A stretch of 64,000 bases of DNA, taken from the NCBI RefSeq assembly GCF_030816935.1, contig NZ_JAUSYO010000001.1:434001-498000 (forward strand), in the 5' to 3' direction. The notes under the pieces were generated by a model. It worked only from the letters and a program-made list of their open reading frames with translations, was not told where the DNA came from and did not search any database. The position numbers and the translations under genes are program-made. Below, in pieces: positions 1 through 64,000 of the stretch. Origin of the DNA: Arthrobacter sp. B3I9. Its GTDB lineage: Bacteria > Actinomycetota > Actinomycetes > Actinomycetales > Micrococcaceae. Position 1 is the stretch's first letter; every line of letters starts with the position of its first letter.

Positions 1-141
1 GTCCCGCGCCTTAGGCGGCAGCCGGTGCACGGTGCCGTCGACGAACACGGTGATGTCGTGGCTGCCGTTCAGGGCGTACTTGAGTTTCTGCGCGTCCTCA
101 GCCGGAAGGCCGGCCGTCACCCGGGGAGCTATGAGTGCCAT
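1..141 (-). CDS. Unidentified protein, N-terminal fragment (runs off the window)
   Basis: The reading frame is open from the start codon at 141 to the window edge and gives about 47 residues beginning MALIAPRVTAG. It contains a short strand-like stretch (DITVFVDGTVHRLPP). I cannot assign a family; a small DNA-binding or antitoxin-like protein is one possibility, but this is a guess from size and composition only. An ATG at 150 is also in frame. I prefer the ATG at 141 because a -10-like TAGGAT lies at 154-149 on the minus strand, seven bases before it, which fits the leaderless pattern seen repeatedly in this window. The gene follows ptsI in the same direction with a short gap. Confidence 0.5.
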   Translation of the reverse strand, partial: MALIAPRVTAGLPAEDAQKLKYALNGSHDITVFVDGTVHRLPPKARD

Positions 142-200
142 GGACTGCATCCTAGCGCCCCGGGCGGGGCTCACACGGCGCACCTGGCCGCGGATCCCCG

Positions 201-1886
201 TTAGAGCCCCAGCTCCTCAAGCACCGGAAGCTTCGCCCGTACCCAGGCGCGGGCCTCCGCTGCGCTCGGCGCCGAGAGGGCCAGCTTGGCAAGCTCCTGC
301 GCCTCGGCGAGGGTGACGGTCTTGAGGACCGCAGCTACGGCAGCGATCGACCGCGCCGTCATGGACAGCGTGGTGACACCCAGCCCGGTGAGGACGACGG
401 CGAGGGCAGGGTCCGCCGCTGCCTCGCCGCAGACGCCCACCGGTTTGTTGTGGCCCTCCGCGGTGGAGCCTTCGACGGTCAGGCCGACCAGCCGGAGCAC
501 GGCGGGCTGCCACGGGGTGTTCAGTCCTGCCAGCGGCCCGAGCTGCCGGTCCGCCGCCATGGCGTACTGCGTGAGGTCGTTGGTGCCCAGGCTGGCGAAA
601 CCGACCTCGCGGAGGATGGCCTCGGCGGTCAGGGCTGCCGAGGGGACCTCCACCATGACGCCGGGTGTCTTGATTCCGGCCTCGCCGCACATACCGGCGA
701 ACCGGGCCGCTTCCTCGGCCGTGGAGATCATCGGCGCCATGACCCACACGTCCGCCTCGGATTCCTGCTCCGCCCGGGCGATTGCCTGCAGCTGGCGTTC
801 CAGCACGCCCGGCGTGGTGAAGTCGGTCCGGTAGCCGCGGACGCCGAGAGCCGGGTTCGGTTCCGTGGCGTCGGTCAGGAAGGGCAGCGGCTTGTCCGCG
901 CCGGCGTCCAGGGTCCGGAGGACCACCTTCTTCCCGGGGAAGGCATCGAAGACGCCCTTGTAGGCCGCAGCCTGCTCGTCCACGGTGGGCTCGGTGTCGC
1001 GTTCCAGGAAGCAGAACTCGGTCCGGAAGAGTCCCACGCCCTGCGCGTTGAGGGCTGCGGCGGCCACGGCGTCCTTGGCTCCGCCGACGTTGGCCAGCAG
1101 CGGCACCAGGTGACCGTCCGCCGTCGAGCCCGTACCGTCAAAGTCGGCCAGCAGCGAGGCGGTGGCCGCCCAGTGGGCCGCGGCGGCACGCTCGGCTTCG
1201 CCCGGGTCCACGGTGATGATCCCGGCGGCACCGTCCACGTACACCTCGGTGCCGTCAGGCAGTTCGTCGACGCCCGCGGCGGCCACGACGGCGGGCAGGC
1301 CCAGGGAGCGGGCGATGATGGCGGTGTGCGACTGCGGTCCGCCGCCGGCCGTAAGCAGGGCCAGGACCTTCTCGGGGTCCAGGGTCGCGGTGTCGGCGGG
1401 GGCGAGGTCCTCGGCGATCAGGATGAAGGGAGTGGGGGAGGTAGGGATGCCGGGGGCGGGCACGCCCCGCAGTTCCGCCACGATCCGGGCGCGGACATCG
1501 AGGACGTCCGTGGCGCGTTCAGCCATATAGCCGCCCAGGTTGTGCAGCATCTCCGAGACGGACGCGCCGGCTTCCCAGATGGCCCGCTGGTTGGAGGCGC
1601 CGCGGCCGATCAGCTTGGCGGCACTCTTCAGGAGCATGGTGTCCGTCGCCATGAGGGCCGTGGCCTCCAAAACCGCTTTTCCGTCACCGCTGACGGTCTC
1701 GGACCGGGCCTTGAGCTCGTCGTGGACCGCCTTGGCGGCCGCTTTCAGTGCCGCCGTGGCTTCCTCCGCGGTGCTGCCTGCCGGGAGTTGCTCACCAGCG
1801 GGGGGTTCGCTGATGGGTTTGGGCATCTGGCGGATGCTGCCGATGATGCGGCCGGGGCTGACGCCTACGCCTGGGAAGTTCTGCAC
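201..1886 (-). CDS. ptsI: Phosphoenolpyruvate-protein phosphotransferase (PTS enzyme I)
   Basis: Enzyme I takes phosphate from phosphoenolpyruvate and passes it to HPr, the first step of all PTS sugar uptake in the cytoplasm. The 561-residue length fits the family. The N-terminal half carries the swivelling phosphohistidine domain with GGGPQSHTAIIARS, where His187 is the expected phosphorylation site. The C-terminal half is the PEP-binding TIM barrel, with GLFRTEFCFLERD and the KPVGVCGEAAADP segment holding the active-site cysteine. The gene diverges from the tetR-mtlA-mtlD genes, so general PTS and mannitol PTS functions share one intergenic region. The start at 1886 is an ATG. No HPr gene is visible in the window. 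Confidence 0.96.
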   Translation of the reverse strand: MQNFPGVGVSPGRIIGSIRQMPKPISEPPAGEQLPAGSTAEEATAALKAAAKAVHDELKARSETVSGDGKAVLEATALMATDTMLLKSAAKLIGRGASNQRAIWEAGASVSEMLHNLGGYMAERATDVLDVRARIVAELRGVPAPGIPTSPTPFILIAEDLAPADTATLDPEKVLALLTAGGGPQSHTAIIARSLGLPAVVAAAGVDELPDGTEVYVDGAAGIITVDPGEAERAAAAHWAATASLLADFDGTGSTADGHLVPLLANVGGAKDAVAAAALNAQGVGLFRTEFCFLERDTEPTVDEQAAAYKGVFDAFPGKKVVLRTLDAGADKPLPFLTDATEPNPALGVRGYRTDFTTPGVLERQLQAIARAEQESEADVWVMAPMISTAEEAARFAGMCGEAGIKTPGVMVEVPSAALTAEAILREVGFASLGTNDLTQYAMAADRQLGPLAGLNTPWQPAVLRLVGLTVEGSTAEGHNKPVGVCGEAAADPALAVVLTGLGVTTLSMTARSIAAVAAVLKTVTLAEAQELAKLALSAPSAAEARAWVRAKLPVLEELGL

Positions 1887-2006
1887 TGAAGGTCCTCATT
1901 CTCTGCCGTGGCCGGGGGGCCGGTTCGGGCGCCGCCGCTGATCCCGTGACTCCTGCGTACCAAGCGGCTGACTGCTACGTCAACCGGGATCGCGGCACCT
2001 GAAAAA

Positions 2007-2012
2007 ATTGTA
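2007..2012 (-). promoter_or_regulatory. Candidate ptsI -10 element
   Basis: On the minus strand the hexamer reads TACAAT, close to the TATAAT consensus, and lies about 120 bases before the ptsI start. I see no strong -35. It sits immediately beside the CRP-like site and the TetR-type palindrome, so those proteins could influence ptsI as well as the divergent genes. Confidence 0.4.
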
Positions 2013-2028
2013 TGTGATGCACTTCATA
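2013..2028. promoter_or_regulatory. CRP/GlxR-like site
   Basis: The sequence TGTGA-N6-TCATA matches nine of the ten conserved bases of the CRP/GlxR consensus TGTGA-N6-TCACA. GlxR-type regulators control pts genes in other actinobacteria. The site lies between the candidate ptsI -10 and the tetR -35, a plausible position for control of both. This is a pattern match only. Confidence 0.35.
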
Positions 2029-2052
2029 TAGCGTTGCTATAGGTGCTAGGGT
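2023..2052 (+). promoter_or_regulatory. tetR promoter with embedded operator, leaderless
   Basis: A TTCATA -35 (2023-2028) and a TAGGGT -10 (2047-2052) are 18 bases apart. The ATG at 2060 follows the -10 by seven bases, so transcription would begin at or next to the start codon. The spacer holds the perfect palindrome TATAGC-GTT-GCTATA (2027-2041), ideally placed for autorepression. Confidence 0.55.
2027..2041. promoter_or_regulatory. Palindromic operator (likely TetR-family)
   Basis: TATAGCGTTGCTATA is a perfect 6-3-6 inverted repeat lying between the -35 and -10 of the TetR gene and overlapping the region upstream of ptsI. TetR-family proteins commonly bind such sites next to their own genes. 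The assignment to the adjacent regulator is inference. Confidence 0.5.
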
Positions 2053-2059
2053 AGCGGTT

Positions 2060-2788
2060 ATGAGTTTCGATGGCCAGCTCCCGCCCAAAACGCGGCTGCT
2101 CCGTGCGGCCGCCGAGCTGCTGGCCAATTCAGCCGGAGCGGCGGTCTCCACCCGCCAGATCACCAAGCTGGCGGGAGTGACAGCCCCCACCCTTTACCAC
2201 CACTTCGGCGACAAGGAGGGCCTGTTCGACGCCGTCGTCGCGGCCGGTTTTGAGGACTTCGTGGCGGACGAACGCGACTTCGCGCCATCCGGCCAGCCGC
2301 TGCAGGACATCCGGCGGATGTGGGACAAGCACGTGCAGTTCGGCCTCAAGCAGCCGGAACTGTATCTGGTCATGTTCGGCAACATCCGGCCGGAGAGCCG
2401 TCCCGTCATCGTCGCCGATGCCGAGGCGCTGATGGAGGAGCTGCTGAACAAGGCCGCCGTCGCGGGCCAACTCAATGTCCCGCCGCGGGAAGCGGCCAGG
2501 AGCATCCTGGCCGCCAACGTGGGCGTGACGCTCATGCTGATCGCGGAAAAGGCGCCAGAGCGGAACCTCGAACTGTCCGCCATGACCCGCGACGCCATGA
2601 TCTTCGCCGTTTCCACCGAGCAGGCCCGGAGCAGCGGCGCGGAAGATTCCGGCAGATCCTCGGTGGTTGTGGCGGCCATCGCATTGAATGCGGCTCTTCA
2701 GGCGTCGCACTCGGACCAACTCTCCAGCTCAGAACTCAAGCTGTTCCTTGAATGGCTGCACCGAATCTCCACCAGCTCAACCAGCTAG
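2060..2788 (+). CDS. TetR/AcrR-family transcriptional regulator
   Basis: This 242-residue protein has an N-terminal helix-turn-helix of the TetR type (VSTRQITKLAGVTAPTLYHHFGDKEGL in two halves, residues about 30-60), followed by an all-helical ligand-binding domain. It lies 58 bases upstream of the mannitol transporter gene in the same direction and diverges from ptsI, so a role in PTS gene control is likely. The ligand is unknown. The start at 2060 is supported by a promoter placed for a leaderless message and by the absence of a Shine-Dalgarno. The last part of the protein is serine-rich and probably flexible. A TetR regulator in front of a mannitol PTS is less usual than MtlR-type activators. 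Confidence 0.85.
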   Translation: MSFDGQLPPKTRLLRAAAELLANSAGAAVSTRQITKLAGVTAPTLYHHFGDKEGLFDAVVAAGFEDFVADERDFAPSGQPLQDIRRMWDKHVQFGLKQPELYLVMFGNIRPESRPVIVADAEALMEELLNKAAVAGQLNVPPREAARSILAANVGVTLMLIAEKAPERNLELSAMTRDAMIFAVSTEQARSSGAEDSGRSSVVVAAIALNAALQASHSDQLSSSELKLFLEWLHRISTSSTS

Positions 2789-2846
2789 CTCGTCGAAATC
2801 ATCGGATCATCCTGCGGAGCAGCAGGCATCACGGTTAGGAAATCAC

Positions 2847-4886
2847 ATGGCAACAGAGACAGTTGCGAAACCCCGCACCAGTGCGCGGGTGCACGTCCAG
2901 AAGTTCGGGACGTTCCTGTCCGGCATGATCATGCCCAACATCGGAGCGTTCATCGCCTGGGGCCTGATCACCGCCCTCTTCATCGAGAAGGGGTGGATAC
3001 CCGTTCCGGCCCTTGGCGGCTTCGGCACCAATGCCGCGGGCGCACCGAATGTGGGCCTCGTCGGTCCCATGATCACCTACCTGCTGCCGCTCCTGATCGG
3101 TTACACCGGCGGCAAGATGGTCTATGACGTCAGGGGCGGCGTGGTCGGCGCCATAGGCACCATGGGCGTCATCGTGGGCGCCGGCATCCCGATGTTCATC
3201 GGAGCCATGATCATGGGCCCCCTCGGCGGCTGGACCATCAAGAAGATCGACTCGATCTGGGACGGCAAGATCCGGCCCGGTTTCGAGATGCTCGTGAACA
3301 ACTTCTCCGCCGGCATCTGGGGTGCCCTGCTGGCCATGCTTGGCTTCTTCGGGATTGCCCCGCTGGTGCAGGGTTTCAGTGCGGGAGCAGGGAACGTCGT
3401 CCAGTTCCTGGTAAACAACGGCCTGCTGCCGCTGACCAGCATCTTCATTGAACCCGCCAAGGTCCTGTTCCTGAACAACGCCATCAACCACGGCGTGCTG
3501 ACCCCGCTGGGCATCCAGCAGTCCCTCGACCAGGGCAAGTCCATCCTGTTCCTCCTGGAAGCCAACCCTGGTCCCGGTCTGGGAATCCTGCTCGCCTACA
3601 TGTTCTTCGGCCGCGGTGCGGCGAAGGCCTCCGCCCCCGGCGCGGCCCTCATCCACTTCTTCGGTGGCATCCACGAGATCTACTTCCCCTACGTCCTCAT
3701 GCGGCCGCTGCTGATCCTGGCTGCGATTGCTGGCGGCATGACGGGCATCGCCACGCTGGCCGTCACCAACTCCGGCCTCGTGGCACCGGCGGCCCCTGGT
3801 TCCATATTCGCGGTGATCGCGCAGACCTCCCGTGACAGCTATGTCGGTGTCATCCTCGCGGTCCTGCTGGCGGCAACCGCGTCCTTCCTCGTGGCCTCCG
3901 TCATCCTGCGCACAACGCGTCACAGTGACGAGGGTGACCTCAGTGACGCCACCTCCAGGATGGAAGCCATGAAGGGCAAGAAGAGCTCCGTCTCCTCAAC
4001 CCTCACGGGCGCCGGTGCCGGTACTGCCGGTGCCGCGGGAAGTGTTGCGGTCCTGGCCGGTCCGGTCAAGAACATCGTCTTCGCCTGCGACGCCGGCATG
4101 GGTTCCAGCGCGATGGGCGCCTCGGTGCTCCGGAACAAGATCAAGGCGGCCGGCTACCCGGACGTCAAGGTCACCAACGCAGCCATCGCCAACCTCAACG
4201 ACAGCTACGACGTCGTGGTCACGCACCAGGACCTGACGGAGCGGGCCAAGCCCGTGACCGCCAGCGCCGTCCATGTGTCCGTGGACAACTTCATGAACAG
4301 TCCCCGCTATGACGAGATTGTGGAGCTGGTCCGGAGCAGCAACACCGATTCACAGGCAGCAGGCGGCGGTGCGCACGTTGCCGAAACGCACGGTGCCGAC
4401 ACCCGCGGGGCGGGCACCACAACGGTCACGGAGGAGGAAGCAGGGGCAGGCCCCGCCGGCATCCTTGTTGCCGACAGCGTTGTCCTGAACGGCGCGGCCA
4501 CCACCCGTGACGCCGCCATCGACGAGGCGGGCCGCCTGCTGCTGGACCGCGGCGCGGTCGACTCCGGCTACATCGACGCCATGCACGAGCGGGAGGAATC
4601 GGTGTCCACCTACATGGGCAGCTTCCTCGCCATTCCGCACGGCACCAACGCGGCCAAGGACCACATCAGGAAGTCCGCGGTTTCAGTGGTCCGCTACCCG
4701 GACGGCATCGACTGGAACGGCAAGCAAGTGAAGTTCGTCGTCGGCGTCGCCGGCATCAACAATGAACACCTGCACATTCTCTCCTCGATCGCCAAGGTCT
4801 TCACCAACAAGGCACAGGTGGCGCAGCTTGAGGCTGCCACCACGGTCGACGAAGTGCTGGATCTGTTCGGAAAGGTCAACTCATAG
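2847..4886 (+). CDS. mtlA: Mannitol PTS transporter, EIICBA fusion
   Basis: The protein (about 679 residues) imports and phosphorylates mannitol to mannitol-1-phosphate. Residues about 15-345 form the membrane EIIC domain, with the mannitol-family segments [20 protein letters not shown] and [15 protein letters not shown]. The EIIB domain follows a flexible linker and has the phosphorylation loop ACDAGMGSS with Cys414. A second linker rich in Ala, Gly and Thr leads to the EIIA domain, where His598 in AIPHGTN is the expected phosphohistidine. The ATG at 2847 is preferred over upstream in-frame codons because a TAGGA ribosome site precedes it and the protein similarity begins there. Many Gram-positive bacteria keep EIIA separate; here all three domains are fused. 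It overlaps mtlD by one base. Confidence 0.95.
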
Positions 4887-6034
4887 TGAAGGCTGTTCAT
4901 TTCGGCGCCGGAAACATCGGGCGCGGGTTCGTGGGTCTGCTGCTGCACGAGGCGGGGTACGAGGTGGTGTTCGCGGACGTCGCGGATGCCCTGATCACCC
5001 AGCTGGCCGCCGCGGACAGCTACCAGGTCCACGAGGTGGGGGAGGCCCCCACCGTCCGCACCGTGACGAACTTCCGGGCGCTGAACTCCAGCAGCCAGGA
5101 GGCGGACGTCATCGCGGAGATTGCGACGGCGGATGCGGTCACCACCGCCGTGGGCCCGCACATCCTGAAGTTCGTGGCCCCCGTGATTGCTCGGGGAATC
5201 GCCGCACGGGCGCCGGGACTCGGACCGCTGCAGGTGATGGCGTGTGAGAACGCCATCAACGCCACGGACATCCTCAGGGACGAGGTGGCGGCCCAGTGGG
5301 ACCCGGCTGCCGGCTCCCTGGCGGACGCCGCAGTGTTCGCGAACACTGCCGTGGACCGGATCGTACCCAACCAGGAGGCCGGACAGGGCCTGGATGTCAC
5401 GGTGGAGACGTTCTACGAATGGGTCATCGACCGCACCCCGTTTGCGGGCAAGGAGCCGGTGATCCCTGGCGCTACGTTCGTGGACAACCTCGCGCCGTAC
5501 ATCGAGCGGAAGCTGTTCACGGTGAACACCGGACACGCAGCGGCCGCCTACTTCGGCTTCGAGGCCGGCCTGGAGAAGATCTCTGATGCCATGGCCGACC
5601 AGGACGTCGCGGCGGACGTGGGGGCGGTCCTCGAGGAGACCAAGGAACTGCTGGTGGCCAAGCACGGCTTCAACCGTGACGAACAGGAGGCCTATGTGCA
5701 GAAGATCCTGGGCCGCTTCTCCAACCCGCACCTGCCGGACACGGTGAACCGGGTCGGCAGGGCGCCGCTGCGCAAGCTCAGCCGGCACGAACGCTTCATC
5801 GGCCCGGCGGCGGAACTGGCCGAACGCGGGATCGTCCCGGAAGCTCTGCTTGGGGCCATCGCCGCGGCGCTGCGCTTCAACGATCCGGCCGACACCGAGG
5901 CGGTGGAGCTCGCAAAGATCCTGGCCGCGTCCACGCCGGAGGACGCAACGGAGAAGATCACAGGCCTGGAGCGGAGCCATCCGCTGTTCCCGGCCGTGTC
6001 CGCCCTCGTTGAAGAGGCCAAGGCGGTGGTCTAG
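4886..6034 (+). CDS. mtlD: Mannitol-1-phosphate 5-dehydrogenase
   Basis: This enzyme oxidises mannitol-1-phosphate to fructose-6-phosphate with NAD+, linking mannitol uptake to glycolysis. The N-terminus has the Rossmann motif [16 protein letters not shown]. The catalytic region [18 protein letters not shown] is conserved in the family, and the 382-residue length is typical. The GTG start at 4886 shares its first base with the mtlA stop codon, so the two genes are translationally coupled. A perfect 13-bp hairpin downstream ends the operon. Confidence 0.95.
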
Positions 6035-6060
6035 CCGTACCTGCCGCACCGCAAACGACT

Positions 6061-6091
6061 GGCCCTCCCTCACATCACGTGAGGGAGGGCC
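6061..6091. terminator. Bidirectional terminator between mtlD and the permease gene
   Basis: The arms GGCCCTCCCTCAC (6061-6073) and its exact complement (6079-6091) enclose a 5-base loop. The hairpin lies between two convergent genes and can serve both directions. There is only a weak T-run, as is usual in high-GC actinobacteria. Confidence 0.75.
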
Positions 6092-6122
6092 CGTCATTTA
6101 AGCTGCGGGAGCTGCGGGAGCG

Positions 6123-7592
6123 TCAGGCGCGGGTGGCCGCATCCCTGGTTTCGGCGTCGGACATGGCCTTCCATTCCGCGACCCGTGCCTGGTGCAGCGG
6201 GGAGCGGCGGACGACGGCGTACGCGACACCGAGGACCGCAAACCAGGCCGGCGTGACCAGCAGGGCCGTGAACGTGTCCGGTTGCGTGGTCAGCGCCCAG
6301 ACCAGGAACGCGAAGAACGCGAAAACAACCCACACCATCGGGATGCCGCCGGGCATCTTGAACGGCGATGCCGCGTGCAGCTCGGGGCGGCGCTTGCGGA
6401 ACACCAGGTAGCTGGCGAGGATGATGCTCCAGACGAACATGAAGCAGACAGCCGAGACGGTGGTGACCATGTCGAACGCGACGCCCACGTCCTTGCCGGC
6501 GTAAAGCAGGGCGACGCCGGCAAGCAGCAGCACGCAGGAAAGAAAGAGCGCGTTCTGCGGAACCTTGCGGCGGGAGAGGCGGCCGAACATCCGGGGCGCG
6601 TCGCCGTCGTTCGCCAGGCCGAACACCATCCGCGAGGTGGAGTAGATGCCCGAGTTCGCGGAGGACATCGCCGAGGTCAGCACGACGAGGTTCACGACCG
6701 TGGCCGCGATCCCCAGCCCGGCAAGTGAGAACATCGCGATGAACGGGCTCTGGCCGGCCTTGAACTCCGTCCAGGGCGTCACTGACATCAGGATGATCAG
6801 GGCGCCGACGTAGAACAGCATGACCCGCACGGGGATGGCGTTGATGGCGCGCGGCAGGTTGTGTTCCGGGTTCTTGGTTTCGGCGGCGGCCGTTCCCACA
6901 AGCTCAATGCCCACGAACGCGAAGACGGCGATCTGGAAGCCGGCCACGAAGCCCATGAATTCCTTGGGGAAGAAGCCGCCGTGGTTCCACAGGTTCGTGA
7001 ACCCGGCCGTGCCCGCGTTGGAGCGGAAGCCGGTGAAGATCATTACCAGGCCCACCACGATCAGCGCCACGATGGCCACGATCTTGATGAGAGCGAACCA
7101 GAACTCGGTCTCACCGAAGGCCTTGACGGTGGGGAGGTTCAGGAGGAGCAGGATGACGATGGTCGCGAGGCCCGGTATCCACAGCTGGATGCCCGGCCAG
7201 AGCTGCTCCGCGTAGCCCGCGATCGCAATGACGTCCGCCACGCCGGTAACCACCCAGCAGAACCAGTACGTCCAGCCGGTGAAGAAGCCAGCCCACGGGC
7301 CCAGGAGATCGCCCGCGAAGTCACTGAAGGACTTGTATGCCAGGTTGGAGAGCAGCAGCTGGCCCATCGCGCGCATGACGAAGAACAGCATGAAGCCGAT
7401 GATCATGTACACGAAGATGACGGAGGGGCCGGCGACCGAAATGGTTTTGCCCGATCCCATGAAAAGTCCGGTGCCAATCGCGCCGCCGATGGCCAGGAGC
7501 TGGATGTGCCGGTTGCTCAGCGAGCGTGCAAGGTGGGGCTCGGTGTCCCGGCCCGGGGCAGTTCTCTGCCCCGAAATTGTCTGTTCGGGCAT
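6123..7592 (-). CDS. Amino acid permease, APC family, CycA-like
   Basis: The 489-residue protein has about twelve hydrophobic helices and the N-terminal hallmark of the amino acid transporter family, HIQLLAIGGAIGTGLFMGSG. Further stretches (SFSDFAGDLLGPWAGFFTGW, FAFVGIELVGTAAAETKNPE) closely resemble the D-serine/D-alanine/glycine proton symporter CycA. It would sit in the cytoplasmic membrane. The exact substrate cannot be read from the sequence; D-alanine, glycine and D-serine are the best candidates. It converges on mtlD and stands alone, facing the MarR gene divergently. Confidence 0.9.
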   Translation of the reverse strand: MPEQTISGQRTAPGRDTEPHLARSLSNRHIQLLAIGGAIGTGLFMGSGKTISVAGPSVIFVYMIIGFMLFFVMRAMGQLLLSNLAYKSFSDFAGDLLGPWAGFFTGWTYWFCWVVTGVADVIAIAGYAEQLWPGIQLWIPGLATIVILLLLNLPTVKAFGETEFWFALIKIVAIVALIVVGLVMIFTGFRSNAGTAGFTNLWNHGGFFPKEFMGFVAGFQIAVFAFVGIELVGTAAAETKNPEHNLPRAINAIPVRVMLFYVGALIILMSVTPWTEFKAGQSPFIAMFSLAGLGIAATVVNLVVLTSAMSSANSGIYSTSRMVFGLANDGDAPRMFGRLSRRKVPQNALFLSCVLLLAGVALLYAGKDVGVAFDMVTTVSAVCFMFVWSIILASYLVFRKRRPELHAASPFKMPGGIPMVWVVFAFFAFLVWALTTQPDTFTALLVTPAWFAVLGVAYAVVRRSPLHQARVAEWKAMSDAETRDAATRA

Positions 7593-7728
7593 ATCGTTAA
7601 TCCTTCGTCTGGTCCGCCGAGGGTGACGGCGGATACAAAATCAGCCCTTCCAAAGTACAGGCCCGGAAATCGATCCGCGGTGTCGGCCGCCCTGGTGCCC
7701 CGTTCATGACAAAAACCGGCACCCGATC

Positions 7729-7765
7729 TTGACCGTTAGGCAGCCTAACTGTTAGGCTACCTAAC
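7729..7765 (+). promoter_or_regulatory. marR promoter with twin operators
   Basis: A TTGACC -35 (7729-7734) is followed after 18 bases by a TAGGCT -10 (7753-7758); the ATG lies at 7767, so the mRNA is probably leaderless. Two palindromes sit on this promoter: GTTAGGCAGCCTAAC (7735-7749, perfect 7-1-7) and GTTAGGCTACCTAAC (7751-7765, 6-3-6), 16 bases centre to centre. The first fills the spacer and the second covers the -10, an arrangement that would give tight autorepression. Confidence 0.7.
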
Positions 7766-7766
7766 T

Positions 7767-8216
7767 ATGAACAGCAGTGAAAAACCCAGTCCCGCGCTCC
7801 ATGCCTTGGCCCAGGACTTTCGTAATGCGCTGCGCCACAGCGTGTATCTCGTCCGCCGCCTCGACGCCGACGGCGACCTCAGTGCCGCCCAGCTCAGCAC
7901 CCTCAAGATGCTCCTCGACGACGGCATCCGCGTCGGGGAAATCGCCCGGAACCTCGGGGTCAAGGTGCCCAGCGCCACCGAACAAATCATCAAGCTCGAA
8001 AAGGCGGGCCTGGCCCGCCGCGAAGCCGACCCGGATGACTCCCGGGCCGTCCGGGTGGTGCTGACGGCGGAGGGCCGTAGCGCCGTCGAGTCCGCGGACG
8101 AACGGCGCAACGCCGTCATGGCCGGAATCCTTGCGGCCCTCAGCGAGCCGGAGCGCCGGGCCCTCGCCGCCGCCATTCCGGTGGTCGAGAAGATCAACAC
8201 CACCCTTCAGCACTGA
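7767..8216 (+). CDS. MarR-family transcriptional regulator
   Basis: This 149-residue winged-helix protein has the family pattern: recognition region IRVGEIARNLGVKVPSATEQIIKLEKAGL, then the wing READPDDSRAVRVVLTAEG. It is followed 27 bases later by a major facilitator exporter gene, a standard regulator-pump pair in which the regulator represses both genes until a toxic ligand binds. The twin palindromes upstream are the likely operators. There is no Shine-Dalgarno before the ATG; the promoter geometry points to a leaderless mRNA. The inducing compound is unknown. Confidence 0.9.
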   Translation: MNSSEKPSPALHALAQDFRNALRHSVYLVRRLDADGDLSAAQLSTLKMLLDDGIRVGEIARNLGVKVPSATEQIIKLEKAGLARREADPDDSRAVRVVLTAEGRSAVESADERRNAVMAGILAALSEPERRALAAAIPVVEKINTTLQH

Positions 8217-8243
8217 ACCACCAACACTTTAGGAGTGCCCTTC

Positions 8244-9470
8244 ATGCAAGGCCAGCTCGCCGACACCGCGCCGGCAGTGGAAGAAACCCTCGAGGCTGAA
8301 AAGGCCTCGCTACTCAAACAGCCGAAGGCGGTGTGGGCCACGGCCCTGGCCGCGGTGTTCGCGTTTATGGGCATCGGCCTGGTGGATCCCATCCTCCCGG
8401 CTATCGCCAAGAACCTGGAGGCCAGCCCCAGCCAGGTTTCCCTGCTGTTCACGAGCTACTTCGTGGTGACCGCCGTGGCGATGCTGGTTACCGGGTACGT
8501 CTCCTCGCGGATCGGTGGCAAAAAGACCCTGCTGATCGGCCTCGCCGTCATTGTCGTTTTCGCCTCCCTGTCCGGCATGTCCGGAAGCGTCGGTGAGCTG
8601 GTTGGATTCCGTGCCGGATGGGGTCTGGGCAATGCGCTGTTCGTAGCCACCGCCCTTGCCGTCATTGTGGGTGTGGCCAGCGGCGGTGCCGGCACCGCGA
8701 TCATCCTCTACGAGGCGGCCCTGGGGCTGGGCATCTCCCTCGGCCCGCTGCTCGGGGCGCTCCTGGGCGGCTGGCAGTGGCGCGCGCCGTTCTTCGGCAC
8801 CGCCGTGCTGATGGCCGCTGCCTTCTTCGCCCTCGTCGCACTCCTGCCCAGGACCCCGCTGCCCGAGCGAAAGGTCCGGCTCCGCGACCCGTTGCTGGCA
8901 CTGGGCCATAAGGGACTGCGCACGACGGCGGCCAGCGGACTGTTCTACAACTACGGCTTTTTCACCATCCTGGCCTTCACGCCCTTCATCCTGGGCATGG
9001 ACGCCTACGGCATCGGCGGCGTGTTCTTCGGCTGGGGCGTGGCCGTTGCCGTGTTCTCAGTGTTCGTGGCGCCCGTGCTGCAGAACCGCTTCGGCGCCAC
9101 CAAAGTGCTCACCGGCACCCTGGCCCTCCTGATGCTGGACCTCGCCGGACTCGGACTGGCAGCAGGTCACTCGGTGCCCGCCGTCGTCGTCCTCGTAGTG
9201 GCGTCCGGAGCGCTGCTGGGCATCAACAACACCATCTACACCGAGCTGGCCATGGGAGTCTCGGACTCTCCGCGGCCCGTGGCGTCGGCCGGTTACAACT
9301 TTGTGCGCTGGATGGGCGGGGCACTGGCACCGTTTGCCGCGGCGCAGCTGGCCGAGCACTTCGGCCCGCAGGTACCGTTCTTCGCCGGCGCCGTGGCCGC
9401 CATCATCGCCATGGCGATTGCCGTCGGCGGGCGCCACTACCTCGCTGCCCACGAACCGCACGTCGTCTAG
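8244..9470 (+). CDS. Major facilitator superfamily exporter (drug-type)
   Basis: The 408-residue protein has about twelve transmembrane helices. The first contains FMGIGLVDPILPAIAKNL, typical of drug:proton antiporters, and the loop after helix 2 carries TGYVSSRIGGKKTLL, the MFS motif A region. It probably exports toxic compounds under control of the MarR protein just upstream. I chose the ATG at 8244 rather than the GTG at 8235 because AGGAG (8231-8235) lies eight bases before it and overlaps the GTG. A long perfect hairpin follows the stop codon. The substrate cannot be predicted. Confidence 0.88.
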   Translation: MQGQLADTAPAVEETLEAEKASLLKQPKAVWATALAAVFAFMGIGLVDPILPAIAKNLEASPSQVSLLFTSYFVVTAVAMLVTGYVSSRIGGKKTLLIGLAVIVVFASLSGMSGSVGELVGFRAGWGLGNALFVATALAVIVGVASGGAGTAIILYEAALGLGISLGPLLGALLGGWQWRAPFFGTAVLMAAAFFALVALLPRTPLPERKVRLRDPLLALGHKGLRTTAASGLFYNYGFFTILAFTPFILGMDAYGIGGVFFGWGVAVAVFSVFVAPVLQNRFGATKVLTGTLALLMLDLAGLGLAAGHSVPAVVVLVVASGALLGINNTIYTELAMGVSDSPRPVASAGYNFVRWMGGALAPFAAAQLAEHFGPQVPFFAGAVAAIIAMAIAVGGRHYLAAHEPHVV

Positions 9471-9505
9471 GCTTCCCGCCCGCCGGTTCCCCCTCGTATA
9501 AGCGA

Positions 9506-9562
9506 CGAGATGACAGAAAACGCCAATGTTCCACGTGAACATTGGCGTTTTCTGTCATCTCG
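9506..9562. terminator. Long perfect hairpin between convergent transporter genes
   Basis: Two 25-base arms (9506-9530 and 9538-9562) are exactly complementary and enclose the loop CCACGTG. The sequence lies between the convergent MFS genes and reads into GTTTTCTG within the stem. It is best explained as a bidirectional terminator, though a 25-bp perfect stem is longer than needed. Confidence 0.75.
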
Positions 9563-9588
9563 GCGGAGTGCGGGCAGGGTGCAGGGGG

Positions 9589-11028
9589 TCAGGACTTGGC
9601 TGAGCCCTTCGGGACGAAGAGGGTATCCGCCTGTTCCAGGGACATGCCGTTGGTCTCGGGCACCTTGAACATCACGAAGAAGAACGACGCGGCCGCGAAC
9701 AGCGCGTACATGGCGTAGGTCAGCGGCAGGGAGGCGCCGGCCATCACCGGGAAGCTCAGGGTGATGCCGAAATTGGCGATCCACTGGGCGGCTGCGGCCA
9801 GGCCCAGTGCCCGTGCCCGGATGCGCGACGGGAAGATTTCACCCAGCAGAACCCAGACCAGCGGGCCCCAGGAAGCACCGAAGCTGATGACGAAGACGTT
9901 CGCGGCAACGAGGGCTGCGGGGCCCCAGGCGCCGGGCAGGGAAATTGAGTCACCGGTGCCTGTGGCCGAACTGAAGGCGAGGGCCATGGTGCCGAGGGAG
10001 AGGGCCATGCCGATGGAGCCCGCCAGCAGAATGGGACGGCGGCCGACCCGGTCCACCAGCGCGATTGCCACCAGGGTTACCAGGATGTTCGTGATGGAGG
10101 TGGCCACGGAGATGGTGAGCGAGTCCTTCTCCTGGAAACCCACGGCCTTCCACAGCGTGGTGGAGTAGTAGAAGATCACGTTGATGCCGACGAACTGCTG
10201 CAGCACGGACAGGATGATCCCGATCCAGACCACCGGCTGCAGTCCCAGGGTCTTGCCGCCCAGGGAGCCCTTCTGGCCCGCAAGCTTGTCCTCGTCGATG
10301 GCGGTCTTGATGTCCCGCAGGTGGCGGTCCGGGTCCTCGGTCGGGGCGATTGACGTGAAAACCTCCAGCGCCTCCGCATCCTTGCCCTGGAACACCAGGA
10401 AACGCGGCGACTCGGGCAGGGTATAGGCGATCCAGCCGTATACAACCGCCGGGACGGCCGCGGCCAGGAACATCCAGCGCCATGCCTCCAGGCCGAACCA
10501 CAGGTCCTGGTCCGCTCCGCCCGCCGAGGTGGCCACCAGGGCGTCGGAGAGGAGGGCCGCGAAAATGCCCGAGGTGATTGCCAGCTGCTGGAGCGAGGCC
10601 AGACGTCCCCGGACGTGGCGGGGTGAGATCTCGGAAATGTACGCCGGTGCGATCACCGAGGCCAAGCCGATGCCGAGCCCGCCTACCAGGCGCCAGAGGA
10701 TCAGGTCCCAGACGCCGAAAGCGAAGCAGGTGCCCACGGCGCTGACGAGGAACAGCAGGGACCCGATCTTCATCGCGGGGATGCGCCCGTAGCGGTCGGC
10801 AACCTTGCCGGCCAGGTACGCACCCGCAGCGCAGCCGAGCAGGGCCACGGCGACGGCGAAGCCGGTCACGGCCTCGCTCAGCGCGAACTCGTCCTTGATC
10901 GCGTCGACAGCACCGTTAACCACCGAGGAGTCGAAGCCGAAGAGGAAGCCGCCGACGGCGCCTGCCACGGCCAGCCATATGACCCGCTTGGGAATCTTGG
11001 CGGCGGTCTGGTCCTGGGTTGTGGTCAT
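9589..11028 (-). CDS. Sugar porter family MFS transporter
   Basis: This 479-residue membrane protein shows all main signatures of the sugar porter family: GGFLFGFDSSVVNGA in helix 1, KVADRYGRIPAMK after helix 2, PESPRFLVFQGK at the end of helix 6, DRVGRRPILL after helix 8 and PETNGMSLEQ after helix 12. It is likely a proton-coupled importer of a monosaccharide or polyol such as xylose, glucose or inositol. I chose the ATG at 11028 over the in-frame start 15 bases upstream because a GAGGAG site lies just before it. It stands alone; the neighbouring RraA gene runs the same way. Confidence 0.92.
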   Translation of the reverse strand: MTTTQDQTAAKIPKRVIWLAVAGAVGGFLFGFDSSVVNGAVDAIKDEFALSEAVTGFAVAVALLGCAAGAYLAGKVADRYGRIPAMKIGSLLFLVSAVGTCFAFGVWDLILWRLVGGLGIGLASVIAPAYISEISPRHVRGRLASLQQLAITSGIFAALLSDALVATSAGGADQDLWFGLEAWRWMFLAAAVPAVVYGWIAYTLPESPRFLVFQGKDAEALEVFTSIAPTEDPDRHLRDIKTAIDEDKLAGQKGSLGGKTLGLQPVVWIGIILSVLQQFVGINVIFYYSTTLWKAVGFQEKDSLTISVATSITNILVTLVAIALVDRVGRRPILLAGSIGMALSLGTMALAFSSATGTGDSISLPGAWGPAALVAANVFVISFGASWGPLVWVLLGEIFPSRIRARALGLAAAAQWIANFGITLSFPVMAGASLPLTYAMYALFAAASFFFVMFKVPETNGMSLEQADTLFVPKGSAKS

Positions 11029-11196
11029 GCGGCTCCTCGGCAAGTCGGTCCGCGGCTTCCGCCGCGACTACCAAGTCTTACACCGCACCCGGCGTGCCCC
11101 CTGTCACACGGGCCAAATAGTGAGAGGAAACATACACTTCCTGCCGCGCGGACGACGGCGCCGCCCCTTTGCCGCTCCGCCGCGTTCCGGCTTCCC

Positions 11197-11673
11197 TCAG
11201 CGCTCGATGAGGATCCCGTCCGGGTCACACCAGATCATCGCGTTGGGCCGCACGGTCACGCCGTCGATCACCAGTTCCACGTCGACCTCGCCGGTGCCTG
11301 CCTTCGCGCTCTTGCGCGGGTTGCTGCCGAGGGCCTTGACCCCCAGCGGGAGCTCCGCGATGGCGGCCCGGTCGCGGACGGCGCCGTGGATTACGACGCC
11401 GGCCCACCCGTTGCTGACGGCACTCGCCGCGATCAGGTCCCCCATCAGCGCCGTGCGGAGCGAACCGCCGCCGTCGACCACCAGGACGGCACCGCGGCCG
11501 GGGGTCGCCAAGGTTGCCTTGACGAGGGCGTTGTCCTCGAAGCAGCGGACGGTCCGGACCGGCCCGCTGAAGTGCGTACGGCCCCCGACCGATTGGAACT
11601 GTAGGGCCACGGAGTCGAGCTCCTCGCCCCGTTCGTCGTAGAGGTCAGCGGTGTTCACGTTCAATGCGGTCAT
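11197..11673 (-). CDS. rraA: RraA-family protein (RNase E regulator-like / aldolase-like)
   Basis: The 158-residue protein matches the RraA fold: an N-terminal NTADLYDERGEEL segment, the GGSLRTALMGDLIAASA loop and GWAGVVIHGAVRDRAAI. Members either bind RNase E and inhibit it or act as divalent-metal-dependent aldolases or decarboxylases on 4-hydroxy-4-methyl-2-oxoglutarate. Both conserved pocket features (GDLIA and the Arg/Asp in GAVRD) are present, so catalysis is possible. AAGGAG lies seven bases before the ATG. It diverges from an MFS gene. Function in this organism is uncertain despite the secure family. Confidence 0.88.
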   Translation of the reverse strand: MTALNVNTADLYDERGEELDSVALQFQSVGGRTHFSGPVRTVRCFEDNALVKATLATPGRGAVLVVDGGGSLRTALMGDLIAASAVSNGWAGVVIHGAVRDRAAIAELPLGVKALGSNPRKSAKAGTGEVDVELVIDGVTVRPNAMIWCDPDGILIER

Positions 11674-11789
11674 TGGTGCTCCTTAAGGTAGAGACAGGAC
11701 GAGAAACAGAAGGGCGGATCCCGAGACCCACGATAGTCTGGCCACGGATCGGGTATCGGCCTGTGTCACGAGTCCTGGGGGAGCAAAGC

Positions 11790-13100
11790 ATGAGTCTGTC
11801 CGAAACGCCCGGAGCAGCTCCGGATCCTGCCGTGGCGGGCCCCGGCAGGGTGCCAGCGGCCGCGCTCGCGGAACCGGAGCGGCGGGTCCGCCCGGTCTGG
11901 ACCGCGGGCGTGGTGCTGGTGAACGTCGGGATCAATGCGGCGTTTTTCGGCCCGCTCCAGGTTTTGCTGGGCCAGCAGGCGGCGGCGTTCAGTGAAGAGG
12001 ACAAGGAAGCCATCCTTGCCCTCGTGACCGGTGCCGGCGCTGCTGTATCGCTCGTGGCCAATCCACTGTTCGGAGCTTTCAGTGACCGGACCACGTCGCG
12101 GTATGGCCGCCGCGTGCCGTGGGTGGTTTTCGGGGCGGTCCTCGGCGCGGCCGCGCTGATTGCGCTGGCAGGGGCCCCGGACGTCGCTGCCATGACGCTC
12201 CTGTGGTGCCTCGTCCAGACAGGGTGCAACGGCGCCTATGCCGCGATCACGGCCGCCATCCCGGACCGGGTGCCGGTCCCTCAGCGCGCCACCGTGGGCG
12301 GCATGGCCGCCATGGGCCAGACTGTGGGGATCCTGATCGGCGCGGTGATTGCTGCCGCCGTGGCGGGAAACTTTGCCGCCGGTTACTTCGTCTGCGCAGC
12401 GGCGCTGCTGGCCGGCGTCGTGCTCTATTTCTTCAAGAACGACGACGTTCAGCTGCCCGCGCAGGCCCGGCCGCCATTCAGCGTGGCCGGTTTCGCCAGG
12501 GGCTTCTGGGTATCGCCGCGCCGCTACCCGGACTTCGCCTGGGCGTGGCTGACCCGGTTGCTGGTCAACGTCGGCAACCACATGGTCACGCTGTATCTGC
12601 TGTTCTTCCTCAAGGACGCCGTTCATGTGAAGGAAGCGCAGGGGATCGAACCGGAATTCGGTGTGCTGGTCCTCACCGGACTGTATGCGGTGATGGTCAT
12701 CATCACGAGTGTGGTGGGCGGGCGGTTGAGCGACCGGATGGGCAAGCGGAAGCCGCTCGTCATCATCTCCTCGGGGGTCATTGCCGCAGCCTCACTGATC
12801 CTGGCGATCGCGCCGACCTGGCCGGGCGCGCTGATCGGCGCCTCCGTGCTCGGCATCGGCTTCGGCTGTTACCTGGCCGTGGACTTTGCGCTGATTACCC
12901 AGGTGCTGCCCGCGGCGCTGAGCCGCGGCAAGGACCTGGGCGTGCTGAACATCGCCAACTCGCTGCCCCAGGTGCTCGCGCCGCTCATCGCCTTTCCCTT
13001 CGTGGTGCTGTGGGGCGGGTATGTTTCGCTCTACGTGGCGGCGGCGGTGATCGGCCTCCTCGGGGCTGTTTTTGTCGTCAAGATCAAGGGCGTGGACTGA
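11790..13100 (+). CDS. MFS transporter, glycoside/sugar-cation-like
   Basis: The protein (about 436 residues) has twelve predicted helices and two copies of the MFS loop motif: FGAFSDRTTSRYGRRVPWV after helix 2 and GGRLSDRMGKRKPLV after helix 8. The pattern NPLFGAFSDRT followed by RYGRR recalls the SLC45/sucrose-type and GPH carriers, so a sugar or glycoside may be carried. I chose the ATG at 11790, preceded by GGGGGAG, over the longer upstream frame, which would overlap the divergent rraA start. It stands alone. Confidence 0.82.
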   Translation: MSLSETPGAAPDPAVAGPGRVPAAALAEPERRVRPVWTAGVVLVNVGINAAFFGPLQVLLGQQAAAFSEEDKEAILALVTGAGAAVSLVANPLFGAFSDRTTSRYGRRVPWVVFGAVLGAAALIALAGAPDVAAMTLLWCLVQTGCNGAYAAITAAIPDRVPVPQRATVGGMAAMGQTVGILIGAVIAAAVAGNFAAGYFVCAAALLAGVVLYFFKNDDVQLPAQARPPFSVAGFARGFWVSPRRYPDFAWAWLTRLLVNVGNHMVTLYLLFFLKDAVHVKEAQGIEPEFGVLVLTGLYAVMVIITSVVGGRLSDRMGKRKPLVIISSGVIAAASLILAIAPTWPGALIGASVLGIGFGCYLAVDFALITQVLPAALSRGKDLGVLNIANSLPQVLAPLIAFPFVVLWGGYVSLYVAAAVIGLLGAVFVVKIKGVD

Positions 13101-13569
13101 CCCGGGAGTCCTTGCGGGCGGTGTGCCGGGGACTGGCCGCTGGTTCGTATGTGCCGTGCGGCTGCGCCGTATAGGGGTTGGGAGTTGCCGCGGCAACGGT
13201 GCGGAGGAACCCTTCGTTCCTGCCGAGAAGGATCTGAAGAAAGCTTGCGCGCTGCTGGCCAGCAAGGCCGAAGCCGCGTAACCGGTCTAGGCCAGTGACG
13301 TTAAAAAGCGCCACATTGCTGTGAGGTGGAGCACGCGATCTGGCGAAAAACGCGGTGCCGCCGGTACCGTGCCTGCCGGCCCGGCCTGAACGCGTACGCA
13401 CCTTGGTTACCATTGCAGAACCGGAGCGGCACCGCCGCCAGCACTGCCCGGAGCTTCACTGCCGGCCCGCCATCCTTGGGCCGCCGACGTTCCCCAGCCC
13501 ATCTCGAGCACCCTGTGCTCATCTTTTCTCGTCCCGTGCGTCCACGGTGAGCCCCCAGGAGACAACGAC
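13101..13569. other. Gene-poor stretch with a possible gene remnant
   Basis: I see no convincing complete gene in these 469 bases. A plus-strand frame ending at 13281 closes with a charged, protein-like tail (EEPFVPAEKDLKKACALLASKAEAA in two parts) but has no credible start and overlaps the end of the MFS gene, so it may be the remains of a lost gene. A perfect palindrome GTTGCCGCGGCAAC lies at 13184-13197. The last 100 bases should hold the malic enzyme promoter. Confidence 0.4.
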
Positions 13570-14781
13570 GTGTCCATTGAAACCATCCTTCCCGCCGATG
13601 CCGCTTCCCCGGAAGAGCCGGCAGCCCCACTGACCGACGCGGAGATTTTCGCAGCCCACCAGGGCGGCAAGCTGGCCATTTCCAGCACTGCCCCGCTGGC
13701 AACCAAGCGGGACCTCTCCATTGCCTACACGCCCGGCGTGGCACAGGTCAGCCGCGCCATTGCCGCCGATCCGGACCTGGCCAAGACCCTGACCTGGGCC
13801 CAGCGCCTCGTCGTGGTGGTCAGTGACGGCACCGCCGTCCTGGGCCTGGGCAACATCGGTGCCAGCGCCTCACTTCCCGTGATGGAAGGCAAGTCCGCCC
13901 TGTTCAAGACCTTCGGCGAGCTCGATTCCATCCCGCTGGTGCTGAACACCACCGACGTGGACGAGATCGTCGAGACGCTCGTCCGGCTGCGCCCGAGCTT
14001 CGGCGCCGTGAACCTTGAGGACGTCTCGGCGCCCCGGTGCTTCGAGCTCGAGGAAAAGCTCATCGAGGCCCTCGACTGCCCCGTCATGCACGATGACCAG
14101 CACGGTACCGCCGTCGTCGTTCTTGCAGCCCTGACCGGCGCCGCCAAGGTGACGGGACGCGAACTGGCGGGCCTGCGTGTGGTCATCTCCGGCGCCGGCG
14201 CTGCCGGAATCGCTGTCGCCGAAATCCTGCTGGCCGCCGGCATCGGCGACGTCGTCCTGCTGGACTCACGCGGCGTGATCCACCGGAATCGCGCCGACAT
14301 CGCCGCCGACCCCGGCAGCAAGAAGGCCAGGCTCGCGGCGCGCAGCAACCCCCGCGGTGTCGACGGCGGACCCGGCGAGGCGCTGCTCGGGGCGGACGTC
14401 TTCATCGGAGTCTCCTCCTCCAAGCTGGATGAGGAGCACCTGAAGCTCATGAACCACAGCTCCATCGTCTTCGCCCTGTCCAACCCGGACCCCGAAGTCC
14501 TGCCGGAGGTCGCACGGCAGTACGCCGCTGTGGTTGCCACCGGACGCAGCGACTTCCCCAACCAGATCAACAACGTCCTGGCGTTCCCCGGCATCTTCCG
14601 CGGCGCCCTCGACGCCGGCGCCCGCCGGATCACCCCGGCGATGAAGCTGGCCGCCGCCCGCGCCATCGCCGCGCTTGCCGAGGACGGACTCTCCGCGGAC
14701 TACATCGTGCCGAGCCCGCTGGACCCGCGCGTGGCACCGGCGGTTTCGGCAGCGGTCGCCGCGGCGGCCGAGGCGGAGTAA
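13570..14781 (+). CDS. NAD(P)-dependent malic enzyme
   Basis: Malic enzyme decarboxylates malate to pyruvate, making NADH or NADPH, and links the TCA cycle to pyruvate. The 403 residues include the N-terminal YTPGVAQVSRAIAADP, the catalytic metal region HDDQHGTAVVVLAAL, and a Rossmann fold starting VVISGAGAAGIAVAEILL. This is the short bacterial form without the phosphotransacetylase-like C-terminal domain of MaeB. The GTG start at 13570 has AGGAG eight bases upstream. The cofactor preference cannot be told by eye. Confidence 0.93.
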   Translation: MSIETILPADAASPEEPAAPLTDAEIFAAHQGGKLAISSTAPLATKRDLSIAYTPGVAQVSRAIAADPDLAKTLTWAQRLVVVVSDGTAVLGLGNIGASASLPVMEGKSALFKTFGELDSIPLVLNTTDVDEIVETLVRLRPSFGAVNLEDVSAPRCFELEEKLIEALDCPVMHDDQHGTAVVVLAALTGAAKVTGRELAGLRVVISGAGAAGIAVAEILLAAGIGDVVLLDSRGVIHRNRADIAADPGSKKARLAARSNPRGVDGGPGEALLGADVFIGVSSSKLDEEHLKLMNHSSIVFALSNPDPEVLPEVARQYAAVVATGRSDFPNQINNVLAFPGIFRGALDAGARRITPAMKLAAARAIAALAEDGLSADYIVPSPLDPRVAPAVSAAVAAAAEAE

Positions 14782-14832
14782 CCGCGGCAGGTCCTCCTCT
14801 GGCCGGGACCGAGGCGGCAGCCGCGGGGACCA

Positions 14833-14838
14833 TAGACT
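14833..14838 (+). promoter_or_regulatory. -10 element of a leaderless promoter (DUF456 gene)
   Basis: TAGACT ends six bases before the ATG at 14845 and no Shine-Dalgarno is present, which fits a transcript starting at the ATG. The -35 region is weak. Confidence 0.55.
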
Positions 14839-14844
14839 GGGGCG

Positions 14845-15345
14845 ATGAACCCCGAGACAGTCGTGACCATCCTCTGCGGCCTGGCCATCCTGGTGGGAGT
14901 GGCGGGCACCATCATTCCCGTGCTCCCCGGCAGCTTCCTGATCGGCCTCAGCCTGCTGGCCTGGGCGCTGTGGGGTGGCGCCGGAACTACCGGCTGGGTG
15001 GTATTCGCCATTGGCATGGTGTTCGTCGTTGCGGGCATGGCTGCCAGCGCGGTCCTGACCGGCCGGAAGCTCAAGCAGCACAGCATTCCCGGCCGGTCGG
15101 TTGTGGCGGGCCTGGTCCTGGGCGTCGTCGGCATGTTCATCATTCCGGTGGTGGGCCTGTTCGTGGGCTTCGCCGCCGGGCTCCTGCTCAGCGAACTGCA
15201 CCGCACCCGGGTGTTCCGTACCGCCGTCGCCTCCAGTTGGGCAGCGCTGAAGGCCACCGGCCTCGGCATGATTGCCGAATTCGGCCTGGCCTGCCTGGCC
15301 GCGAGCACGTGGGTGATCGGCCTCTGGGTGGCCGCGGCAGCCTAG
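14845..15345 (+). CDS. DUF456 family small membrane protein
   Basis: The 166-residue protein is almost entirely hydrophobic, with four to five membrane helices. It opens with LCGLAILVGVAGTIIPVLPGSFLIG, the glycine/proline-rich stretch characteristic of DUF456 proteins, and repeats a similar pattern near residue 105 (GVVGMFIIPVVGLFVGFAAG). The GXXG repeats suggest tightly packed helices. No biochemical role is established for the family. The start is set by the leaderless promoter just before it. Confidence 0.78.
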   Translation: MNPETVVTILCGLAILVGVAGTIIPVLPGSFLIGLSLLAWALWGGAGTTGWVVFAIGMVFVVAGMAASAVLTGRKLKQHSIPGRSVVAGLVLGVVGMFIIPVVGLFVGFAAGLLLSELHRTRVFRTAVASSWAALKATGLGMIAEFGLACLAASTWVIGLWVAAAA

Positions 15346-15382
15346 GATGCCTGCTGCTGCGGCCTGCCACTAGCATGGGTGC

Positions 15383-16384
15383 ATGAGCGCCGGACCCGGA
15401 GAATCCGTTCCCCAGCAGCCGCCCCTGTTCCGCGATACCCGGGACCTGACGCCCTTCCGGAAGGCGCTGATCCGTACCCCGGTGCGCGGCCTCGCCGGGG
15501 GTGTGGCCGGGCTGGTCTCCGCAGTCCTGGCCGGTACGACCCGGGGCACTCTGAGTGCCGAGGGCGGTTTTCCACGGCTCGGGAAAGTCGCCGGCCGGAG
15601 CCCCGGGAAGGCGGCGAAAGCCGTGCATCCCGCTGTTTTCGGCAGCACGGACCCGGACCGGCTGATCGACCTGGCCCGGCAGTTCCCGGACTGGGCCGGA
15701 CTCTGCTACCTCATGGCCGGGTTGCTGGCGTACACGCACGGCGGGTACCTGCGTGCCTCCGAGCTGCTCCAGCGTGGCCTTTCGGTCCGGAACGGCGACG
15801 CCGCGAACGGCTACGCCTCCCAATACCTCGCCGGAGTGCTGACCCGGGTGGAGGTTGCCGAGCGGATCGAAGTACCGGTCCTGTTCAGCGAAGAAGCGGT
15901 CTTCCTCGCGCTGTCCCACGCGCTCCGCGAGACCGGCCAGACCGAGGCAGCGCTGGCCGCCCTTGCCGGACTGCCGCCCTCGCTCCCGCTGGCGCTTGCC
16001 CGCCGCTCGCTCGCGGCTGGCCTGGGCCGGGACGCGGACGTGGCGGCGGACACCGAGGGCCTGCTCAACGGCGATGACCTGTCGGCGGCGCTGCTGCTGG
16101 TGCGGGCCCGCTCGCTGCGGAAACTCGGCGACTATGGTGCCGCCCGCGAGGCGCTCCAGGAAGTCCTGCGCCGGCGGAAGACGGACTTCACGCTGCGCAG
16201 CGACGCCCTGACCGACCGTGCCCTGCTGCTCTTGGACAACGGCCGGAAATCGCTCAGCCCGCGGGAATGGCAACGCCGGAAGCCTGCTGAGCTGGAGGCC
16301 GTGAGGGCGATCCGTAAGGATGCGGAGATGCACGAGCTCTGGGACCGGGAATACGGCCGGGCAGGCGAGGGCGACGGCGGCTGA
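15383..16384 (+). CDS. Hypothetical protein with TPR-like helical repeats
   Basis: I do not recognise a named family for this 333-residue protein. An N-terminal polar region and one possible membrane-associated stretch (residues about 33-50, LAGGVAGLVSAVLAG) precede a helical body. That body reads like tetratricopeptide repeats: LLAYTHGGYLRASELLQRGL, ALRETGQTEAALAALAGL and SLRKLGDYGAAREALQEVL each carry the small-residue spacing of a TPR. A protein-protein interaction role is likely. TAGCAT at 15371-15376 followed six bases later by the ATG suggests a leaderless mRNA. The C-terminus is charged. Confidence 0.65.
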   Translation: MSAGPGESVPQQPPLFRDTRDLTPFRKALIRTPVRGLAGGVAGLVSAVLAGTTRGTLSAEGGFPRLGKVAGRSPGKAAKAVHPAVFGSTDPDRLIDLARQFPDWAGLCYLMAGLLAYTHGGYLRASELLQRGLSVRNGDAANGYASQYLAGVLTRVEVAERIEVPVLFSEEAVFLALSHALRETGQTEAALAALAGLPPSLPLALARRSLAAGLGRDADVAADTEGLLNGDDLSAALLLVRARSLRKLGDYGAAREALQEVLRRRKTDFTLRSDALTDRALLLLDNGRKSLSPREWQRRKPAELEAVRAIRKDAEMHELWDREYGRAGEGDGG

Positions 16385-16443
16385 TCCGGGAGCACCCGGC
16401 TTCCGCCCCAGCTCAGGGGCGTATGTCCACGTAGCTGCTACGC

Positions 16444-16472
16444 TTGCGGGCCCCCGCGGCAGGTAGTACAAA
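16444..16472 (+). promoter_or_regulatory. Promoter of the SnoaL-like gene
   Basis: TTGCGG (16444-16449) and TACAAA (16467-16472) are 17 bases apart, and the ATG at 16479 lies six bases after the -10. The same -35 hexamer is seen in the rrn promoter of this window. Confidence 0.5.
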
Positions 16473-16478
16473 CGAGGC

Positions 16479-16835
16479 ATGAGAGACGCCGCCGCCCGCT
16501 GGATGCAGCACTACATCACGGCCTGGGGCTCAAATGATCCCGACGACATCCGGGCCCTGTTCACGGAGGACGCCGTCTACTACACGAGCCCGCACGAGGC
16601 GGAGCCGTGGGAGGGGCGGGAGCAGATCGTTGAGGGCTGGCTTGCGGCCCGGGATGATCCCGGGGACTGGTCTTTCGAGTGGAATCTGTTGGGGGTCGAC
16701 GGCGGACGGGCCTTCGTCCAGGGCCTCACGACCTACCAGACGGACCACCGCAGCTACGACAACCTGTGGGTCATCCAGCTCACCGCCGACGGCCGGGCCT
16801 CATCCTTCACCGAGTGGTACATGCCCCGCAAGTAA
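16479..16835 (+). CDS. SnoaL/NTF2-like fold protein
   Basis: This 118-residue protein has the typical small alpha+beta-barrel pattern of nuclear transport factor 2-like polyketide cyclase/isomerase proteins: an N-terminal helix WMQHYITAWGSNDPDDIRALF, then TEDAVYYTSPHEAEPWEGREQIVEGW, and a final strand ASSFTEWYMPRK. Family members bind or transform small hydrophobic molecules, and many have unknown substrates. It is a single gene, converging on the LysE-family exporter with a 22-base gap. Confidence 0.75.
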   Translation: MRDAAARWMQHYITAWGSNDPDDIRALFTEDAVYYTSPHEAEPWEGREQIVEGWLAARDDPGDWSFEWNLLGVDGGRAFVQGLTTYQTDHRSYDNLWVIQLTADGRASSFTEWYMPRK

Positions 16836-16857
16836 TGGTTCACCCGGCAGGGGCAGC

Positions 16858-17514
16858 TCAGCCGTGCAGCACCGCGGGGGCCAGGACCGGCACGAGCCGC
16901 TCAGCGAGCAGCGCGACGCCCAGCCCCACCATGATGATTCCGCTGGCCAGGGTCACGCGCCGCGCCGCCGCGGGACGCGCATGCAGGATTTTCCGCGCGA
17001 GCAGCGCCACGCAGCTGTAGACAACCGCCACCAAGAGGACGAAGGTCAAACCCAAGAGCCCTGACTGCACCGGAACCGGCAGGGACGCCTCGGGGTTGAC
17101 GAACTGCGGCACGAGGGCCACGTAGAACAGCAGCCCCTTTGGATTGATGCCGCTGGTGCCCATGCCCTGGACGAACGTCCGGAACTGGTTCGCCGGGGCA
17201 GACAGGTCGGCGGCGCCGCCCCCGAAGCTCGCCCCCCGCCAGGACCGGATGGTGGTGGCGCCAAGCCAGAGCAGATACGCGGCGCCGGCTACGGTCAGCC
17301 AGCCAAGCACGCCGGGGATGCCGGCGAGCAGGGCGGCCAGGCCGGCCACGAGGAGGGCGGTGTGCAGCACGTAGCCGCCGCAGAGCCCGGCCACTGCCGG
17401 CACGAAGCTGCGCTGCCTCAGCCCCGCGGTGATGGAGTAGGCCCAGTCCGCCCCGGGGGTGCAGGCCAGGGCGCCTGCGACGACCAGAAAGGAAAGAAAC
17501 AGCTGCGAATTCAT
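16858..17514 (-). CDS. LysE/RhtB-family amino acid exporter
   Basis: The 218-residue protein has six membrane helices and the family features: an N-terminal LACTPGADWAYSITAGLRQR (the TPGP-like loop) and FVQGMGTSGINPKGLLFYVALVPQFVNP near residue 120, where NPKGLLF is strongly conserved. Such proteins export amino acids or related metabolites across the cytoplasmic membrane. A divergent Lrp/AsnC regulator starts 104 bases away, the usual arrangement in which the regulator senses the exported amino acid and activates the exporter gene. The substrate is not determined. Confidence 0.9.
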   Translation of the reverse strand: MNSQLFLSFLVVAGALACTPGADWAYSITAGLRQRSFVPAVAGLCGGYVLHTALLVAGLAALLAGIPGVLGWLTVAGAAYLLWLGATTIRSWRGASFGGGAADLSAPANQFRTFVQGMGTSGINPKGLLFYVALVPQFVNPEASLPVPVQSGLLGLTFVLLVAVVYSCVALLARKILHARPAAARRVTLASGIIMVGLGVALLAERLVPVLAPAVLHG

Positions 17515-17605
17515 GGGAGCTCCTGGGGCGTGGTTACAGGAAAAACTCTAGGGAAGTTTCCGCCGGAAGTGCTCGCTGTTTTCGCCCCGAATTGCCGCTG
17601 GCCGG

Positions 17606-17611
17606 TAAGAT
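17606..17611 (+). promoter_or_regulatory. -10 element of a leaderless promoter (Lrp gene)
   Basis: TAAGAT ends six bases before the GTG start at 17618, matching the leaderless pattern. The promoter lies in the divergent region shared with the exporter gene. Confidence 0.5.
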
Positions 17612-17617
17612 TATTGC

Positions 17618-18073
17618 GTGCTGGACCATATCGATAGAAATATTTTGCGCCACCTCAAAGAGGACGGCCGCATGACCGCCACAGCGCTCGCCGGAGAGGT
17701 GGGTCTGACGGTGGCGCCGTGCCACCGGAGGCTCCGCGATCTCGAGGCGTCCGGAGTGATCCGCGGCTATCGGGCGGACATCGACCCTGCCGCCGTCGGG
17801 CTGGGTTTCGAGGCAATCGTTTTCGTGACGCTGCGGCAGGTGGACAGAGCCACCATGGAGATCTTCGAAAACCGTGTGGCGGCCAACCCCAACATCGTGG
17901 AGGCCCAGCGGCTGTTCGGCTCGCCCGACTACCTGCTCAAGGTGATCGCTGAGGACCTCCCGGCCTACCAGCGTTTCTACGACGCCGAACTGACGTCGTT
18001 GCCCGGCGTCGAACGCCTGACGTCCACGCTGGTGATGAAGAACCTCAAGACGAACATCGGGCCCCCCGTCTGA
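17618..18073 (+). CDS. Lrp/AsnC-family regulator
   Basis: The 151 residues comprise an N-terminal helix-turn-helix (LDHIDRNILRHLKEDGRMTA, then LAGEVGLTVAPCHRRLRDLE) and a C-terminal RAM ligand-binding domain with the typical NIVEAQRLFGSPDYLLKVIA strand-turn. It diverges from the LysE-family exporter and probably activates it in response to an amino acid. The GTG start is supported by the promoter spacing. The segment VTLRQVDRATMEIFENRVAA is standard for the family. Confidence 0.9.
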   Translation: MLDHIDRNILRHLKEDGRMTATALAGEVGLTVAPCHRRLRDLEASGVIRGYRADIDPAAVGLGFEAIVFVTLRQVDRATMEIFENRVAANPNIVEAQRLFGSPDYLLKVIAEDLPAYQRFYDAELTSLPGVERLTSTLVMKNLKTNIGPPV

Positions 18074-18087
18074 CCCGACCTGTCCGA

Positions 18088-18588
18088 TCAGGCGCCGAGG
18101 AGGCCCGTGGTCCGGTACGGGATGACCTCGCGCAGGAACATGCTGGTGGATGTCCTCACGATCCCCGGGCAGAGCCGGATTTCCTCAGAAACGCGGTACA
18201 GATCGTCCGGGCTGCGCGCCACCACCCGGATCAAGAGGTCCGTATCGCCGGCCGGGGCGTGGCATTCCAGCACCTCGGGGATGTTCCGCAGAGCTGCGAT
18301 CGCCTCGTTCAAGTGGCTCTGGTCCAGCTCCGCGCTCACCGCCGCCGCGACACCCCTGCCCAGGGCGGCCGGCAGCACGCGGCTGCTGTTCGGACGGAGG
18401 GACCCCGACGCCGTCATCCGTTCCAGGCGCGACTGTACTGTTCCGCGAGCCAAACCGAGGTTCTGGGCCAGCACCATGATCGGCACCCGTGGGTCCGCGT
18501 CGAGCGCCGCAAGAATCCGCTTGTCGGTGGCGTCAAGTTCCTGCAATGTGACCACTTTCTGCTCGGCTTCAACGTCCTGATTGATCAC
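18088..18588 (-). CDS. Second Lrp/AsnC-family regulator
   Basis: This protein of about 166 residues has the Lrp helix-turn-helix (LDATDKRILAALDADPRV, then LAQNLGLARGTVQSRLERM) and a RAM domain with VLECHAPAGDTDLLIRVVAR. It converges on the first Lrp gene with only 14 bases between stops. The frame is open upstream to a TTG at 18621, but a TACAGT -10-like hexamer overlaps that codon. GGAG about eight bases before the GTG at 18588 makes that the better start. Its target genes are not evident here, so it may act elsewhere. Confidence 0.85.
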   Translation of the reverse strand: MINQDVEAEQKVVTLQELDATDKRILAALDADPRVPIMVLAQNLGLARGTVQSRLERMTASGSLRPNSSRVLPAALGRGVAAAVSAELDQSHLNEAIAALRNIPEVLECHAPAGDTDLLIRVVARSPDDLYRVSEEIRLCPGIVRTSTSMFLREVIPYRTTGLLGA

Positions 18589-18823
18589 ATTGACCACTCC
18601 GCCTGAAGTCCGTTGCACCAACTGTAGGGCTTCTGCTGAAATGGTGGCAACAAAGGGACGAGGCCATCGCCGGATCCCGAAGGCTACGGGTACCCCGGCA
18701 CACCACCCGGACCCCCGATGAGGCTTCCCGCAAGGAACCCGCCGCTGATTGACTCTTGTTCACGCATCGTCTTTCCGCACCCGCAGTGCCATGGCCCGGA
18801 GCAACGCCCCGGGCCGGGCCCGG

Positions 18824-18885
18824 CAAGAGCCCCTGAGTTACCGACGTCGGATTTTTCGGAGTCTTCGGTAGCTGAGGGGCTCTTG
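18824..18885. other. Long imperfect hairpin upstream of gluQ
   Basis: Arms of 20 bases (18824-18843 and 18866-18885) are complementary at 18 positions and enclose a 22-base loop that contains its own small palindrome CCGACGTCGG at the left edge. The right arm reaches the -35 region of the gluQ promoter. No gene upstream on the plus strand needs a terminator, so its role is unclear. Confidence 0.6.
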
Positions 18886-18897
18886 TGTTGCGCCGCA

Positions 18898-18903
18898 TAG
18901 GCT
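18898..18903 (+). promoter_or_regulatory. -10 element of a leaderless promoter (gluQ)
   Basis: TAGGCT ends six bases before the ATG at 18910, with no Shine-Dalgarno between them. Confidence 0.55.
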
Positions 18904-18909
18904 TGTCCC

Positions 18910-19806
18910 ATGACGTCAGCCGGCCGTTTTGCCCCCAGCCCCTCCGGTGAACTGCACGTAGGCAACCTCCGGACCGCCATTCTGGCCTGGCTGTTCGCCC
19001 GGTCCACCGGCCGGCCGTTCCTGATGCGCGTGGAGGATCTGGATCGGGCACGCGCCGGCGCCGAGGCCGAACAGCTCCGTGACCTGGCCGCCATCGGCGT
19101 CGACTGGGACGGCGACATCGTCCGCCAGACCGGCCGCGGCCCCCTTTATGCTGCGGCCATCGACCGGCTCAGCGCGTCCGGCATGACGTATGAGTGCTTC
19201 TGCACCCGGCGGGAAATCCAAGAGGCGCCGTCCGCACCGCACGCCCCGCAGGGGGCCTACCCGGGGACGTGCCGGAACTTGACCGAGGCGGAACGCGAAC
19301 AGAAGCGGGCGGCCCGGCCTGCCGCGCTCCGGCTCCGGTCCAACGTCAGGGAAGCGACAGTCCAGGACGTGCTGCATGGCAGCTACACGGGAGTGGTGGA
19401 CGACTTCGTACTCCGCCGCAACGACGGCGTCACCGCCTACAACCTTGCAGTCGTGGTGGACGACGCGGAGCAGGGCGTCGGTCAGGTGGTCCGCGGCGAC
19501 GACCTCCTGCCCTCCACGCCCCGGCAGGCTTATCTGGCCTCACTGCTGAATATGCCTGCTCCGGAATACGCGCACGTGCCGCTTGTGGTCAATGCCACCG
19601 GCGCCCGGCTGGCGAAGCGTGACGGCGCCGTTACGCTGGCGGACCTGGCCCGCGCCGGAGTAGGTGTCGATGAGGTCCGGGATGCGCTGTTGGCCTCCCT
19701 CGGTCTTCCGGCCGGGCCCTTATACGGCGTGCTGGCCCATTTCGATCCCCTGACGCTGCCCCGCGAGCCCTGGGTGTGGCCGGGACCAGGGCCGCGCGGC
19801 GCGTAG
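18910..19806 (+). CDS. gluQ: Glutamyl-Q tRNA(Asp) synthetase
   Basis: GluQ-type enzymes attach glutamate to the queuosine base at position 34 of tRNA(Asp). They resemble the catalytic core of glutamyl-tRNA synthetase without its anticodon-binding domain. The 298 residues show this: FAPSPSGELHVGNLRTAILA carries the HIGH-like motif (HVGN), RLAKRDGAVTL carries the KMSKS-like motif, and CFCTRREIQ with YPGTCRNL supplies the zinc-binding cysteines. There is no C-terminal anticodon domain. The presence of gluQ implies queuosine in this organism's tRNA. It is followed by an HD hydrolase gene with its own promoter. Confidence 0.93.
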   Translation: MTSAGRFAPSPSGELHVGNLRTAILAWLFARSTGRPFLMRVEDLDRARAGAEAEQLRDLAAIGVDWDGDIVRQTGRGPLYAAAIDRLSASGMTYECFCTRREIQEAPSAPHAPQGAYPGTCRNLTEAEREQKRAARPAALRLRSNVREATVQDVLHGSYTGVVDDFVLRRNDGVTAYNLAVVVDDAEQGVGQVVRGDDLLPSTPRQAYLASLLNMPAPEYAHVPLVVNATGARLAKRDGAVTLADLARAGVGVDEVRDALLASLGLPAGPLYGVLAHFDPLTLPREPWVWPGPGPRGA

Positions 19807-19823
19807 GCCCTCCGTCCGGCGCG

Positions 19824-19829
19824 TAGGCT
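19824..19829 (+). promoter_or_regulatory. -10 element of a leaderless promoter (HD gene)
   Basis: TAGGCT ends six bases before the ATG at 19836. The surrounding GGCGCGTAGGC also occurs just upstream over the gluQ stop codon, a short direct repeat. Confidence 0.5.
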
Positions 19830-19835
19830 GAAACC

Positions 19836-20429
19836 ATGCCAGAACCTGTTGCTCCCCGATTCACTGTTGAGACGGCGAAAGTGCTTGCCGAAGTCGCGCA
19901 CAACCGCCAGAAGGACAAGCTCAAGCGTCCCTACCGCGAGCATGTGCTGGCCGTTGGCGACGCACTGGCGGACTTCGACGATGACATCCGGATTGCCGGT
20001 TACCTGCACGACATCGCTGAAGATACTCCGATGACCCGGCAGGCACTGCTGGAGATGGGCGTCTCGGAACGTGCCGCGGACATCATCGAGCGCGTCACAA
20101 AGCGCCTGCAGGAGAACCCCGACGACTACCAGGCCGGCATCCGGTACATCGCCCAGGACCACGACGCCACCTTGGTGAAGATCGCGGACAACGCCCACAA
20201 CTCCCTGCCGGAGCGGGTCAGGGCGCTGGCCGAAAAGTGGCCGGACAAGCCGCCGGTCACGCGCTACGACGAGGCCCGCCCGGTGCTCTACGCCGCCGTC
20301 CCGGTCGAGGAAACCCGGAAGATCCTGGCCCGCATCAACCCGTGGCTGCTGGCGGAACTCGACGACATGCTGGACGAGGCGGACGACACCGACTACGAGA
20401 ACCTTTCCTACGACGTCCCCGAGACGTAG
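19836..20429 (+). CDS. HD-domain phosphohydrolase (MESH1/RelA-hydrolase-like)
   Basis: The 197-residue protein carries the metal-binding HD pattern of (p)ppGpp hydrolase-like domains: an early AHNRQKDKLKRPYREHVLAV, then AGYLHDIAEDTPMT (the HD pair plus the ED segment) and VKIADNAHNSLPERV, where the distal Asp is expected. It lacks synthetase and TGS domains, so it is a small single-domain hydrolase like MESH1. The C-terminal 60 residues are extra and end in an acidic tail. Its substrate may be (p)ppGpp or another nucleotide. It overlaps the end of the convergent membrane-protein gene by 22 bases. Confidence 0.8.
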   Translation: MPEPVAPRFTVETAKVLAEVAHNRQKDKLKRPYREHVLAVGDALADFDDDIRIAGYLHDIAEDTPMTRQALLEMGVSERAADIIERVTKRLQENPDDYQAGIRYIAQDHDATLVKIADNAHNSLPERVRALAEKWPDKPPVTRYDEARPVLYAAVPVEETRKILARINPWLLAELDDMLDEADDTDYENLSYDVPET

Positions 20430-21067
20430 CCGGTAGGGAGCCCGGCGGCCGGTGCATGCCGACGAGGCCGGGACCGCCACAGCAAACCGAGGTAAGCCAG
20501 GTCGAAGACGCTGCAGAGCAAGCCGACGCCCAGGATGAGGGGCGAGTTGCCGTACCAGCCGAAGACGAAGGTAGGCGCCAGGGTGCCGATCCACTTGGCC
20601 GCGGCGATCAGCAGCGTCTGCCCTCGGGATCCGCCGCGCGCCACGAACATGGCGATGAAGAGCCCTGACATCAGCAGGTTCTGCAGGAAAGCGGTGTAAC
20701 GGGAGGCGGCGTCCCAGCCGAACTGGGCAACAAACAGCAGCTGCACGGCGAAGGACGCCGTGGCCAGCAGGATCGCCCAGCCGATGAAGAGCCGCCGCGT
20801 CACCCAGGCCGGCAGTTCGGCGCGGCCGAACTTAAGGAACGTGTAGACGATCGCGACGTCGGCGAGTCCCCAGGCAACGTTGAAAAAACCCTGCACGGTG
20901 ATGCCGGTGGCGAGGGACCGGACGCCGTAGATGGCTTCCCAGGCGAAATTGAGGCCCAGCGCGGCGGCCGGGATGGCGTAGCTCCGGTCCCTGAACCCGA
21001 CGCGGATGGCGTCGATGTAGACCACGGTCCAGGCCACGCCGCTCACGATTGTCAGAAACAGGATCAT
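20408..21067 (-). CDS. Seven-helix membrane protein, PaxB/Pyr4 terpene cyclase-like
   Basis: The 219 residues predict about seven membrane helices. Two features recall the membrane-bound terpene cyclases of the PaxB/Pyr4 type. The first is GLNFAWEAIYG in helix 2, where fungal enzymes have an essential Glu in the same kind of N-x-x-W-E motif. The second is SVFDLAYLGLL in the last helix, where they have an essential Asp. No prenyltransferase or epoxidase lies nearby, so the substrate is unknown and the protein may have another role. AAGGAA precedes the ATG. It follows the ATPase gene by 57 bases and may be in its operon. Bacterial members are usually annotated only as hypothetical membrane proteins. 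Confidence 0.6.
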   Translation of the reverse strand: MILFLTIVSGVAWTVVYIDAIRVGFRDRSYAIPAAALGLNFAWEAIYGVRSLATGITVQGFFNVAWGLADVAIVYTFLKFGRAELPAWVTRRLFIGWAILLATASFAVQLLFVAQFGWDAASRYTAFLQNLLMSGLFIAMFVARGGSRGQTLLIAAAKWIGTLAPTFVFGWYGNSPLILGVGLLCSVFDLAYLGLLWRSRPRRHAPAAGLPTGYVSGTS

Positions 21068-21124
21068 CGGTTCCTTCTACACCTTGCTGCCGCCCGGCCG
21101 CTTCGACGGTTCCCTTTCCAGGCG

Positions 21125-22012
21125 CTACACGCGGCCGAGGGCGCTGATGTCCTCCAGGAACTGCTGGTGGACTTCTTCGCTGACCGTGGTCCGGGTGTCG
21201 GCGATCGCGTCGAGGTAATCCTGGGTGGCCGGGCCCTTCCGGACCGCCTCGCGGACCGCCACGTTGCCCCCGGAGGCCGCGCCGCCGTCGTCGTACACGG
21301 CCTTCTCCAGCGCCCGCTGGGAGGCGCTCCGCGCGGCGTATTCAATATCGGCGGGGGAGAAGCCTTCGGTCCGGTCCACCAGCAGCTCCACGTCCACGTC
21401 GTCCACCACCGTCGCGGGAATGAAGCGCTGCCACATGGCCTCGCGGGCCTGGCGGTCCGGCAGGCCGATCGGAATGACATAGTCGAAGCGGCCGTGGCGC
21501 AGGAACGCTGAGTCCAGGGCCCGGATGAAGTTGGTCGCGCACACCAGCAGGCGGCCCGGCTGTTCGCGGAACGCCGGAATGATCTTGAGCAGCTCGTTGG
21601 TGACGCCCTGCAACGGCGACGGCGGCTCGCCGGACCGCTGGGCCGCGATCTCCTCCACCTCGTCAATGAACACGACGGCGTGCTCCAGTTCGGCGATCTC
21701 CAGGAACGTCTCGCGCAGCGCGCCGGCCAGCCCCTGCGGATCGGAGGCCAGCCGCGAGGGGAACACCTCCACGAACGGCCATTCCAGCCTGGAGGCGATC
21801 GCCTTCGCGAAGGTGGTCTTTCCGGTGCCGGGCGGACCGAAGAGGACGACGGCGCGCGGCGGCACCACGCCGTACTCGTCGGCGAGGTCGGCCTCGGCCA
21901 GCGGCAGGACCAGGCGGCGTTCCAGCAGTTCCTTCTCGTTCCGCATGCCGGCCACGTTTTCCCAGAGATCGCGGGCCAGGATCCGGCCGGCCCAGCAGGC
22001 TGAGGGGCTCAA
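21125..22012 (-). CDS. AAA ATPase domain (3' part of a split GNAT-AAA gene)
   Basis: This frame encodes a complete AAA module: GPPGTGKTTFAK (Walker A, about residues 59-66), VVFIDEVEEI (Walker B with Asp117-Glu118), CATNFIRALDSAFLRHGRFDYVI (sensor 1 and arginine-finger region) and a helical lid with GFSPADIEYAARSAS (sensor 2 region). The best start the frame offers is a TTG at 22012 with AGGAG only one base away, a poor initiation site. The upstream GNAT frame overlaps it, and the natural join lies at a tandem CCGG CCGG (21983-21990). I think this is the C-terminal part of a single GNAT-AAA protein, separated by a frameshift. Confidence 0.75.
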   Translation of the reverse strand: MSPSACWAGRILARDLWENVAGMRNEKELLERRLVLPLAEADLADEYGVVPPRAVVLFGPPGTGKTTFAKAIASRLEWPFVEVFPSRLASDPQGLAGALRETFLEIAELEHAVVFIDEVEEIAAQRSGEPPSPLQGVTNELLKIIPAFREQPGRLLVCATNFIRALDSAFLRHGRFDYVIPIGLPDRQAREAMWQRFIPATVVDDVDVELLVDRTEGFSPADIEYAARSASQRALEKAVYDDGGAASGGNVAVREAVRKGPATQDYLDAIADTRTTVSEEVHQQFLEDISALGRV

Positions 22013-22442
22013 GCTCCTGGCGCTGGACGGGGATTTTCCGTTCGAAGTAGCGCAGGTTCTGCTTCAGCGCGAACCCCCGGCCCAGGAACGCCTCCACCCG
22101 GGTCTCGGCCTCCGGCATGAGCGCGGAAAGCTTGTTCAGCCCGTGCGGGGCCATCCGGTTCTCGACGGCGGCGAGCAGCGAAGTGCCGATCCCGCGGCCA
22201 CGGTACTCCGGCAGCGTGGCCAGGAACACGATCCAGCCCTGGTCGTGCGCGGCGCGCCCGACGGCCGCACCCACCACCTGCTCGCCCTGCACCGCGACGA
22301 CGGCATGGTCCTTTTCGCACGAGGCCAGGACCTCGGAGAGCGCGTAGACCGGCTCGACATCGGTGGCCTTGAGGGATTCCCAGAGGTGCAGGATGCCGTC
22401 CAGGTCGGCCGAATGAAAATCCCTGATCCGCCAGTTGGTCAT
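21663..22442 (-). CDS. GNAT acetyltransferase domain (5' part of the split gene)
   Basis: Residues 1 to about 150 form a GNAT N-acetyltransferase: IRDFHSADLDGILHLWESL at the N-terminus, the acetyl-CoA loop LPEYRGRGIGTSLL (RGRGIG at 81-86), and EAFLGRGFALKQNLRYFERK at the end. After residue 152 the frame becomes Arg/Gly/Pro-rich nonsense, because it runs out of phase through the ATPase coding sequence until 21663. Removing four bases at the CCGG repeat would join ELEPLSLLG to GRILARDLWEN and give a protein of about 435 residues. The gene is therefore either disrupted, subject to programmed frameshifting, or affected by a sequencing error. Confidence 0.65.
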   Translation of the reverse strand: MTNWRIRDFHSADLDGILHLWESLKATDVEPVYALSEVLASCEKDHAVVAVQGEQVVGAAVGRAAHDQGWIVFLATLPEYRGRGIGTSLLAAVENRMAPHGLNKLSALMPEAETRVEAFLGRGFALKQNLRYFERKIPVQRQELEPLSLLGRPDPGPRSLGKRGRHAEREGTAGTPPGPAAGRGRPRRRVRRGAAARRRPLRSARHRKDHLREGDRLQAGMAVRGGVPLAAGLRSAGAGRRAARDVPGDRRTGARRRVH

Positions 22443-22596
22443 GAGGTGTCTCCCGGGTGGTTCGTCGCTGAGCCAAGTTGAGCCTGTCCGCTGAGCATAT
22501 GCGAAGCAGGCCTGAGCAGTGCGACGACGGCGTTTGGTTACGCCGGTGCGTGGAGCCCCGGACAGGAGAGGCGGCGGCCGTGGCCGCGGCGAGAGC

Positions 22597-23214
22597 CTAG
22601 AGGTGCTGGATGCCTGCCCGCTGCATGGCGTCCTTGTAGACCGCGACGTTCTTGCTCAGGAGCTCCTCCTGCTTCGCTGCAGAGACGGCGAAGGCGCGGC
22701 CCCCGAGGGCAGTGGCCTTGTAGATCTTGACGCCCCGGTTCTTCAGCGAGGAGTGGTAGGTCTTCTCAAAGAGGGTGAGGAAGGCATGGGCGTCGGCACC
22801 GTGGGCGATGACGGCCGAGACGCGCTTGTTGATCTTCAGGAACTGGCGGAAGGGCCGGAGGCCGTCCGTTTTCTCCTGGACGTTCAGCGCCGAGGGAAGC
22901 TCGGGGTCACGGACCCACGGGTAGACGTTCCACGGCATCACGTATCGGGGATCGAGTTCGGCCGCCTCGTAGATTGACGTGGCGCGCCGCGCCGCTTCGT
23001 CATCGTTGAAGTGCGAGACGAATCCGGACTCGGTGCCCTTGCCGGGGGCAATGTGGAGGCTGACGATGCGGCATTCGTCCTCATCATGGACAGGATCGAT
23101 ATAGGGGACAACCGACCCCGGCTTCTTTTCCATCAGTTCGTCGCAAAGCTGCGTTACCGCCGCGATGTTCGGTTCCTGCAGCAGGGTCTTCTTTTCGTCC
23201 CAGTCAATCGTCAC
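22597..23214 (-). CDS. Uracil-DNA glycosylase-like superfamily protein
   Basis: The pattern of this protein (about 205 residues) fits the uracil-DNA glycosylase fold: VPYIDPVHDEDECRIVSLHI, where a PxxDP-type motif precedes a strand, then PGKGTESGFVSHFNDDEAARR, MPWNVYPWV and, near the end, KNRGVKIYKATALGG. In related proteins the SGF-S-NDD and WN-PW segments line the active site. Such genes are often annotated as hypothetical. A true glycosylase activity is not certain. I chose the GTG at 23214 because GGGAG lies five bases upstream; an in-frame start further upstream lacks a ribosome site. Confidence 0.65.
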   Translation of the reverse strand: MTIDWDEKKTLLQEPNIAAVTQLCDELMEKKPGSVVPYIDPVHDEDECRIVSLHIAPGKGTESGFVSHFNDDEAARRATSIYEAAELDPRYVMPWNVYPWVRDPELPSALNVQEKTDGLRPFRQFLKINKRVSAVIAHGADAHAFLTLFEKTYHSSLKNRGVKIYKATALGGRAFAVSAAKQEELLSKNVAVYKDAMQRAGIQHL

Positions 23215-23517
23215 GATTTCTCCCTCAGCGCTCGGCGTCCAGAAACAGGCCTCTTCTCCCACTCTACGCTTTCAGTGGAGACGGCGGTTGGAGGCGAATC
23301 CGGGACCTCCGGCCCCTAGTGCCCTTCCGGTGCCGGGCGTACTCTTAAATCGCCTGCAGGTAGCCATCACATTCAGCCGGGTCGTTCGGGACATTCAAGT
23401 GTCCGGGCCATCTCATAGCGAGATCGCGAAGGTACCTGCGGGCCTTTCGTTTAACGTACGCGGCAACTGGTTTGCAGTTCTTGCGCGCTGGCGCAGGCCC
23501 GTCCCGAGGAGATTGCC
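23215..23517. other. Intergenic region with small inverted repeats
   Basis: No gene is seen in these 303 bases between divergent genes. Two short inverted repeats stand out: GGACATTCAAGTGTCC near 23390 and ATCTC-ATAGC-GAGAT near 23412. Either could be a binding site for a regulator of the serine hydrolase gene. Confidence 0.35.
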
Positions 23518-25194
23518 GTGACCAGGACCGTGACGAAAATCAGTTCCGCTGCCCCGGACCGCCGATCCCTTTTGCAGGCGATGGGGCTGGGTGCAGCTGG
23601 AATCGCCGCCGCACCGTTGCTCGCCGGCTGCACTTCCCAGGCCGGGGCCGGGGGCGACGCCGGAAAGTCCAGCCCGGCGGCGTTGCTCCCGGCTCCGGAA
23701 CCCCAAATCAAGCCGTTGCTCGACCAGCAAAAAGTCGACGCCGCCCTGGCCAAGCTGGACGGGATGATCCAGGGCGCCATGGAGAGCACCGGAGTTCCCG
23801 GCATTGCGGCGGCGGTGGTCTACCAGGACCGGGCGGTGTACACGAAAGGCTTCGGCGTGCGGGAGTCCGGCAAACCGGAGACCATCGACGCCGACACGGT
23901 CTTCCAGCTGGCGTCCGTGTCGAAACCCCTTGCCTCCACGGTGGCGGCGGGGGCGGTCGGCCGGAAAACCGTCGAATGGAAGGATCCGGTGATCCGCCAC
24001 AGCCCGGACTTCGCCCTGAGCGACCCGTTTGTTACACGGAACGCGACCATTGCGGACCTTCTGTCGCACCAGGGCGGCCTGCGGACCGGCTCGGGAGATC
24101 TGCTCGAGGACCTTGGTTTCGACGAGGCGTACATCCTCAGCCACCTCAACCAGCAGCCACTGGATTCCTTCCGGGCCAGCTACAACTACAGCAACTTCGG
24201 CTACACCGCGGGCGCCAAGGCGGTGGCGGATGCGATGAAGATGCCCTGGGCGGACCTGGCGGACGAGATCCTGTTCAGGCCGCTGGAAATGACCGACACC
24301 AGCTACCGCCACGCGGACTACCAAAAGGCAGCGAACAAGGCACTGATCCATGTGCCCGTCGGGAACAGGACCTGGGTCGCCAAATTCAGCCGCGACGCCG
24401 ATGCGGAGGCCCCTGCCGGCGGCGCCAGTTCCTCGGTCCGGGACCTTGCCCGCTGGCTCCGTCTGCAGCTCGCCAACGGCAGCTACGACGGCCGGCAGAT
24501 CATCGACGCGGAGGCTCTCGGAGTCACGCATGTCCCCCACGTTGTTTCGGTGCCGCCGGCCACCGCGGGAGCGCGCACCCGGTTCTACGGGCTGGGATGG
24601 AATGTTTCCTATGACGACCAGGCCCGGCTGATGCTCGGGCACTCGGGAGCCTTCAACCTCGGTGCCGCGACAGCCGTCTCCATGCTCCCGGGAGAGCAGC
24701 TCGGCATTGTGGTCCTGACGAACGGGCGGCCCCAGGGCATCCCGGAGGCCATCTGTGCAGGGTTCCTGGACGTTGCCCAGAACGGGGCACCCACCGTCGA
24801 CTGGTTAAGCTTCACCGCCGGGGCCTTCCGGAAGATCGATGAGTCGGAGAAACCCAAGGTGGATTACAGCAAGGCGCCCGAGCGGACACAACCCGCGAGG
24901 GCCAATTCCTTCTATACCGGCAACTACACGAATTCCTACTATGGGCCGCTGACGGTCGCCCAGGAGGGTGGTGCACTGGTCCTCGCGGTGGGTCCGGCGG
25001 GCAAGACCACGACGTTCAGTTTGGCCCACTACGACGGCGACACCTTCAGCTTCAGCTCGATCGGGGAAAATGCCAACGGCCTGGCCGGGGCCATCTTTGC
25101 GGCAGGTGATGGAGCAGGCGCAGCCGGAACGGCTTCCAGCGTTAGACTCGACTTCTACGATGAGACCGGGCTGGGCACCTTCACCCGCAGTTGA
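23518..25194 (+). CDS. Serine hydrolase, class C beta-lactamase/PBP-like, Tat lipoprotein
   Basis: The 558-residue protein begins with a twin-arginine-type signal (DRRSLLQAMG, Arg15-Arg16) followed by a hydrophobic stretch and a lipobox LLAGC with Cys38, so it is probably exported folded and lipid-anchored on the outer face of the membrane. The catalytic motifs of class C beta-lactamase-like hydrolases are all present: SVSK (Ser133, Lys136), YSN (Tyr224-Asn226) and HSG (375-377). A C-terminal domain (about residues 450-558) resembles the beta-barrel lipocalin-like domain often found in such esterases and D-aminopeptidases. The GTG start has GAGGAG just upstream. Substrate unknown; a peptide, ester or beta-lactam are all possible. 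Confidence 0.87.
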   Translation: MTRTVTKISSAAPDRRSLLQAMGLGAAGIAAAPLLAGCTSQAGAGGDAGKSSPAALLPAPEPQIKPLLDQQKVDAALAKLDGMIQGAMESTGVPGIAAAVVYQDRAVYTKGFGVRESGKPETIDADTVFQLASVSKPLASTVAAGAVGRKTVEWKDPVIRHSPDFALSDPFVTRNATIADLLSHQGGLRTGSGDLLEDLGFDEAYILSHLNQQPLDSFRASYNYSNFGYTAGAKAVADAMKMPWADLADEILFRPLEMTDTSYRHADYQKAANKALIHVPVGNRTWVAKFSRDADAEAPAGGASSSVRDLARWLRLQLANGSYDGRQIIDAEALGVTHVPHVVSVPPATAGARTRFYGLGWNVSYDDQARLMLGHSGAFNLGAATAVSMLPGEQLGIVVLTNGRPQGIPEAICAGFLDVAQNGAPTVDWLSFTAGAFRKIDESEKPKVDYSKAPERTQPARANSFYTGNYTNSYYGPLTVAQEGGALVLAVGPAGKTTTFSLAHYDGDTFSFSSIGENANGLAGAIFAAGDGAGAAGTASSVRLDFYDETGLGTFTRS

Positions 25195-25252
25195 GGCCCT
25201 GGGTCTTCCGTATGCTTCAAAGGGACCGCTACTGCCCGACCCGAGGAACCCA

Positions 25253-25762
25253 TTGCCGATCAACCGACGCACCCTCAAAGCCGATGGATTCACCGGGTTC
25301 AGGACACTTGCGGGCCTGGAAATCAACCGTATCCCGCAGAAACCGGGGATCTTCGCAGTACTGCAGCCCGAAGGGTTCCGTCCGCAGTACCTGGCCAGGA
25401 GTACGGCCGGCGTCTTTAAGAAAAAGGACCCCACGCTGCAGGCAGCTGCGCTCTCCGCCGAATGGGTCGACGGTGCTGACGTCCTCTACTTCGGAAAAGC
25501 AGGCCCCGGCAGCAAAGGCAACCGCGGGCTTCGGCGGCAGATCCAGGAGTTTGTTGACTTCGGCAGGGGAAGGCCACCGGGCCACTGGGACGGCCGCCTG
25601 GTCTGGCAGCTTGCCGGTACGGAATCCCTTGTGGTCGCCTGGAAGGAGCTGCCCGCCGAGCAGCTGGCCGCCGCGGAAGCCGGATACCACGCCGTGTTCC
25701 GCGAGGAGTACGGCCGGCTGCCCTTCGCCAACCTCGTGCAGGCCAGGGTCAGGGGCAGCTAG
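25253..25762 (+). CDS. GIY-YIG nuclease-like protein
   Basis: This 169-residue protein is not one I can name, but its layout follows the GIY-YIG nuclease domain: PGIFAVLQPEG (the GIY position), VLYFGKAGPGSKGNRGLRRQ (the YIG position followed by the conserved Arg), a mid-domain WKELPAEQLAAAEAGYHAVF with the likely metal-binding Glu, and LPFANL near the end where Asn is typical. It would be a compact single-domain protein. The longer upstream frame overlaps the hydrolase gene and looks spurious. I prefer the TTG at 25253, preceded by GAGGAA. It follows the serine hydrolase gene by 58 bases. Confidence 0.55.
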   Translation: MPINRRTLKADGFTGFRTLAGLEINRIPQKPGIFAVLQPEGFRPQYLARSTAGVFKKKDPTLQAAALSAEWVDGADVLYFGKAGPGSKGNRGLRRQIQEFVDFGRGRPPGHWDGRLVWQLAGTESLVVAWKELPAEQLAAAEAGYHAVFREEYGRLPFANLVQARVRGS

Positions 25763-25968
25763 TCCCGACCAGCGTCCGGGTATGCCCGGCGTTACATGGT
25801 ACGGGACCTTTGCCCCTTACTGGGAAGCCGGGTCCCAAGAATGCTGGGATGTGGGGCGGTTCCTGCAGAAATCCGGGGGGATGAACCACTTCGCACCACC
25901 GGTCTCGCTTGAACCTTGGGGAAATGGCAATTTTGCACTTTCCGGTTGCACAGGAAAGGCAGGAGACC

Positions 25969-26049
25969 ATGTCCAAAATGACCGTTTGGTCCGGATCCGG
26001 GGAGACTCACGGGATTCTCATGCGGCGGGGGAGCTCTGAGGCTCTGTGA
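25969..26049 (+). CDS. 26-residue ORF coupled to the next gene
   Basis: An AGGAG ribosome site precedes an ATG that opens a 26-codon frame beginning MSKMTVWSGSGETHG. Its TGA stop overlaps the GTG start of the STAS-like gene (GTGA at 26046-26049). This layout suggests translational coupling, either as a small protein or as a leader that delivers ribosomes to the next start. I recognise no motif in it. Confidence 0.5.
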   Translation: MSKMTVWSGSGETHGILMRRGSSEAL

Positions 26050-26426
26050 GTTCTGTTCATCGTCATTCCAGTTCGTATCACGCCCACCCCTCCCACGGTG
26101 ATCCGCGCATAAGGGTGCTCGTCCGCATTGACGCCGTGGAAGAGTCGGCAAAGGTGGAAGTCCGGGGCCTCGTCACGAACGCCAACATCCGGGCCCTCTA
26201 TGTAGTTTGCCGCCGTGTCGTCTCGAAATTGCCCGGGCACGAACTTGTTGTTGACCTCGCCCATGCCAGGGTGACAGCCGCCGCTTTCGATGAACTGCAA
26301 GAGCTCGCCCGTCAGTCCATTGTTTCCTCCGGCATCGACTCCTCAGTGACCCCTTGCCGGCTGCGGATCGTGGAGCCCCCGGTCATTCTCCGGGCAGAGG
26401 CGCCCGCAAGAGGTTCCCGTTCCTGA
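26046..26426 (+). CDS. STAS-like protein, unassigned
   Basis: The 126-residue protein has a central alternating strand-helix pattern (KVEVRGLVTNANIRALYVVC, then GHELVVDLAHARVTAAAFDEL) that resembles STAS domains of anti-sigma factor antagonists and related actinobacterial proteins. The usual phosphorylatable Ser in the DLS region is not clearly present: the strand ends DLAHARVTAAA. The N-terminus is rich in His and Ser. Start by GTG within the stop of the preceding mini-ORF. The match is weak and no partner kinase or sigma factor lies nearby. Confidence 0.5.
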   Translation: MSSVHRHSSSYHAHPSHGDPRIRVLVRIDAVEESAKVEVRGLVTNANIRALYVVCRRVVSKLPGHELVVDLAHARVTAAAFDELQELARQSIVSSGIDSSVTPCRLRIVEPPVILRAEAPARGSRS

Positions 26427-26499
26427 GGATCCGCGGAACTGAAAGCCGAACCGGGTATGACTACCTCCCGAAAAGGAATGTTGTGAAAGGACGGCGGTT

Positions 26500-28344
26500 A
26501 TGAGACCAGGCAGGATTGTCATGCTCGTGCTGGGCACGCTCAGCGCGCTCCTCGGACTGGGACTGCTGGTCGGCGCCGCCGCAGCGGGATGGGCCAACTA
26601 CCAGCAGCGGGACAACGGGTACTTCACCACGCCGTCGGGGCGCTTCTCCGCGGATGCCTATGCCCTTACTTCCCCGCGCCTCGGCATCATGACCCAGGGC
26701 CGTTCCGATATGGGTCCGGTGACCGTGCCGGGCAGCATCGTCATCCGGGGCTCCGCAGCGGATCCGGCCAGGCAGGTCTTCATCGGGATCGCCCCGCAGG
26801 CCTCGGTGGCGGCCTATCTGGCCGGCGTCCAGTACTCCGAGATCACCGAGGTCCGCTTCTCCCCCTTCCGGGCACAGTACCTGCCCGTCCCCGGTTCCAG
26901 AGTTCCTCCCCGGCCGGCCGAGCAAAGTTTCTGGACGGCCACCGCCACAGGCCCCGGGGCCCAGGAACTCAAGTGGGACCTGAGGTCCGGTGATTGGGCG
27001 GTGGTGATCATGAATGCCGACGCCAGCACGCCCGTGGGAGTTGATCTCCAGGCAGGGGCCCGCTCGGACCTGCTGTGGCCGATCTTTGTTGGCCTGCTCA
27101 TCGGCGGTCTGCTGCTGCTGGCTGCCGGTGTGCCCCTGATCATCATTGGTGCTGCGGGGCTAGGGAGGGGTCTGCCGCGCCGACCCGGGCCGCCGCCGAT
27201 GTCCGGCCCGCAGCCGCCCGGGCCAGCTTACGGAACGCAGGGCTTCGGGGGCGCCGGATACGGGGACGCGGACCGCCCGCAACCCTATGCAGGGCAGGGT
27301 TTCGGGGTCCAGCAACCCGCCGGCCCGCGCCACGCGGGGCCGCCACTCGCCGGACCGCCAGTTGCGGATGCTTCGGCCCCGCCATACCCGGCCCCGTCAT
27401 ACCCGGCGTCGTCATATCCGGCGTCGATGTATCCTGCCGCGCCGTACGCTGCCCCGCCGTACACTTTCCCGCCGGGCGGGGGCGAGGCGGTGTACCCCGC
27501 GAAGCTCACCGGCTATCCGGATCCCAACTTGTCCCGCTGGCTGTGGCTGGTGAAGTGGCTGCTGGCGATCCCGCACTTCATCATTTTGTTCTTCCTCTGG
27601 TTCGCCCTCATCGTGGTCACGATCGTCGCCTGGTTCGCGATCCTGTTCACGGGCCGCTACCCGCGCTCGCTGTTCAATTTCAGCGTCGGCGTCATCCGCT
27701 GGAACTGGCGGGTGTCCTTCTACGCCTACGGGGCGCTGGGCACGGACAGGTACCCGCCATTCACTCTCGCCCGCACCGATTACCCGGCGGACTTCGACGT
27801 CGACTATCCGGCGCAGCTCTCCCGGGGGCTGGTGCTGGTCAAGTCCTGGCTGCTGGCTATTCCGCACCTGCTCATCGTCGCGGTTCTCACCGGCACTGTG
27901 CGGACGTGGGTAATGCGCGACGGCGTTTGGGTGCAGGACAGCGTCGGCATCTCCCTTCTGGGACTGCTGGTGTTGATCGCCGGGATCATCCTCCTCTTCA
28001 CGGGGCAATACTGGCGCGGCCTGTTTGACCTGGTGCTGGGGCTGAACCGCTGGATCTACCGGGTGATCACCTACGTGACGCTCATGCGGGACGAGTACCC
28101 GCCCTTCCGCCTGGACATGGGAGCGGCTGATCCGGGCGACGCCCCAAGGCTTACCGCTGCCGGACCTTCCGGCGCACCCGGTTCTGCCCTGGACGCGGCA
28201 GCTCAGGACGATAACCCCGCAGCTCAGAACACCGCAGCTCAGAACACCGCGGCCCAGAAACCCGCAGACAGTGCAGTGACGCGCGGTCAGGGTGAACCGG
28301 GCGCTTCCTCCCAACCTGAGCCCGACGCGCCGTCCCGCCCCTAA
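26500..28344 (+). CDS. DUF4389-containing membrane protein
   Basis: The 614 residues fall into four parts: an N-terminal membrane helix (LGTLSALLGLGLLVGAAAAG) with an outer-face domain up to residue 185; a second helix (LLIGGLLLLAAGVPLIIIGA); a long Pro/Tyr/Ala-rich linker (residues about 225-325) with repeated YPAS/YPAP units; and a C-terminal membrane half with two DUF4389 copies. Each copy contains the WLLAIPH segment (KWLLAIPHFIILFF and KSWLLAIPHLLIVAV) and RYPRSLFNF or YWRGLFDL. The extreme C-terminus has short alanine/asparagine repeats (AAQN). No molecular function is known for DUF4389. The linker suggests an extended cytoplasmic or wall-spanning segment. Confidence 0.78.
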   Translation: MRPGRIVMLVLGTLSALLGLGLLVGAAAAGWANYQQRDNGYFTTPSGRFSADAYALTSPRLGIMTQGRSDMGPVTVPGSIVIRGSAADPARQVFIGIAPQASVAAYLAGVQYSEITEVRFSPFRAQYLPVPGSRVPPRPAEQSFWTATATGPGAQELKWDLRSGDWAVVIMNADASTPVGVDLQAGARSDLLWPIFVGLLIGGLLLLAAGVPLIIIGAAGLGRGLPRRPGPPPMSGPQPPGPAYGTQGFGGAGYGDADRPQPYAGQGFGVQQPAGPRHAGPPLAGPPVADASAPPYPAPSYPASSYPASMYPAAPYAAPPYTFPPGGGEAVYPAKLTGYPDPNLSRWLWLVKWLLAIPHFIILFFLWFALIVVTIVAWFAILFTGRYPRSLFNFSVGVIRWNWRVSFYAYGALGTDRYPPFTLARTDYPADFDVDYPAQLSRGLVLVKSWLLAIPHLLIVAVLTGTVRTWVMRDGVWVQDSVGISLLGLLVLIAGIILLFTGQYWRGLFDLVLGLNRWIYRVITYVTLMRDEYPPFRLDMGAADPGDAPRLTAAGPSGAPGSALDAAAQDDNPAAQNTAAQNTAAQKPADSAVTRGQGEPGASSQPEPDAPSRP

Positions 28345-28440
28345 CGGGTTCCGCGCTCTTGCCACCGTGCTCTTGCTTCCCCCCAAGGGCGGGAACATAG
28401 TGGAGGAAATTCACCACTCAGCGGCAGGGGGCAGGCGACG

Positions 28441-29220
28441 ATGCTGAGCAACGGTGCGCAAGGCAAGGGTTTGCTTCAGGGCAAGATCGCCGTCATCTAC
28501 GGCGCCGGCGGCGCCATCGGCGGGTCGGTGGCCCGCGCCTTCGCCGCGGAGGGCGCCTTCGTCCACCTCGCCGGGCGGACCGAGTCACGCCTGGAAAAAG
28601 TAGCCCAGCGGATCCTCGAAGATGGCGGCCAGGCCGAAACCGCCGTCGTCGATGCCCTCGACGAGGAGCAGGTGGAGGAGTTCGTAGCCCGGGTGGCCAA
28701 GATAAGCAGACGGATCGACATCTCGTTCAACGTCATCTCCTTCGGCGATATCCAGCAGCCGCTGCTGGAGATCGACGTCGATGACTTCACCCGGCCGGTG
28801 ACCCTTGCCACGCGGACCCACTTCCTCACCACCCGAGCCGCAGCGACGCACATGATCAAGCAGCGCTCCGGCGTCGTGCTGATGTTCGGCGGGTCCGGTC
28901 CGCAGACCCTTCCCGGACTGGGCGGCTTCAAAATCGCCCTCGACGCGATGGAGGGCCTGCGCCGGCAGTGGGCGGTCGAACTGGGACCCTACGGAGTCCG
29001 GGTGGTGACCATGGTGACCGGCGGCATCATCGAGACGATCCCGTGGCAGACCGAAGGGCGCGAGGAAATACTTGCAGGTATCGAGAAGTCCGCCCACCTG
29101 AACCGGACCGCTACCCTCGCCGATGTCGGGAACGTGGCCTGTTTCATTGCCTCCGACAAGGCCGGGGCCATTACCGATGCCACGGTCAATATCTCTGCCG
29201 GTGCAATCGTCGACTACTAG
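28441..29220 (+). CDS. SDR-family protein lacking the usual catalytic tyrosine
   Basis: This 259-residue Rossmann protein opens with KIAVIYGAGGAIGGSVARAF, a TGxxxGxG-like NAD(P) loop, and continues with FVHLAGRTESRLEKVAQ and a FNVISFGD segment. In classical short-chain dehydrogenases a Tyr stands four residues before the catalytic Lys; here the stretch reads GLGGFKIALDAMEGL, so the Tyr position is Leu or Gly. It may use a different chemistry or be a non-catalytic binding protein. The rest of the fold, including PYGVRVVTMVTGGIIETIP, is intact. It converges on the sulfite-oxidase-like gene. Confidence 0.82.
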   Translation: MLSNGAQGKGLLQGKIAVIYGAGGAIGGSVARAFAAEGAFVHLAGRTESRLEKVAQRILEDGGQAETAVVDALDEEQVEEFVARVAKISRRIDISFNVISFGDIQQPLLEIDVDDFTRPVTLATRTHFLTTRAAATHMIKQRSGVVLMFGGSGPQTLPGLGGFKIALDAMEGLRRQWAVELGPYGVRVVTMVTGGIIETIPWQTEGREEILAGIEKSAHLNRTATLADVGNVACFIASDKAGAITDATVNISAGAIVDY

Positions 29221-29261
29221 GCCCCGCAGGAAGGCCCCGGCGGGGCTGGACAGCGAAGCCG

Positions 29262-30395
29262 CTACTCCACCGTGACCTTGATCCGCTGCACAGCGTTGTT
29301 GCCCATCCCCTGGTAGTTCCACACCTGCTCCAGCGGCTGCGACGCCCCGCTGGCGTCGGTGGCGCGGCAGGACAGCTCATGTTCGCCCTGGTCGGCCACC
29401 CAGGGCATCGACCACGCGCACCAGGCAAACGGTGCCGCCGGGCGCTCCAGCTGCGCGGGTGCCCACTTGCCGTCGATGCCGACTTCAACCCGCTGCACGG
29501 GGCCGTGCCCGGACCACGCCCTGCCTCTCAACATGACGGGTCCGGCCGGGAGGACCCTTCCCCGGGTGAAGAAGTCCGGTATGCCGGGCGGGACCATCAG
29601 CGACCGGACCCTGATCCATGAGACCGGAGTGCCGGCGTCGTCCGCGTCCTGCTGATAGCGGTAGGCAACCTGCTGCTGGAACCCGTCGAACGGCTTGGTG
29701 AGCACCTTGATCGAGGACAGCCACTTGACGCTGGCCATCCCGTACCAGCCGGGGACCACCAGCCGGAGCGGATAGCCGTGCTGCGGGGGCAGCTCCATGC
29801 CGTTCATCCGGTAGGCCAGGACGACGTCGGGCCGGAGCGCCTCGCTGATCGGCAGGCTCCGCGCGTACTGCTGGCGTACGCCCCCCTGGATCCCGGTATC
29901 CGCGCCGGTAAACAAGACCTCCACGGCGTCATCCTGCACACCGGCCTCGGTCAGCAGATAAGCCAGCGGAACGCCGGCCCAGAGGGCCGTGCCGACACCC
30001 TCCAGCCGCCAGGGCTGGCTCAGCGGGCGGGGCCGTAGGAGGGAACGCCCGTTCCCCGCACATTCCAGCGTCACATGGACGGCGATGCTCGGCGCGCGGT
30101 GGAGCGCTCGCAGGCTTAACTCGACAGCCCGTTCCACAGCACCGCCGATCCGCAGGTGCCAGTGGTCCGGGTCGATGAACGGGATGTCGAAGTGGTTCAA
30201 CAGATAGTGGAGGCCGGCCGGTGTGGTGTCGCTCTGCAGCGCCTCCAGAGGCATCGAGTGATTCCGGACCGCGAGCTGGAGCTCCTCGGCCGTCAGTGGT
30301 CCGTGGCTCGGTTCACCGGGATGCGGCGTGAGCCTCTCAGCCGGCCGGCGTGGAGTCTTCGAGATCGAGGAGTGTCTGGACATCTGCTTTGGCAT
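29262..30395 (-). CDS. Sulfite oxidase-like molybdopterin oxidoreductase
   Basis: The protein (about 377 residues) has the sulfite-oxidase fold: VHVTLECAGNGRSLLRPR holds the cysteine (about Cys112) that binds molybdenum, LPPQHGYPLRLVVPGWYGMASVKWL is the conserved substrate-side loop, and a C-terminal dimerisation domain follows (VEVGIDGKWAPAQL through EQVWNYQGMGNNAVQRIKV). No heme domain and no Tat or Sec signal are visible, so it is likely cytoplasmic or exported with a partner not seen here. The ATG at 30395 lacks a good ribosome site; a nearby in-frame ATG at 30383 is an alternative. The natural substrate may be sulfite or an organic oxide. Confidence 0.87.
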   Translation of the reverse strand: MPKQMSRHSSISKTPRRPAERLTPHPGEPSHGPLTAEELQLAVRNHSMPLEALQSDTTPAGLHYLLNHFDIPFIDPDHWHLRIGGAVERAVELSLRALHRAPSIAVHVTLECAGNGRSLLRPRPLSQPWRLEGVGTALWAGVPLAYLLTEAGVQDDAVEVLFTGADTGIQGGVRQQYARSLPISEALRPDVVLAYRMNGMELPPQHGYPLRLVVPGWYGMASVKWLSSIKVLTKPFDGFQQQVAYRYQQDADDAGTPVSWIRVRSLMVPPGIPDFFTRGRVLPAGPVMLRGRAWSGHGPVQRVEVGIDGKWAPAQLERPAAPFAWCAWSMPWVADQGEHELSCRATDASGASQPLEQVWNYQGMGNNAVQRIKVTVE

Positions 30396-30580
30396 GGCGT
30401 GCTGCGATTCTGCTCCGGACCGGCCCGGGTTTGGCCGGTGCCACCTGCAGTCAGGTCTACGCCGCGGCCCGGAGGGCGTCAATACTGGGCTGGCCCGTCA
30501 CGCTCCGCCGACCCGTCCCGGCTGGTCCCCCGCGCCGGCCCGCCCGCCGGCCCGGCTGGCGGAGCCCGTGGTTGGCGAAC

Positions 30581-31435
30581 CTAAAGCGTGTGCGAAGCGG
30601 CCAGGAACTGTGCCAGGTTCAAGGGTTCACGACCGGTGAGTTCGTGCACCGCAGACGTCGGGCCGGCCAGTTCCCCGGCGGCAATGGCGGTGTAAGTGCT
30701 CACCCAGGCGTCCACCTGCCACGGAGGCGCGCCGTACGGCACCCGCGACGCGTAGGCCTCCTCAAGTGTTTCGTTATGAAAGGTAACGGTCCGGCCGGTT
30801 CCTGCTGACAGGAGCTTCGCTGCTTGCTCCAAGGAAATGTCCTCCGGTCCGGTCAGCCCGTAGGTGCGGCCGATGTGCAGGGCCGGGTCCCGGAGCACCG
30901 TGACGGCGCAGCGGGCCACGTCGGCACGCGCGACGGCGGCCATGACACCGTTCCCGGCGGGTCCCCGGATCACGCCATTCTGGTCGGCCAGCAGCGGCAG
31001 GAAATCCAGGTAAAAGTTATCCCGCAGAAACGTGTACTCCATGCCCGAGGCCTTGATGCGTTCTTCCGTGGCGTAGTGGTCACGGCCAAGGGTGAAGATC
31101 GAATCGGGCGCCGCGCCGAAGAAGGAGGTGTACACAATGTGCTGCACTCCGGCCTCGGCGGCCGCGTCGACGAACATATAGTGCTGTTGCAGCCGGTCTT
31201 CCGCCTCGGCGGCCGAGACCATGAAGAGGGTCTTGGCCCCCTGCAGGGCGGCTCGTGCCCGCACCGGATCGGCATAGCTGAAGGCCAGCGGCACCGCTCC
31301 CTCCAGCTCCGGTGCCCGGCCGAGGTCACGCACCAGCAGCCGCTGCCGGTTGCCGGCGGCGGCCAGTTCGCGGGCCACCATCCCGCCGAGGTACCCGGTG
31401 GATCCAGTGACGGCGAGTTCAGGGCCGGACGCCAT
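30581..31435 (-). CDS. NmrA-like NAD(P)H-binding protein
   Basis: This atypical short-chain dehydrogenase-like protein of 284 residues starts with ELAVTGSTGYLGGMVARELA, the GxxGxxG cofactor loop, followed by RLLVRDLGRAPELEGAVPLA. Like NmrA and quinone oxidoreductase 2 (QorB), it lacks an obvious Tyr-x-x-x-Lys pair and may sense the NADP state or reduce quinones. The C-terminal EDISLEQAAKLLSAGTGRTVTFHN segment is typical of the family. I chose the ATG at 31435 because AAGGAGG lies nine bases upstream; the longer frame is Arg/Pro-rich and artificial. Confidence 0.83.
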   Translation of the reverse strand: MASGPELAVTGSTGYLGGMVARELAAAGNRQRLLVRDLGRAPELEGAVPLAFSYADPVRARAALQGAKTLFMVSAAEAEDRLQQHYMFVDAAAEAGVQHIVYTSFFGAAPDSIFTLGRDHYATEERIKASGMEYTFLRDNFYLDFLPLLADQNGVIRGPAGNGVMAAVARADVARCAVTVLRDPALHIGRTYGLTGPEDISLEQAAKLLSAGTGRTVTFHNETLEEAYASRVPYGAPPWQVDAWVSTYTAIAAGELAGPTSAVHELTGREPLNLAQFLAASHTL

Positions 31436-31647
31436 GGTTCTAGGCCTCCTTGGCGGCGGGCGGCTTGTTCTGCGCCCGGTCCTGCGCGGACAGCGGACCG
31501 ATGACGGTGGCGGGGCCGTTCCCTGCCTGTAAAGGGTGCCTGAGCCGGTTCCCGAAGGTGGTTTCCAGGTTGTCGACGCCACTGTTCCCGAGGTATCTGC
31601 ACTTCATGGACCTCACCGTAGCGGACTTGCCCCGCCGCGGGTAAGGC

Positions 31648-31938
31648 TCAGCCTGCCTTGCGGCCCGGGGCGGCTTCGGTTTTTGCGGGGGCGGTGGCGG
31701 GGGCGGCGGCGCGCGCCGCTGGGGCCGGGGGAGTGGGGCGGACGACGGCCGCAGCAGCCCCGGCGGCGCGGCTCAGGCCCTGGGCGACGGCGAAGGCGAT
31801 GGTTGCCACCAGCCGGCCGACGCCGGCAATGACCAATGTCAGGACGAAAACGGCGAAGAGGCCAATGAACATGGCAAACGCCACGCCAAGGGTGCCGAAG
31901 AAGGTCAGGTTCAACGCAATGGTCGTCGGATCTTGCAC
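31648..31938 (-). CDS. Small membrane protein with Ala/Pro-rich tail
   Basis: The 96-residue protein has one long or two short membrane helices (LTFFGTLGVAFAMFIGLFAVFVLTLVIAGVGR in two halves) followed by an amphipathic helix and a low-complexity Ala/Pro/Lys tail. I do not recognise a named family. A similar protein lies at 35692-36018 in the same direction: both begin with a short polar segment, a hydrophobic block and a G-R-L-(V/A)-x-(T/A)-I motif, so the two are probably distant paralogues. Confidence 0.6.
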   Translation of the reverse strand: MQDPTTIALNLTFFGTLGVAFAMFIGLFAVFVLTLVIAGVGRLVATIAFAVAQGLSRAAGAAAAVVRPTPPAPAARAAAPATAPAKTEAAPGRKAG

Positions 31939-32165
31939 TTAACCTCTCCAATCGGTCCTGCAGCGTCGTGCACCCAGGCAAAGGTCGCGGGGAGCAACAG
32001 CACCTCTAACCATACGGAATTTTTACGACGTACACGGGAGGAACAGGGGGTGTCCGGCAAGACGTGTCATAGCTGTTATGGACCCCGCCAAAAGCGGCTC
32101 CACGGCTTGCGTCTATAGTCGGAATAAACCCCGCCGGCGTCGTCCGGCCTGCCTTAAGGACACTC

Positions 32166-32606
32166 TTGACGAACCCCGTTCCGCCCCCACCCGGGCCGGA
32201 CCTCCCTCCTGACCGCGCCCCCTTCGAAGGCAACTGCCCGTGCCTCTCCGGGGAGCGGTACGGCGATTGCTGCGGCCGGTTCCACCGAGGGGAAGCCGAC
32301 GCGCCGACGGCGGTACAGCTCATGCGTTCCCGGTACAGCGCCTTCGTCGTCCTGGATGCCGCCTACCTGCTGCGGACCTGGCACCCGGACAGCCGCCCCG
32401 CCGAGCTCACACTCGACGAGGGGATGCAGTGGCGCCGGCTCGACATCCTCTCCACCACCCGCGGAGGGCCGTTGGACCGGGAGGGAACCGTGGAGTTCAA
32501 AGCCCACTTCCGTCACGGCAGCGAACGCGGTGTCCACCACGAGGCCAGCCGTTTTCTGCGGATGGACCGCCGCTGGTACTACGTGGACGCGCTCTGGATG
32601 GCCTGA
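32166..32606 (+). CDS. YchJ-like protein with SEC-C metal-binding motif
   Basis: The 146-residue protein begins with a SEC-C zinc motif (NCPCLSGERYGDCCGRFH, cysteines spaced CxC-x8-CC) and continues with the UPF0225/YchJ domain: TAVQLMRSRYSAFVVLDAAYLLRTWH, then DREGTVEFKAHFR and RFLRMDRRWYYVDALW. The fold resembles NTF2-like proteins; the function is unknown. The start is a TTG with AAGGA about six bases upstream. TATAGT at 32114-32119 is a good -10 for its promoter. It converges on the membrane-protein gene next to it. Confidence 0.85.
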   Translation: MTNPVPPPPGPDLPPDRAPFEGNCPCLSGERYGDCCGRFHRGEADAPTAVQLMRSRYSAFVVLDAAYLLRTWHPDSRPAELTLDEGMQWRRLDILSTTRGGPLDREGTVEFKAHFRHGSERGVHHEASRFLRMDRRWYYVDALWMA

Positions 32607-32621
32607 CTGGGCCGGCGTGGC

Positions 32622-33419
32622 TCAGCGGTCTTCGGCCGTCTCGGCCGGAGTGAAGCCTGCGCGGTCCACCTTGCGGTGGAAGTGCATGCCGGCAAGCCCG
32701 CCCAGCACGGCCCCGATCAGGGCCACAAGCGCAATGACGACGGCGGCGATGATGCTCATGGTGTTCAGCTGTCCCTCGTTGACCGGGATCCTCGGGAAGC
32801 TGTTCAAATTGGCCAGGATGTTGAATTGCTGGCCCGCGATCAGGCCGAGAATCGCTACCACAACGGCAGCGATGATGGCCCAGATCCAGACCATGAAGCC
32901 CTGCTTCGCGCCGTTGAAGCGGGCCATGCGGCCGGCAACGTAGCCGCCGCAGTAGTAGGCCACGAACAGGATGACCAGCAGGGCGATGACGCCGACAAGC
33001 CCAACGGTCTGGTTGGCGCCGCTGACGGCTTCGTTGACATCGGTGTTGGTGGCGAGTCCCACGGCGGTCCCGGCGGCGGCGACGAATGCTGTCAGCAGCA
33101 CGGCCATGCCGGTGGCGGCCAGCCATCCGAAGAACGCGGAGCCGATCTTGATGCCGCCGAACTGCTCCTTTTCGCGGGCCACCACGGTCTCCCGGGTGAC
33201 GGTGTCCGGCACTGCGGCGTCGCGGCGGACGGCGTCGTGCCGGACTGTGTCCTCACGCGCTGTGTCGTGACGGACGGTGTCCTCACGCGCTGTGTCGTGA
33301 CGGACGGTGTCTTGACGGGTGGTGTCCTGACGTGCGTCGTGGATCCGGGCGTCGCGCGAACCCGTGCCGTCCTCGCCGTGACGGGGGGTTCCTTCTTCGG
33401 GGCCTACTGCACTGCTCAT
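32622..33419 (-). CDS. Membrane protein with charged N-terminal repeats
   Basis: The first 85 residues are polar and hold repeats of the form DTVRHDTARE, encoded by a 30-bp tandem repeat. The rest (residues about 90-265) forms four to five membrane helices (GWLAATGMAVLLTAFVAAAG; LVGVIALLVILFVAYYCGGYV; VWIWAIIAAVVVAILGLIAG; IIAAVVIALVALIGAVLGGL) with a YCGGYVAGRMARFNGAKQG loop. I cannot name the family; the glycine-rich helices resemble small actinobacterial integral membrane proteins of unknown function. The repeat number may vary between strains. Confidence 0.7.
   Translation of the reverse strand: MSSAVGPEEGTPRHGEDGTGSRDARIHDARQDTTRQDTVRHDTAREDTVRHDTAREDTVRHDAVRRDAAVPDTVTRETVVAREKEQFGGIKIGSAFFGWLAATGMAVLLTAFVAAAGTAVGLATNTDVNEAVSGANQTVGLVGVIALLVILFVAYYCGGYVAGRMARFNGAKQGFMVWIWAIIAAVVVAILGLIAGQQFNILANLNSFPRIPVNEGQLNTMSIIAAVVIALVALIGAVLGGLAGMHFHRKVDRAGFTPAETAEDR
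33247..33306. repeat. Two perfect 30-bp tandem repeats within a gene
   Basis: The unit beginning GTGTCCTCACGCG occupies 33247-33276 and again 33277-33306 without a mismatch, with diverged partial copies on both sides. It keeps the reading frame and encodes the ten-residue repeat of the membrane protein's N-terminus. Confidence 0.85.
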
Positions 33420-33584
33420 GACGACTGCTCGCTTTCACTGACTGACCCGGGCTCGTGGTCTGAACCGGCACCGCTCGGCGGAGACCGGTCGGGGTCTCAC
33501 CTCCACCTAACCACGCCGTAAAGCCAATTAGCAAGGGTGCTTACCATTTTGTCGGCCGGGAGCGCAGCGCCTGCCGGTCCAGCG

Positions 33585-35627
33585 TCAGCGGTAGTTCCGG
33601 TGTAGGTTCTCCTTCTCCGAGGGGCGCGGCCGGGCGTCGGCAATCCAGGGACCGGTCCCCTCGGACTGGTCCAGAACGCCAGCCTCAAGCCAGAGGTACC
33701 CGCCGTCGAGAACCTTGCGGGAGAGAACGCGGTCGGTGTCGTCCGTGTTCCGCCACAGCTGGTCAAAGTATTCCTCCACGCGTACCTTTGCCTGTTCGCA
33801 ATATGCTTCCGCGAGCTCGAAGGCTGAAGCGGCCCGTTCCGGCGCGGTACGCAACAGCATCTCCGCACGCGAGCAGCAGGCGGCCATCGCAAACAGCTCC
33901 GCCCCGATGTCCACGATCCGGCCCAGGAATGCCTGCTTGTGCTCGAGCCCGGCCTGCCAGCGGCCCATCCCGTAGAACGTCTGCCGTGCCAGCCGCCGGG
34001 AGGACCGCTCCACAAAGCGCAGTTGTTTCGCCAGCCGGCCGAAGTCCCCGTAGGAGCGCGGGTCCATGCCGGCCCCGGCCACCAGCTTGGGCAACCACCG
34101 CGCGTAGAACCCGGAGGCACCGACGGCAGCCTTGGCCTTGTCCGAGAGAGTGGCGTCGGCCGACGCAAGGTCGCCGGCGGCCGTCAGGTGCGCGTCGACG
34201 GCTTCGCGGGCAATCAGCAACCTCATGATTTCCGAGGAACCCTCAAAGATCCGGTTGATCCGCAGGTCCCGGACCTGCTGTTCTGCCGGTACAGCGCGCT
34301 CGCCACGGGCCTGGAGTGAATCGGCTGTCTCGAAGCCGCGGCCGCCCCGGATTTGCACCAGCTCGTCCGCGATCCGGCAGCTGATTTCGGTGCACCACAG
34401 CTTGGCGAGGGCGGCCTCGATCCGGACATCCTTCTGGCCGGCGTCGGCCATCTCGGCGCACAGCTCGAACACGGCATCCAGGGCGAAGGCGCTGGCGGCG
34501 ATGAAGGCGATTTTCTTGCCCACCGCCTCGTGCTGGCCCACCGGCCGGCCCCACTGGGTGCGGGCGTTGGACCATTCGCGGGCGATCTTCAGGCTCCACC
34601 GTCCGGAACCAACGCACAGGCCGGGAATGGAGAGCCGGCCGGTATTCAAGGTGGTGAGGGCGATCTTCAGCCCCTGTCCCTCACGCCCCAGCCGGTTGGC
34701 CGCTGGTACCCGGACCTGGTGGAAGCGGGTCACGCCGTTTTCGATGCCACGCAGCCCCATGAACGCGTTGCGGTTTTCCACGGTGATGCCCGGTGAATCC
34801 ATCTCCACCACAAAGGCGCTGATGCCGCCCTTGTGGGCCGTTCCGTCCGGACCGGTGTGGGCGGGGACGAGCGCCATGACGACGACCAGTTCTGCGATCA
34901 CCCCGTTGGTGGTCCACAGTTTGACACCGTCCAGCAGGTACGACTCGCCGTCTTCCGAGGGGACGGCGGTGCTGCCCATCCGTGCCGGGTCGCTGCCGAC
35001 GTCGGGTTCGGTCAGGAGAAACGCCGTGATGGCCCCGGCGGCGCAGCGCGGCAGGTATTTCTGCTTCTGCTCGGGCGTGCCGAACACTTTCACCGGCTCC
35101 GGGACACCGATGGACTGGTGCGCGGAGAGGAGGGCGCCGAGACTGGGGTGCACCGAGCCCAGCAGCGCCAGCGCACGCCCGTAATAGACAAGGGAGAGGC
35201 CGAGGCCGCCGTAGTCGCGCGGGATTTTCATGCCGAAGACGCCCAGCTCCGCGAGGCCCTTGAGGTAACCGTCGGGAATCTGGGCGTCCCGCTCAATGGT
35301 GCGGCCGGACATCGTCCGGCAGTAGGCGGCCAGGCGGGCCAGGAACTCTTCGCCGCGTTCGACGTCGTCCGCCGGGGCTTCAGGCCAGGGGTGGATCAGA
35401 CTTAAATCGAAGTGGCCGAGGTACAGGCCCTTGGCGAAACTGGGCCTGTCCCACGTGGCCTCGCGGGCGGCTTCCGTGATGGCCCGCGCATCGGCCGCGG
35501 TGGCCTCCGGCCCGATCGCTTCCGCGGGGACCGGCATGTCGGTATCGCCGCCGCCGTTCGCCGGCCAATCGCGGGGGACTTCAGTTGGGGTATTCTCAGC
35601 GGCTGGATTTTCGACGGCGGAGCTCAT
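33585..35627 (-). CDS. Acyl-CoA dehydrogenase, long (VLCAD-like) form
   Basis: The 680-residue flavoenzyme oxidises acyl-CoA to trans-2-enoyl-CoA, the first step of beta-oxidation. The N-terminal half contains LGVFGMKIPRDYGGLGLS and AFLLTEPDVGSDPARM (flavin and substrate contacts); the middle has GLRGIENGVTRFHQVRVP and ARTQWGRPVGQHEAVGKKIA; LRINRIFEGSSEIMRLLIARE contains the Glu expected to be the catalytic base in VLCAD-type enzymes. About 180 extra C-terminal residues beyond the normal 390-residue core match very-long-chain and ACAD9-type members, where they aid membrane or dimer contacts. It is a single gene with no other beta-oxidation gene beside it. Confidence 0.9.
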   Translation of the reverse strand: MSSAVENPAAENTPTEVPRDWPANGGGDTDMPVPAEAIGPEATAADARAITEAAREATWDRPSFAKGLYLGHFDLSLIHPWPEAPADDVERGEEFLARLAAYCRTMSGRTIERDAQIPDGYLKGLAELGVFGMKIPRDYGGLGLSLVYYGRALALLGSVHPSLGALLSAHQSIGVPEPVKVFGTPEQKQKYLPRCAAGAITAFLLTEPDVGSDPARMGSTAVPSEDGESYLLDGVKLWTTNGVIAELVVVMALVPAHTGPDGTAHKGGISAFVVEMDSPGITVENRNAFMGLRGIENGVTRFHQVRVPAANRLGREGQGLKIALTTLNTGRLSIPGLCVGSGRWSLKIAREWSNARTQWGRPVGQHEAVGKKIAFIAASAFALDAVFELCAEMADAGQKDVRIEAALAKLWCTEISCRIADELVQIRGGRGFETADSLQARGERAVPAEQQVRDLRINRIFEGSSEIMRLLIAREAVDAHLTAAGDLASADATLSDKAKAAVGASGFYARWLPKLVAGAGMDPRSYGDFGRLAKQLRFVERSSRRLARQTFYGMGRWQAGLEHKQAFLGRIVDIGAELFAMAACCSRAEMLLRTAPERAASAFELAEAYCEQAKVRVEEYFDQLWRNTDDTDRVLSRKVLDGGYLWLEAGVLDQSEGTGPWIADARPRPSEKENLHRNYR

Positions 35628-35691
35628 CGGGCATCTCCTCTAACCGGGGTGGCCGGCTCGAGCCCTGGATCCGCCGTGGGTGGAGGACCCT

Positions 35692-36018
35692 TCAGCTGTC
35701 CCGCAATACTACCCGCGGGTAAGTCCCCGTACTAGGGGCTGCCTGCCCCATAAAGTCCGCCGTGAAGTCGCCGGCCAACTCTCCCGGCAGCTCGACCGTG
35801 GACGCGTGGTGGACCAGCCGGTCCCACAGGTGGTTGAGGCCGCGGACGAGTCCCAGCAGGAGGGTTGCCGAGATAGCCCAGGCGAGCCGTCCGGCGCCGG
35901 TAAGAACCAGGGCGGCGAAGGCCGCTGTCATCATGAAAAGTGCGATTACCAAGGCAAACACGAGTGTTCCGACGAACACCATGGTTGCCGTTTCCACTGC
36001 ACTTAAATCGAACTGCAT
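35692..36018 (-). CDS. Small membrane protein, paralogue-like of 31648-31938
   Basis: This 108-residue protein has a hydrophobic N-terminal half (TMVFVGTLVFALVIALFMMT, then AAFAALVLTGAGRLAWAIS) and an amphipathic, partly acidic C-terminal half. Its order of segments, including TGAGRLAWAI versus AGVGRLVATI in the protein at 31648-31938, points to common ancestry. No named family or function. It stands alone upstream of the acyl-CoA dehydrogenase gene in reverse order, that is, transcribed before it. Confidence 0.6.
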   Translation of the reverse strand: MQFDLSAVETATMVFVGTLVFALVIALFMMTAAFAALVLTGAGRLAWAISATLLLGLVRGLNHLWDRLVHHASTVELPGELAGDFTADFMGQAAPSTGTYPRVVLRDS

Positions 36019-36222
36019 TCTTCCTCCTGCACCGTTGCTGCGGCTGAATCAGTAGCCTGAGCGTAGGGTGCAGAAGCCCGGGTCAGCCAGACCGCCAGGG
36101 GGATGTCGCGGTTCTCGATATGGGATTGGAATGCTACTCACGCGTAGGTCACGGAGCGGTCGCGAAAGTCACGGAGCGGTTGCGAAGGCTCGCCGCTCTG
36201 TGGTGGTGCCGGGCGGGGCCGG

Positions 36223-36741
36223 TCAGTCGTCGTCGAACTCGGGGCCGTCCTGGCCAAGGACCTGGAAGTCCGCGCCTACCTGTACCTCGACCTGGGAACC
36301 GTCCGCGAGCCGGACCTCCACTTCATAGGCGGCGCCGCCGTCGTTCTCCCGTTCCACTTCGCTCACGGTGCCCTGCCCAACCCTGGCGAGGGCGGCGCTC
36401 GCGGCCCGGTCCCGGTCAGCTCCGCTCAGGGCGGCCTGGTTGAAGTCGTCGTCGTCCGGAGCATCCACCGTTGCCTGGAACGAACGGTCAACTTCGACTT
36501 CCACTTTGGCACCACCCGGAGCCAGGACGTCAACCTCGTAGGCGCCGTCATCGGCCTCTGCCTTGAGCACGGTCCCGCCGCCGGTCTTCCCGAGGGCCGC
36601 CTCGCTGGCCTGCTGCAGTTCGGTCCCGCTTAAGGGCCGGTCGTCCGCGCCCAGCGTGTTGGCGGCCACTGCCACCGTCGCGCCGCCTAGAACCACGGCC
36701 GCCGCGGCCACCCCGGTGATGAGCATCGCTTTCTTACGCAT
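36223..36741 (-). CDS. Exported protein with two PepSY domains
   Basis: The 172-residue protein starts with a signal or membrane anchor (KAMLITGVAAAAVVLGGATVAVAA). Two PepSY-like units follow: LSGTELQQASEAALGKTGGG with a GAYEVDVLAPGGAKVEVEVD strand pair, and LSGADRDRAASAALARVGQG with AAYEVEVRLADGSQVEVQVG. PepSY domains often inhibit proteases or bind metal or peptide ligands outside the cell. The ATG at 36741 follows a GGGGAG ribosome site; an upstream in-frame start adds an unlikely extension. It is divergent from the jet genes and ends in an acidic DDD tail. Confidence 0.83.
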   Translation of the reverse strand: MRKKAMLITGVAAAAVVLGGATVAVAANTLGADDRPLSGTELQQASEAALGKTGGGTVLKAEADDGAYEVDVLAPGGAKVEVEVDRSFQATVDAPDDDDFNQAALSGADRDRAASAALARVGQGTVSEVERENDGGAAYEVEVRLADGSQVEVQVGADFQVLGQDGPEFDDD

Positions 36742-36896
36742 GACATCTCTCCCCTCACGTGGTGTACATAGTGTGCTCCTGTACGGAAGAGCAGACAATG
36801 ATCAATCCAAAGTCCGGGCCTGCGTTAACCTTGTAGCTGGCAGTTTTTCGAATCCCCTGCCGCTCCCAAACCCCCGAGGCAGCCGAAGGAGAGTGC

Positions 36897-38369
36897 GTGT
36901 CCCGCTCCGCATTGTCGTCGGCTGACGCCATCGGCGCCCGTCTGCGTGACCTCGAACTCCTCACCAAGGGGCCGGCCTGGGCGCTGACGCGCTCCGCACC
37001 GTGGGTGATTGCCGTCCTTCAGGCCTCCTTCTCGCGCGCCCGCCCCCAACTCCCGCTGGAGCAGTTCCACGCGGACGTCGATGCCTTCCTCGAACAGCTC
37101 CGGCGCCAGACGCCCGGCGGCGGAGAGCAGCATGGCGGAACCGCCCCGGGACCGCTCTCCGGAAAGAAATATGCGGACGAATGGACCCGAAAGAACTTCC
37201 TGACCCGGCGCAACCAGTCCGGGCAGATCGTCTATGAAGTCACGGAGCCCGCGGCCCGCGTCCTCGCTTTCCTGGACAGCCTCTCGAGTGAACGCTCCAC
37301 CCTCAACGGGTCCCGGCTCGGGACGTTGCTGGGAGACGTGGAGAAGCTTGCCAATGAGACGAACCCGGACCAGAGCGCCCGGCTGGAGTCCCTGGAGGAG
37401 GAGATCGGCGAACGGCGCCAGCTCATCGAGGACATCAGCTCCGGGGACTTCGACGGCCTGCTCGACGACGACGAGGCCGTGGAAGCCGCCGGCAACATCC
37501 TGGACCTGGCGGCCAGCCTGCCGGCGGACTACAAGAAGATGCGCGACCGGATCGAGGAGCTCGTTGGTGAGCTCCGCAACCAGATCATCGAGGAGTCGCT
37601 GAGCAAGGGTGCCACCATGGCTCAGGTCCTGGAGGCCGACAAGCGGCTCCGGCAAAGTCCCGAGGGGCGGACGTTCCGCTCCTTCACCGCATTCCTGGAG
37701 GACCCCCAGCAGCAGCTCCGTTTCCGCTCCGCGATCGGCGAGGTGCTCAGCCGGCAGTTCGCAGACGAGCTGAGCCAGGACGAACGCGAAACCCTGAAAA
37801 ACCTCGTCGCGGAGCTCCGCACGCAGCACAGCCAGATCCAGCGCATCTACGGCAAGCTAAGCGAAAGCCTCAACACCTACGTCCAGAGCGACGACTTCCG
37901 CCAGTCGGTCCGGCTCCGGAAGGTCCTGCGCGAAGCGGAGCAGGCCATCCGTACCCTCCCCTACGAACGCGAACGTCCCGGGCTGGTCCGCGGCCCGGTG
38001 CTGTTCAACGCTGGATTCGAGTCCCTCTCGATGGTCAAGCTCTTCGACCCGGACGAATTTGCGGCCCCGCCGAAGCTTGCGGATCCCATCGCGTTCAGCG
38101 ACTCGGACCGGGTGCGGTCACCCCGCACCGTAAAGGCCAGCCCGGCGGCCATCCGCGCCGCTTACGCGGGCGCCTCCTCCCTGCCCGAGGCCTGGGCACA
38201 GCTGCCCGACGAGGAACGGCACATCAACTCCATCCGTGCGCTGCTCGCGCACGCGCTGCACGAGGGCGCGGGCTTCGACCGCGAAATCTGGGACACCCTC
38301 GACTTTGAACAGATCGACGGCTCCACGCGTACCGCGTACCTGCCCGCGGTCACCCCCAAGAAAGACTGA
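36897..38369 (+). CDS. jetA: JetA-like protein (DUF3375), Wadjet/Mks kleisin subunit
   Basis: The 490-residue protein matches DUF3375: an N-terminal helical start [20 protein letters not shown], the winged-helix-like [26 protein letters not shown], then a long coiled-coil middle (about residues 160-260) and [21 protein letters not shown]. In Wadjet (JetABCD, also MksBEFG) this subunit is the kleisin (JetA/MksF) that bridges the SMC dimer. GTG start with AAGGAG five bases upstream. The stop lies two bases before jetB, so the genes are one operon. The family assignment is firm; whether the complex still cleaves plasmids depends on the missing nuclease. Confidence 0.87.
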
Positions 38370-38371
38370 AG

Positions 38372-39364
38372 ATGACTGACGACATCACGCCGGCGCCCGT
38401 AGCGTTCGGTGCCGCCCCTGGCGACCACGGACCCGCCGACCACGGCCACGGCGACCCCTTTTCCATTGCTCCGCGGGACACCTTCGTGGACGGCGCCGCG
38501 TTGTTTCCCGGTGACACCGGCGTCCTGCCGATGAAGGTCCGCCAGGCCCTCGTGAAACTCCTCAAGGGCCCGTATGTCGACGGCGGCCGCGACGAGAAGC
38601 TCTGGACTACTCTGCTCGATAACCAGCTGATCCTCCGCAGCCGCTTGTCGGAACTGTTCCTCACCTTGCAGCTGGACCACGAACGCAAGGTGGCCGTGCT
38701 GCGCCCGGTAGACCCCGAAGCGATCGGCGGCAGCACCCGCTCCAGCATCCTGCGCCAGCAGCGCGCCCTGAGCCGGGTCGAAACCATCGTGCTGCTCCGC
38801 CTCCGCCTGCTCCTGGACCGCCACGTCACCGCGCAGACGGACCCCACCATCACCCGGGAAGAAATTGCCGAACTCGTCGCGCACTACCAGCCAGCCGGCC
38901 AGCAGGACGCCCTGCGCGATGCCGACGTCGTCAGCCGCGCCATCACCAAGCTCCTGGCCCGCCAGCTCCTCCTCCCCACGGGCCTGGACGACGTCTACAC
39001 AATCTCCAACGCCCTCCCCCTGGCCCTGCCGTTCGAAAACATCGGCGACATCCCGGCCCAGATCGAAGCCCTCGTAGCAGCAAGCACCGACCCCTCCGGC
39101 ACAGAACCCCTGCTCGAGCTGGACGGCGACACCGCAGGTCTGGCTGATGACACCGAGGCTGACGACGACGCCGATGCCGTTGGCACAGACGCCCGAGGCG
39201 AGTTGACGAGCGAAGACGACGACGGCGATGCCGCTCCGGGGGTGGCATCGGGCCTGTCGGAGCCGGACGGCCTGCTGCTTGCAGCAGAGCCGTCCGGCGA
39301 AGGGGCGGGGGCGGCATCGCCGTCGGCGTCCCCGAACGCAACCGAAGCGGAGGAAGCCAAATGA
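38372..39364 (+). CDS. jetB: JetB-like protein (DUF4194), Wadjet/Mks KITE subunit
   Basis: Residues about 35-225 match the DUF4194 domain of JetB/MksE proteins: [45 protein letters not shown], and [27 protein letters not shown]. These are paired winged helices that bind the kleisin. The last 80 residues are an acidic, Ala/Asp/Glu-rich tail, unusually long for the family and probably disordered. The coding sequence overlaps jetC by four bases (ATGA), so jetB and jetC are translationally coupled. Confidence 0.87.
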
Positions 39365-42300
39365 GCATCGCAACCATGCTGCCCATGGGCGAGCTGACGA
39401 ACCCCGGCCAGATGCGGCTCGCCCTCGTGCAGGTGGTCAACTGGGGAACATTCCATGGCGCGCATACGATGCATGTGGACCGCAACGGCACCCTGCTGAC
39501 CGGCAATTCCGGCGTCGGAAAGTCCACGCTGTTCGACGCGATGCTGCGGGTCTTTGATGCCCGGCCGCGTTCCAACGAGGCCGCGGCCCAGCGTGCCGGC
39601 GGCGCCGTGGAGGACAAGCGCACCACCTTCACCTACATGCGCGGCAAGGTCGGGGACAAGGCCGTGGGCGAGGGCTCGGCCAGTGCCTTCCAGCGGCCGG
39701 GGGCTACCTGGTCCGCCGTCGCGCTGACCTTCGACAACGCCGTGGGCACGCGCGTGACCATTTCCGCGCTGTTCGACCTGCCGAAGAACGGCACCGAGTC
39801 CAGCGTCGGGCGGTATTACCTGATCGACCACAAGCCGCTGGACCTGGCAGCGCTGGAAGGCATCGCGGAGAAACGGTTCACCAAGGGGGCGCTGGACGCC
39901 ATCTTCCCGGAGGCCCAGGTCTTCGACGTCCACAAGGCCTTCGCGGAGCGTTTCCGGCGGCTGCTGGGGATCAATTCGGACCAGGCCCTCCCGCTGTTGC
40001 GCGTCATCCAGGCCGGCAAGGGCCTCGGCGGCAGCGTCAACACGTTCTTCCGCGACCAGGTCCTGGATGCGCCTGCCACGTTGGCCGCCGCGGACGACGT
40101 CGTCGAGGAATTCAGCAACCTGATGTCCATCCGGCAGCGGCTCGAGGATGTCCGGCAGCAACGTGACCAGCTCGCACCGGTCCCCGGGCTCAACAAGGAG
40201 TACGCCCAGTCCCTGCTCGACGCGAACCGGCTGCGGGACCTCGCCGGGGAGGAGTTCGAGGCCTACAAGCAGCAGCTGGCCGTCTCCGTGCATGAGAAGA
40301 CGCTGGCCAGGCTCAGGGGCCTGGCGCAGGCCAAGGCCAAGGAGCTGGGTGCCGAGCGGGGCGTCCGGGACGGACTGGCCAAGGAACTGCGCCAGCTCGA
40401 GGCGGACTATAACAACCAGGGCGGCAACGCGATCTCCGCGATTGAGCAGTCCCTGGAGAACGCCCGGGTGGGGCTCAGGCTCCGCCAGCAGGTGGAGGAA
40501 TCGGCGCGGAAGGCCTTGTCCGATGCGGGCCTTAAACTGGAATGGACGGCGGCCGGCTGGGAGCAGGCGCACGCGCACGCGGCCGCCCGTTCGGCTGAGC
40601 TGGCCGACGACTCGGAAGCGCTCAAGGAACTGCGCTTCGAGGCCTTCGACGGTCACGCCACCAAGAAGCGCGAGCTTGCGGCCGCCGAGCAGGAATTCGT
40701 CTCGCTGAAGACGCGCAAGTCGCTGCTGCCGCCGTCGAGCATTGAGAACCGGAGTGCCATCGCTGCCGCCACGGGTATTCCGGAAGAGAACATGCCCTTC
40801 GGCGGCGAGCTGGTCGATCTCGCTGAGGGCCAGGAGCAGTGGCGGCCCGCGGCCGAGCGTGCGCTGCGCAGCCTCGCCACCACGCTGCTGGTCCCGGGGG
40901 AACACTTCGCCGCAGTCACCCGGTACCTCAACGATCACTCCGTCCGCGGTGCGGTGCGCGCGGTGGACGTCTCCAAGCCCCTCGCCGGGGGCGCGCTGAC
41001 CGTGGAGGATGCGGGGGACACCGACCTGCTGCGGAAGCTGGACATTCTCACCGACGGCCCTGGGGCGGGTGCCGGCGAGTGGATCCGCGAACGGATCGCC
41101 CTGGATTTTGCGTACCCGTGCGTCGAGGACCCGGATGAGCTCGCGCGGCTGGATAAGGGCCTCAGCCTGGGCGGCGTGGTCAAGCGCAACCGACACACCG
41201 TGGAAAAGGACGACCGGTTCACGTCCCGGCAGGACTATGTCCTCGGCTTCGACAACGCGTCCAAGCTTGAACTGGTCGCGGCGCAGGTCGAGGACCTGCG
41301 GCAGGAGCTTGCCAAGGCTGCCGAACTGGCACAGAGCCGGGAAGAATCGCACCAGGGGATGACCCGGCAGCTTGAGGCCCTGCGGCGTGTCGCCGAGGAC
41401 GACCGCGCGTGGGAGCAGGTTTCGGCCACCGTGGCCGCGGAGGAGCTCGGCCGGATCGAGCAACGGTTGAAGGATGCCCTCGCGGCGCAGGCCGACCTGG
41501 AGCCCTTGCGCGGCAAGATCGAAGTTGCCCGGCAGAAGCACCAGTCCAGCACCGAGGCCGCTGCCGTGTTGCAGAGCGAGTACAAGGCCCTCGATTCGCG
41601 GTTGACGGCTGCCGATTCGCTGCTGGACGCCGCGCGCAACCGGCTGGCGCAGTCGCCGCCGTCGGAGGCCACCGTGACCGCGCTGGAACCGTACTTCGCC
41701 GGTTTCGGCGACGTCCTGGAAATGCACGAACTCGACAACCTCGCCAACCAGGTGCGGACCCGGCTCCTGGCGGAGCTGCACGCCGCTGAGTCCCGCGGTC
41801 AGGCGACGTCGGAGCGGCTCACCCGGATCTTCGAGGGCTTCGTCCGCGAATGGGGCACGGCGATCTCCGCGGACCACGGCACCTCGATCGGGGCGGCGGG
41901 GGAGTTCGAGTCCCGCTACCACGCCATTGTCAGCGACGGTCTGCCCGCCCAGGAGGCCGAATTCAGGCAGTTTTTCAACCAGCGCACGCACGAGTCCTTC
42001 AGCACGCTGCTGCATCTGCTGGACGAGGAACGCCGGTCCATCACCAGCCGCATCCTCCCGCTCAACGGAATCCTGTCAGAGGTGAACTTCCACGAGGGCA
42101 GCTTCCTGGAGCTGGACATCAAGCAGACGCTTCCCGCTACCGCGAAGCAGTTCAAGGACGCCATCCAGAACGCGCTGAAGGTCCGGCACGCGCGGCCGGG
42201 TAAGGCCGGCGCAGCGGAGACTGACGACGACGCCGAGCTCACCGGCCGCTACAAGTCCCTCGAAACGCTGGTCAAGCGGCTCGGCTCGCAGTCGCCGGAG

Positions 42301-42813
42301 GACCGCAGGTGGCGTGCCGAGGTGCTGGATGTCCGCGGGCACCTGTTCATCCAGTGCAAGGAGCACCGCGAGGTCCCGGGCGCTGGTGCAAAGGGCGGGG
42401 CCAAGCAGACCGAGGTCTTCATGCACGCGGACACCGGATCCATGTCCGGCGGCGAGCGGCAGCGCTTCACCGCGTTCATCATGGCCGCGGCGCTGAGCTA
42501 CCAGCTGGGCATTGCCGAGCAGGGCTTCACCACCTACGGCACCGTGATGATGGATGAGGCCTTTGTCCTCGCGTCGGAAGAATTCGCGGGTGCCGGCATC
42601 AAGGCGCTGCACGAGTTCGGCTTCCAGCTGCTGCTGGCCGCCCCGGAGAACGTCATCGACCTGTCGCGGCACCTCGGCTCCGTCACGGAAATCCTGCGGG
42701 ACAAACGCACCAACCGGTCCGGGGTGCTGACCGCACCAGTGATCGGTCCGCGGCCCGGAGCTGCAGGAGCCTGGCGCTCGGAGGCAAACCCGGTGGACAT
42801 CGTCCTCCGCTGA
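39361..42813 (+). CDS. jetC: JetC-like SMC ATPase, Wadjet/Mks motor subunit
   Basis: This 1150-residue SMC-like ATPase drives DNA loop extrusion in Wadjet/Mks complexes. The N-terminal head has [20 protein letters not shown] and Walker [10 protein letters not shown] (residues 48-56). Long coiled coils (about residues 260-450 and 620-880) flank a hinge-like centre. The C-terminal head holds the ABC signature [10 protein letters not shown] (1027-1036) and Walker B TVMMDEAF with Asp1065-Glu1066. All ATPase motifs are intact, so the motor should work. In complete systems the gene is followed by jetD, a topoisomerase-VI-like nuclease; here no such gene follows. Confidence 0.9.
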
Positions 42814-43039
42814 CGCGGGCGCGAGCAGAACCTGAGAAGTCTGCTTTAAAGGCGAGCTATATAACAAATCGATGGAATTATTGCACGGGTTCTGGTGCTG
42901 CCCCTTCGGCGGTGCCACCCTTTGGGGCATCACCTCTTCGCCCGCGCTCCACCGGGGTCATCGCGGAAGTCTCCGGTCCGGGATGTACACATGCTCCAGC
43001 CCCGCCGAGCTTGAGGGCGTCCTCGAGAAAGGCACCACC

Positions 43040-43747
43040 ATGCGCTCCTCGCATCGCGCACCCCTCGCGGCAACCATCGCCGCAAGCATCGCCGCTGCCG
43101 CCACCCTCGCCATGACCGGCTGCGGCCCTGCAGTTCCGGGTGGAGGTGGGTCACCCGCCTCCTCCTCCGTCGTCGCAGCAAGCCCTGCTTCGGCGAGTCC
43201 GACGCCGCCGGCGAGCGCTGCGCCGCCGTCGTCCGCTCCCGCTGCGGCCGGCCCGGTGACGTACACCTTCCCCGACGGCCACGTGTCCTTTCAGCATCCC
43301 GCCGATTGGCGGGTGGAGCTCTTTGATGCGGGAGGCTCGCCGTTCGTGGGAACGGCCACGGTATACGACGCTCCCGGCACCAAGCAGGCGACCGTCTATT
43401 CCGGGCAAATCGCCGACGGGGTGACGAGCCCTGTGACCAAGACGGTCTTCGAAGCCGCTCCCGTGCCAGGACTGAAGGGCCAGCCCGCACCTGCGGCCCA
43501 GTATTCGTTCTATGTCGATCGGGTCAATGAGCTCGCCACCTACCGCATGCACCTGACTGCCGGAGCTCCCATTGCCGGTGCGGAGATGGCACTAGATGGG
43601 ATCATCCGCACCGCCCAGGGCGTCCTGCTGGCCGACGTCAACTTCATCGACAAGCCGTTTGCAAGCGACGATGCTGCCAAGTCCTGGTTGTCGGGCGCTG
43701 AAGGGCAGGCACTCAAGGCGCTGCTGCTGAGCGTGTCCTACCGCTGA
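43040..43747 (+). CDS. Lipoprotein of unknown function
   Basis: The 235-residue protein has a signal peptide with lipobox TLAMTGC (Cys at about 26), then a Pro/Ser/Ala-rich spacer of about 45 residues, and a folded domain beginning PVTYTFPDGHVSFQHPADWRVEL. The F-x-HP-x-W-x-V strand pattern resembles other actinobacterial lipoproteins of unknown role. I chose the ATG at 43040, preceded by GAAAGG, over a longer frame from 42872 that lacks a signal peptide. It follows jetC but has a 226-base gap, so it is probably a separate unit rather than part of the Wadjet operon. Confidence 0.75.
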   Translation: MRSSHRAPLAATIAASIAAAATLAMTGCGPAVPGGGGSPASSSVVAASPASASPTPPASAAPPSSAPAAAGPVTYTFPDGHVSFQHPADWRVELFDAGGSPFVGTATVYDAPGTKQATVYSGQIADGVTSPVTKTVFEAAPVPGLKGQPAPAAQYSFYVDRVNELATYRMHLTAGAPIAGAEMALDGIIRTAQGVLLADVNFIDKPFASDDAAKSWLSGAEGQALKALLLSVSYR

Positions 43748-43891
43748 CCGCAGCTGGCCGGACCCGCCGCGGGCTCCGCGGCAGCCCGGGCCCGCGCTCG
43801 GGGGCATGACAGCGGGAGCGTGCCATTGAAGAGGGCCACTTCAGCGGTCGAAACAATTACGTTACGCAAACCTTCCTTAATTCACTGAAGG

Positions 43892-43910
43892 ATAGGCTAG
43901 CCTTACTTAG
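43892..43910. promoter_or_regulatory. DtxR/IdeR-type iron box
   Basis: The 19 bases ATAGGCTAGCCTTACTTAG match 14 of 19 positions of the DtxR/IdeR consensus, including the TAGG and TAGCCT cores. They lie 27 bases before the siderophore-uptake operon. A TAGGCT hexamer inside the box could be the -10. Iron-loaded DtxR would block this promoter, giving induction under iron shortage. Confidence 0.65.
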
Positions 43911-43937
43911 GTTCGCTCCGTTGACCTAAGGATTTTC

Positions 43938-45053
43938 ATGACCGCCCCCGTTTCCACAGACCTGCCGCCCTCTTCCTCCCGCGCCGGGCGGCTCCGCAAG
44001 GCCCGGAAGAGTGCCGCCGCCAAGTCCGCGGCGGTGCTGGCCGCCACCGTTTTGTCGCTGACCGCCTGCACCACCGGTGCCGCATCCTCCGCGCCGGCCG
44101 ATTCTGCCGCCCCGAGTGCCAGTTCGGCCTTCCCGGTCACCATCAAGCACGTCTTCGGCGAAACCACCATTCCGGAACAGCCGAAGCGAGTCGTAACCGT
44201 CTCGTGGGTCAACGACGACGTCTCGATCGCCCTCGGAGTAGTCCCGGTGGGGGTGCCCAAGAACGAGTGGGGCGGCAATGACCTCGGATCCACGCCGTGG
44301 AAGGATGCCGCCCTCGAAAAGCTCGGCGCGGGCTTCGGCTCCGAGAAGGCCCCGGCCCAGTTCTCCGAGGCGGACGGGGTCAACTTCACCGAAATCGCCA
44401 AGCTCAACCCCGACGTGATCCTCGGCGCGTACTCCGGCCTGAAAGAAGAGGATTACAAAAAGCTCAGCGAAATCGCGCCGGTGGTCGCGTATCCGGACAT
44501 CGCCTACGGCACGCCGTGGCAGGAAACCACCACCATGATCGGCACCGCGCTGGGCAAGAAAGCGGAGGCCACGAAGCTGGTCGCGGACACCGAAGCCACC
44601 ATCACGGACAAAGTTTCGAAGTACCCGCAGCTGGCGGGCAAGACCTACATCTACGGCAACCTCGAGCCCGCCAAGAGCAACGGCGTCAATGTCTACACGG
44701 CCAACGACAACCGGCCCCGTTTCCTTGACTCCCTCGGCATGAAGCTGGCACCGGTGGTCGAAGAGAAGTCGAAGGGCTCCTCCGACTTCTTCATCCCGTG
44801 GTCCGCGGAGAAGGCCAACGAACTTGAGTCCGACATCTTTGTCACCTGGGTTCCGGACTCCGCCACCACCGCCTCCATCAAGGCCGACCCGCTGCTGGGC
44901 CAGATCCCCGCTATCAAGACCGGCGCCCTGGTGGCCGACTCGGACAACACACTGACCCTGTCCATCTCGGCCTCCTCTCCGCTGAGCCTGCCGTGGTCCC
45001 TCGACACTTTCCTGCCGCAGCTTGCTGCTGCCGCAGACAAAGCAGCGAAGTAG
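43938..45053 (+). CDS. Iron-siderophore ABC transporter substrate-binding lipoprotein
   Basis: This 371-residue protein has an N-terminal signal and lipobox LSLTAC, then the periplasmic-binding fold of FecB/FepB-type proteins: PVTIKHVFGETTIPEQPKRVVT, LNPDVILGAYSGLKEEDYKKL, and GTPWQETTTMIGTALGKKAEA. It would capture ferric siderophore outside the cell and deliver it to the permeases encoded next. AAGGA lies just before the ATG, and the DtxR-type box covers its promoter. The siderophore type cannot be read from sequence. Confidence 0.93.
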   Translation: MTAPVSTDLPPSSSRAGRLRKARKSAAAKSAAVLAATVLSLTACTTGAASSAPADSAAPSASSAFPVTIKHVFGETTIPEQPKRVVTVSWVNDDVSIALGVVPVGVPKNEWGGNDLGSTPWKDAALEKLGAGFGSEKAPAQFSEADGVNFTEIAKLNPDVILGAYSGLKEEDYKKLSEIAPVVAYPDIAYGTPWQETTTMIGTALGKKAEATKLVADTEATITDKVSKYPQLAGKTYIYGNLEPAKSNGVNVYTANDNRPRFLDSLGMKLAPVVEEKSKGSSDFFIPWSAEKANELESDIFVTWVPDSATTASIKADPLLGQIPAIKTGALVADSDNTLTLSISASSPLSLPWSLDTFLPQLAAAADKAAK

Positions 45054-45065
45054 CCACCCTCAGCC

Positions 45066-46193
45066 ATGAATCCACGAACGACGGCGGTCCGGCCCGCCAT
45101 TGGCGCGCCCCCGGTGCCAGCCGCGATGGCGCCGGCAGCGCGCACCACCGAGGCGACCGCAAAGCCTGGCGCCGACGGTCCGGGCCATCCGGACAGCGGC
45201 GGCAACGGCCGCAGCACCTGGTTACTGGCCGCCGTCGTCGTCCTGGCGCTGGTGACTGCGGCATCCCTGGCGGTCGGAGCGCGCGGCCTGGCACCGGAGA
45301 CCGTCTGGCAGGCGCTGACGCAATTCGATCCGGCCAACGGCGACCATGCCGTGGTGCACGCCCGGATCCCGCGCACCGTCCTCGGCCTGCTTGCCGGGGC
45401 CGCCCTCGGGCTCGCCGGAGCCGCCATGCAGGGGCTCGCGCGGAACCCGCTGGCGGATCCGGGCATTCTGGGCGTCAACGCCGGCGCCGCGTTGGCCGTG
45501 GTCACCGGGATCTACGTCTTCGGGATTTCGTCGCTGGGCGGCTACATCTGGTTCGCCTTCATCGGCGCCGCCGCGGCGGCCGCCGTCGTCTACGTCATTG
45601 CCTCGCTGGGCAGGGACGGTGCGACGCCGGTAAAGCTCGCCCTTGCCGGCGCCGCCCTGAGCGCGGGACTGTTCTCGCTGATGAACGTCATCCTGGTGTC
45701 CAGCCAGGACACGCTGGACCGCTTCCGGTTCTGGCAGGTGGGGGGTATCGCCGGCCGTGACTGGTCCGCGGTGCTCCCCGGTGTGCCGTTCCTGGTACTG
45801 GGTGCCGCGATCGTGCTCGGCGCCGGACGGACCCTGAATAGCCTGGCCCTGGGGGACGATATAGCCCGCGGGCTGGGCCAGCGGGTCGGCCTGGTCCGCG
45901 GAATCACCGCGGCGGGCATCGTCCTCCTGTGCGGCTCGGCTACCGCGCTGGCGGGTCCCATCGGCTTCGTGGGCCTTGTCATTCCCCACGCGGTGCGCTT
46001 CCTGAGCGGCCCGGATTACCGCTGGATCCTGCCCATCTCCACGATCCTGGCCCCGGCTCTGCTGCTGGCCGCCGATGTGGCCGGCCGCGTGGTCTTGCTG
46101 CCGGGCGAAGTCCCCGCCGGGATCATGACGGCCCTCGTGGGCGCGCCCGTGTTCGTGTGGCTGGTCCGGCGCGGAAAGGGGGCCTCGTTGTGA
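45066..46193 (+). CDS. FecCD-family siderophore permease
   Basis: One of two membrane subunits of the iron-siderophore ABC importer. The 375 residues start with an Ala/Pro-rich cytoplasmic segment, then about ten helices. Hallmarks are RIPRTVLGLLAGAALGLAGAAMQGLARNPLADPGILG and GPIGFVGLVIPHAVRFLSGPDYR, the loop that contacts the ATPase. It starts 12 bases after the binding-protein stop with no clear ribosome site, so coupling is likely. Its end overlaps the next permease gene by four bases. Confidence 0.93.
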   Translation: MNPRTTAVRPAIGAPPVPAAMAPAARTTEATAKPGADGPGHPDSGGNGRSTWLLAAVVVLALVTAASLAVGARGLAPETVWQALTQFDPANGDHAVVHARIPRTVLGLLAGAALGLAGAAMQGLARNPLADPGILGVNAGAALAVVTGIYVFGISSLGGYIWFAFIGAAAAAAVVYVIASLGRDGATPVKLALAGAALSAGLFSLMNVILVSSQDTLDRFRFWQVGGIAGRDWSAVLPGVPFLVLGAAIVLGAGRTLNSLALGDDIARGLGQRVGLVRGITAAGIVLLCGSATALAGPIGFVGLVIPHAVRFLSGPDYRWILPISTILAPALLLAADVAGRVVLLPGEVPAGIMTALVGAPVFVWLVRRGKGASL

Positions 46194-47368
46194 GGACCGC
46201 ACCCATCGCCGAGCCCGTCAAGCCCGGCGAGCCCGTCGACCCCGCCGAGCCCGTCGACCCCGCCGAGCCCGTCGAGATGACAGTTCGCAGCAGTGTTGGG
46301 CGCGGACATTGGTGTTATCTGCCGACTCGAGGGGCCTTCCGCAGCCGCACCGCGGTGTTGGCGTCCGCCGTCGTGGTTCTCTTCGCAGCGGGCGTCCTGC
46401 TGGGGAGTTACACCGTCACCATCCCGGACTTCTTCCGGATCCTGGCAGCCCACTTCACTGGTGGTCCGAAGATCCCCGGGGCAAGCTTCATCGTGATGGA
46501 GAACAAGCTGCCGCGGGCCGTGACCGGGGCGCTGATCGGTGCTGCATTCGGGCTCTCCGGCGGGCTGTTCCAGACGATGCTGCGCAATCCGCTGGCCAGC
46601 CCCGACGTGATCGGCATCAGCTACGGGGCAAGCGCCGCCGCGGTCACAGCCATCGTGGTCTTCGGGGCCTCCGGCACGGTCGTCTCCGGCGCTGCCCTGG
46701 CCGGAGCGCTCGGCGTTGCCGCACTTATATATGCCGTTTCCCGGAGCCGCGGCCTGGGCTCCGGTCCGGCATCGGGAGGGCGTAGCGATGCTGCCGGCAA
46801 CCGGCTGATTCTGGCTGGAGTCGGGATCGCCGCCGCGCTTCAGGCCGTGGTCAGCTTCCTGATGACCCGGGCGGATATCCGCACTGCCGCTGACGCCCTC
46901 GTCTGGCTCAACGGCTCGTTGAACGCCGCAAGCTGGGACCGGGCCGGGATCCTCGGCCTGGCCTTGCTCGTCCTGATTCCGGCCGTCCTGTTCCTGGCCG
47001 GACGGCTGCGCATCCTCGAACTCGGTGACGATGCCGCCGCCGGCCTCGGCGTCAGGGTCGGAAGCACACGCCTGGCGGTAGTCGTCACCGCCGTCGCCCT
47101 CGCTGCTGCCGGCACGGCGGCGGCCGGTCCGGTTGCCTTCGTTGCGTTCCTCGCAGGCCCCATCGCCCGGCGCTTTGTGCGCAAAGCCAGCCTCCCGGCC
47201 TCGGCCCTCACCGGCGCGCTGATCGTCCTCTCGGCGGACTACGTGGCCGCGAACATCGCCCCGCTGCTTCTGCACGGCACCGTCCTGCCGGTGGGAGTGG
47301 TGACCGGCGCGCTGGGTGCCCCCTTCCTGCTTTGGCTGCTGGTCAGCTCCAACCGAAAGGATGCCTGA
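46190..47368 (+). CDS. Second FecCD-family siderophore permease
   Basis: The partner permease of 392 residues. It has the family loops KLPRAVTGALIGAAFGLSGG, FQTMLRNPLASPDVIGISYG and GPVAFVAFLAGPIARRFV. The GTG at 46190 overlaps the previous stop (GTGA), which fixes the start. Its N-terminus holds a short repeat of Glu-Pro-Val-Asp-Pro-Ala from an 18-bp tandem repeat, an unusual addition ahead of the first helix. The C-terminus runs directly into the ATPase gene. Confidence 0.92.
   Translation: MRTAPIAEPVKPGEPVDPAEPVDPAEPVEMTVRSSVGRGHWCYLPTRGAFRSRTAVLASAVVVLFAAGVLLGSYTVTIPDFFRILAAHFTGGPKIPGASFIVMENKLPRAVTGALIGAAFGLSGGLFQTMLRNPLASPDVIGISYGASAAAVTAIVVFGASGTVVSGAALAGALGVAALIYAVSRSRGLGSGPASGGRSDAAGNRLILAGVGIAAALQAVVSFLMTRADIRTAADALVWLNGSLNAASWDRAGILGLALLVLIPAVLFLAGRLRILELGDDAAAGLGVRVGSTRLAVVVTAVALAAAGTAAAGPVAFVAFLAGPIARRFVRKASLPASALTGALIVLSADYVAANIAPLLLHGTVLPVGVVTGALGAPFLLWLLVSSNRKDA
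46211..46276. repeat. 18-bp tandem repeat in permease gene
   Basis: The unit GAGCCCGTCGACCCCGCC occurs twice exactly (46229-46246, 46247-46264), with a variant before it (46211-46228) and a partial copy after it. It is in frame and encodes a Pro/Glu/Val/Asp-rich N-terminal tail. Confidence 0.85.
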
Positions 47369-47369
47369 A

Positions 47370-48200
47370 ATGGCAGCTTTGCACACCTCCGGCCTGACCC
47401 TCACGTACGGTCAGCGCGCCGTCGTCGAGGGCCTGACCGCCGACATCCCGCCGGGGAAAATCACCATGATCGTCGGCGCCAACGCCTGCGGGAAGTCCAC
47501 GCTGCTGCGGGGCCTGTCCCGGCTGCTCAAGCCCGCCGCCGGCACGGTGACGCTGGACGGCATAGACATCCGTGCCCGCCCCGCCCGCCAGCTCGCGCGC
47601 AGCCTGGGGCTCCTCCCGCAGCAACCCGTTGCCCCGGACGGCATCACGGTCCGCGACCTCGTGGGCCGGGGCCGCTACCCGCACCAGGGCTTTTTCCGGT
47701 CCTGGTCCCCGGAGGACGAACGCGCTGTGCAACGCGCCCTGTCCGCGACAGACACCCTGGTGCTCGCCGAACGCAGCGTGGACGAACTCTCCGGCGGGCA
47801 GCGCCAGCGTGCCTGGATCGCCATGGCGCTTGCCCAGGAAACGGACGTGCTGCTTTTGGACGAGCCGACCATCTACCTCGATCTCGCCCACCAGGTGGAA
47901 GTCCTCGACCTCATCACCGATCTGAACCGGGAGCGCGGCACCACCGTGGTGATCGTGCTGCACGATCTCAACCTTGCCGCCCGGTACGCGGACCACGTCA
48001 TCGCCATGAAGAGCGGACGGATCGTCGCCGAAGGCGCGTCCCGCGACGTGGTCACCGAAAACCTGGTGGAAGAGGTGTTCGGCCTGGCCTGCCGCGTGGC
48101 TCCGGACCCGGTTTCCGGAGCACCGCTGATCATTCCGCTGGGCCGACACCACGCCGAGCCCGTCCACGCCGCAACAACCAGCCTGGAGTTGATCCCATGA
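47370..48200 (+). CDS. Siderophore ABC transporter ATP-binding protein
   Basis: The ATPase that powers the importer, about 276 residues. It has Walker A VGANACGKSTLLRG, a Q-loop LGLLPQQPVAPDG, signature ELSGGQRQRAWIAMALAQ, Walker B VLLLDEPTIYLDLAHQ and the H-loop VLHDLNLAARYAD. The pattern is that of FecE/FepC. The ATG at 47370 has AAAGG upstream and lies just after the permease stop; a slightly earlier ATG at 47361 is possible. It overlaps the next gene by four bases. Confidence 0.95.
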   Translation: MAALHTSGLTLTYGQRAVVEGLTADIPPGKITMIVGANACGKSTLLRGLSRLLKPAAGTVTLDGIDIRARPARQLARSLGLLPQQPVAPDGITVRDLVGRGRYPHQGFFRSWSPEDERAVQRALSATDTLVLAERSVDELSGGQRQRAWIAMALAQETDVLLLDEPTIYLDLAHQVEVLDLITDLNRERGTTVVIVLHDLNLAARYADHVIAMKSGRIVAEGASRDVVTENLVEEVFGLACRVAPDPVSGAPLIIPLGRHHAEPVHAATTSLELIP

Positions 48201-49264
48201 CCGCAACCAACAGCCCCCTCCGCACGATCCACGCGCGGGCGTCGGCGGCCGAACCGATGACGATGGCATTTGAAGTCCAGGTCACGGCGGTTCAGCAGCT
48301 CACACCGACCTTCCGCCGGATCACCTTCGGTGGCTACTCGCTCCGGGACTTCGGCGTGCATGGCAACACCCTGGACCTGCGGATCAAACTCATGATCCCG
48401 TCTCTGGCCAAAGATGGCCACCCCCTCCCGCTGCCCGAATTCCGGACGGAACAGGCGGGCTGGTACCAGGACTGGCTGGGCCAGGACCCGTCCGTCCGGG
48501 GTTCCATGCGCACCTATACGGTCCGCCGGGAGCGCCTTGACGCCGTCTACCCGGAAATAGACGTCGATTTCGCACTGCACGGTGACCATACCGGCCACGG
48601 CGGCCCGGCGGCGGACTGGGCCCTGCGGGCCAGCCCGGGGGATACCCTCAAGCTGATCGGGCCCAACAACAGGGCGGCGCACTGTGTGACCGCGGAACAG
48701 TACTCAGGCATCGAATGGCGGCCCGGCCTGGCCCAGCGCGTACTGCTGGCCGGCGATGAGACGGCCGTCCCGGCCATCAGCGCAATCCTGGAAAGCCTTC
48801 CGCCCTACATGAGCGGGCAGGCCATCCTCGAGGTCCCGGAAAGCGGTGACTTCCAGGACGTGATGACAGCGGCCGACGTCGAGATCAGCTGGCTTGCACG
48901 TTCCACCGCGGCCGGTGGCCCGGTTCCCCACGGCCGGCTGCTGCAGGAAGCGGTCCGCGCCGCGGTGCCGCTCCCCGGCTGGGTAGGCAGGAAGACGACG
49001 GAGCGGGTGGCCGGACCGGAGCCCGAGGACGTCGACGTGGACCAGCACGTCCTCTGGGAGACGCCGGCCCGGATGGACACCGCGGCCATCGCGGCCGGCA
49101 GAAACCCGGACACACCTGCCGGCGTTGCGCCGTTCTATGCCTGGATAGCGGGCGAAGCAGGCGTCATCAAGGAGATGCGCCGCTACCTGGTCCGGGATGT
49201 GGGAATCGACCGGAAACAGGTGGCGTTCATGGGGTACTGGCGCCAGGGCAAGGCCGAGCTGTGA
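48197..49264 (+). CDS. Siderophore-interacting protein (ferric-siderophore reductase)
   Basis: This 355-residue flavoprotein of the SIP/ViuB family releases iron from siderophores in the cytoplasm by reduction. The FAD domain contains SMRTYTVRRERLDAVYPEIDVDFALHG (split around the RxYT motif), then DWALRASPGDTLKLIGPN, and the NAD(P)H side has LLAGDETAVPAISAILESLP and the terminal FMGYWRQGKAE. The C-terminal YAWIAGEAGVIKEMRRYLV is typical. Its start overlaps the ATPase stop (ATGA), so it completes the uptake operon. Confidence 0.94.
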   Translation: MTATNSPLRTIHARASAAEPMTMAFEVQVTAVQQLTPTFRRITFGGYSLRDFGVHGNTLDLRIKLMIPSLAKDGHPLPLPEFRTEQAGWYQDWLGQDPSVRGSMRTYTVRRERLDAVYPEIDVDFALHGDHTGHGGPAADWALRASPGDTLKLIGPNNRAAHCVTAEQYSGIEWRPGLAQRVLLAGDETAVPAISAILESLPPYMSGQAILEVPESGDFQDVMTAADVEISWLARSTAAGGPVPHGRLLQEAVRAAVPLPGWVGRKTTERVAGPEPEDVDVDQHVLWETPARMDTAAIAAGRNPDTPAGVAPFYAWIAGEAGVIKEMRRYLVRDVGIDRKQVAFMGYWRQGKAEL

Positions 49265-49269
49265 CGCCG

Positions 49270-49300
49270 CAGCTCCCGTATATATGGTCGCGGGAAGCTG
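49270..49300 (+). terminator. Possible terminator of the siderophore operon
   Basis: CAGCTCCCG (49270-49278) pairs with CGGGAAGCTG (49291-49300) with one bulge. It lies just after the operon's last stop codon and before a convergent gene. No T-run follows. Confidence 0.4.
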
Positions 49301-49341
49301 GTGCGGGCGGGCTGGAGAGCCGGCAACGGCCCGCGGGCAGG

Positions 49342-49629
49342 CTAGCTGTCCAGCAGGTTCTCGAAGCCCGGCGCCACCCTGTTGGCGTGGAACTCCATGA
49401 CCTCGAAGTCGGCCACTCCGTTGACGTAGAAGGGGTCCTTGGCAAGCGAGGCGTCCAGGACCGCCCGGTCCGCATTGGAAAGCAGCAGCCCTCCGGTGCG
49501 CGGGATCTTCCGCCCCGCCACCATAAAGACGCCCTCATCGAAGGCCGCCTGCAACCACGTGACGTGGGCGGGAAGATGGAATTCAACGATCTCTTCGGGG
49601 ACTTTATAGCTCAGGGAGACGACGTACAT
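49342..49629 (-). CDS. YCII-domain protein
   Basis: The 95-residue protein matches the YCII/muconolactone-isomerase-like fold: MYVVSLSYKVPEEIVEFHLPAHVTWLQAAFDEG, where the His after the first helix is the conserved family residue, then FMVAGRKIPRTGGLLLSN and DPFYVNGVADFEVMEFHANR. YCII proteins are small dimers of uncertain role. It converges on the siderophore operon and diverges from the MarR gene. Confidence 0.85.
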   Translation of the reverse strand: MYVVSLSYKVPEEIVEFHLPAHVTWLQAAFDEGVFMVAGRKIPRTGGLLLSNADRAVLDASLAKDPFYVNGVADFEVMEFHANRVAPGFENLLDS

Positions 49630-49717
49630 ACGGCCAGCCTACCGCCTGGTCCGCGGCACGCTTCGGGCCGTCTACGTCGTCGGGGAACGGGTTGAACGGT
49701 CAAGCAACAGTGCCTTC

Positions 49718-49723
49718 TAGAAT
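49718..49723 (+). promoter_or_regulatory. -10 element of a leaderless promoter (MarR gene)
   Basis: TAGAAT ends six bases before the ATG at 49730. There is no Shine-Dalgarno. Confidence 0.55.
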
Positions 49724-49729
49724 GGACTC

Positions 49730-50212
49730 ATGACCGAACCGCGCTGGCTGAACGCCGACGAACGCCGTGCCTGGCTGGCCCAGCTCAGCATCAATACGCT
49801 GCTGCCCGCAGCCCTGGACACGCAGCTGCACGGTGCAGGCAAGCTTTCCCTGTTTGATTACAACGTGCTGGCGATGCTGTCCGAGGCCGACGACCGGTTC
49901 CTGCCGATGAGTGAGCTGGCAGCGCGCACCAGTGCCTCCCTGTCTCGGCTCTCGCATGTGGTGACGAAGCTGCAAAACCGCGGCTGGGTGGAACGGCGCC
50001 CGCACCCCGGGGACGCCCGGGTCACTACGGCACATCTCACGGAGACCGGCATGGCCACCATCGAGCACCTCGCGCCCGGGCATGTGGAGGCGGTCCGTTC
50101 GCTGTTCCTTGATGCGCTCAGCGAGGACGACGTCGCGGATCTGGCCCGGATCGGTGAGAAAATCGTGGCCCGCCTCGACGACGACCATTGGATCCTGCGC
50201 GAAAGCATTTAG
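49730..50212 (+). CDS. MarR-family regulator
   Basis: The 160-residue protein shows the MarR pattern: FDYNVLAMLSEADDRFLPMSELAARTSASLSRLSHVVTKL (helices and recognition helix), then NRGWVERRPHPGDARVTTAHLTETG for the wing. The neighbour on the other strand is the YCII gene; downstream is an SGNH hydrolase with its own start region. Its regulated gene is not obvious. The leaderless promoter sets the start. Confidence 0.88.
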   Translation: MTEPRWLNADERRAWLAQLSINTLLPAALDTQLHGAGKLSLFDYNVLAMLSEADDRFLPMSELAARTSASLSRLSHVVTKLQNRGWVERRPHPGDARVTTAHLTETGMATIEHLAPGHVEAVRSLFLDALSEDDVADLARIGEKIVARLDDDHWILRESI

Positions 50213-50228
50213 CAGGACGCTGCACAGA

Positions 50229-50258
50229 GCTACCGGACACGGCGCTACCGGACACGGC
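50229..50258. repeat. 15-bp tandem duplication
   Basis: GCTACCGGACACGGC occurs twice in tandem between the MarR and SGNH genes. Another 15-bp-period array lies just after the SGNH gene. Confidence 0.8.
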
Positions 50259-50326
50259 GGCGCCGCGGCCCGCGGCCTTCCGGCCCTTCTTTGTTTGCTT
50301 GGGGCAACTGCTGGCAGACTAGCTCC

Positions 50327-51088
50327 ATGGATTTCACGTCCCGCTACGTAGCCCTCGGAGACTCCTTTACGGAAGGCGTCGGCGACGACGACTCTATGCG
50401 GCCCAACGGCGTCCGGGGATGGGCGGACCGGGTGGCAGAGCAGCTCGGCGCCGCAGACCCCGGTTTCGGCTACGCAAACCTCGCTATCCGGGGCCGCAAG
50501 CTCCGCCAGATCATGGCTGAACAGGTGGACGCCGCCGTCGCTCTCAAACCCACCCTGGTGAGCATCTATGCCGGCGCGAACGACATACTCCGGCCCAAGG
50601 TGGACATCGATGACCTTCTGGCGGACTACGACGCCGGCATCGGCAAGCTCACGGCCACCGGTGCCACGGTTGTCATGTTCACCGGCTTCGACGCGCGCGG
50701 CTCCAAGGTATTCGGCACAATGCGCGGCCGCACTGCCATCTACAACGAGTTGGTCCGCGGCATTGCCGGCGACCACGGTGCCCTGCTGGTGGACTACTGG
50801 CGCTTCAACGAGTACTACGACTGGGGCATGTGGGCTACCGACCGGATGCACATGTCGCCGGCGGGCCACGCGAACATGGCCAAACGTGTCCTGACCGTCC
50901 TGGAACACGACCACTCGATCGACGTCCCGCCGATGACGCCGGTGCCGGAATTGAGCCGGGCCGAAGCGATCCGCGCCAACGCCCGCTGGGTCCGGGAATT
51001 CGCCGCGCCGTGGGTGGTCCGCCGCGTCACGGGCAAATCCTCCGGCGACGGACTGGCGCCGCGCTACGCCAAGCTCTCCCGCCTGTAG
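50327..51088 (+). CDS. SGNH/GDSL-family hydrolase
   Basis: The 253-residue protein has the SGNH blocks: YVALGDSFTEGVGDDD (nucleophile Ser in GDS), YANLAIRGRKL (block II Gly), SIYAGANDILRP (block III Asn), and TDRMHMSPAGHANMA (catalytic Asp and His). It is probably a cytoplasmic esterase or lipase, as no signal peptide is seen. The longer frame from 50291 is unlikely; the ATG at 50327 is six bases after a CAGACT hexamer that resembles the leaderless -10. Tandem repeats flank the gene on both sides. Confidence 0.9.
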   Translation: MDFTSRYVALGDSFTEGVGDDDSMRPNGVRGWADRVAEQLGAADPGFGYANLAIRGRKLRQIMAEQVDAAVALKPTLVSIYAGANDILRPKVDIDDLLADYDAGIGKLTATGATVVMFTGFDARGSKVFGTMRGRTAIYNELVRGIAGDHGALLVDYWRFNEYYDWGMWATDRMHMSPAGHANMAKRVLTVLEHDHSIDVPPMTPVPELSRAEAIRANARWVREFAAPWVVRRVTGKSSGDGLAPRYAKLSRL

Positions 51089-51179
51089 CACCGCGCAGTC
51101 CGGCACCGCGCAGTCCGGCACTGCGCAGTCCGGCACTGCGCAGCCCGGTCGCGGCGCAGCCCGGTCGCGGCACAGCGCG
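51088..51179. repeat. 15/16-bp tandem repeat array
   Basis: Four copies of a 15-base unit (GCACCGCGCAGTCCG and close variants) occupy 51088-51147, followed by two 16-base variants ending near 51179. The array begins at the stop codon of the SGNH gene and ends about 80 bases before the beta-glucosidase start. Confidence 0.85.
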
Positions 51180-51260
51180 TTCCGGGTGGCAGCCCCGGAT
51201 GGCAGACTGTATGGATCACTACTCGCTGGTTTCCGGAATTTCCCAAGGAGCAGTTCGACG

Positions 51261-52673
51261 ATGAGCGCTACGTCACTCGAATTTCCCGAAAACTTTCTGT
51301 GGGGCGCGGCGACGGCCGCGTATCAAATCGAGGGCGCCGCCCGGGAAGATGGCCGCCAGGACTCCATCTGGGATGTCTTCGCACGCAAGCCCGGCGCCGT
51401 GGCCGATGCCCACAACGGTGACGTGGCCTGTGACCATTACCACCGCTATAAGCAGGACGTTGCCCTGATGCGGGAACTGAACCTCAAGGCCTACCGCTTC
51501 TCCACGTCCTGGGCGCGGTGCATGCCCGACGGCGTCACGCCCAACCCGGACGGCATCCGGTTCTACTCCAGCCTGGTCGACGAGCTGCTCGCCGCCGGCA
51601 TCACTCCGTGGCTGACCCTGTACCACTGGGACCTCCCGCAGGCCCTGGAGGACCAGGGCGGCTGGGCCAACCGCGAAACAGCGGAACGTTTCGCTGACTT
51701 TGCGGAGGTGATGCACGAGGCGCTGGGCAGCAGGGTCCGGATCTGGACCACGCTGAACGAGCCCTGGTGCTCCGCGTTCCTGGGGTACGCAGCCGGGGTC
51801 CATGCACCAGGACGTACGGAACCGGCCGCCGCGCTCGCCGCCGCCCACCACCTGTTGCTCGGTCACGGCCTCGCGGCGCAGCGGTTGCGCGCCAGGGACC
51901 CGGAAGCGGACATCGGCATCACCCTCAACCTCAACGTGGTCGACCCCGTTGATCCCGCCAATGCCGGGGACCTCGACGCCGCGCGCCGGCTGGACGGCCA
52001 GTTCAACCGGATCTTCCTCGACCCGCTGTTCCGGGGCGGGTACCCCGCCGACGTGCTGGCGGACGTGGCGCACCTCGGTTTTGCCGGCATCATCCGCGAG
52101 GGCGACCTGGACGTCATCGCGGAGCCGATCGACCTGCTGGGAGTGAACTACTACCATGGCGAGGCCGTCACCAAGACGCCGCCCGCGCCGGAGGCCGCGC
52201 CGCCGTCGCCTTTCGTCGCCGCCGACGGCGCACATGCCGTGCCACGGGGGCTGCCGGTCACCGGAATGGGCTGGGAAGTCCAGCCCGACGGACTCCGCCG
52301 GCTGCTGAACCGGGTGCAGCAGGAGTACACCGGACCGGCCGGAATTCCGATCTACATCACGGAGAACGGGGCTTCCTACGAGGACGTCCCCGATGCCGCC
52401 GGCTTCGTCGACGACCAGAACCGGCTCGCCTTCTTAGACGCCCACCTTCGAGCCCTCCACGCGGCACTGGCCGATGGCGTGGATGTGCGCGGCTACCTGG
52501 CGTGGTCCCTGATGGACAACTTCGAATGGGCCTACGGCTACTACCAGCGGTTCGGCTTGGTGCGGGTGGACTACGGATCCCAGCAGCGCATCCCCAAGGC
52601 CAGCGGACTCTGGTACGCCGGGGTCGTCCGCCAGAACGCGTTGACGGCCGCGCCGGGACTGCAGCCCGCTTAG
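51261..52673 (+). CDS. Glycoside hydrolase family 1 beta-glucosidase
   Basis: The 470-residue enzyme hydrolyses beta-glucosides, such as cello-oligosaccharides, in the cytoplasm. It starts FPENFLWGAATAAYQIEGAA, the GH1 N-terminal signature. Glu167 in TLNEPW is the acid/base and Glu368 in ITENGAS is the nucleophile. NFEWAYGYYQRFGLVRVDY near the end forms part of the sugar-binding site. I chose the ATG at 51261, preceded by AAGGAG, over an upstream in-frame codon inside the spacer. It converges on the ApbE gene with a 4-base overlap. Confidence 0.95.
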   Translation: MSATSLEFPENFLWGAATAAYQIEGAAREDGRQDSIWDVFARKPGAVADAHNGDVACDHYHRYKQDVALMRELNLKAYRFSTSWARCMPDGVTPNPDGIRFYSSLVDELLAAGITPWLTLYHWDLPQALEDQGGWANRETAERFADFAEVMHEALGSRVRIWTTLNEPWCSAFLGYAAGVHAPGRTEPAAALAAAHHLLLGHGLAAQRLRARDPEADIGITLNLNVVDPVDPANAGDLDAARRLDGQFNRIFLDPLFRGGYPADVLADVAHLGFAGIIREGDLDVIAEPIDLLGVNYYHGEAVTKTPPAPEAAPPSPFVAADGAHAVPRGLPVTGMGWEVQPDGLRRLLNRVQQEYTGPAGIPIYITENGASYEDVPDAAGFVDDQNRLAFLDAHLRALHAALADGVDVRGYLAWSLMDNFEWAYGYYQRFGLVRVDYGSQQRIPKASGLWYAGVVRQNALTAAPGLQPA

Positions 52674-53509
52674 CTCGTCGCCCGGAATCCCGGCGTGGCA
52701 AGCAGGCCGCCGTCGGCCGAGATGGCAAGGACTTCGACGTCCCAGTTGTCCGTGGCTCGATCGAGCATCGGGCGTCCGCCAGCCATAATTGCTGTCGCCA
52801 GCACGTCGGCGGTGACGATGTCCGCGGCGGCCACCGACACCTGGACGAAATCGGCCCGGCCGGTTCCGGCAGTCCAGATATGGTCCCCCCGCTCCGCCGA
52901 GCCGGAGGTTGCCAGCGAGCAGAAGCGGCTGGTGCCGCCCAATGGAAAGGCCGCGGCAAGTCCCATGCGGTCGGCCGGGTCCACGATCCCGGTGTGCCAT
53001 GATGCCCCCGAGCCCGGGGCGGGGGAGCCGCTGACCAGTACGTCACCGCCGGCGTTCAGGCACCAGGCCTCCAGGCCCAGGGCACGAAGGGCGGCGCCCG
53101 CGCGCAGGATGGCGTAACCCTTGATGATTCCGGACAGGTCCAGGACACCGTCGGGCCGCTCCGGGGTGAAGGCGCCCCCGGTCAGCAGCCGCCAGCCGGC
53201 GGCGTCCGCGTACCGGTCCAGCAGCTCGGCCGAGGCTTTCCGGAGTGTGATTTCCCCGCGCGCCAGTTTGCTGGCCTCCGAGTCGGGCCGGTACAGGCTG
53301 AACCGTGCGTCCAGCCCGGCAAAGACGCGTTCGACGGCGGCCGCTGCCGTGCCGCGCGCACCGGCGGTCTCGTTCCTCCCGGTGGCCGATTCCGCTGAGA
53401 CAGCCGCTGGCGTCGCGACGCTGACGACGGTCCCCATGCAGGTGAACGTGCTGGCTTTCAGGGCAGGCGGCGTTCCTCCCTGCCCCCCGGGCTCAGAGGT
53501 TCGCTGCAT
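52670..53509 (-). CDS. apbE: FAD:protein FMN transferase (ApbE)
   Basis: ApbE transfers FMN from FAD to a threonine or serine of target proteins. This 279-residue protein has the expected segments: FTCMGTVVSV at the N-terminus, ERVFAGLDARFSLYRPDSEASKLARG, GVLDLSGIIKGYAI (the magnesium and FAD region), CLNAGGDVLVSGS, and VTADVLATAIMAGG. No lipobox is seen, so it may act in the cytoplasm or be exported by another route. It overlaps the FMN-binding protein gene upstream by 17 bases, which is its likely substrate. Confidence 0.93.
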   Translation of the reverse strand: MQRTSEPGGQGGTPPALKASTFTCMGTVVSVATPAAVSAESATGRNETAGARGTAAAAVERVFAGLDARFSLYRPDSEASKLARGEITLRKASAELLDRYADAAGWRLLTGGAFTPERPDGVLDLSGIIKGYAILRAGAALRALGLEAWCLNAGGDVLVSGSPAPGSGASWHTGIVDPADRMGLAAAFPLGGTSRFCSLATSGSAERGDHIWTAGTGRADFVQVSVAAADIVTADVLATAIMAGGRPMLDRATDNWDVEVLAISADGGLLATPGFRATS

Positions 53510-53984
53510 CGAGGGCTGCCTGGAGCGAACTCAGATAGGCATCACTTGTGACCGTGGCGCCGCTGATCGTCTGCACGTCAGCAGACTGGGCAGCAAGGAC
53601 CTCGGTCCGGAGCAGGGGTGCCGCCCGGTTGCTGATCTGGATGGACTTCCGCTCTGCGTCCGTCAACTGGAGCGCAGTGACATCGGTGATCTTGCCGGAC
53701 TGCACTGTGATCTGCACCTGGACGGCGCCGAAGCGGGTCTGGACGACGGCGCCGGGAAACGTTCCGGCCGCCTTGGCCGCCGCGCCGGTGCTGCCGGACG
53801 CTGCGCTGCCGGTCCCGGCGCTACCGGACGAGGTGCCGGTACTGCCGGCTGCGCCGGTGGAGGTGCTGGCGGACGTGCCCGTCGCTGAGCTTGCCGTCTC
53901 GGCAGGCTGGCCGCCCGACTGCCAGCCCACCAGAAGAATTCCGGCCGATGCCAGTGCTGCTGAAACCGCTCCCCGTATTCTCAC
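53493..53984 (-). CDS. FMN-binding domain protein (ApbE target)
   Basis: The 163-residue protein has an N-terminal membrane anchor (AVSAALASAGILLVGWQ), a long Ser/Thr/Gly/Ala-rich linker (residues about 30-72), and an FMN-binding domain with FPGAVVQTRFGAVQVQITV and VQTISGATVTSDAY. The SGAT segment is where ApbE attaches FMN covalently through a phosphoester bond to Thr or Ser. It probably carries electrons at the outer face of the membrane. Its start overlaps the stop of the ferric-reductase-like gene (ATGA). Confidence 0.88.
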   Translation of the reverse strand: MRIRGAVSAALASAGILLVGWQSGGQPAETASSATGTSASTSTGAAGSTGTSSGSAGTGSAASGSTGAAAKAAGTFPGAVVQTRFGAVQVQITVQSGKITDVTALQLTDAERKSIQISNRAAPLLRTEVLAAQSADVQTISGATVTSDAYLSSLQAALDAANL

Positions 53985-55459
53985 CAGTCAAACCTTTCGT
54001 AGTGGAGTTGTTCTTCCTTGGCGCCGGCGGCGCGGGCATCGTCGAGGACGACGCGGGCCCAGTTCGCGGGTCCGCAAATGTAGATGTCGGAATCGGCCAG
54101 GTCCTGAACGTAGCTCTCCAGCCGGTGCCCCGCACACGCAGCTTCCTCCGGAAGCCAGGCGGGGCCGCCCGCGGCGCGCGGGCCCACAAGGTGGAACAGC
54201 GTGGCGCCGCGTCCCTGGCAGAGTTCCAGGATCTCGTCGCCGAGGTAAAGCTCCGACCCGCTGTGGCCGCGGAGCAGGACGGTAGCGTCGCCAGGTTCAA
54301 ACGGGGTGTGCTCCAGCAGGGCGCGGAGCGGGGTGATCCCGATGCCGGCTCCGATCATGACGACACGCTTCCGGCTGCGGGCTGCGGTGCTGAAGAGCCC
54401 GTAGGGTCCCTCCACGGCCACTTTGGTGCCTGGCTTCACTGCTGCCAGCTGCTTGGAGCCACGGCCCAGGTTCCGGACGGTGATCCGCAACATGCCATTG
54501 CCTGCCGGGTCGAACCGGATGGGCTCGGCCGAGAGGCTGAACGGGTGCGGGTGCCACCACAGCCCGGGAGCGAGAAACCTCCAGATGAAGAACCGTCCGC
54601 CGCTGCCCGCGAGATCGGCCAGGTGCAGCCCCGTCATCTCGATGCTGACGACCCCCGGCGCCACCGGCACCACCCGGCTGACCGTCAGCTGGTGCCGGAA
54701 CGTGGCCACGACTGGCTCCAGGACCCGGTAGTGCACGAGGGCGGTGCCCGTGGCGATGCAGATGGCGAGCCAGTACCAGCGCTGCCAGGTGCCCTCGGCA
54801 AAGAGTCCGCCCACGCTGAACTGGTGCGGGATCGACGTCAGGACGGCAGCGTAGGTAAGCAGATGGACCGCGTACCAGAACTCGTAGGGGAACCGACGGC
54901 GGACGGCCACCAGGGACGTGACCACGACGGCGATGAACAGTGCGATTGATACGAAGGCCAGCCACATGTCGGGGACGAGCGCCCACAAGGCAACCGCCTC
55001 GCTGACCGGGTCCAGGCCCTCGGCCATCCCGTAGCCCACCGCGATGAGAACCCCGTGGGCCAGCAGGAGGTACAGCGCCGGCTTCCCGAGCTTCCGGTGG
55101 AACTCGAGAGCCCGGTCGTGGCCGACGGCGGCGTCGATGAGCGGGATACGGGCCGCCAGGAGCAGCATCAACAGGACGAGGTCCATGCCCGCGAGGCCGG
55201 CTACGATTCCAACGGCCGTGAATGATCCGGCGAGCGTGGAGAACCCTGACGCGCCGCCGTCGGCGAGCCACAACGCCACGGCGCCGGCCACCGATGACCA
55301 CGCGAGGACGGTCAACAGGTCGGTCCGCAACAGCCGCCGACGCGACTGCGCCCGGAACGGGTCCTGGCCGTAGCGAGGACTGTCCGGGCGCCCAGGTGGG
55401 CGGCGGGTTCCTGCTGGAACAGCGGACTGGAGTAGTGGTGTCATGAGACAAGCGTCCAC
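53981..55459 (-). CDS. Ferric reductase-like flavocytochrome
   Basis: The 492-residue protein has six or so membrane helices with histidines placed for two hemes (ALEFHRKLGKPALYLLLAHG; EFWYAVHLLTYAAVLTSIPHQF), then a cytoplasmic FAD/NAD(P)H reductase domain: WWHPHPFSLSAEP (FAD-binding), KVAVEGPYGLF, VVMIGAGIGITPLRALLEHTP and IYICGPANW. It would move electrons from NAD(P)H across the membrane to the FMN-binding partner encoded next. The start is GTG at 55459 or ATG at 55444; neither has a clear ribosome site. Confidence 0.9.
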   Translation of the reverse strand: MDACLMTPLLQSAVPAGTRRPPGRPDSPRYGQDPFRAQSRRRLLRTDLLTVLAWSSVAGAVALWLADGGASGFSTLAGSFTAVGIVAGLAGMDLVLLMLLLAARIPLIDAAVGHDRALEFHRKLGKPALYLLLAHGVLIAVGYGMAEGLDPVSEAVALWALVPDMWLAFVSIALFIAVVVTSLVAVRRRFPYEFWYAVHLLTYAAVLTSIPHQFSVGGLFAEGTWQRWYWLAICIATGTALVHYRVLEPVVATFRHQLTVSRVVPVAPGVVSIEMTGLHLADLAGSGGRFFIWRFLAPGLWWHPHPFSLSAEPIRFDPAGNGMLRITVRNLGRGSKQLAAVKPGTKVAVEGPYGLFSTAARSRKRVVMIGAGIGITPLRALLEHTPFEPGDATVLLRGHSGSELYLGDEILELCQGRGATLFHLVGPRAAGGPAWLPEEAACAGHRLESYVQDLADSDIYICGPANWARVVLDDARAAGAKEEQLHYERFDW

Positions 55460-55921
55460 TCAGTCCCTATCATTCAGCTGTGAAACCGCTACGGTGCGCT
55501 TATGTCCCGGGCGGCTCGTATGGCGCGGCCATATACACCACCTCCCCCGTGGATTGGTCTTTAATTCGTCAAGCTCGTAGACTTGGTAGGCGCTAGGTGG
55601 CGCGGAGCGTGTGCAATTGCTCCGGTTGGCGGGATTTGTCTGCAGAAACGACAGTCCCGATGGCCGGTAGTTAGGGGCTCAAGTTGCGTGCACTCCTGTA
55701 TTCGCCCAGTATCCCGGCAGTTCGCAGCGGCTTTCCGAAAGGTTCCGCCGCCGTAGGCCGTGGCCCACATTCTTCGCCGCAGTGAGGACAGCAGCCGGTT
55801 TGCGCCGTCTGCCTGAACACCGCGGGGACGAAGCACGTGGGATCTGGAAGCGGACGCTGCCTGTCGCACGGTCGCGCGGGAACTCCGCCTACCGTTTCAA
55901 TTATTTTTGAGGAGAGTCGTC
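55460..55921. other. 462-base region without a convincing gene
   Basis: I find no reliable gene. A minus-strand frame of 102 codons at 55561-55869 starts well but has no family resemblance and an odd composition. The right end, ending TTTCAATTATTTTTGAGGAG, is AT-rich and holds the ribosome site of rpmB, so the ribosomal protein promoter is likely inside the last 150 bases. Confidence 0.5.
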
Positions 55922-56158
55922 ATGGCAGCACACTGCCAGGTGACCGGAGCCGAGCCGGGCTTTGGACACAGCATTTCGCACTCGCACCGTCGCAACAAGC
56001 GCCGGTTCGATCCGAACATCCAGAAGAAGCGCTACTGGGTTCCGTCCCTGCGCCGTAATGTCACTTTGCAGGTCTCTGCAAAGGGCATCAAGACCATCGA
56101 CGTACGTGGCATCGACGTAGTCGTAGCCGCCATCCTGGCACGAGGAGTGAAGCTCTAG
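55922..56158 (+). CDS. rpmB: Ribosomal protein L28
   Basis: The 78-residue protein matches L28 of the 50S subunit: [39 protein letters not shown], and [17 protein letters not shown]. It has a single cysteine rather than the CxxC pairs of zinc-binding L28, so it belongs to the zinc-independent type. GGAG precedes the ATG. It forms an operon with rpmG and rpsN; its stop overlaps the rpmG start by one base. Confidence 0.97.
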
Positions 56159-56325
56159 TGGCAAAGGACAAGGACGTACGTCCGATCATCAAGCTCAAGT
56201 CGACCGCGGGCACGGGTTACACCTACGTGACGCGCAAGAACCGTCGTAACGATCCGGACCGCCTGGTTCTGAAGAAGTACGACCCCAAAATCCGCCAGCA
56301 CGTCGAATTCCGAGAGGAGCGCTAA
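56158..56325 (+). CDS. rpmG: Ribosomal protein L33
   Basis: This 55-residue 50S protein begins [20 protein letters not shown] and ends [12 protein letters not shown]. It has no cysteines, so it is the zinc-free form of L33. The GTG start shares its first base with the rpmB stop, coupling the two. It is a very short gene but its sequence is unmistakable. Confidence 0.97.
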
Positions 56326-56329
56326 ACAC

Positions 56330-56635
56330 ATGGCTAAGAAGTCAATGATCGCTAAGAACGAACAGCGTAAAGTCATCGTCGAGCGTTACGCTGCCAAGCG
56401 CCTCGAACTGAAGAAGGCCCTGGTTGACCCCAACTCAACCGACGAAGCTCGCGAAGCTGCACGCCTCGGCCTGCAGAAGCTCCCGCGCAACGCCTCCCCG
56501 GTGCGCGTTCGTAACCGCGACATCATCGATGGCCGTCCCCGCGGCACCTTCCAGAAGTTCGGTATCTCCCGTGTCCGCTTGCGCGACATGGCCCACCGCG
56601 GTGAGCTCCCGGGCATCACGAAGTCTTCCTGGTAA
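56330..56635 (+). CDS. rpsN: Ribosomal protein S14
   Basis: This 101-residue 30S protein starts [20 protein letters not shown] and contains [21 protein letters not shown] and [18 protein letters not shown], typical of long S14. It lacks the CxxC zinc ribbon of the short form. The ATG follows rpmG after four bases. A strong terminator follows the gene. Confidence 0.97.
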
Positions 56636-56664
56636 TTCAGCACCCCTGAAGCCAGTGGCTTGAG

Positions 56665-56699
56665 AAGGGCCGGCGACCGAAAGGTTGCCGGCCCTTTTT
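56665..56699 (+). terminator. Rho-independent terminator of the rpmB-rpmG-rpsN operon
   Basis: AAGGGCCGGCGACC and GGTTGCCGGCCCTT form a 14-bp stem (one G-U pair) around a GAAA tetraloop, followed by a run of T. This is the clearest classical terminator in the window. Confidence 0.9.
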
Positions 56700-56802
56700 G
56701 CGTTGGAGACGAGCGGCCGCCGGGGTCCTCCGGGAAGTTCGGGCTCAACGTGAGCCCCAGAGCGGCGAAGAAGGGCAGTGACCGTGCCCACGCGCAGTGG
56801 AG

Positions 56803-56831
56803 TTGCGGTGGGGGTGGGGTGGGTGTATTGT
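56803..56831 (+). promoter_or_regulatory. rrn promoter
   Basis: TTGCGG (56803-56808) and TATTGT (56826-56831) are separated by 17 G-rich bases. It is the best sigma-A-type match upstream of 16S and lies about 420 bases before it. A second rrn promoter could exist further downstream, but I see no equally good match. Confidence 0.6.
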
Positions 56832-56839
56832 TTTCTAAG

Positions 56840-57252
56840 TCGCCGAGAGGGAGACCAGCGGGAATGCTGGGAACCGGAGGCGGCCAATCCCCTAAAATTT
56901 TCAAGGCCAGGATCTGGTTGGCGTTTTGTGCGCTGCGGGTTCGGGTGGGGCTGGTTGGGTTGCTGGTGTGGGTCCTGGAAGCGGGATTTGCATTGGGGGC
57001 CGGGACCGGGTAAGTTTGAAAAGTTGCTCCGGAGCGATCCGCGACTGTGATGGTTGTGGTGGTGCCGGGTGTGTCTGTTGTTTGAGAACTCAATAGTGTG
57101 CCAAGTTTGTTGATACCAATTTATTGTAATGGATTGGTTGTTTTGCCGGATTATGCCACCCCGTGGTGTGGTCTGGTTTTTACAGCTGGTTTCAAATTTT
57201 GTGCAGTCGATGCTCCCGTTTTCCCGGGGGTTGTTGGTTGTGTCTGTTTTTC
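56840..57252 (+). other. rRNA leader with boxA-type element
   Basis: This G/T-rich transcribed leader holds no gene. At 57078-57098 it contains TTGTTTGAGAACTCAATAGTG, the conserved actinobacterial antitermination/processing element. A nearly identical copy stands in the 16S-23S spacer at 59130-59150. Confidence 0.7.
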
Positions 57253-62412
<5,160 letters not shown>

Positions 62413-62641
62413 CACCACACACCACCCCCGCAAACGGCACTTCAAAAGACGTTTGCACCACGGGGTGGTAAAAAGAAACAAGACTGCTTGCGTCCACTAT
62501 GTGGTTCCCAACCAACAAACCCGTTGCTTGAGAACCGAACAACTGAATAACAACACCACCCCTGCCCTCACCGGCAGGAGCACAAGTTGTAACCACACAG
62601 ACTTCCCACCCTCGGCCCAGGCCTGGGGGGCGGGTAACAGG

Positions 62642-62760
62642 GTTACGGCGGTCATAGCGTGGGGGAAACGCCCGGTCCCATCCCGAACCCGGAAGCTAAG
62701 ACCCACAGCGCCGATGGTACTGCACCCGGGAGGGTGTGGGAGAGTAGGTCACCGCCGGAC
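62642..62760 (+). rRNA. rrf: 5S ribosomal RNA
   Basis: It starts GTTACGGCGGTCATAGCG and ends GTAGGTCACCGCCGGAC. The internal GAACCCGGAAGCTAAG block is the universal 5S loop. It lies about 230 bases after 23S, with a second A/C-rich spacer between them. Confidence 0.95.
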
Positions 62761-62776
62761 ATAAATTAACACGGTC

Positions 62777-62815
62777 GAGAGCCTCCAACCACCAGGTCGG
62801 AGGCTCTCCCGCATT
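62777..62815 (+). terminator. rrn terminator
   Basis: GAGAGCCTCC (62777-62786) pairs exactly with GGAGGCTCTC (62799-62808), with a few more pairs toward the loop, followed by CGCATTT. It closes the rrn operon. Confidence 0.85.
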
Positions 62816-63178
62816 TAACGCCCCGCCGCGTCGTCCCGTCTGCCCGGCGTCCCTGGGTGCACCTGCGCGCTGCCGGCGCCGTCCGGCAGCTGCGTCCCGC
62901 AGCTACCGGCACCCGCCTTGCCGGGGGGCCACCGGGCACCCGCCGACACCGACGGACTCCCCTGACGCCAGCCGGCAGCGGCGGTTGTCGGTCGACGCCT
63001 GGCCCCAATATGGGCCGCGGCCGCTTTTCGCATGCGTAGACGGGTTCTACTTTCTGTCCTATCCAGATGAGGGTGTTGCGGTCGGCGGCGCGCACGACAG
63101 TGGCATGGCAATCGGCATGACCCTCTAGCGCAATTTCGCTACGTCGTGCTAGTTTTTTGGACATCGTGACCCGTCGGC
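62816..63178. other. Gene-free spacer before the patatin leader
   Basis: No convincing gene is seen. The left part is GC-rich with small palindromes, such as AGCTGCG-TCC-CGCAGCT near 62890. The right part is less GC-rich and holds the inverted repeat TAGCG-CAATTT-CGCTA (63126-63141) and a TAGTTT hexamer (63150-63155) that could be an operator and -10 for the patatin unit. Confidence 0.5.
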
Positions 63179-63192
63179 AGGAGGTGAGACCC

Positions 63193-63252
63193 ATGTACGC
63201 AGTATCCGCACCGGGCGCTCCCCTGCAGTCCACGATCGCGCGATTGAGCTAA
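63193..63252 (+). CDS. 19-residue leader peptide ORF
   Basis: A strong Shine-Dalgarno (AGGAGGTGAG, ending four bases before the ATG) starts a 19-codon frame MYAVSAPGAPLQSTIARLS. The ribosome site is one of the best in the window. The stop lies 46 bases before the patatin gene, and the frame runs into a long stem-loop. Its peptide has no recognised motif. A regulatory leader is the likeliest role. Confidence 0.55.
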   Translation: MYAVSAPGAPLQSTIARLS

Positions 63253-63269
63253 TCGCTACCGGGAGCGCC
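63214..63269 (+). promoter_or_regulatory. Stem-loop overlapping the leader ORF
   Basis: GGCGCTCCC (63214-63222) and GGGAGCGCC (63261-63269) are perfectly complementary over nine bases. Between them lie smaller pairings: CGATT-GAGCT-AATCG and the palindrome ATCGCGCGAT. The left arm is inside the leader ORF and the right arm is after its stop, so ribosome position could decide whether the stem forms. Confidence 0.55.
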
Positions 63270-63298
63270 TAACAGGCAATTCGCGAAAGGCGACTCCC

Positions 63299-64000
63299 AT
63301 GAACACAACACCTTCTTGGACTCTGCATCTCCCCTCAACGACGGCCTCGGACCAGCCGAGGTCAGACCAGGATCAGCCGCAGCTCGACGCCACAAAGCGG
63401 ATACGCGCAGCGGGTGAGCGCGCGTTGATCCTCGGCGGCGGCGGATCGACAGGCAATGCGTGGCTGATCGGCGTCGTCGCCGGGCTGTTTGAGGCCGGGT
63501 TGGACGTGACCCAGGCCGATCTGGTCATCGGGACGTCCGCCGGATCGACCGCCGCGGCTCAGATGGCTGGCGCGACCCCTGCCGGACTGCTGGCCGACAT
63601 CCTCGCTCCTGCATCCCTGCCACCGAACGGGCTGGCTGGATCCGGCCGTGGACCTGTCCCGATCGCGCCGGCGTCGAATCACATGGAGAGGACGAGCGCA
63701 ATCATCGCCGCCGCCGGGGATGCGGCTGACATGCGCCGCAGGATGGGTGCGGCGGCTCTCGAGATGGACGGGGTGTCGGACGGCGCTAGGCAAAGACGGT
63801 GGCGCTCTACCGTCGCCGCTCGGCTGCCCAATCAACTCTGGCCCCAACGGCAAATGCTCATCACGGCTGTTAATGCGCAGACAGGTGAACCGGTTGTGTT
63901 CGACCGCCACAGCGGGGTCGACTTGGTGGACGCCATCGCCGCCAGCTGCGCCAGTGGCTTCCCCTACCGTATCGGCGGCAGCCGATACATCGACGGCGGC
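63299..64000 (+). CDS. Patatin-like phospholipase, N-terminal part (runs off the window)
   Basis: The visible 234 codons encode a patatin domain. ERALILGGGGSTGNAWLIG supplies the oxyanion-hole glycines, LVIGTSAGSTAA carries the nucleophilic Ser (GxSxG), and the window ends at RYIDGG, where the Asp of the catalytic Ser-Asp dyad stands. Patatin proteins cleave acyl chains from lipids. GAAAGG lies eight bases before the ATG. A 40-residue polar N-terminal extension precedes the domain. The gene uses more A/T-ending and rare codons (ACA, AGG, AGA, CAA, TTG) than its neighbours, which hints at a different origin. The leader ORF and stem-loop upstream probably control it. Confidence 0.85.
   Translation, partial: MNTTPSWTLHLPSTTASDQPRSDQDQPQLDATKRIRAAGERALILGGGGSTGNAWLIGVVAGLFEAGLDVTQADLVIGTSAGSTAAAQMAGATPAGLLADILAPASLPPNGLAGSGRGPVPIAPASNHMERTSAIIAAAGDAADMRRRMGAAALEMDGVSDGARQRRWRSTVAARLPNQLWPQRQMLITAVNAQTGEPVVFDRHSGVDLVDAIAASCASGFPYRIGGSRYIDGG

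Follow-up and report, generated by a model that had tools for sequence, protein, structure and literature searches.

A nuclease-free JetABC operon of the Wadjet family is nearly constant in Arthrobacter and ten related genera

Introduction

Type I Wadjet systems (JetABCD, also named MksBEFG or EptABCD) combine a kleisin (JetA), a KITE subunit (JetB) and an SMC ATPase (JetC) with the nuclease JetD. MksBEF of Pseudomonas aeruginosa is a nuclease-free condensin, and its description in a review serves here as the precedent for a proposed chromosome-organizing role. MksBEFG of Corynebacterium glutamicum, an actinobacterial relative that includes the nuclease, does not shape the chromosome (PMC7083940). 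In Paenarthrobacter lasiusi S21, a relative of the genus studied here, a JetD-less JetABC is present alongside a full type I Wadjet in one genome. In the available portion of that paper, its JetA, JetB and JetC are listed as Wadjet (Table 6) and counted among the defence systems, and neither the missing JetD nor the conservation of the operon is discussed (PMC11719660).

Here, we describe a jetA-jetB-jetC operon in a 64,000-nucleotide stretch of the Arthrobacter sp. B3I9 genome (the window). The operon shares with type I Wadjet the kleisin, KITE and SMC families, the gene order A-B-C and intact ATPase motifs; it differs in that it lacks the JetD nuclease, is near-universal rather than accessory and forms a distinct clade. 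Like P. aeruginosa MksBEF, it would encode a three-subunit Muk-like SMC complex without a nuclease. On balance, we favor a model in which nuclease-free JetABC (MksFEB) is kept as a second, condensin-like organizer of the chromosome or of large replicons beside SMC-ScpAB; ScpA is also encoded in this genome.

Results and Discussion

The operon is intact, occupies positions 36897 to 42813 and belongs to the type I Wadjet family. The open reading frames, all on the plus strand, are jetA (mksF-like kleisin, DUF3375; 36897-38369, 490 aa, GTG start), jetB (mksE-like KITE subunit, DUF4194; 38372-39364, 330 aa) and jetC (mksB-like SMC ATPase; 39361-42813, 1150 aa). Pfam assigns DUF3375 (298 bits) and DUF4194 (100 bits) to the first two and AAA_29 plus SbcC_Walker_B to the third, and the PADLOC models JetA1, JetB1 and JetC1 score 836, 516 and 1158 bits, respectively. 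Because the best JetA1 model of PADLOC matches at 836 bits, the group is already inside the Wadjet gene set of PADLOC. JetA matches JetA chains in the PDB over residues 24-322 (E ∼1e-22) and JetC matches JetC chains (E 9e-62). A single-sequence search of the PDB with JetB gave no match; a JetB profile matched JetB chains (E 1.3e-6), and the predicted fold of the JetB core resembles JetB and MukE chains. Reading of JetC on the plus strand identified the Walker A motif (39502-39528), the ABC signature MSGGE (42442-42456) and the Walker B motif VMMDEAF (42544-42564). Among 120 loci of the genus, Walker A is identical in 118, the signature is MSGGE or LSGGE in 117 and Walker B is identical in 117. 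Thus, open reading frames, Pfam, PADLOC and motifs all bear out the preliminary description, in which the three genes were complete, translationally coupled and equipped with all ATPase motifs. The jetB and jetC reading frames share 4 bases, an overlap that recurs in 118 of the 120 loci. The GTG start is found at the jetA position in 105 of 119 sequences, including that of the window. The window therefore encodes, in one operon as in type I Wadjet, a kleisin, a KITE subunit and an SMC ATPase that carries all three of these motifs.

JetD, defined in type I Wadjet by DUF3322 and JetD_C, was found neither in the operon nor elsewhere in the genome. PF09983 (JetD_C) and PF11795 (DUF3322) had no match at E 0.001 in the whole genome (one contig, 4.12 Mb, completeness 99.99%), while both searches were positive in the C. 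glutamicum control. The absence of a nuclease gene after jetC, noted earlier for the window, thus extends to the genome, and the genome-wide search that had been proposed as a check returned no JetD homologue. A JetD profile that recovers JetD in 30 of 30 control loci was also run on the 120 genus loci, 114 of which extend at least 1.5 kb past jetC; with E values up to 10 allowed, the sole match (E 0.095) did not reveal a JetD. JetD is likewise absent from all 20 loci of ten other genera, for which more than 7 kb downstream was covered. A consistent lack of jetD in operons of this type, which the preliminary description had named as a finding that would speak against its own reading, accordingly holds for the loci read, with 120/120 in the genus and 20/20 in the other genera. 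JetD is variable and far relatives can escape profile searches, and a JetD that is present but has diverged past recognition might therefore be envisaged. We regard this as quite improbable: both Pfam domains are negative genome-wide, an iterated profile that reaches JetD in the distant order-level loci L323 and L326 (∼E 1e-102) finds nothing in the 20 family loci, and no other gene accompanies the operon from genus to genus. In a solved system, JetD docks on an N-terminal IFDR motif of JetB (PMC10586767). This motif is visible neither in window-type JetB nor in JetB of JetD-bearing loci. As a separate observation, an L-F/W-x-G-D-x-G stretch occurs in many JetB proteins of both JetD-less and JetD-bearing loci and is missing in some accessory JetD-bearing ones.

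The three-gene operon is nearly fixed in the genus and part of its family. DUF3375, counted as a domain of any type, is encoded in 148 of 150 genus genomes and in 141/141 of those of high quality; the window's own JetA type is present in all 12 genus genomes of a family-wide draw. JetA, JetB and JetC are all encoded in each of the 120 genus loci, which comprise 115 distinct JetC proteins. In the family draw, 11 genera carry window-type JetA (>300 bits), with 86 of their 88 genomes positive, and none of the 109 genomes from the other 21 genera has it. JetD_C is much less frequent, with matches in 66 of the 150 genus genomes and, anywhere in the genome, in 29 of the 88 genomes of the 11 genera; the JetD operons read in the genus are different, accessory Wadjets.

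Some genomes contain both systems (e.g., G002, G104, G172 and G334), and the preliminary description had raised the possibility of a borrowed nuclease. However, JetD_C has no match in 82 of the 148 JetA-bearing genus genomes, the complete genome of the window among them, nor in 58 of the 86 family-draw genomes with window-type JetA. This rules out borrowing of JetD itself for most genomes, while an unrelated nuclease is conceivable. Moreover, JetA of the accessory systems (G002, G101, G104 and G110) is only 22 to 24% identical to that of the window, and accessory JetA and JetC form clades separate from the window type. We reject borrowing between co-resident systems, with JetD supplied by an accessory Wadjet, as a general explanation, because many JetA-bearing genomes lack JetD; in the window's genome it is ruled out by the negative genome-wide search, and overall we give it almost no weight.

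In trees of JetA and JetC, the window and the 20 loci of the ten other genera form one clade (SH-aLRT 100 for JetA). The gene tree departs from the genera in that locus L251 of genus g8 groups apart from the g8 loci L240 and L241, which shows that some transfer or replacement took place. Based on one quick JetA tree, and leaving out 12 of 101 rows with unknown JetD state, JetD presence switched at least eight times.

The genes are under strong purifying selection similar to that on a neighboring gene. Median dN/dS was 0.079 for JetA, 0.082 for JetC, 0.122 for the JetB core and 0.096 for the adjacent acyl-CoA dehydrogenase, sampled by taking one in four of 115 loci, which gave 29 pairs (28 in the case of the neighbor; L067, L078, L090, L163 and L177 left out); these ratios are rough because dS is high (0.8-1.0). 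In three of the 120 genus loci (L067, L078 and L090), jetC appears frameshifted or split. This may reflect errors or genuine decay in the strains concerned, and it is what one would expect if a Wadjet had recently been inactivated by loss of jetD and were now decaying. Against such decay, each ATPase motif is kept in 117 to 118 of the 120 loci, dN/dS is ∼0.08 and the JetD-less state is common to all 20 loci of the ten other genera. Recent inactivation, one of three explanations offered in the preliminary description, is rejected given the conserved ATPase motifs and the low dN/dS; with intact genes and no JetD in 120 loci, it is barely credible.

Of the same three explanations, a housekeeping MksBEF-like condensin is the best supported, by the near-fixed presence (148/150 and 86/88), the purifying selection and the lack of a conserved linked nuclease; the assignment to MksBEF itself does not stand. 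The window JetB scores 22 bits against the MksE family (PF21980), below the cut-off of 27 and far from its 100 bits for DUF4194, and it is therefore outside the MksBEF family that provides the precedent; a role on the chromosome, as proposed for P. aeruginosa MksBEF, is here suggested by analogy. Near-universal presence is by itself no proof of a chromosomal role, and the finding that C. glutamicum MksBEFG does not shape the chromosome counts against a condensin function, as do the departure of the gene tree from the genera and two relatives on plasmid-labeled records (see below). Nevertheless, the near-constancy of a nuclease-free JetABC in Arthrobacter and ten related genera suggests a role other than plasmid killing, and JetABC of this lineage probably has a housekeeping role on the cell's own DNA. 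By homology, JetC would dimerize and, joined by the kleisin JetA and the KITE subunit JetB, would probably form a dimeric, ATP-driven loop extruder that may load onto DNA and then reel it in. If JetD is missing, a circle that has been fully extruded cannot be cut as in Wadjet, and the motor would instead compact or tidy DNA, with the chromosome as the most likely target and large replicons as a possible one.

An SMC complex can silence extrachromosomal DNA on its own, as Smc5/6 does. With this precedent, and because the complex is type I Wadjet by sequence, JetABC could still defend against plasmids or phages, either with an unlinked non-JetD nuclease that makes the cut or by compacting or silencing the incoming DNA instead of cutting it. 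One conceivable helper is a RecB-family nuclease/helicase that lies near jetA in genera g22, g23, g24 and g30 (6 of the 20 family loci) and in the Arthrobacter ERGS1:01 record. However, such a gene is near none of the 120 genus loci, and in a search for a conserved fourth gene, none outside jetABC was common to more than 6 of the 20 family loci. Near-fixation across whole genera would also be unusual for defence genes. We consider continued defence rather unlikely. Among 72,556 plasmid records, 15 match JetC: a near relative (87%) is on a 1.35-Mb plasmid-labeled record of Arthrobacter StoSoilB13, another (41%) is on the 754-kb plasmid-labeled ERGS1:01 record, which has no JetD annotated within 8 kb downstream, and the remaining 13 are at most 35% identical. 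Among 50,697 phage records, there was one partial match.

JetD-less JetA also recurs across the class. In a tally of 66 JetA places (≥290 bits) in 60 genomes, 39 were without JetD, with adjacency judged from coordinates only. This tally left out shorter or split JetA, e.g., in G578, where JetA scores 261 bits and JetD has no match, and in G590, where JetA scores 256 bits and shares its contig with JetD, and also JetD places below ∼40 bits, none of which is the sole JetD of a genome with a counted JetA. This recurrence suggests that gene-name calling may overcount Wadjet defence; counts of this type can include three-gene JetABC operons, and that of P. lasiusi is already an example (PMC11719660). 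More tentatively, Actinomycetes may hold a large and deep nuclease-free JetABC set that represents a second lineage-fixed class of bacterial condensins without a defence function, and that could be part of the reported Wadjet enrichment in Actinobacteria. In this broader reading, the at least eight JetD changes would mean that the Wadjet motor has changed roles repeatedly, serving immunity in some lineages and chromosome maintenance in others.

The genomic context is conserved in part. An acyl-CoA dehydrogenase gene (33585-35627, minus strand; Pfam), which is outside the system, marks the conserved genus locus, with a homologue in 112 of 120 loci (median identity 85%). Downstream, siderophore uptake genes (Peripla_BP_2, FecCD, FecCD, ABC_tran and SIP by Pfam; 43938-49264, plus strand), also outside the system, have homologues in 66 to 97 of the 120 loci depending on the gene, with locus ends at varying distances. 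The window-type operon is origin-proximal in 27 of 27 genomes, within 36% of the half-chromosome from dnaA (several chromosome lengths being rounded table values); this proves nothing because the six accessory Wadjets measured are equally near. No tRNA genes were detected in the window or in nine relatives scanned. Directly upstream of jetA, a plus-strand block (36821-36896) consists of TGCGTTAACCTTGTA (36821-36835), a GGCAG-TTTT stretch and an AAGGAG ribosome-binding site. With ≤2 mismatches allowed, it occurs exactly once in each of 118 of the 120 genus loci, with column conservation taken from an alignment of 60 of 119 upstream sequences, and is absent at the same threshold from the 20 loci of the ten other genera. 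We interpret the block as a putative promoter; it has no match to the sigma-70 consensus. An SOS box was present upstream of jetA in only 1 of 119 sequences, and an Rfam scan of positions 36000-37500 gave four matches, all below the gathering score.

Finally, the acidic C-terminal tail of JetB noted in the preliminary description is real. It spans approximately residues 239-330 (39086-39361, plus strand), is modeled as disordered with pLDDT mostly <50 from about residue 241 and includes, in frame, a short palindromic element (39244-39335, plus strand) with similar copies elsewhere in the genome. Besides its own inverted match, this element has at least two further copies (91 and 81% identity), a lower bound from the 40 of 89 candidates scored. 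In 118 genus loci, the tail is 40 to 155 aa long, counted from a motif ∼16 residues before the modeled disorder, and has a median of 27% D+E and 2% K+R; it is probably a variable-length, disordered extension.

JetABC without JetD in the window and its genus

The operon is complete and intact, lacks JetD and is close to fixation in the genus. It comprises three plus-strand genes, encoding JetA (DUF3375; window positions 36897-38369; PADLOC JetA1, 836 bits), JetB (DUF4194; 38372-39364; JetB1, 516 bits) and the SMC ATPase JetC (39361-42813; JetC1, 1158 bits). JetA and JetC match chains of solved Wadjet structures by sequence (E ~1e-22 and E 9e-62, respectively); JetB gave no PDB match in a single-sequence search and matched the Wadjet chains by profile (E 1.3e-6). 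The top PDB matches of the predicted JetB fold are JetB and then MukE chains, with TM-scores that are low over the whole chain (~0.3 by query) and pLDDT <50 in 114 of 330 residues. In the host genome, a single contig of 4,123,267 bases with a completeness of 99.99%, neither half of JetD (PF09983 and PF11795) was found, confirming the preliminary description of a complete operon without jetD. ScpA was detected, which makes it very likely that the canonical SMC-ScpAB is also encoded. Upstream of jetA, at 36821-36850, lies a block, TGCGTTAACCTTGTA, that is almost invariant in the genus (118/120 loci, a single match in each) and missing from the 20 loci examined in ten other genera; several of these have a TAGAAT- or TAAAAT-like hexamer in its place.

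Several lines of evidence address JetD in the genus. First, DUF3375 is carried by 148 of the 150 genomes drawn (141/141 among high-quality genomes; completeness 68% and 63% in the two exceptions), a domain count that does not establish the window type genome by genome; with the window's own JetA as query, all 12 genus genomes of a family draw had a match at ≥80% identity. JetD_C occurs in 66/150 genomes, several times as fragments, and 82 genomes therefore have JetA and no JetD match. Second, 40 window-type loci were fetched and combined with 80 named loci (the best 80 of 157; Arthrobacter, Pseudarthrobacter, Paenarthrobacter and one Micrococcaceae bin), two overlapping sets that together give 120 loci with 115 distinct JetC proteins. 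All 120 encode JetA, JetB and JetC, with JetA cut by a contig end in loci L163 and L177 and jetC split in three. In this comparison with related Arthrobacter genomes, as proposed earlier, no convincing jetD was seen beside jetC, the sole match of a JetD profile having E 0.095; coverage extended ≥1.5 kb past jetC in 114/120, and the profile recovered 30/30 control loci, which had also supplied its seeds. Third, 20 JetD-bearing operons from genus and family, picked for their known JetD as a positive control and not as a survey, all fall outside the window's clade. The position of the locus is conserved, with a homologue of the divergently oriented acyl-CoA dehydrogenase in 112/120 loci and siderophore uptake gene homologues in 66-97/120, depending on the gene.

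It had been suggested that the operon might be a recently inactivated defence system. Relative to 29 relatives, median dN/dS is 0.079 for JetA, 0.122 for the JetB core and 0.082 for JetC, compared with 0.096 for the neighbouring acyl-CoA dehydrogenase (28 pairs), ratios that are rough at a dS of 0.8-1.0. The best JetC piece per genus locus has Walker A in 118/120 and the signature and Walker B in 117/120 each, the exceptions being L067, L078, L090 and, at a contig end, L177; all three motifs are present in 20/20 loci of other genera. Low dN/dS and retained motifs argue against general decay and against recent inactivation. The apparent split or frameshift of jetC in L067, L078 and L090 (3/120) may represent sequencing error or real decay.

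Depth in the family and beyond

In the family draw (197 genomes; window's JetA as query; cut-off >300 bits), window-type JetA was found in 86 of 88 genomes from 11 genera, at 41-94% identity beyond its own genome and with genomes G185 and G251 as exceptions, and in 0/109 genomes of 21 other genera. Of the 88 genomes, 29 have a JetD_C match at some position, and 58 of the 86 with window-type JetA have no JetD match. JetD is absent from 20/20 loci of the ten genera other than the window's, each covered for >7 kb downstream. JetA and JetC trees both group these loci with the window in a single clade, and the same clade has an SH-aLRT of 100 in a quick IQ-TREE JetA tree, for which the program warned of long branches elsewhere (family f11 with accessory Wadjets). 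Moving outward in that tree, the next group with support adds 22 rows, of which 16 lack JetD and 6 have it. The clade does not follow genus boundaries strictly, locus L251 of genus g8 standing apart from L240 and L241 of the same genus. Synteny between genera is lost: by gene calls with a simple codon-bias rule, no gene beyond jetABC is common to >6/20 loci. A RecB-family nuclease-helicase fusion of up to 1209 aa lies near jetA in six of the 20 (L242, L243, L248, L249, L250 and L252) and in none of the 120 genus loci; it also occurs in the Arthrobacter ERGS1:01 record (L334:2059-5679), and two copies are truncated by the locus end.

At the order level, family f8 has six JetD-less JetABC loci (L312-L314, L318, L319 and L325) as well as JetD-bearing ones (L267, L268 and L326); leuS, in a core location, adjoins JetD-less jetABC in L313, L318 and L325, the three scanned for neighbours. 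Genus g10 has three JetD-less loci. In f11, the three jet genes are scattered, with other genes in between, over ~9-12.5 kb (L298, L299, L301 and L310), and no JetD was found in the 3.2-3.7 kb covered beyond jetC in L299, L301 and L310. L298 has siderophore uptake genes (binding protein, FecCD, ABC plus SIP) separating jetB from jetC; in L310, jetB adjoins jetC. Over 89 rows of known state, JetD presence requires at least eight changes on the JetA tree. A class draw of 394 genomes, counting JetA places of ≥290 bits, gave 66 places in 60 genomes. JetD lies within 9 kb of 27 places and not of the other 39, and 32 genomes with a counted JetA have no JetD anywhere. Split by PF11855 score at 400 bits, a threshold set after the data were seen, JetD accompanies 22/23 places above and 5/43 below. 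Adjacency in this draw was judged from coordinates, and contig ends or diverged JetDs may explain some of the JetD-less places.

Function and prior knowledge

In Wadjet, as described in excerpts of PMC12647877, JetABC extrudes plasmid DNA and JetD cuts when extrusion is complete. The same motor without JetD would act in DNA organisation, a condensin-like role that has been proposed for the nuclease-free P. aeruginosa MksBEF, and we consider a housekeeping function of JetD-less JetABC somewhat probable. C. glutamicum MksBEFG, a system with its nuclease, does not shape the chromosome, according to passages of PMC7083940, which counts against a simple extension of the P. aeruginosa precedent to the window's operon. 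A JetD-independent role in defence appears rather unlikely to us.

Table 6 of a P. lasiusi paper lists a 'Wadjet' of JetA, JetB and JetC beside a full type I Wadjet, and the missing nuclease drew no comment in the passages available from that paper (PMC11719660). DefenseFinder reportedly assigns Wadjet to 42% of Actinobacteria versus 7% of others, figures in which three-gene operons may or may not be included (PMC10482375). Among the papers listed in literature searches, which did not extend to subscription papers, none is devoted by title or abstract to a conserved JetABC lacking JetD in Arthrobacter and its relatives; novelty in print is provisional. JetABC relatives also occur on two records labelled plasmid, of 754 kb (L334; NZ_CP012477.1) and 1.35 Mb (L335, Arthrobacter StoSoilB13; NZ_AP024648.1), each possibly a secondary chromosome or an assembly fragment.

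The JetB tail

The acidic tail of JetB had been singled out as an oddity. It is a real extension: counted from the motif ending the core, it spans 40-155 residues (median 66.5) in the 118 measurable genus loci, with median contents of 27% D+E and 2% K+R, and in the window's JetB it is modelled mostly at pLDDT <50, as expected of disorder. In other genera the end of JetB is usually shorter and frequently acidic. An acidic stretch also closes at least one JetB that comes with JetD (L307), and acidity is therefore no mark of the JetD-less type. In our reading the tail is not a new domain but a disordered, acidic extension under weak constraint, in which in-frame inserts are tolerated; a putative autoinhibitory or DNA-mimic role is possible. 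A 92-base palindromic element lies in frame inside the window's tail (39244-39335), with at least two further similar copies in the genome, and a different insert is shared by three of the 12 relatives' tails inspected (L094, L102 and L103).
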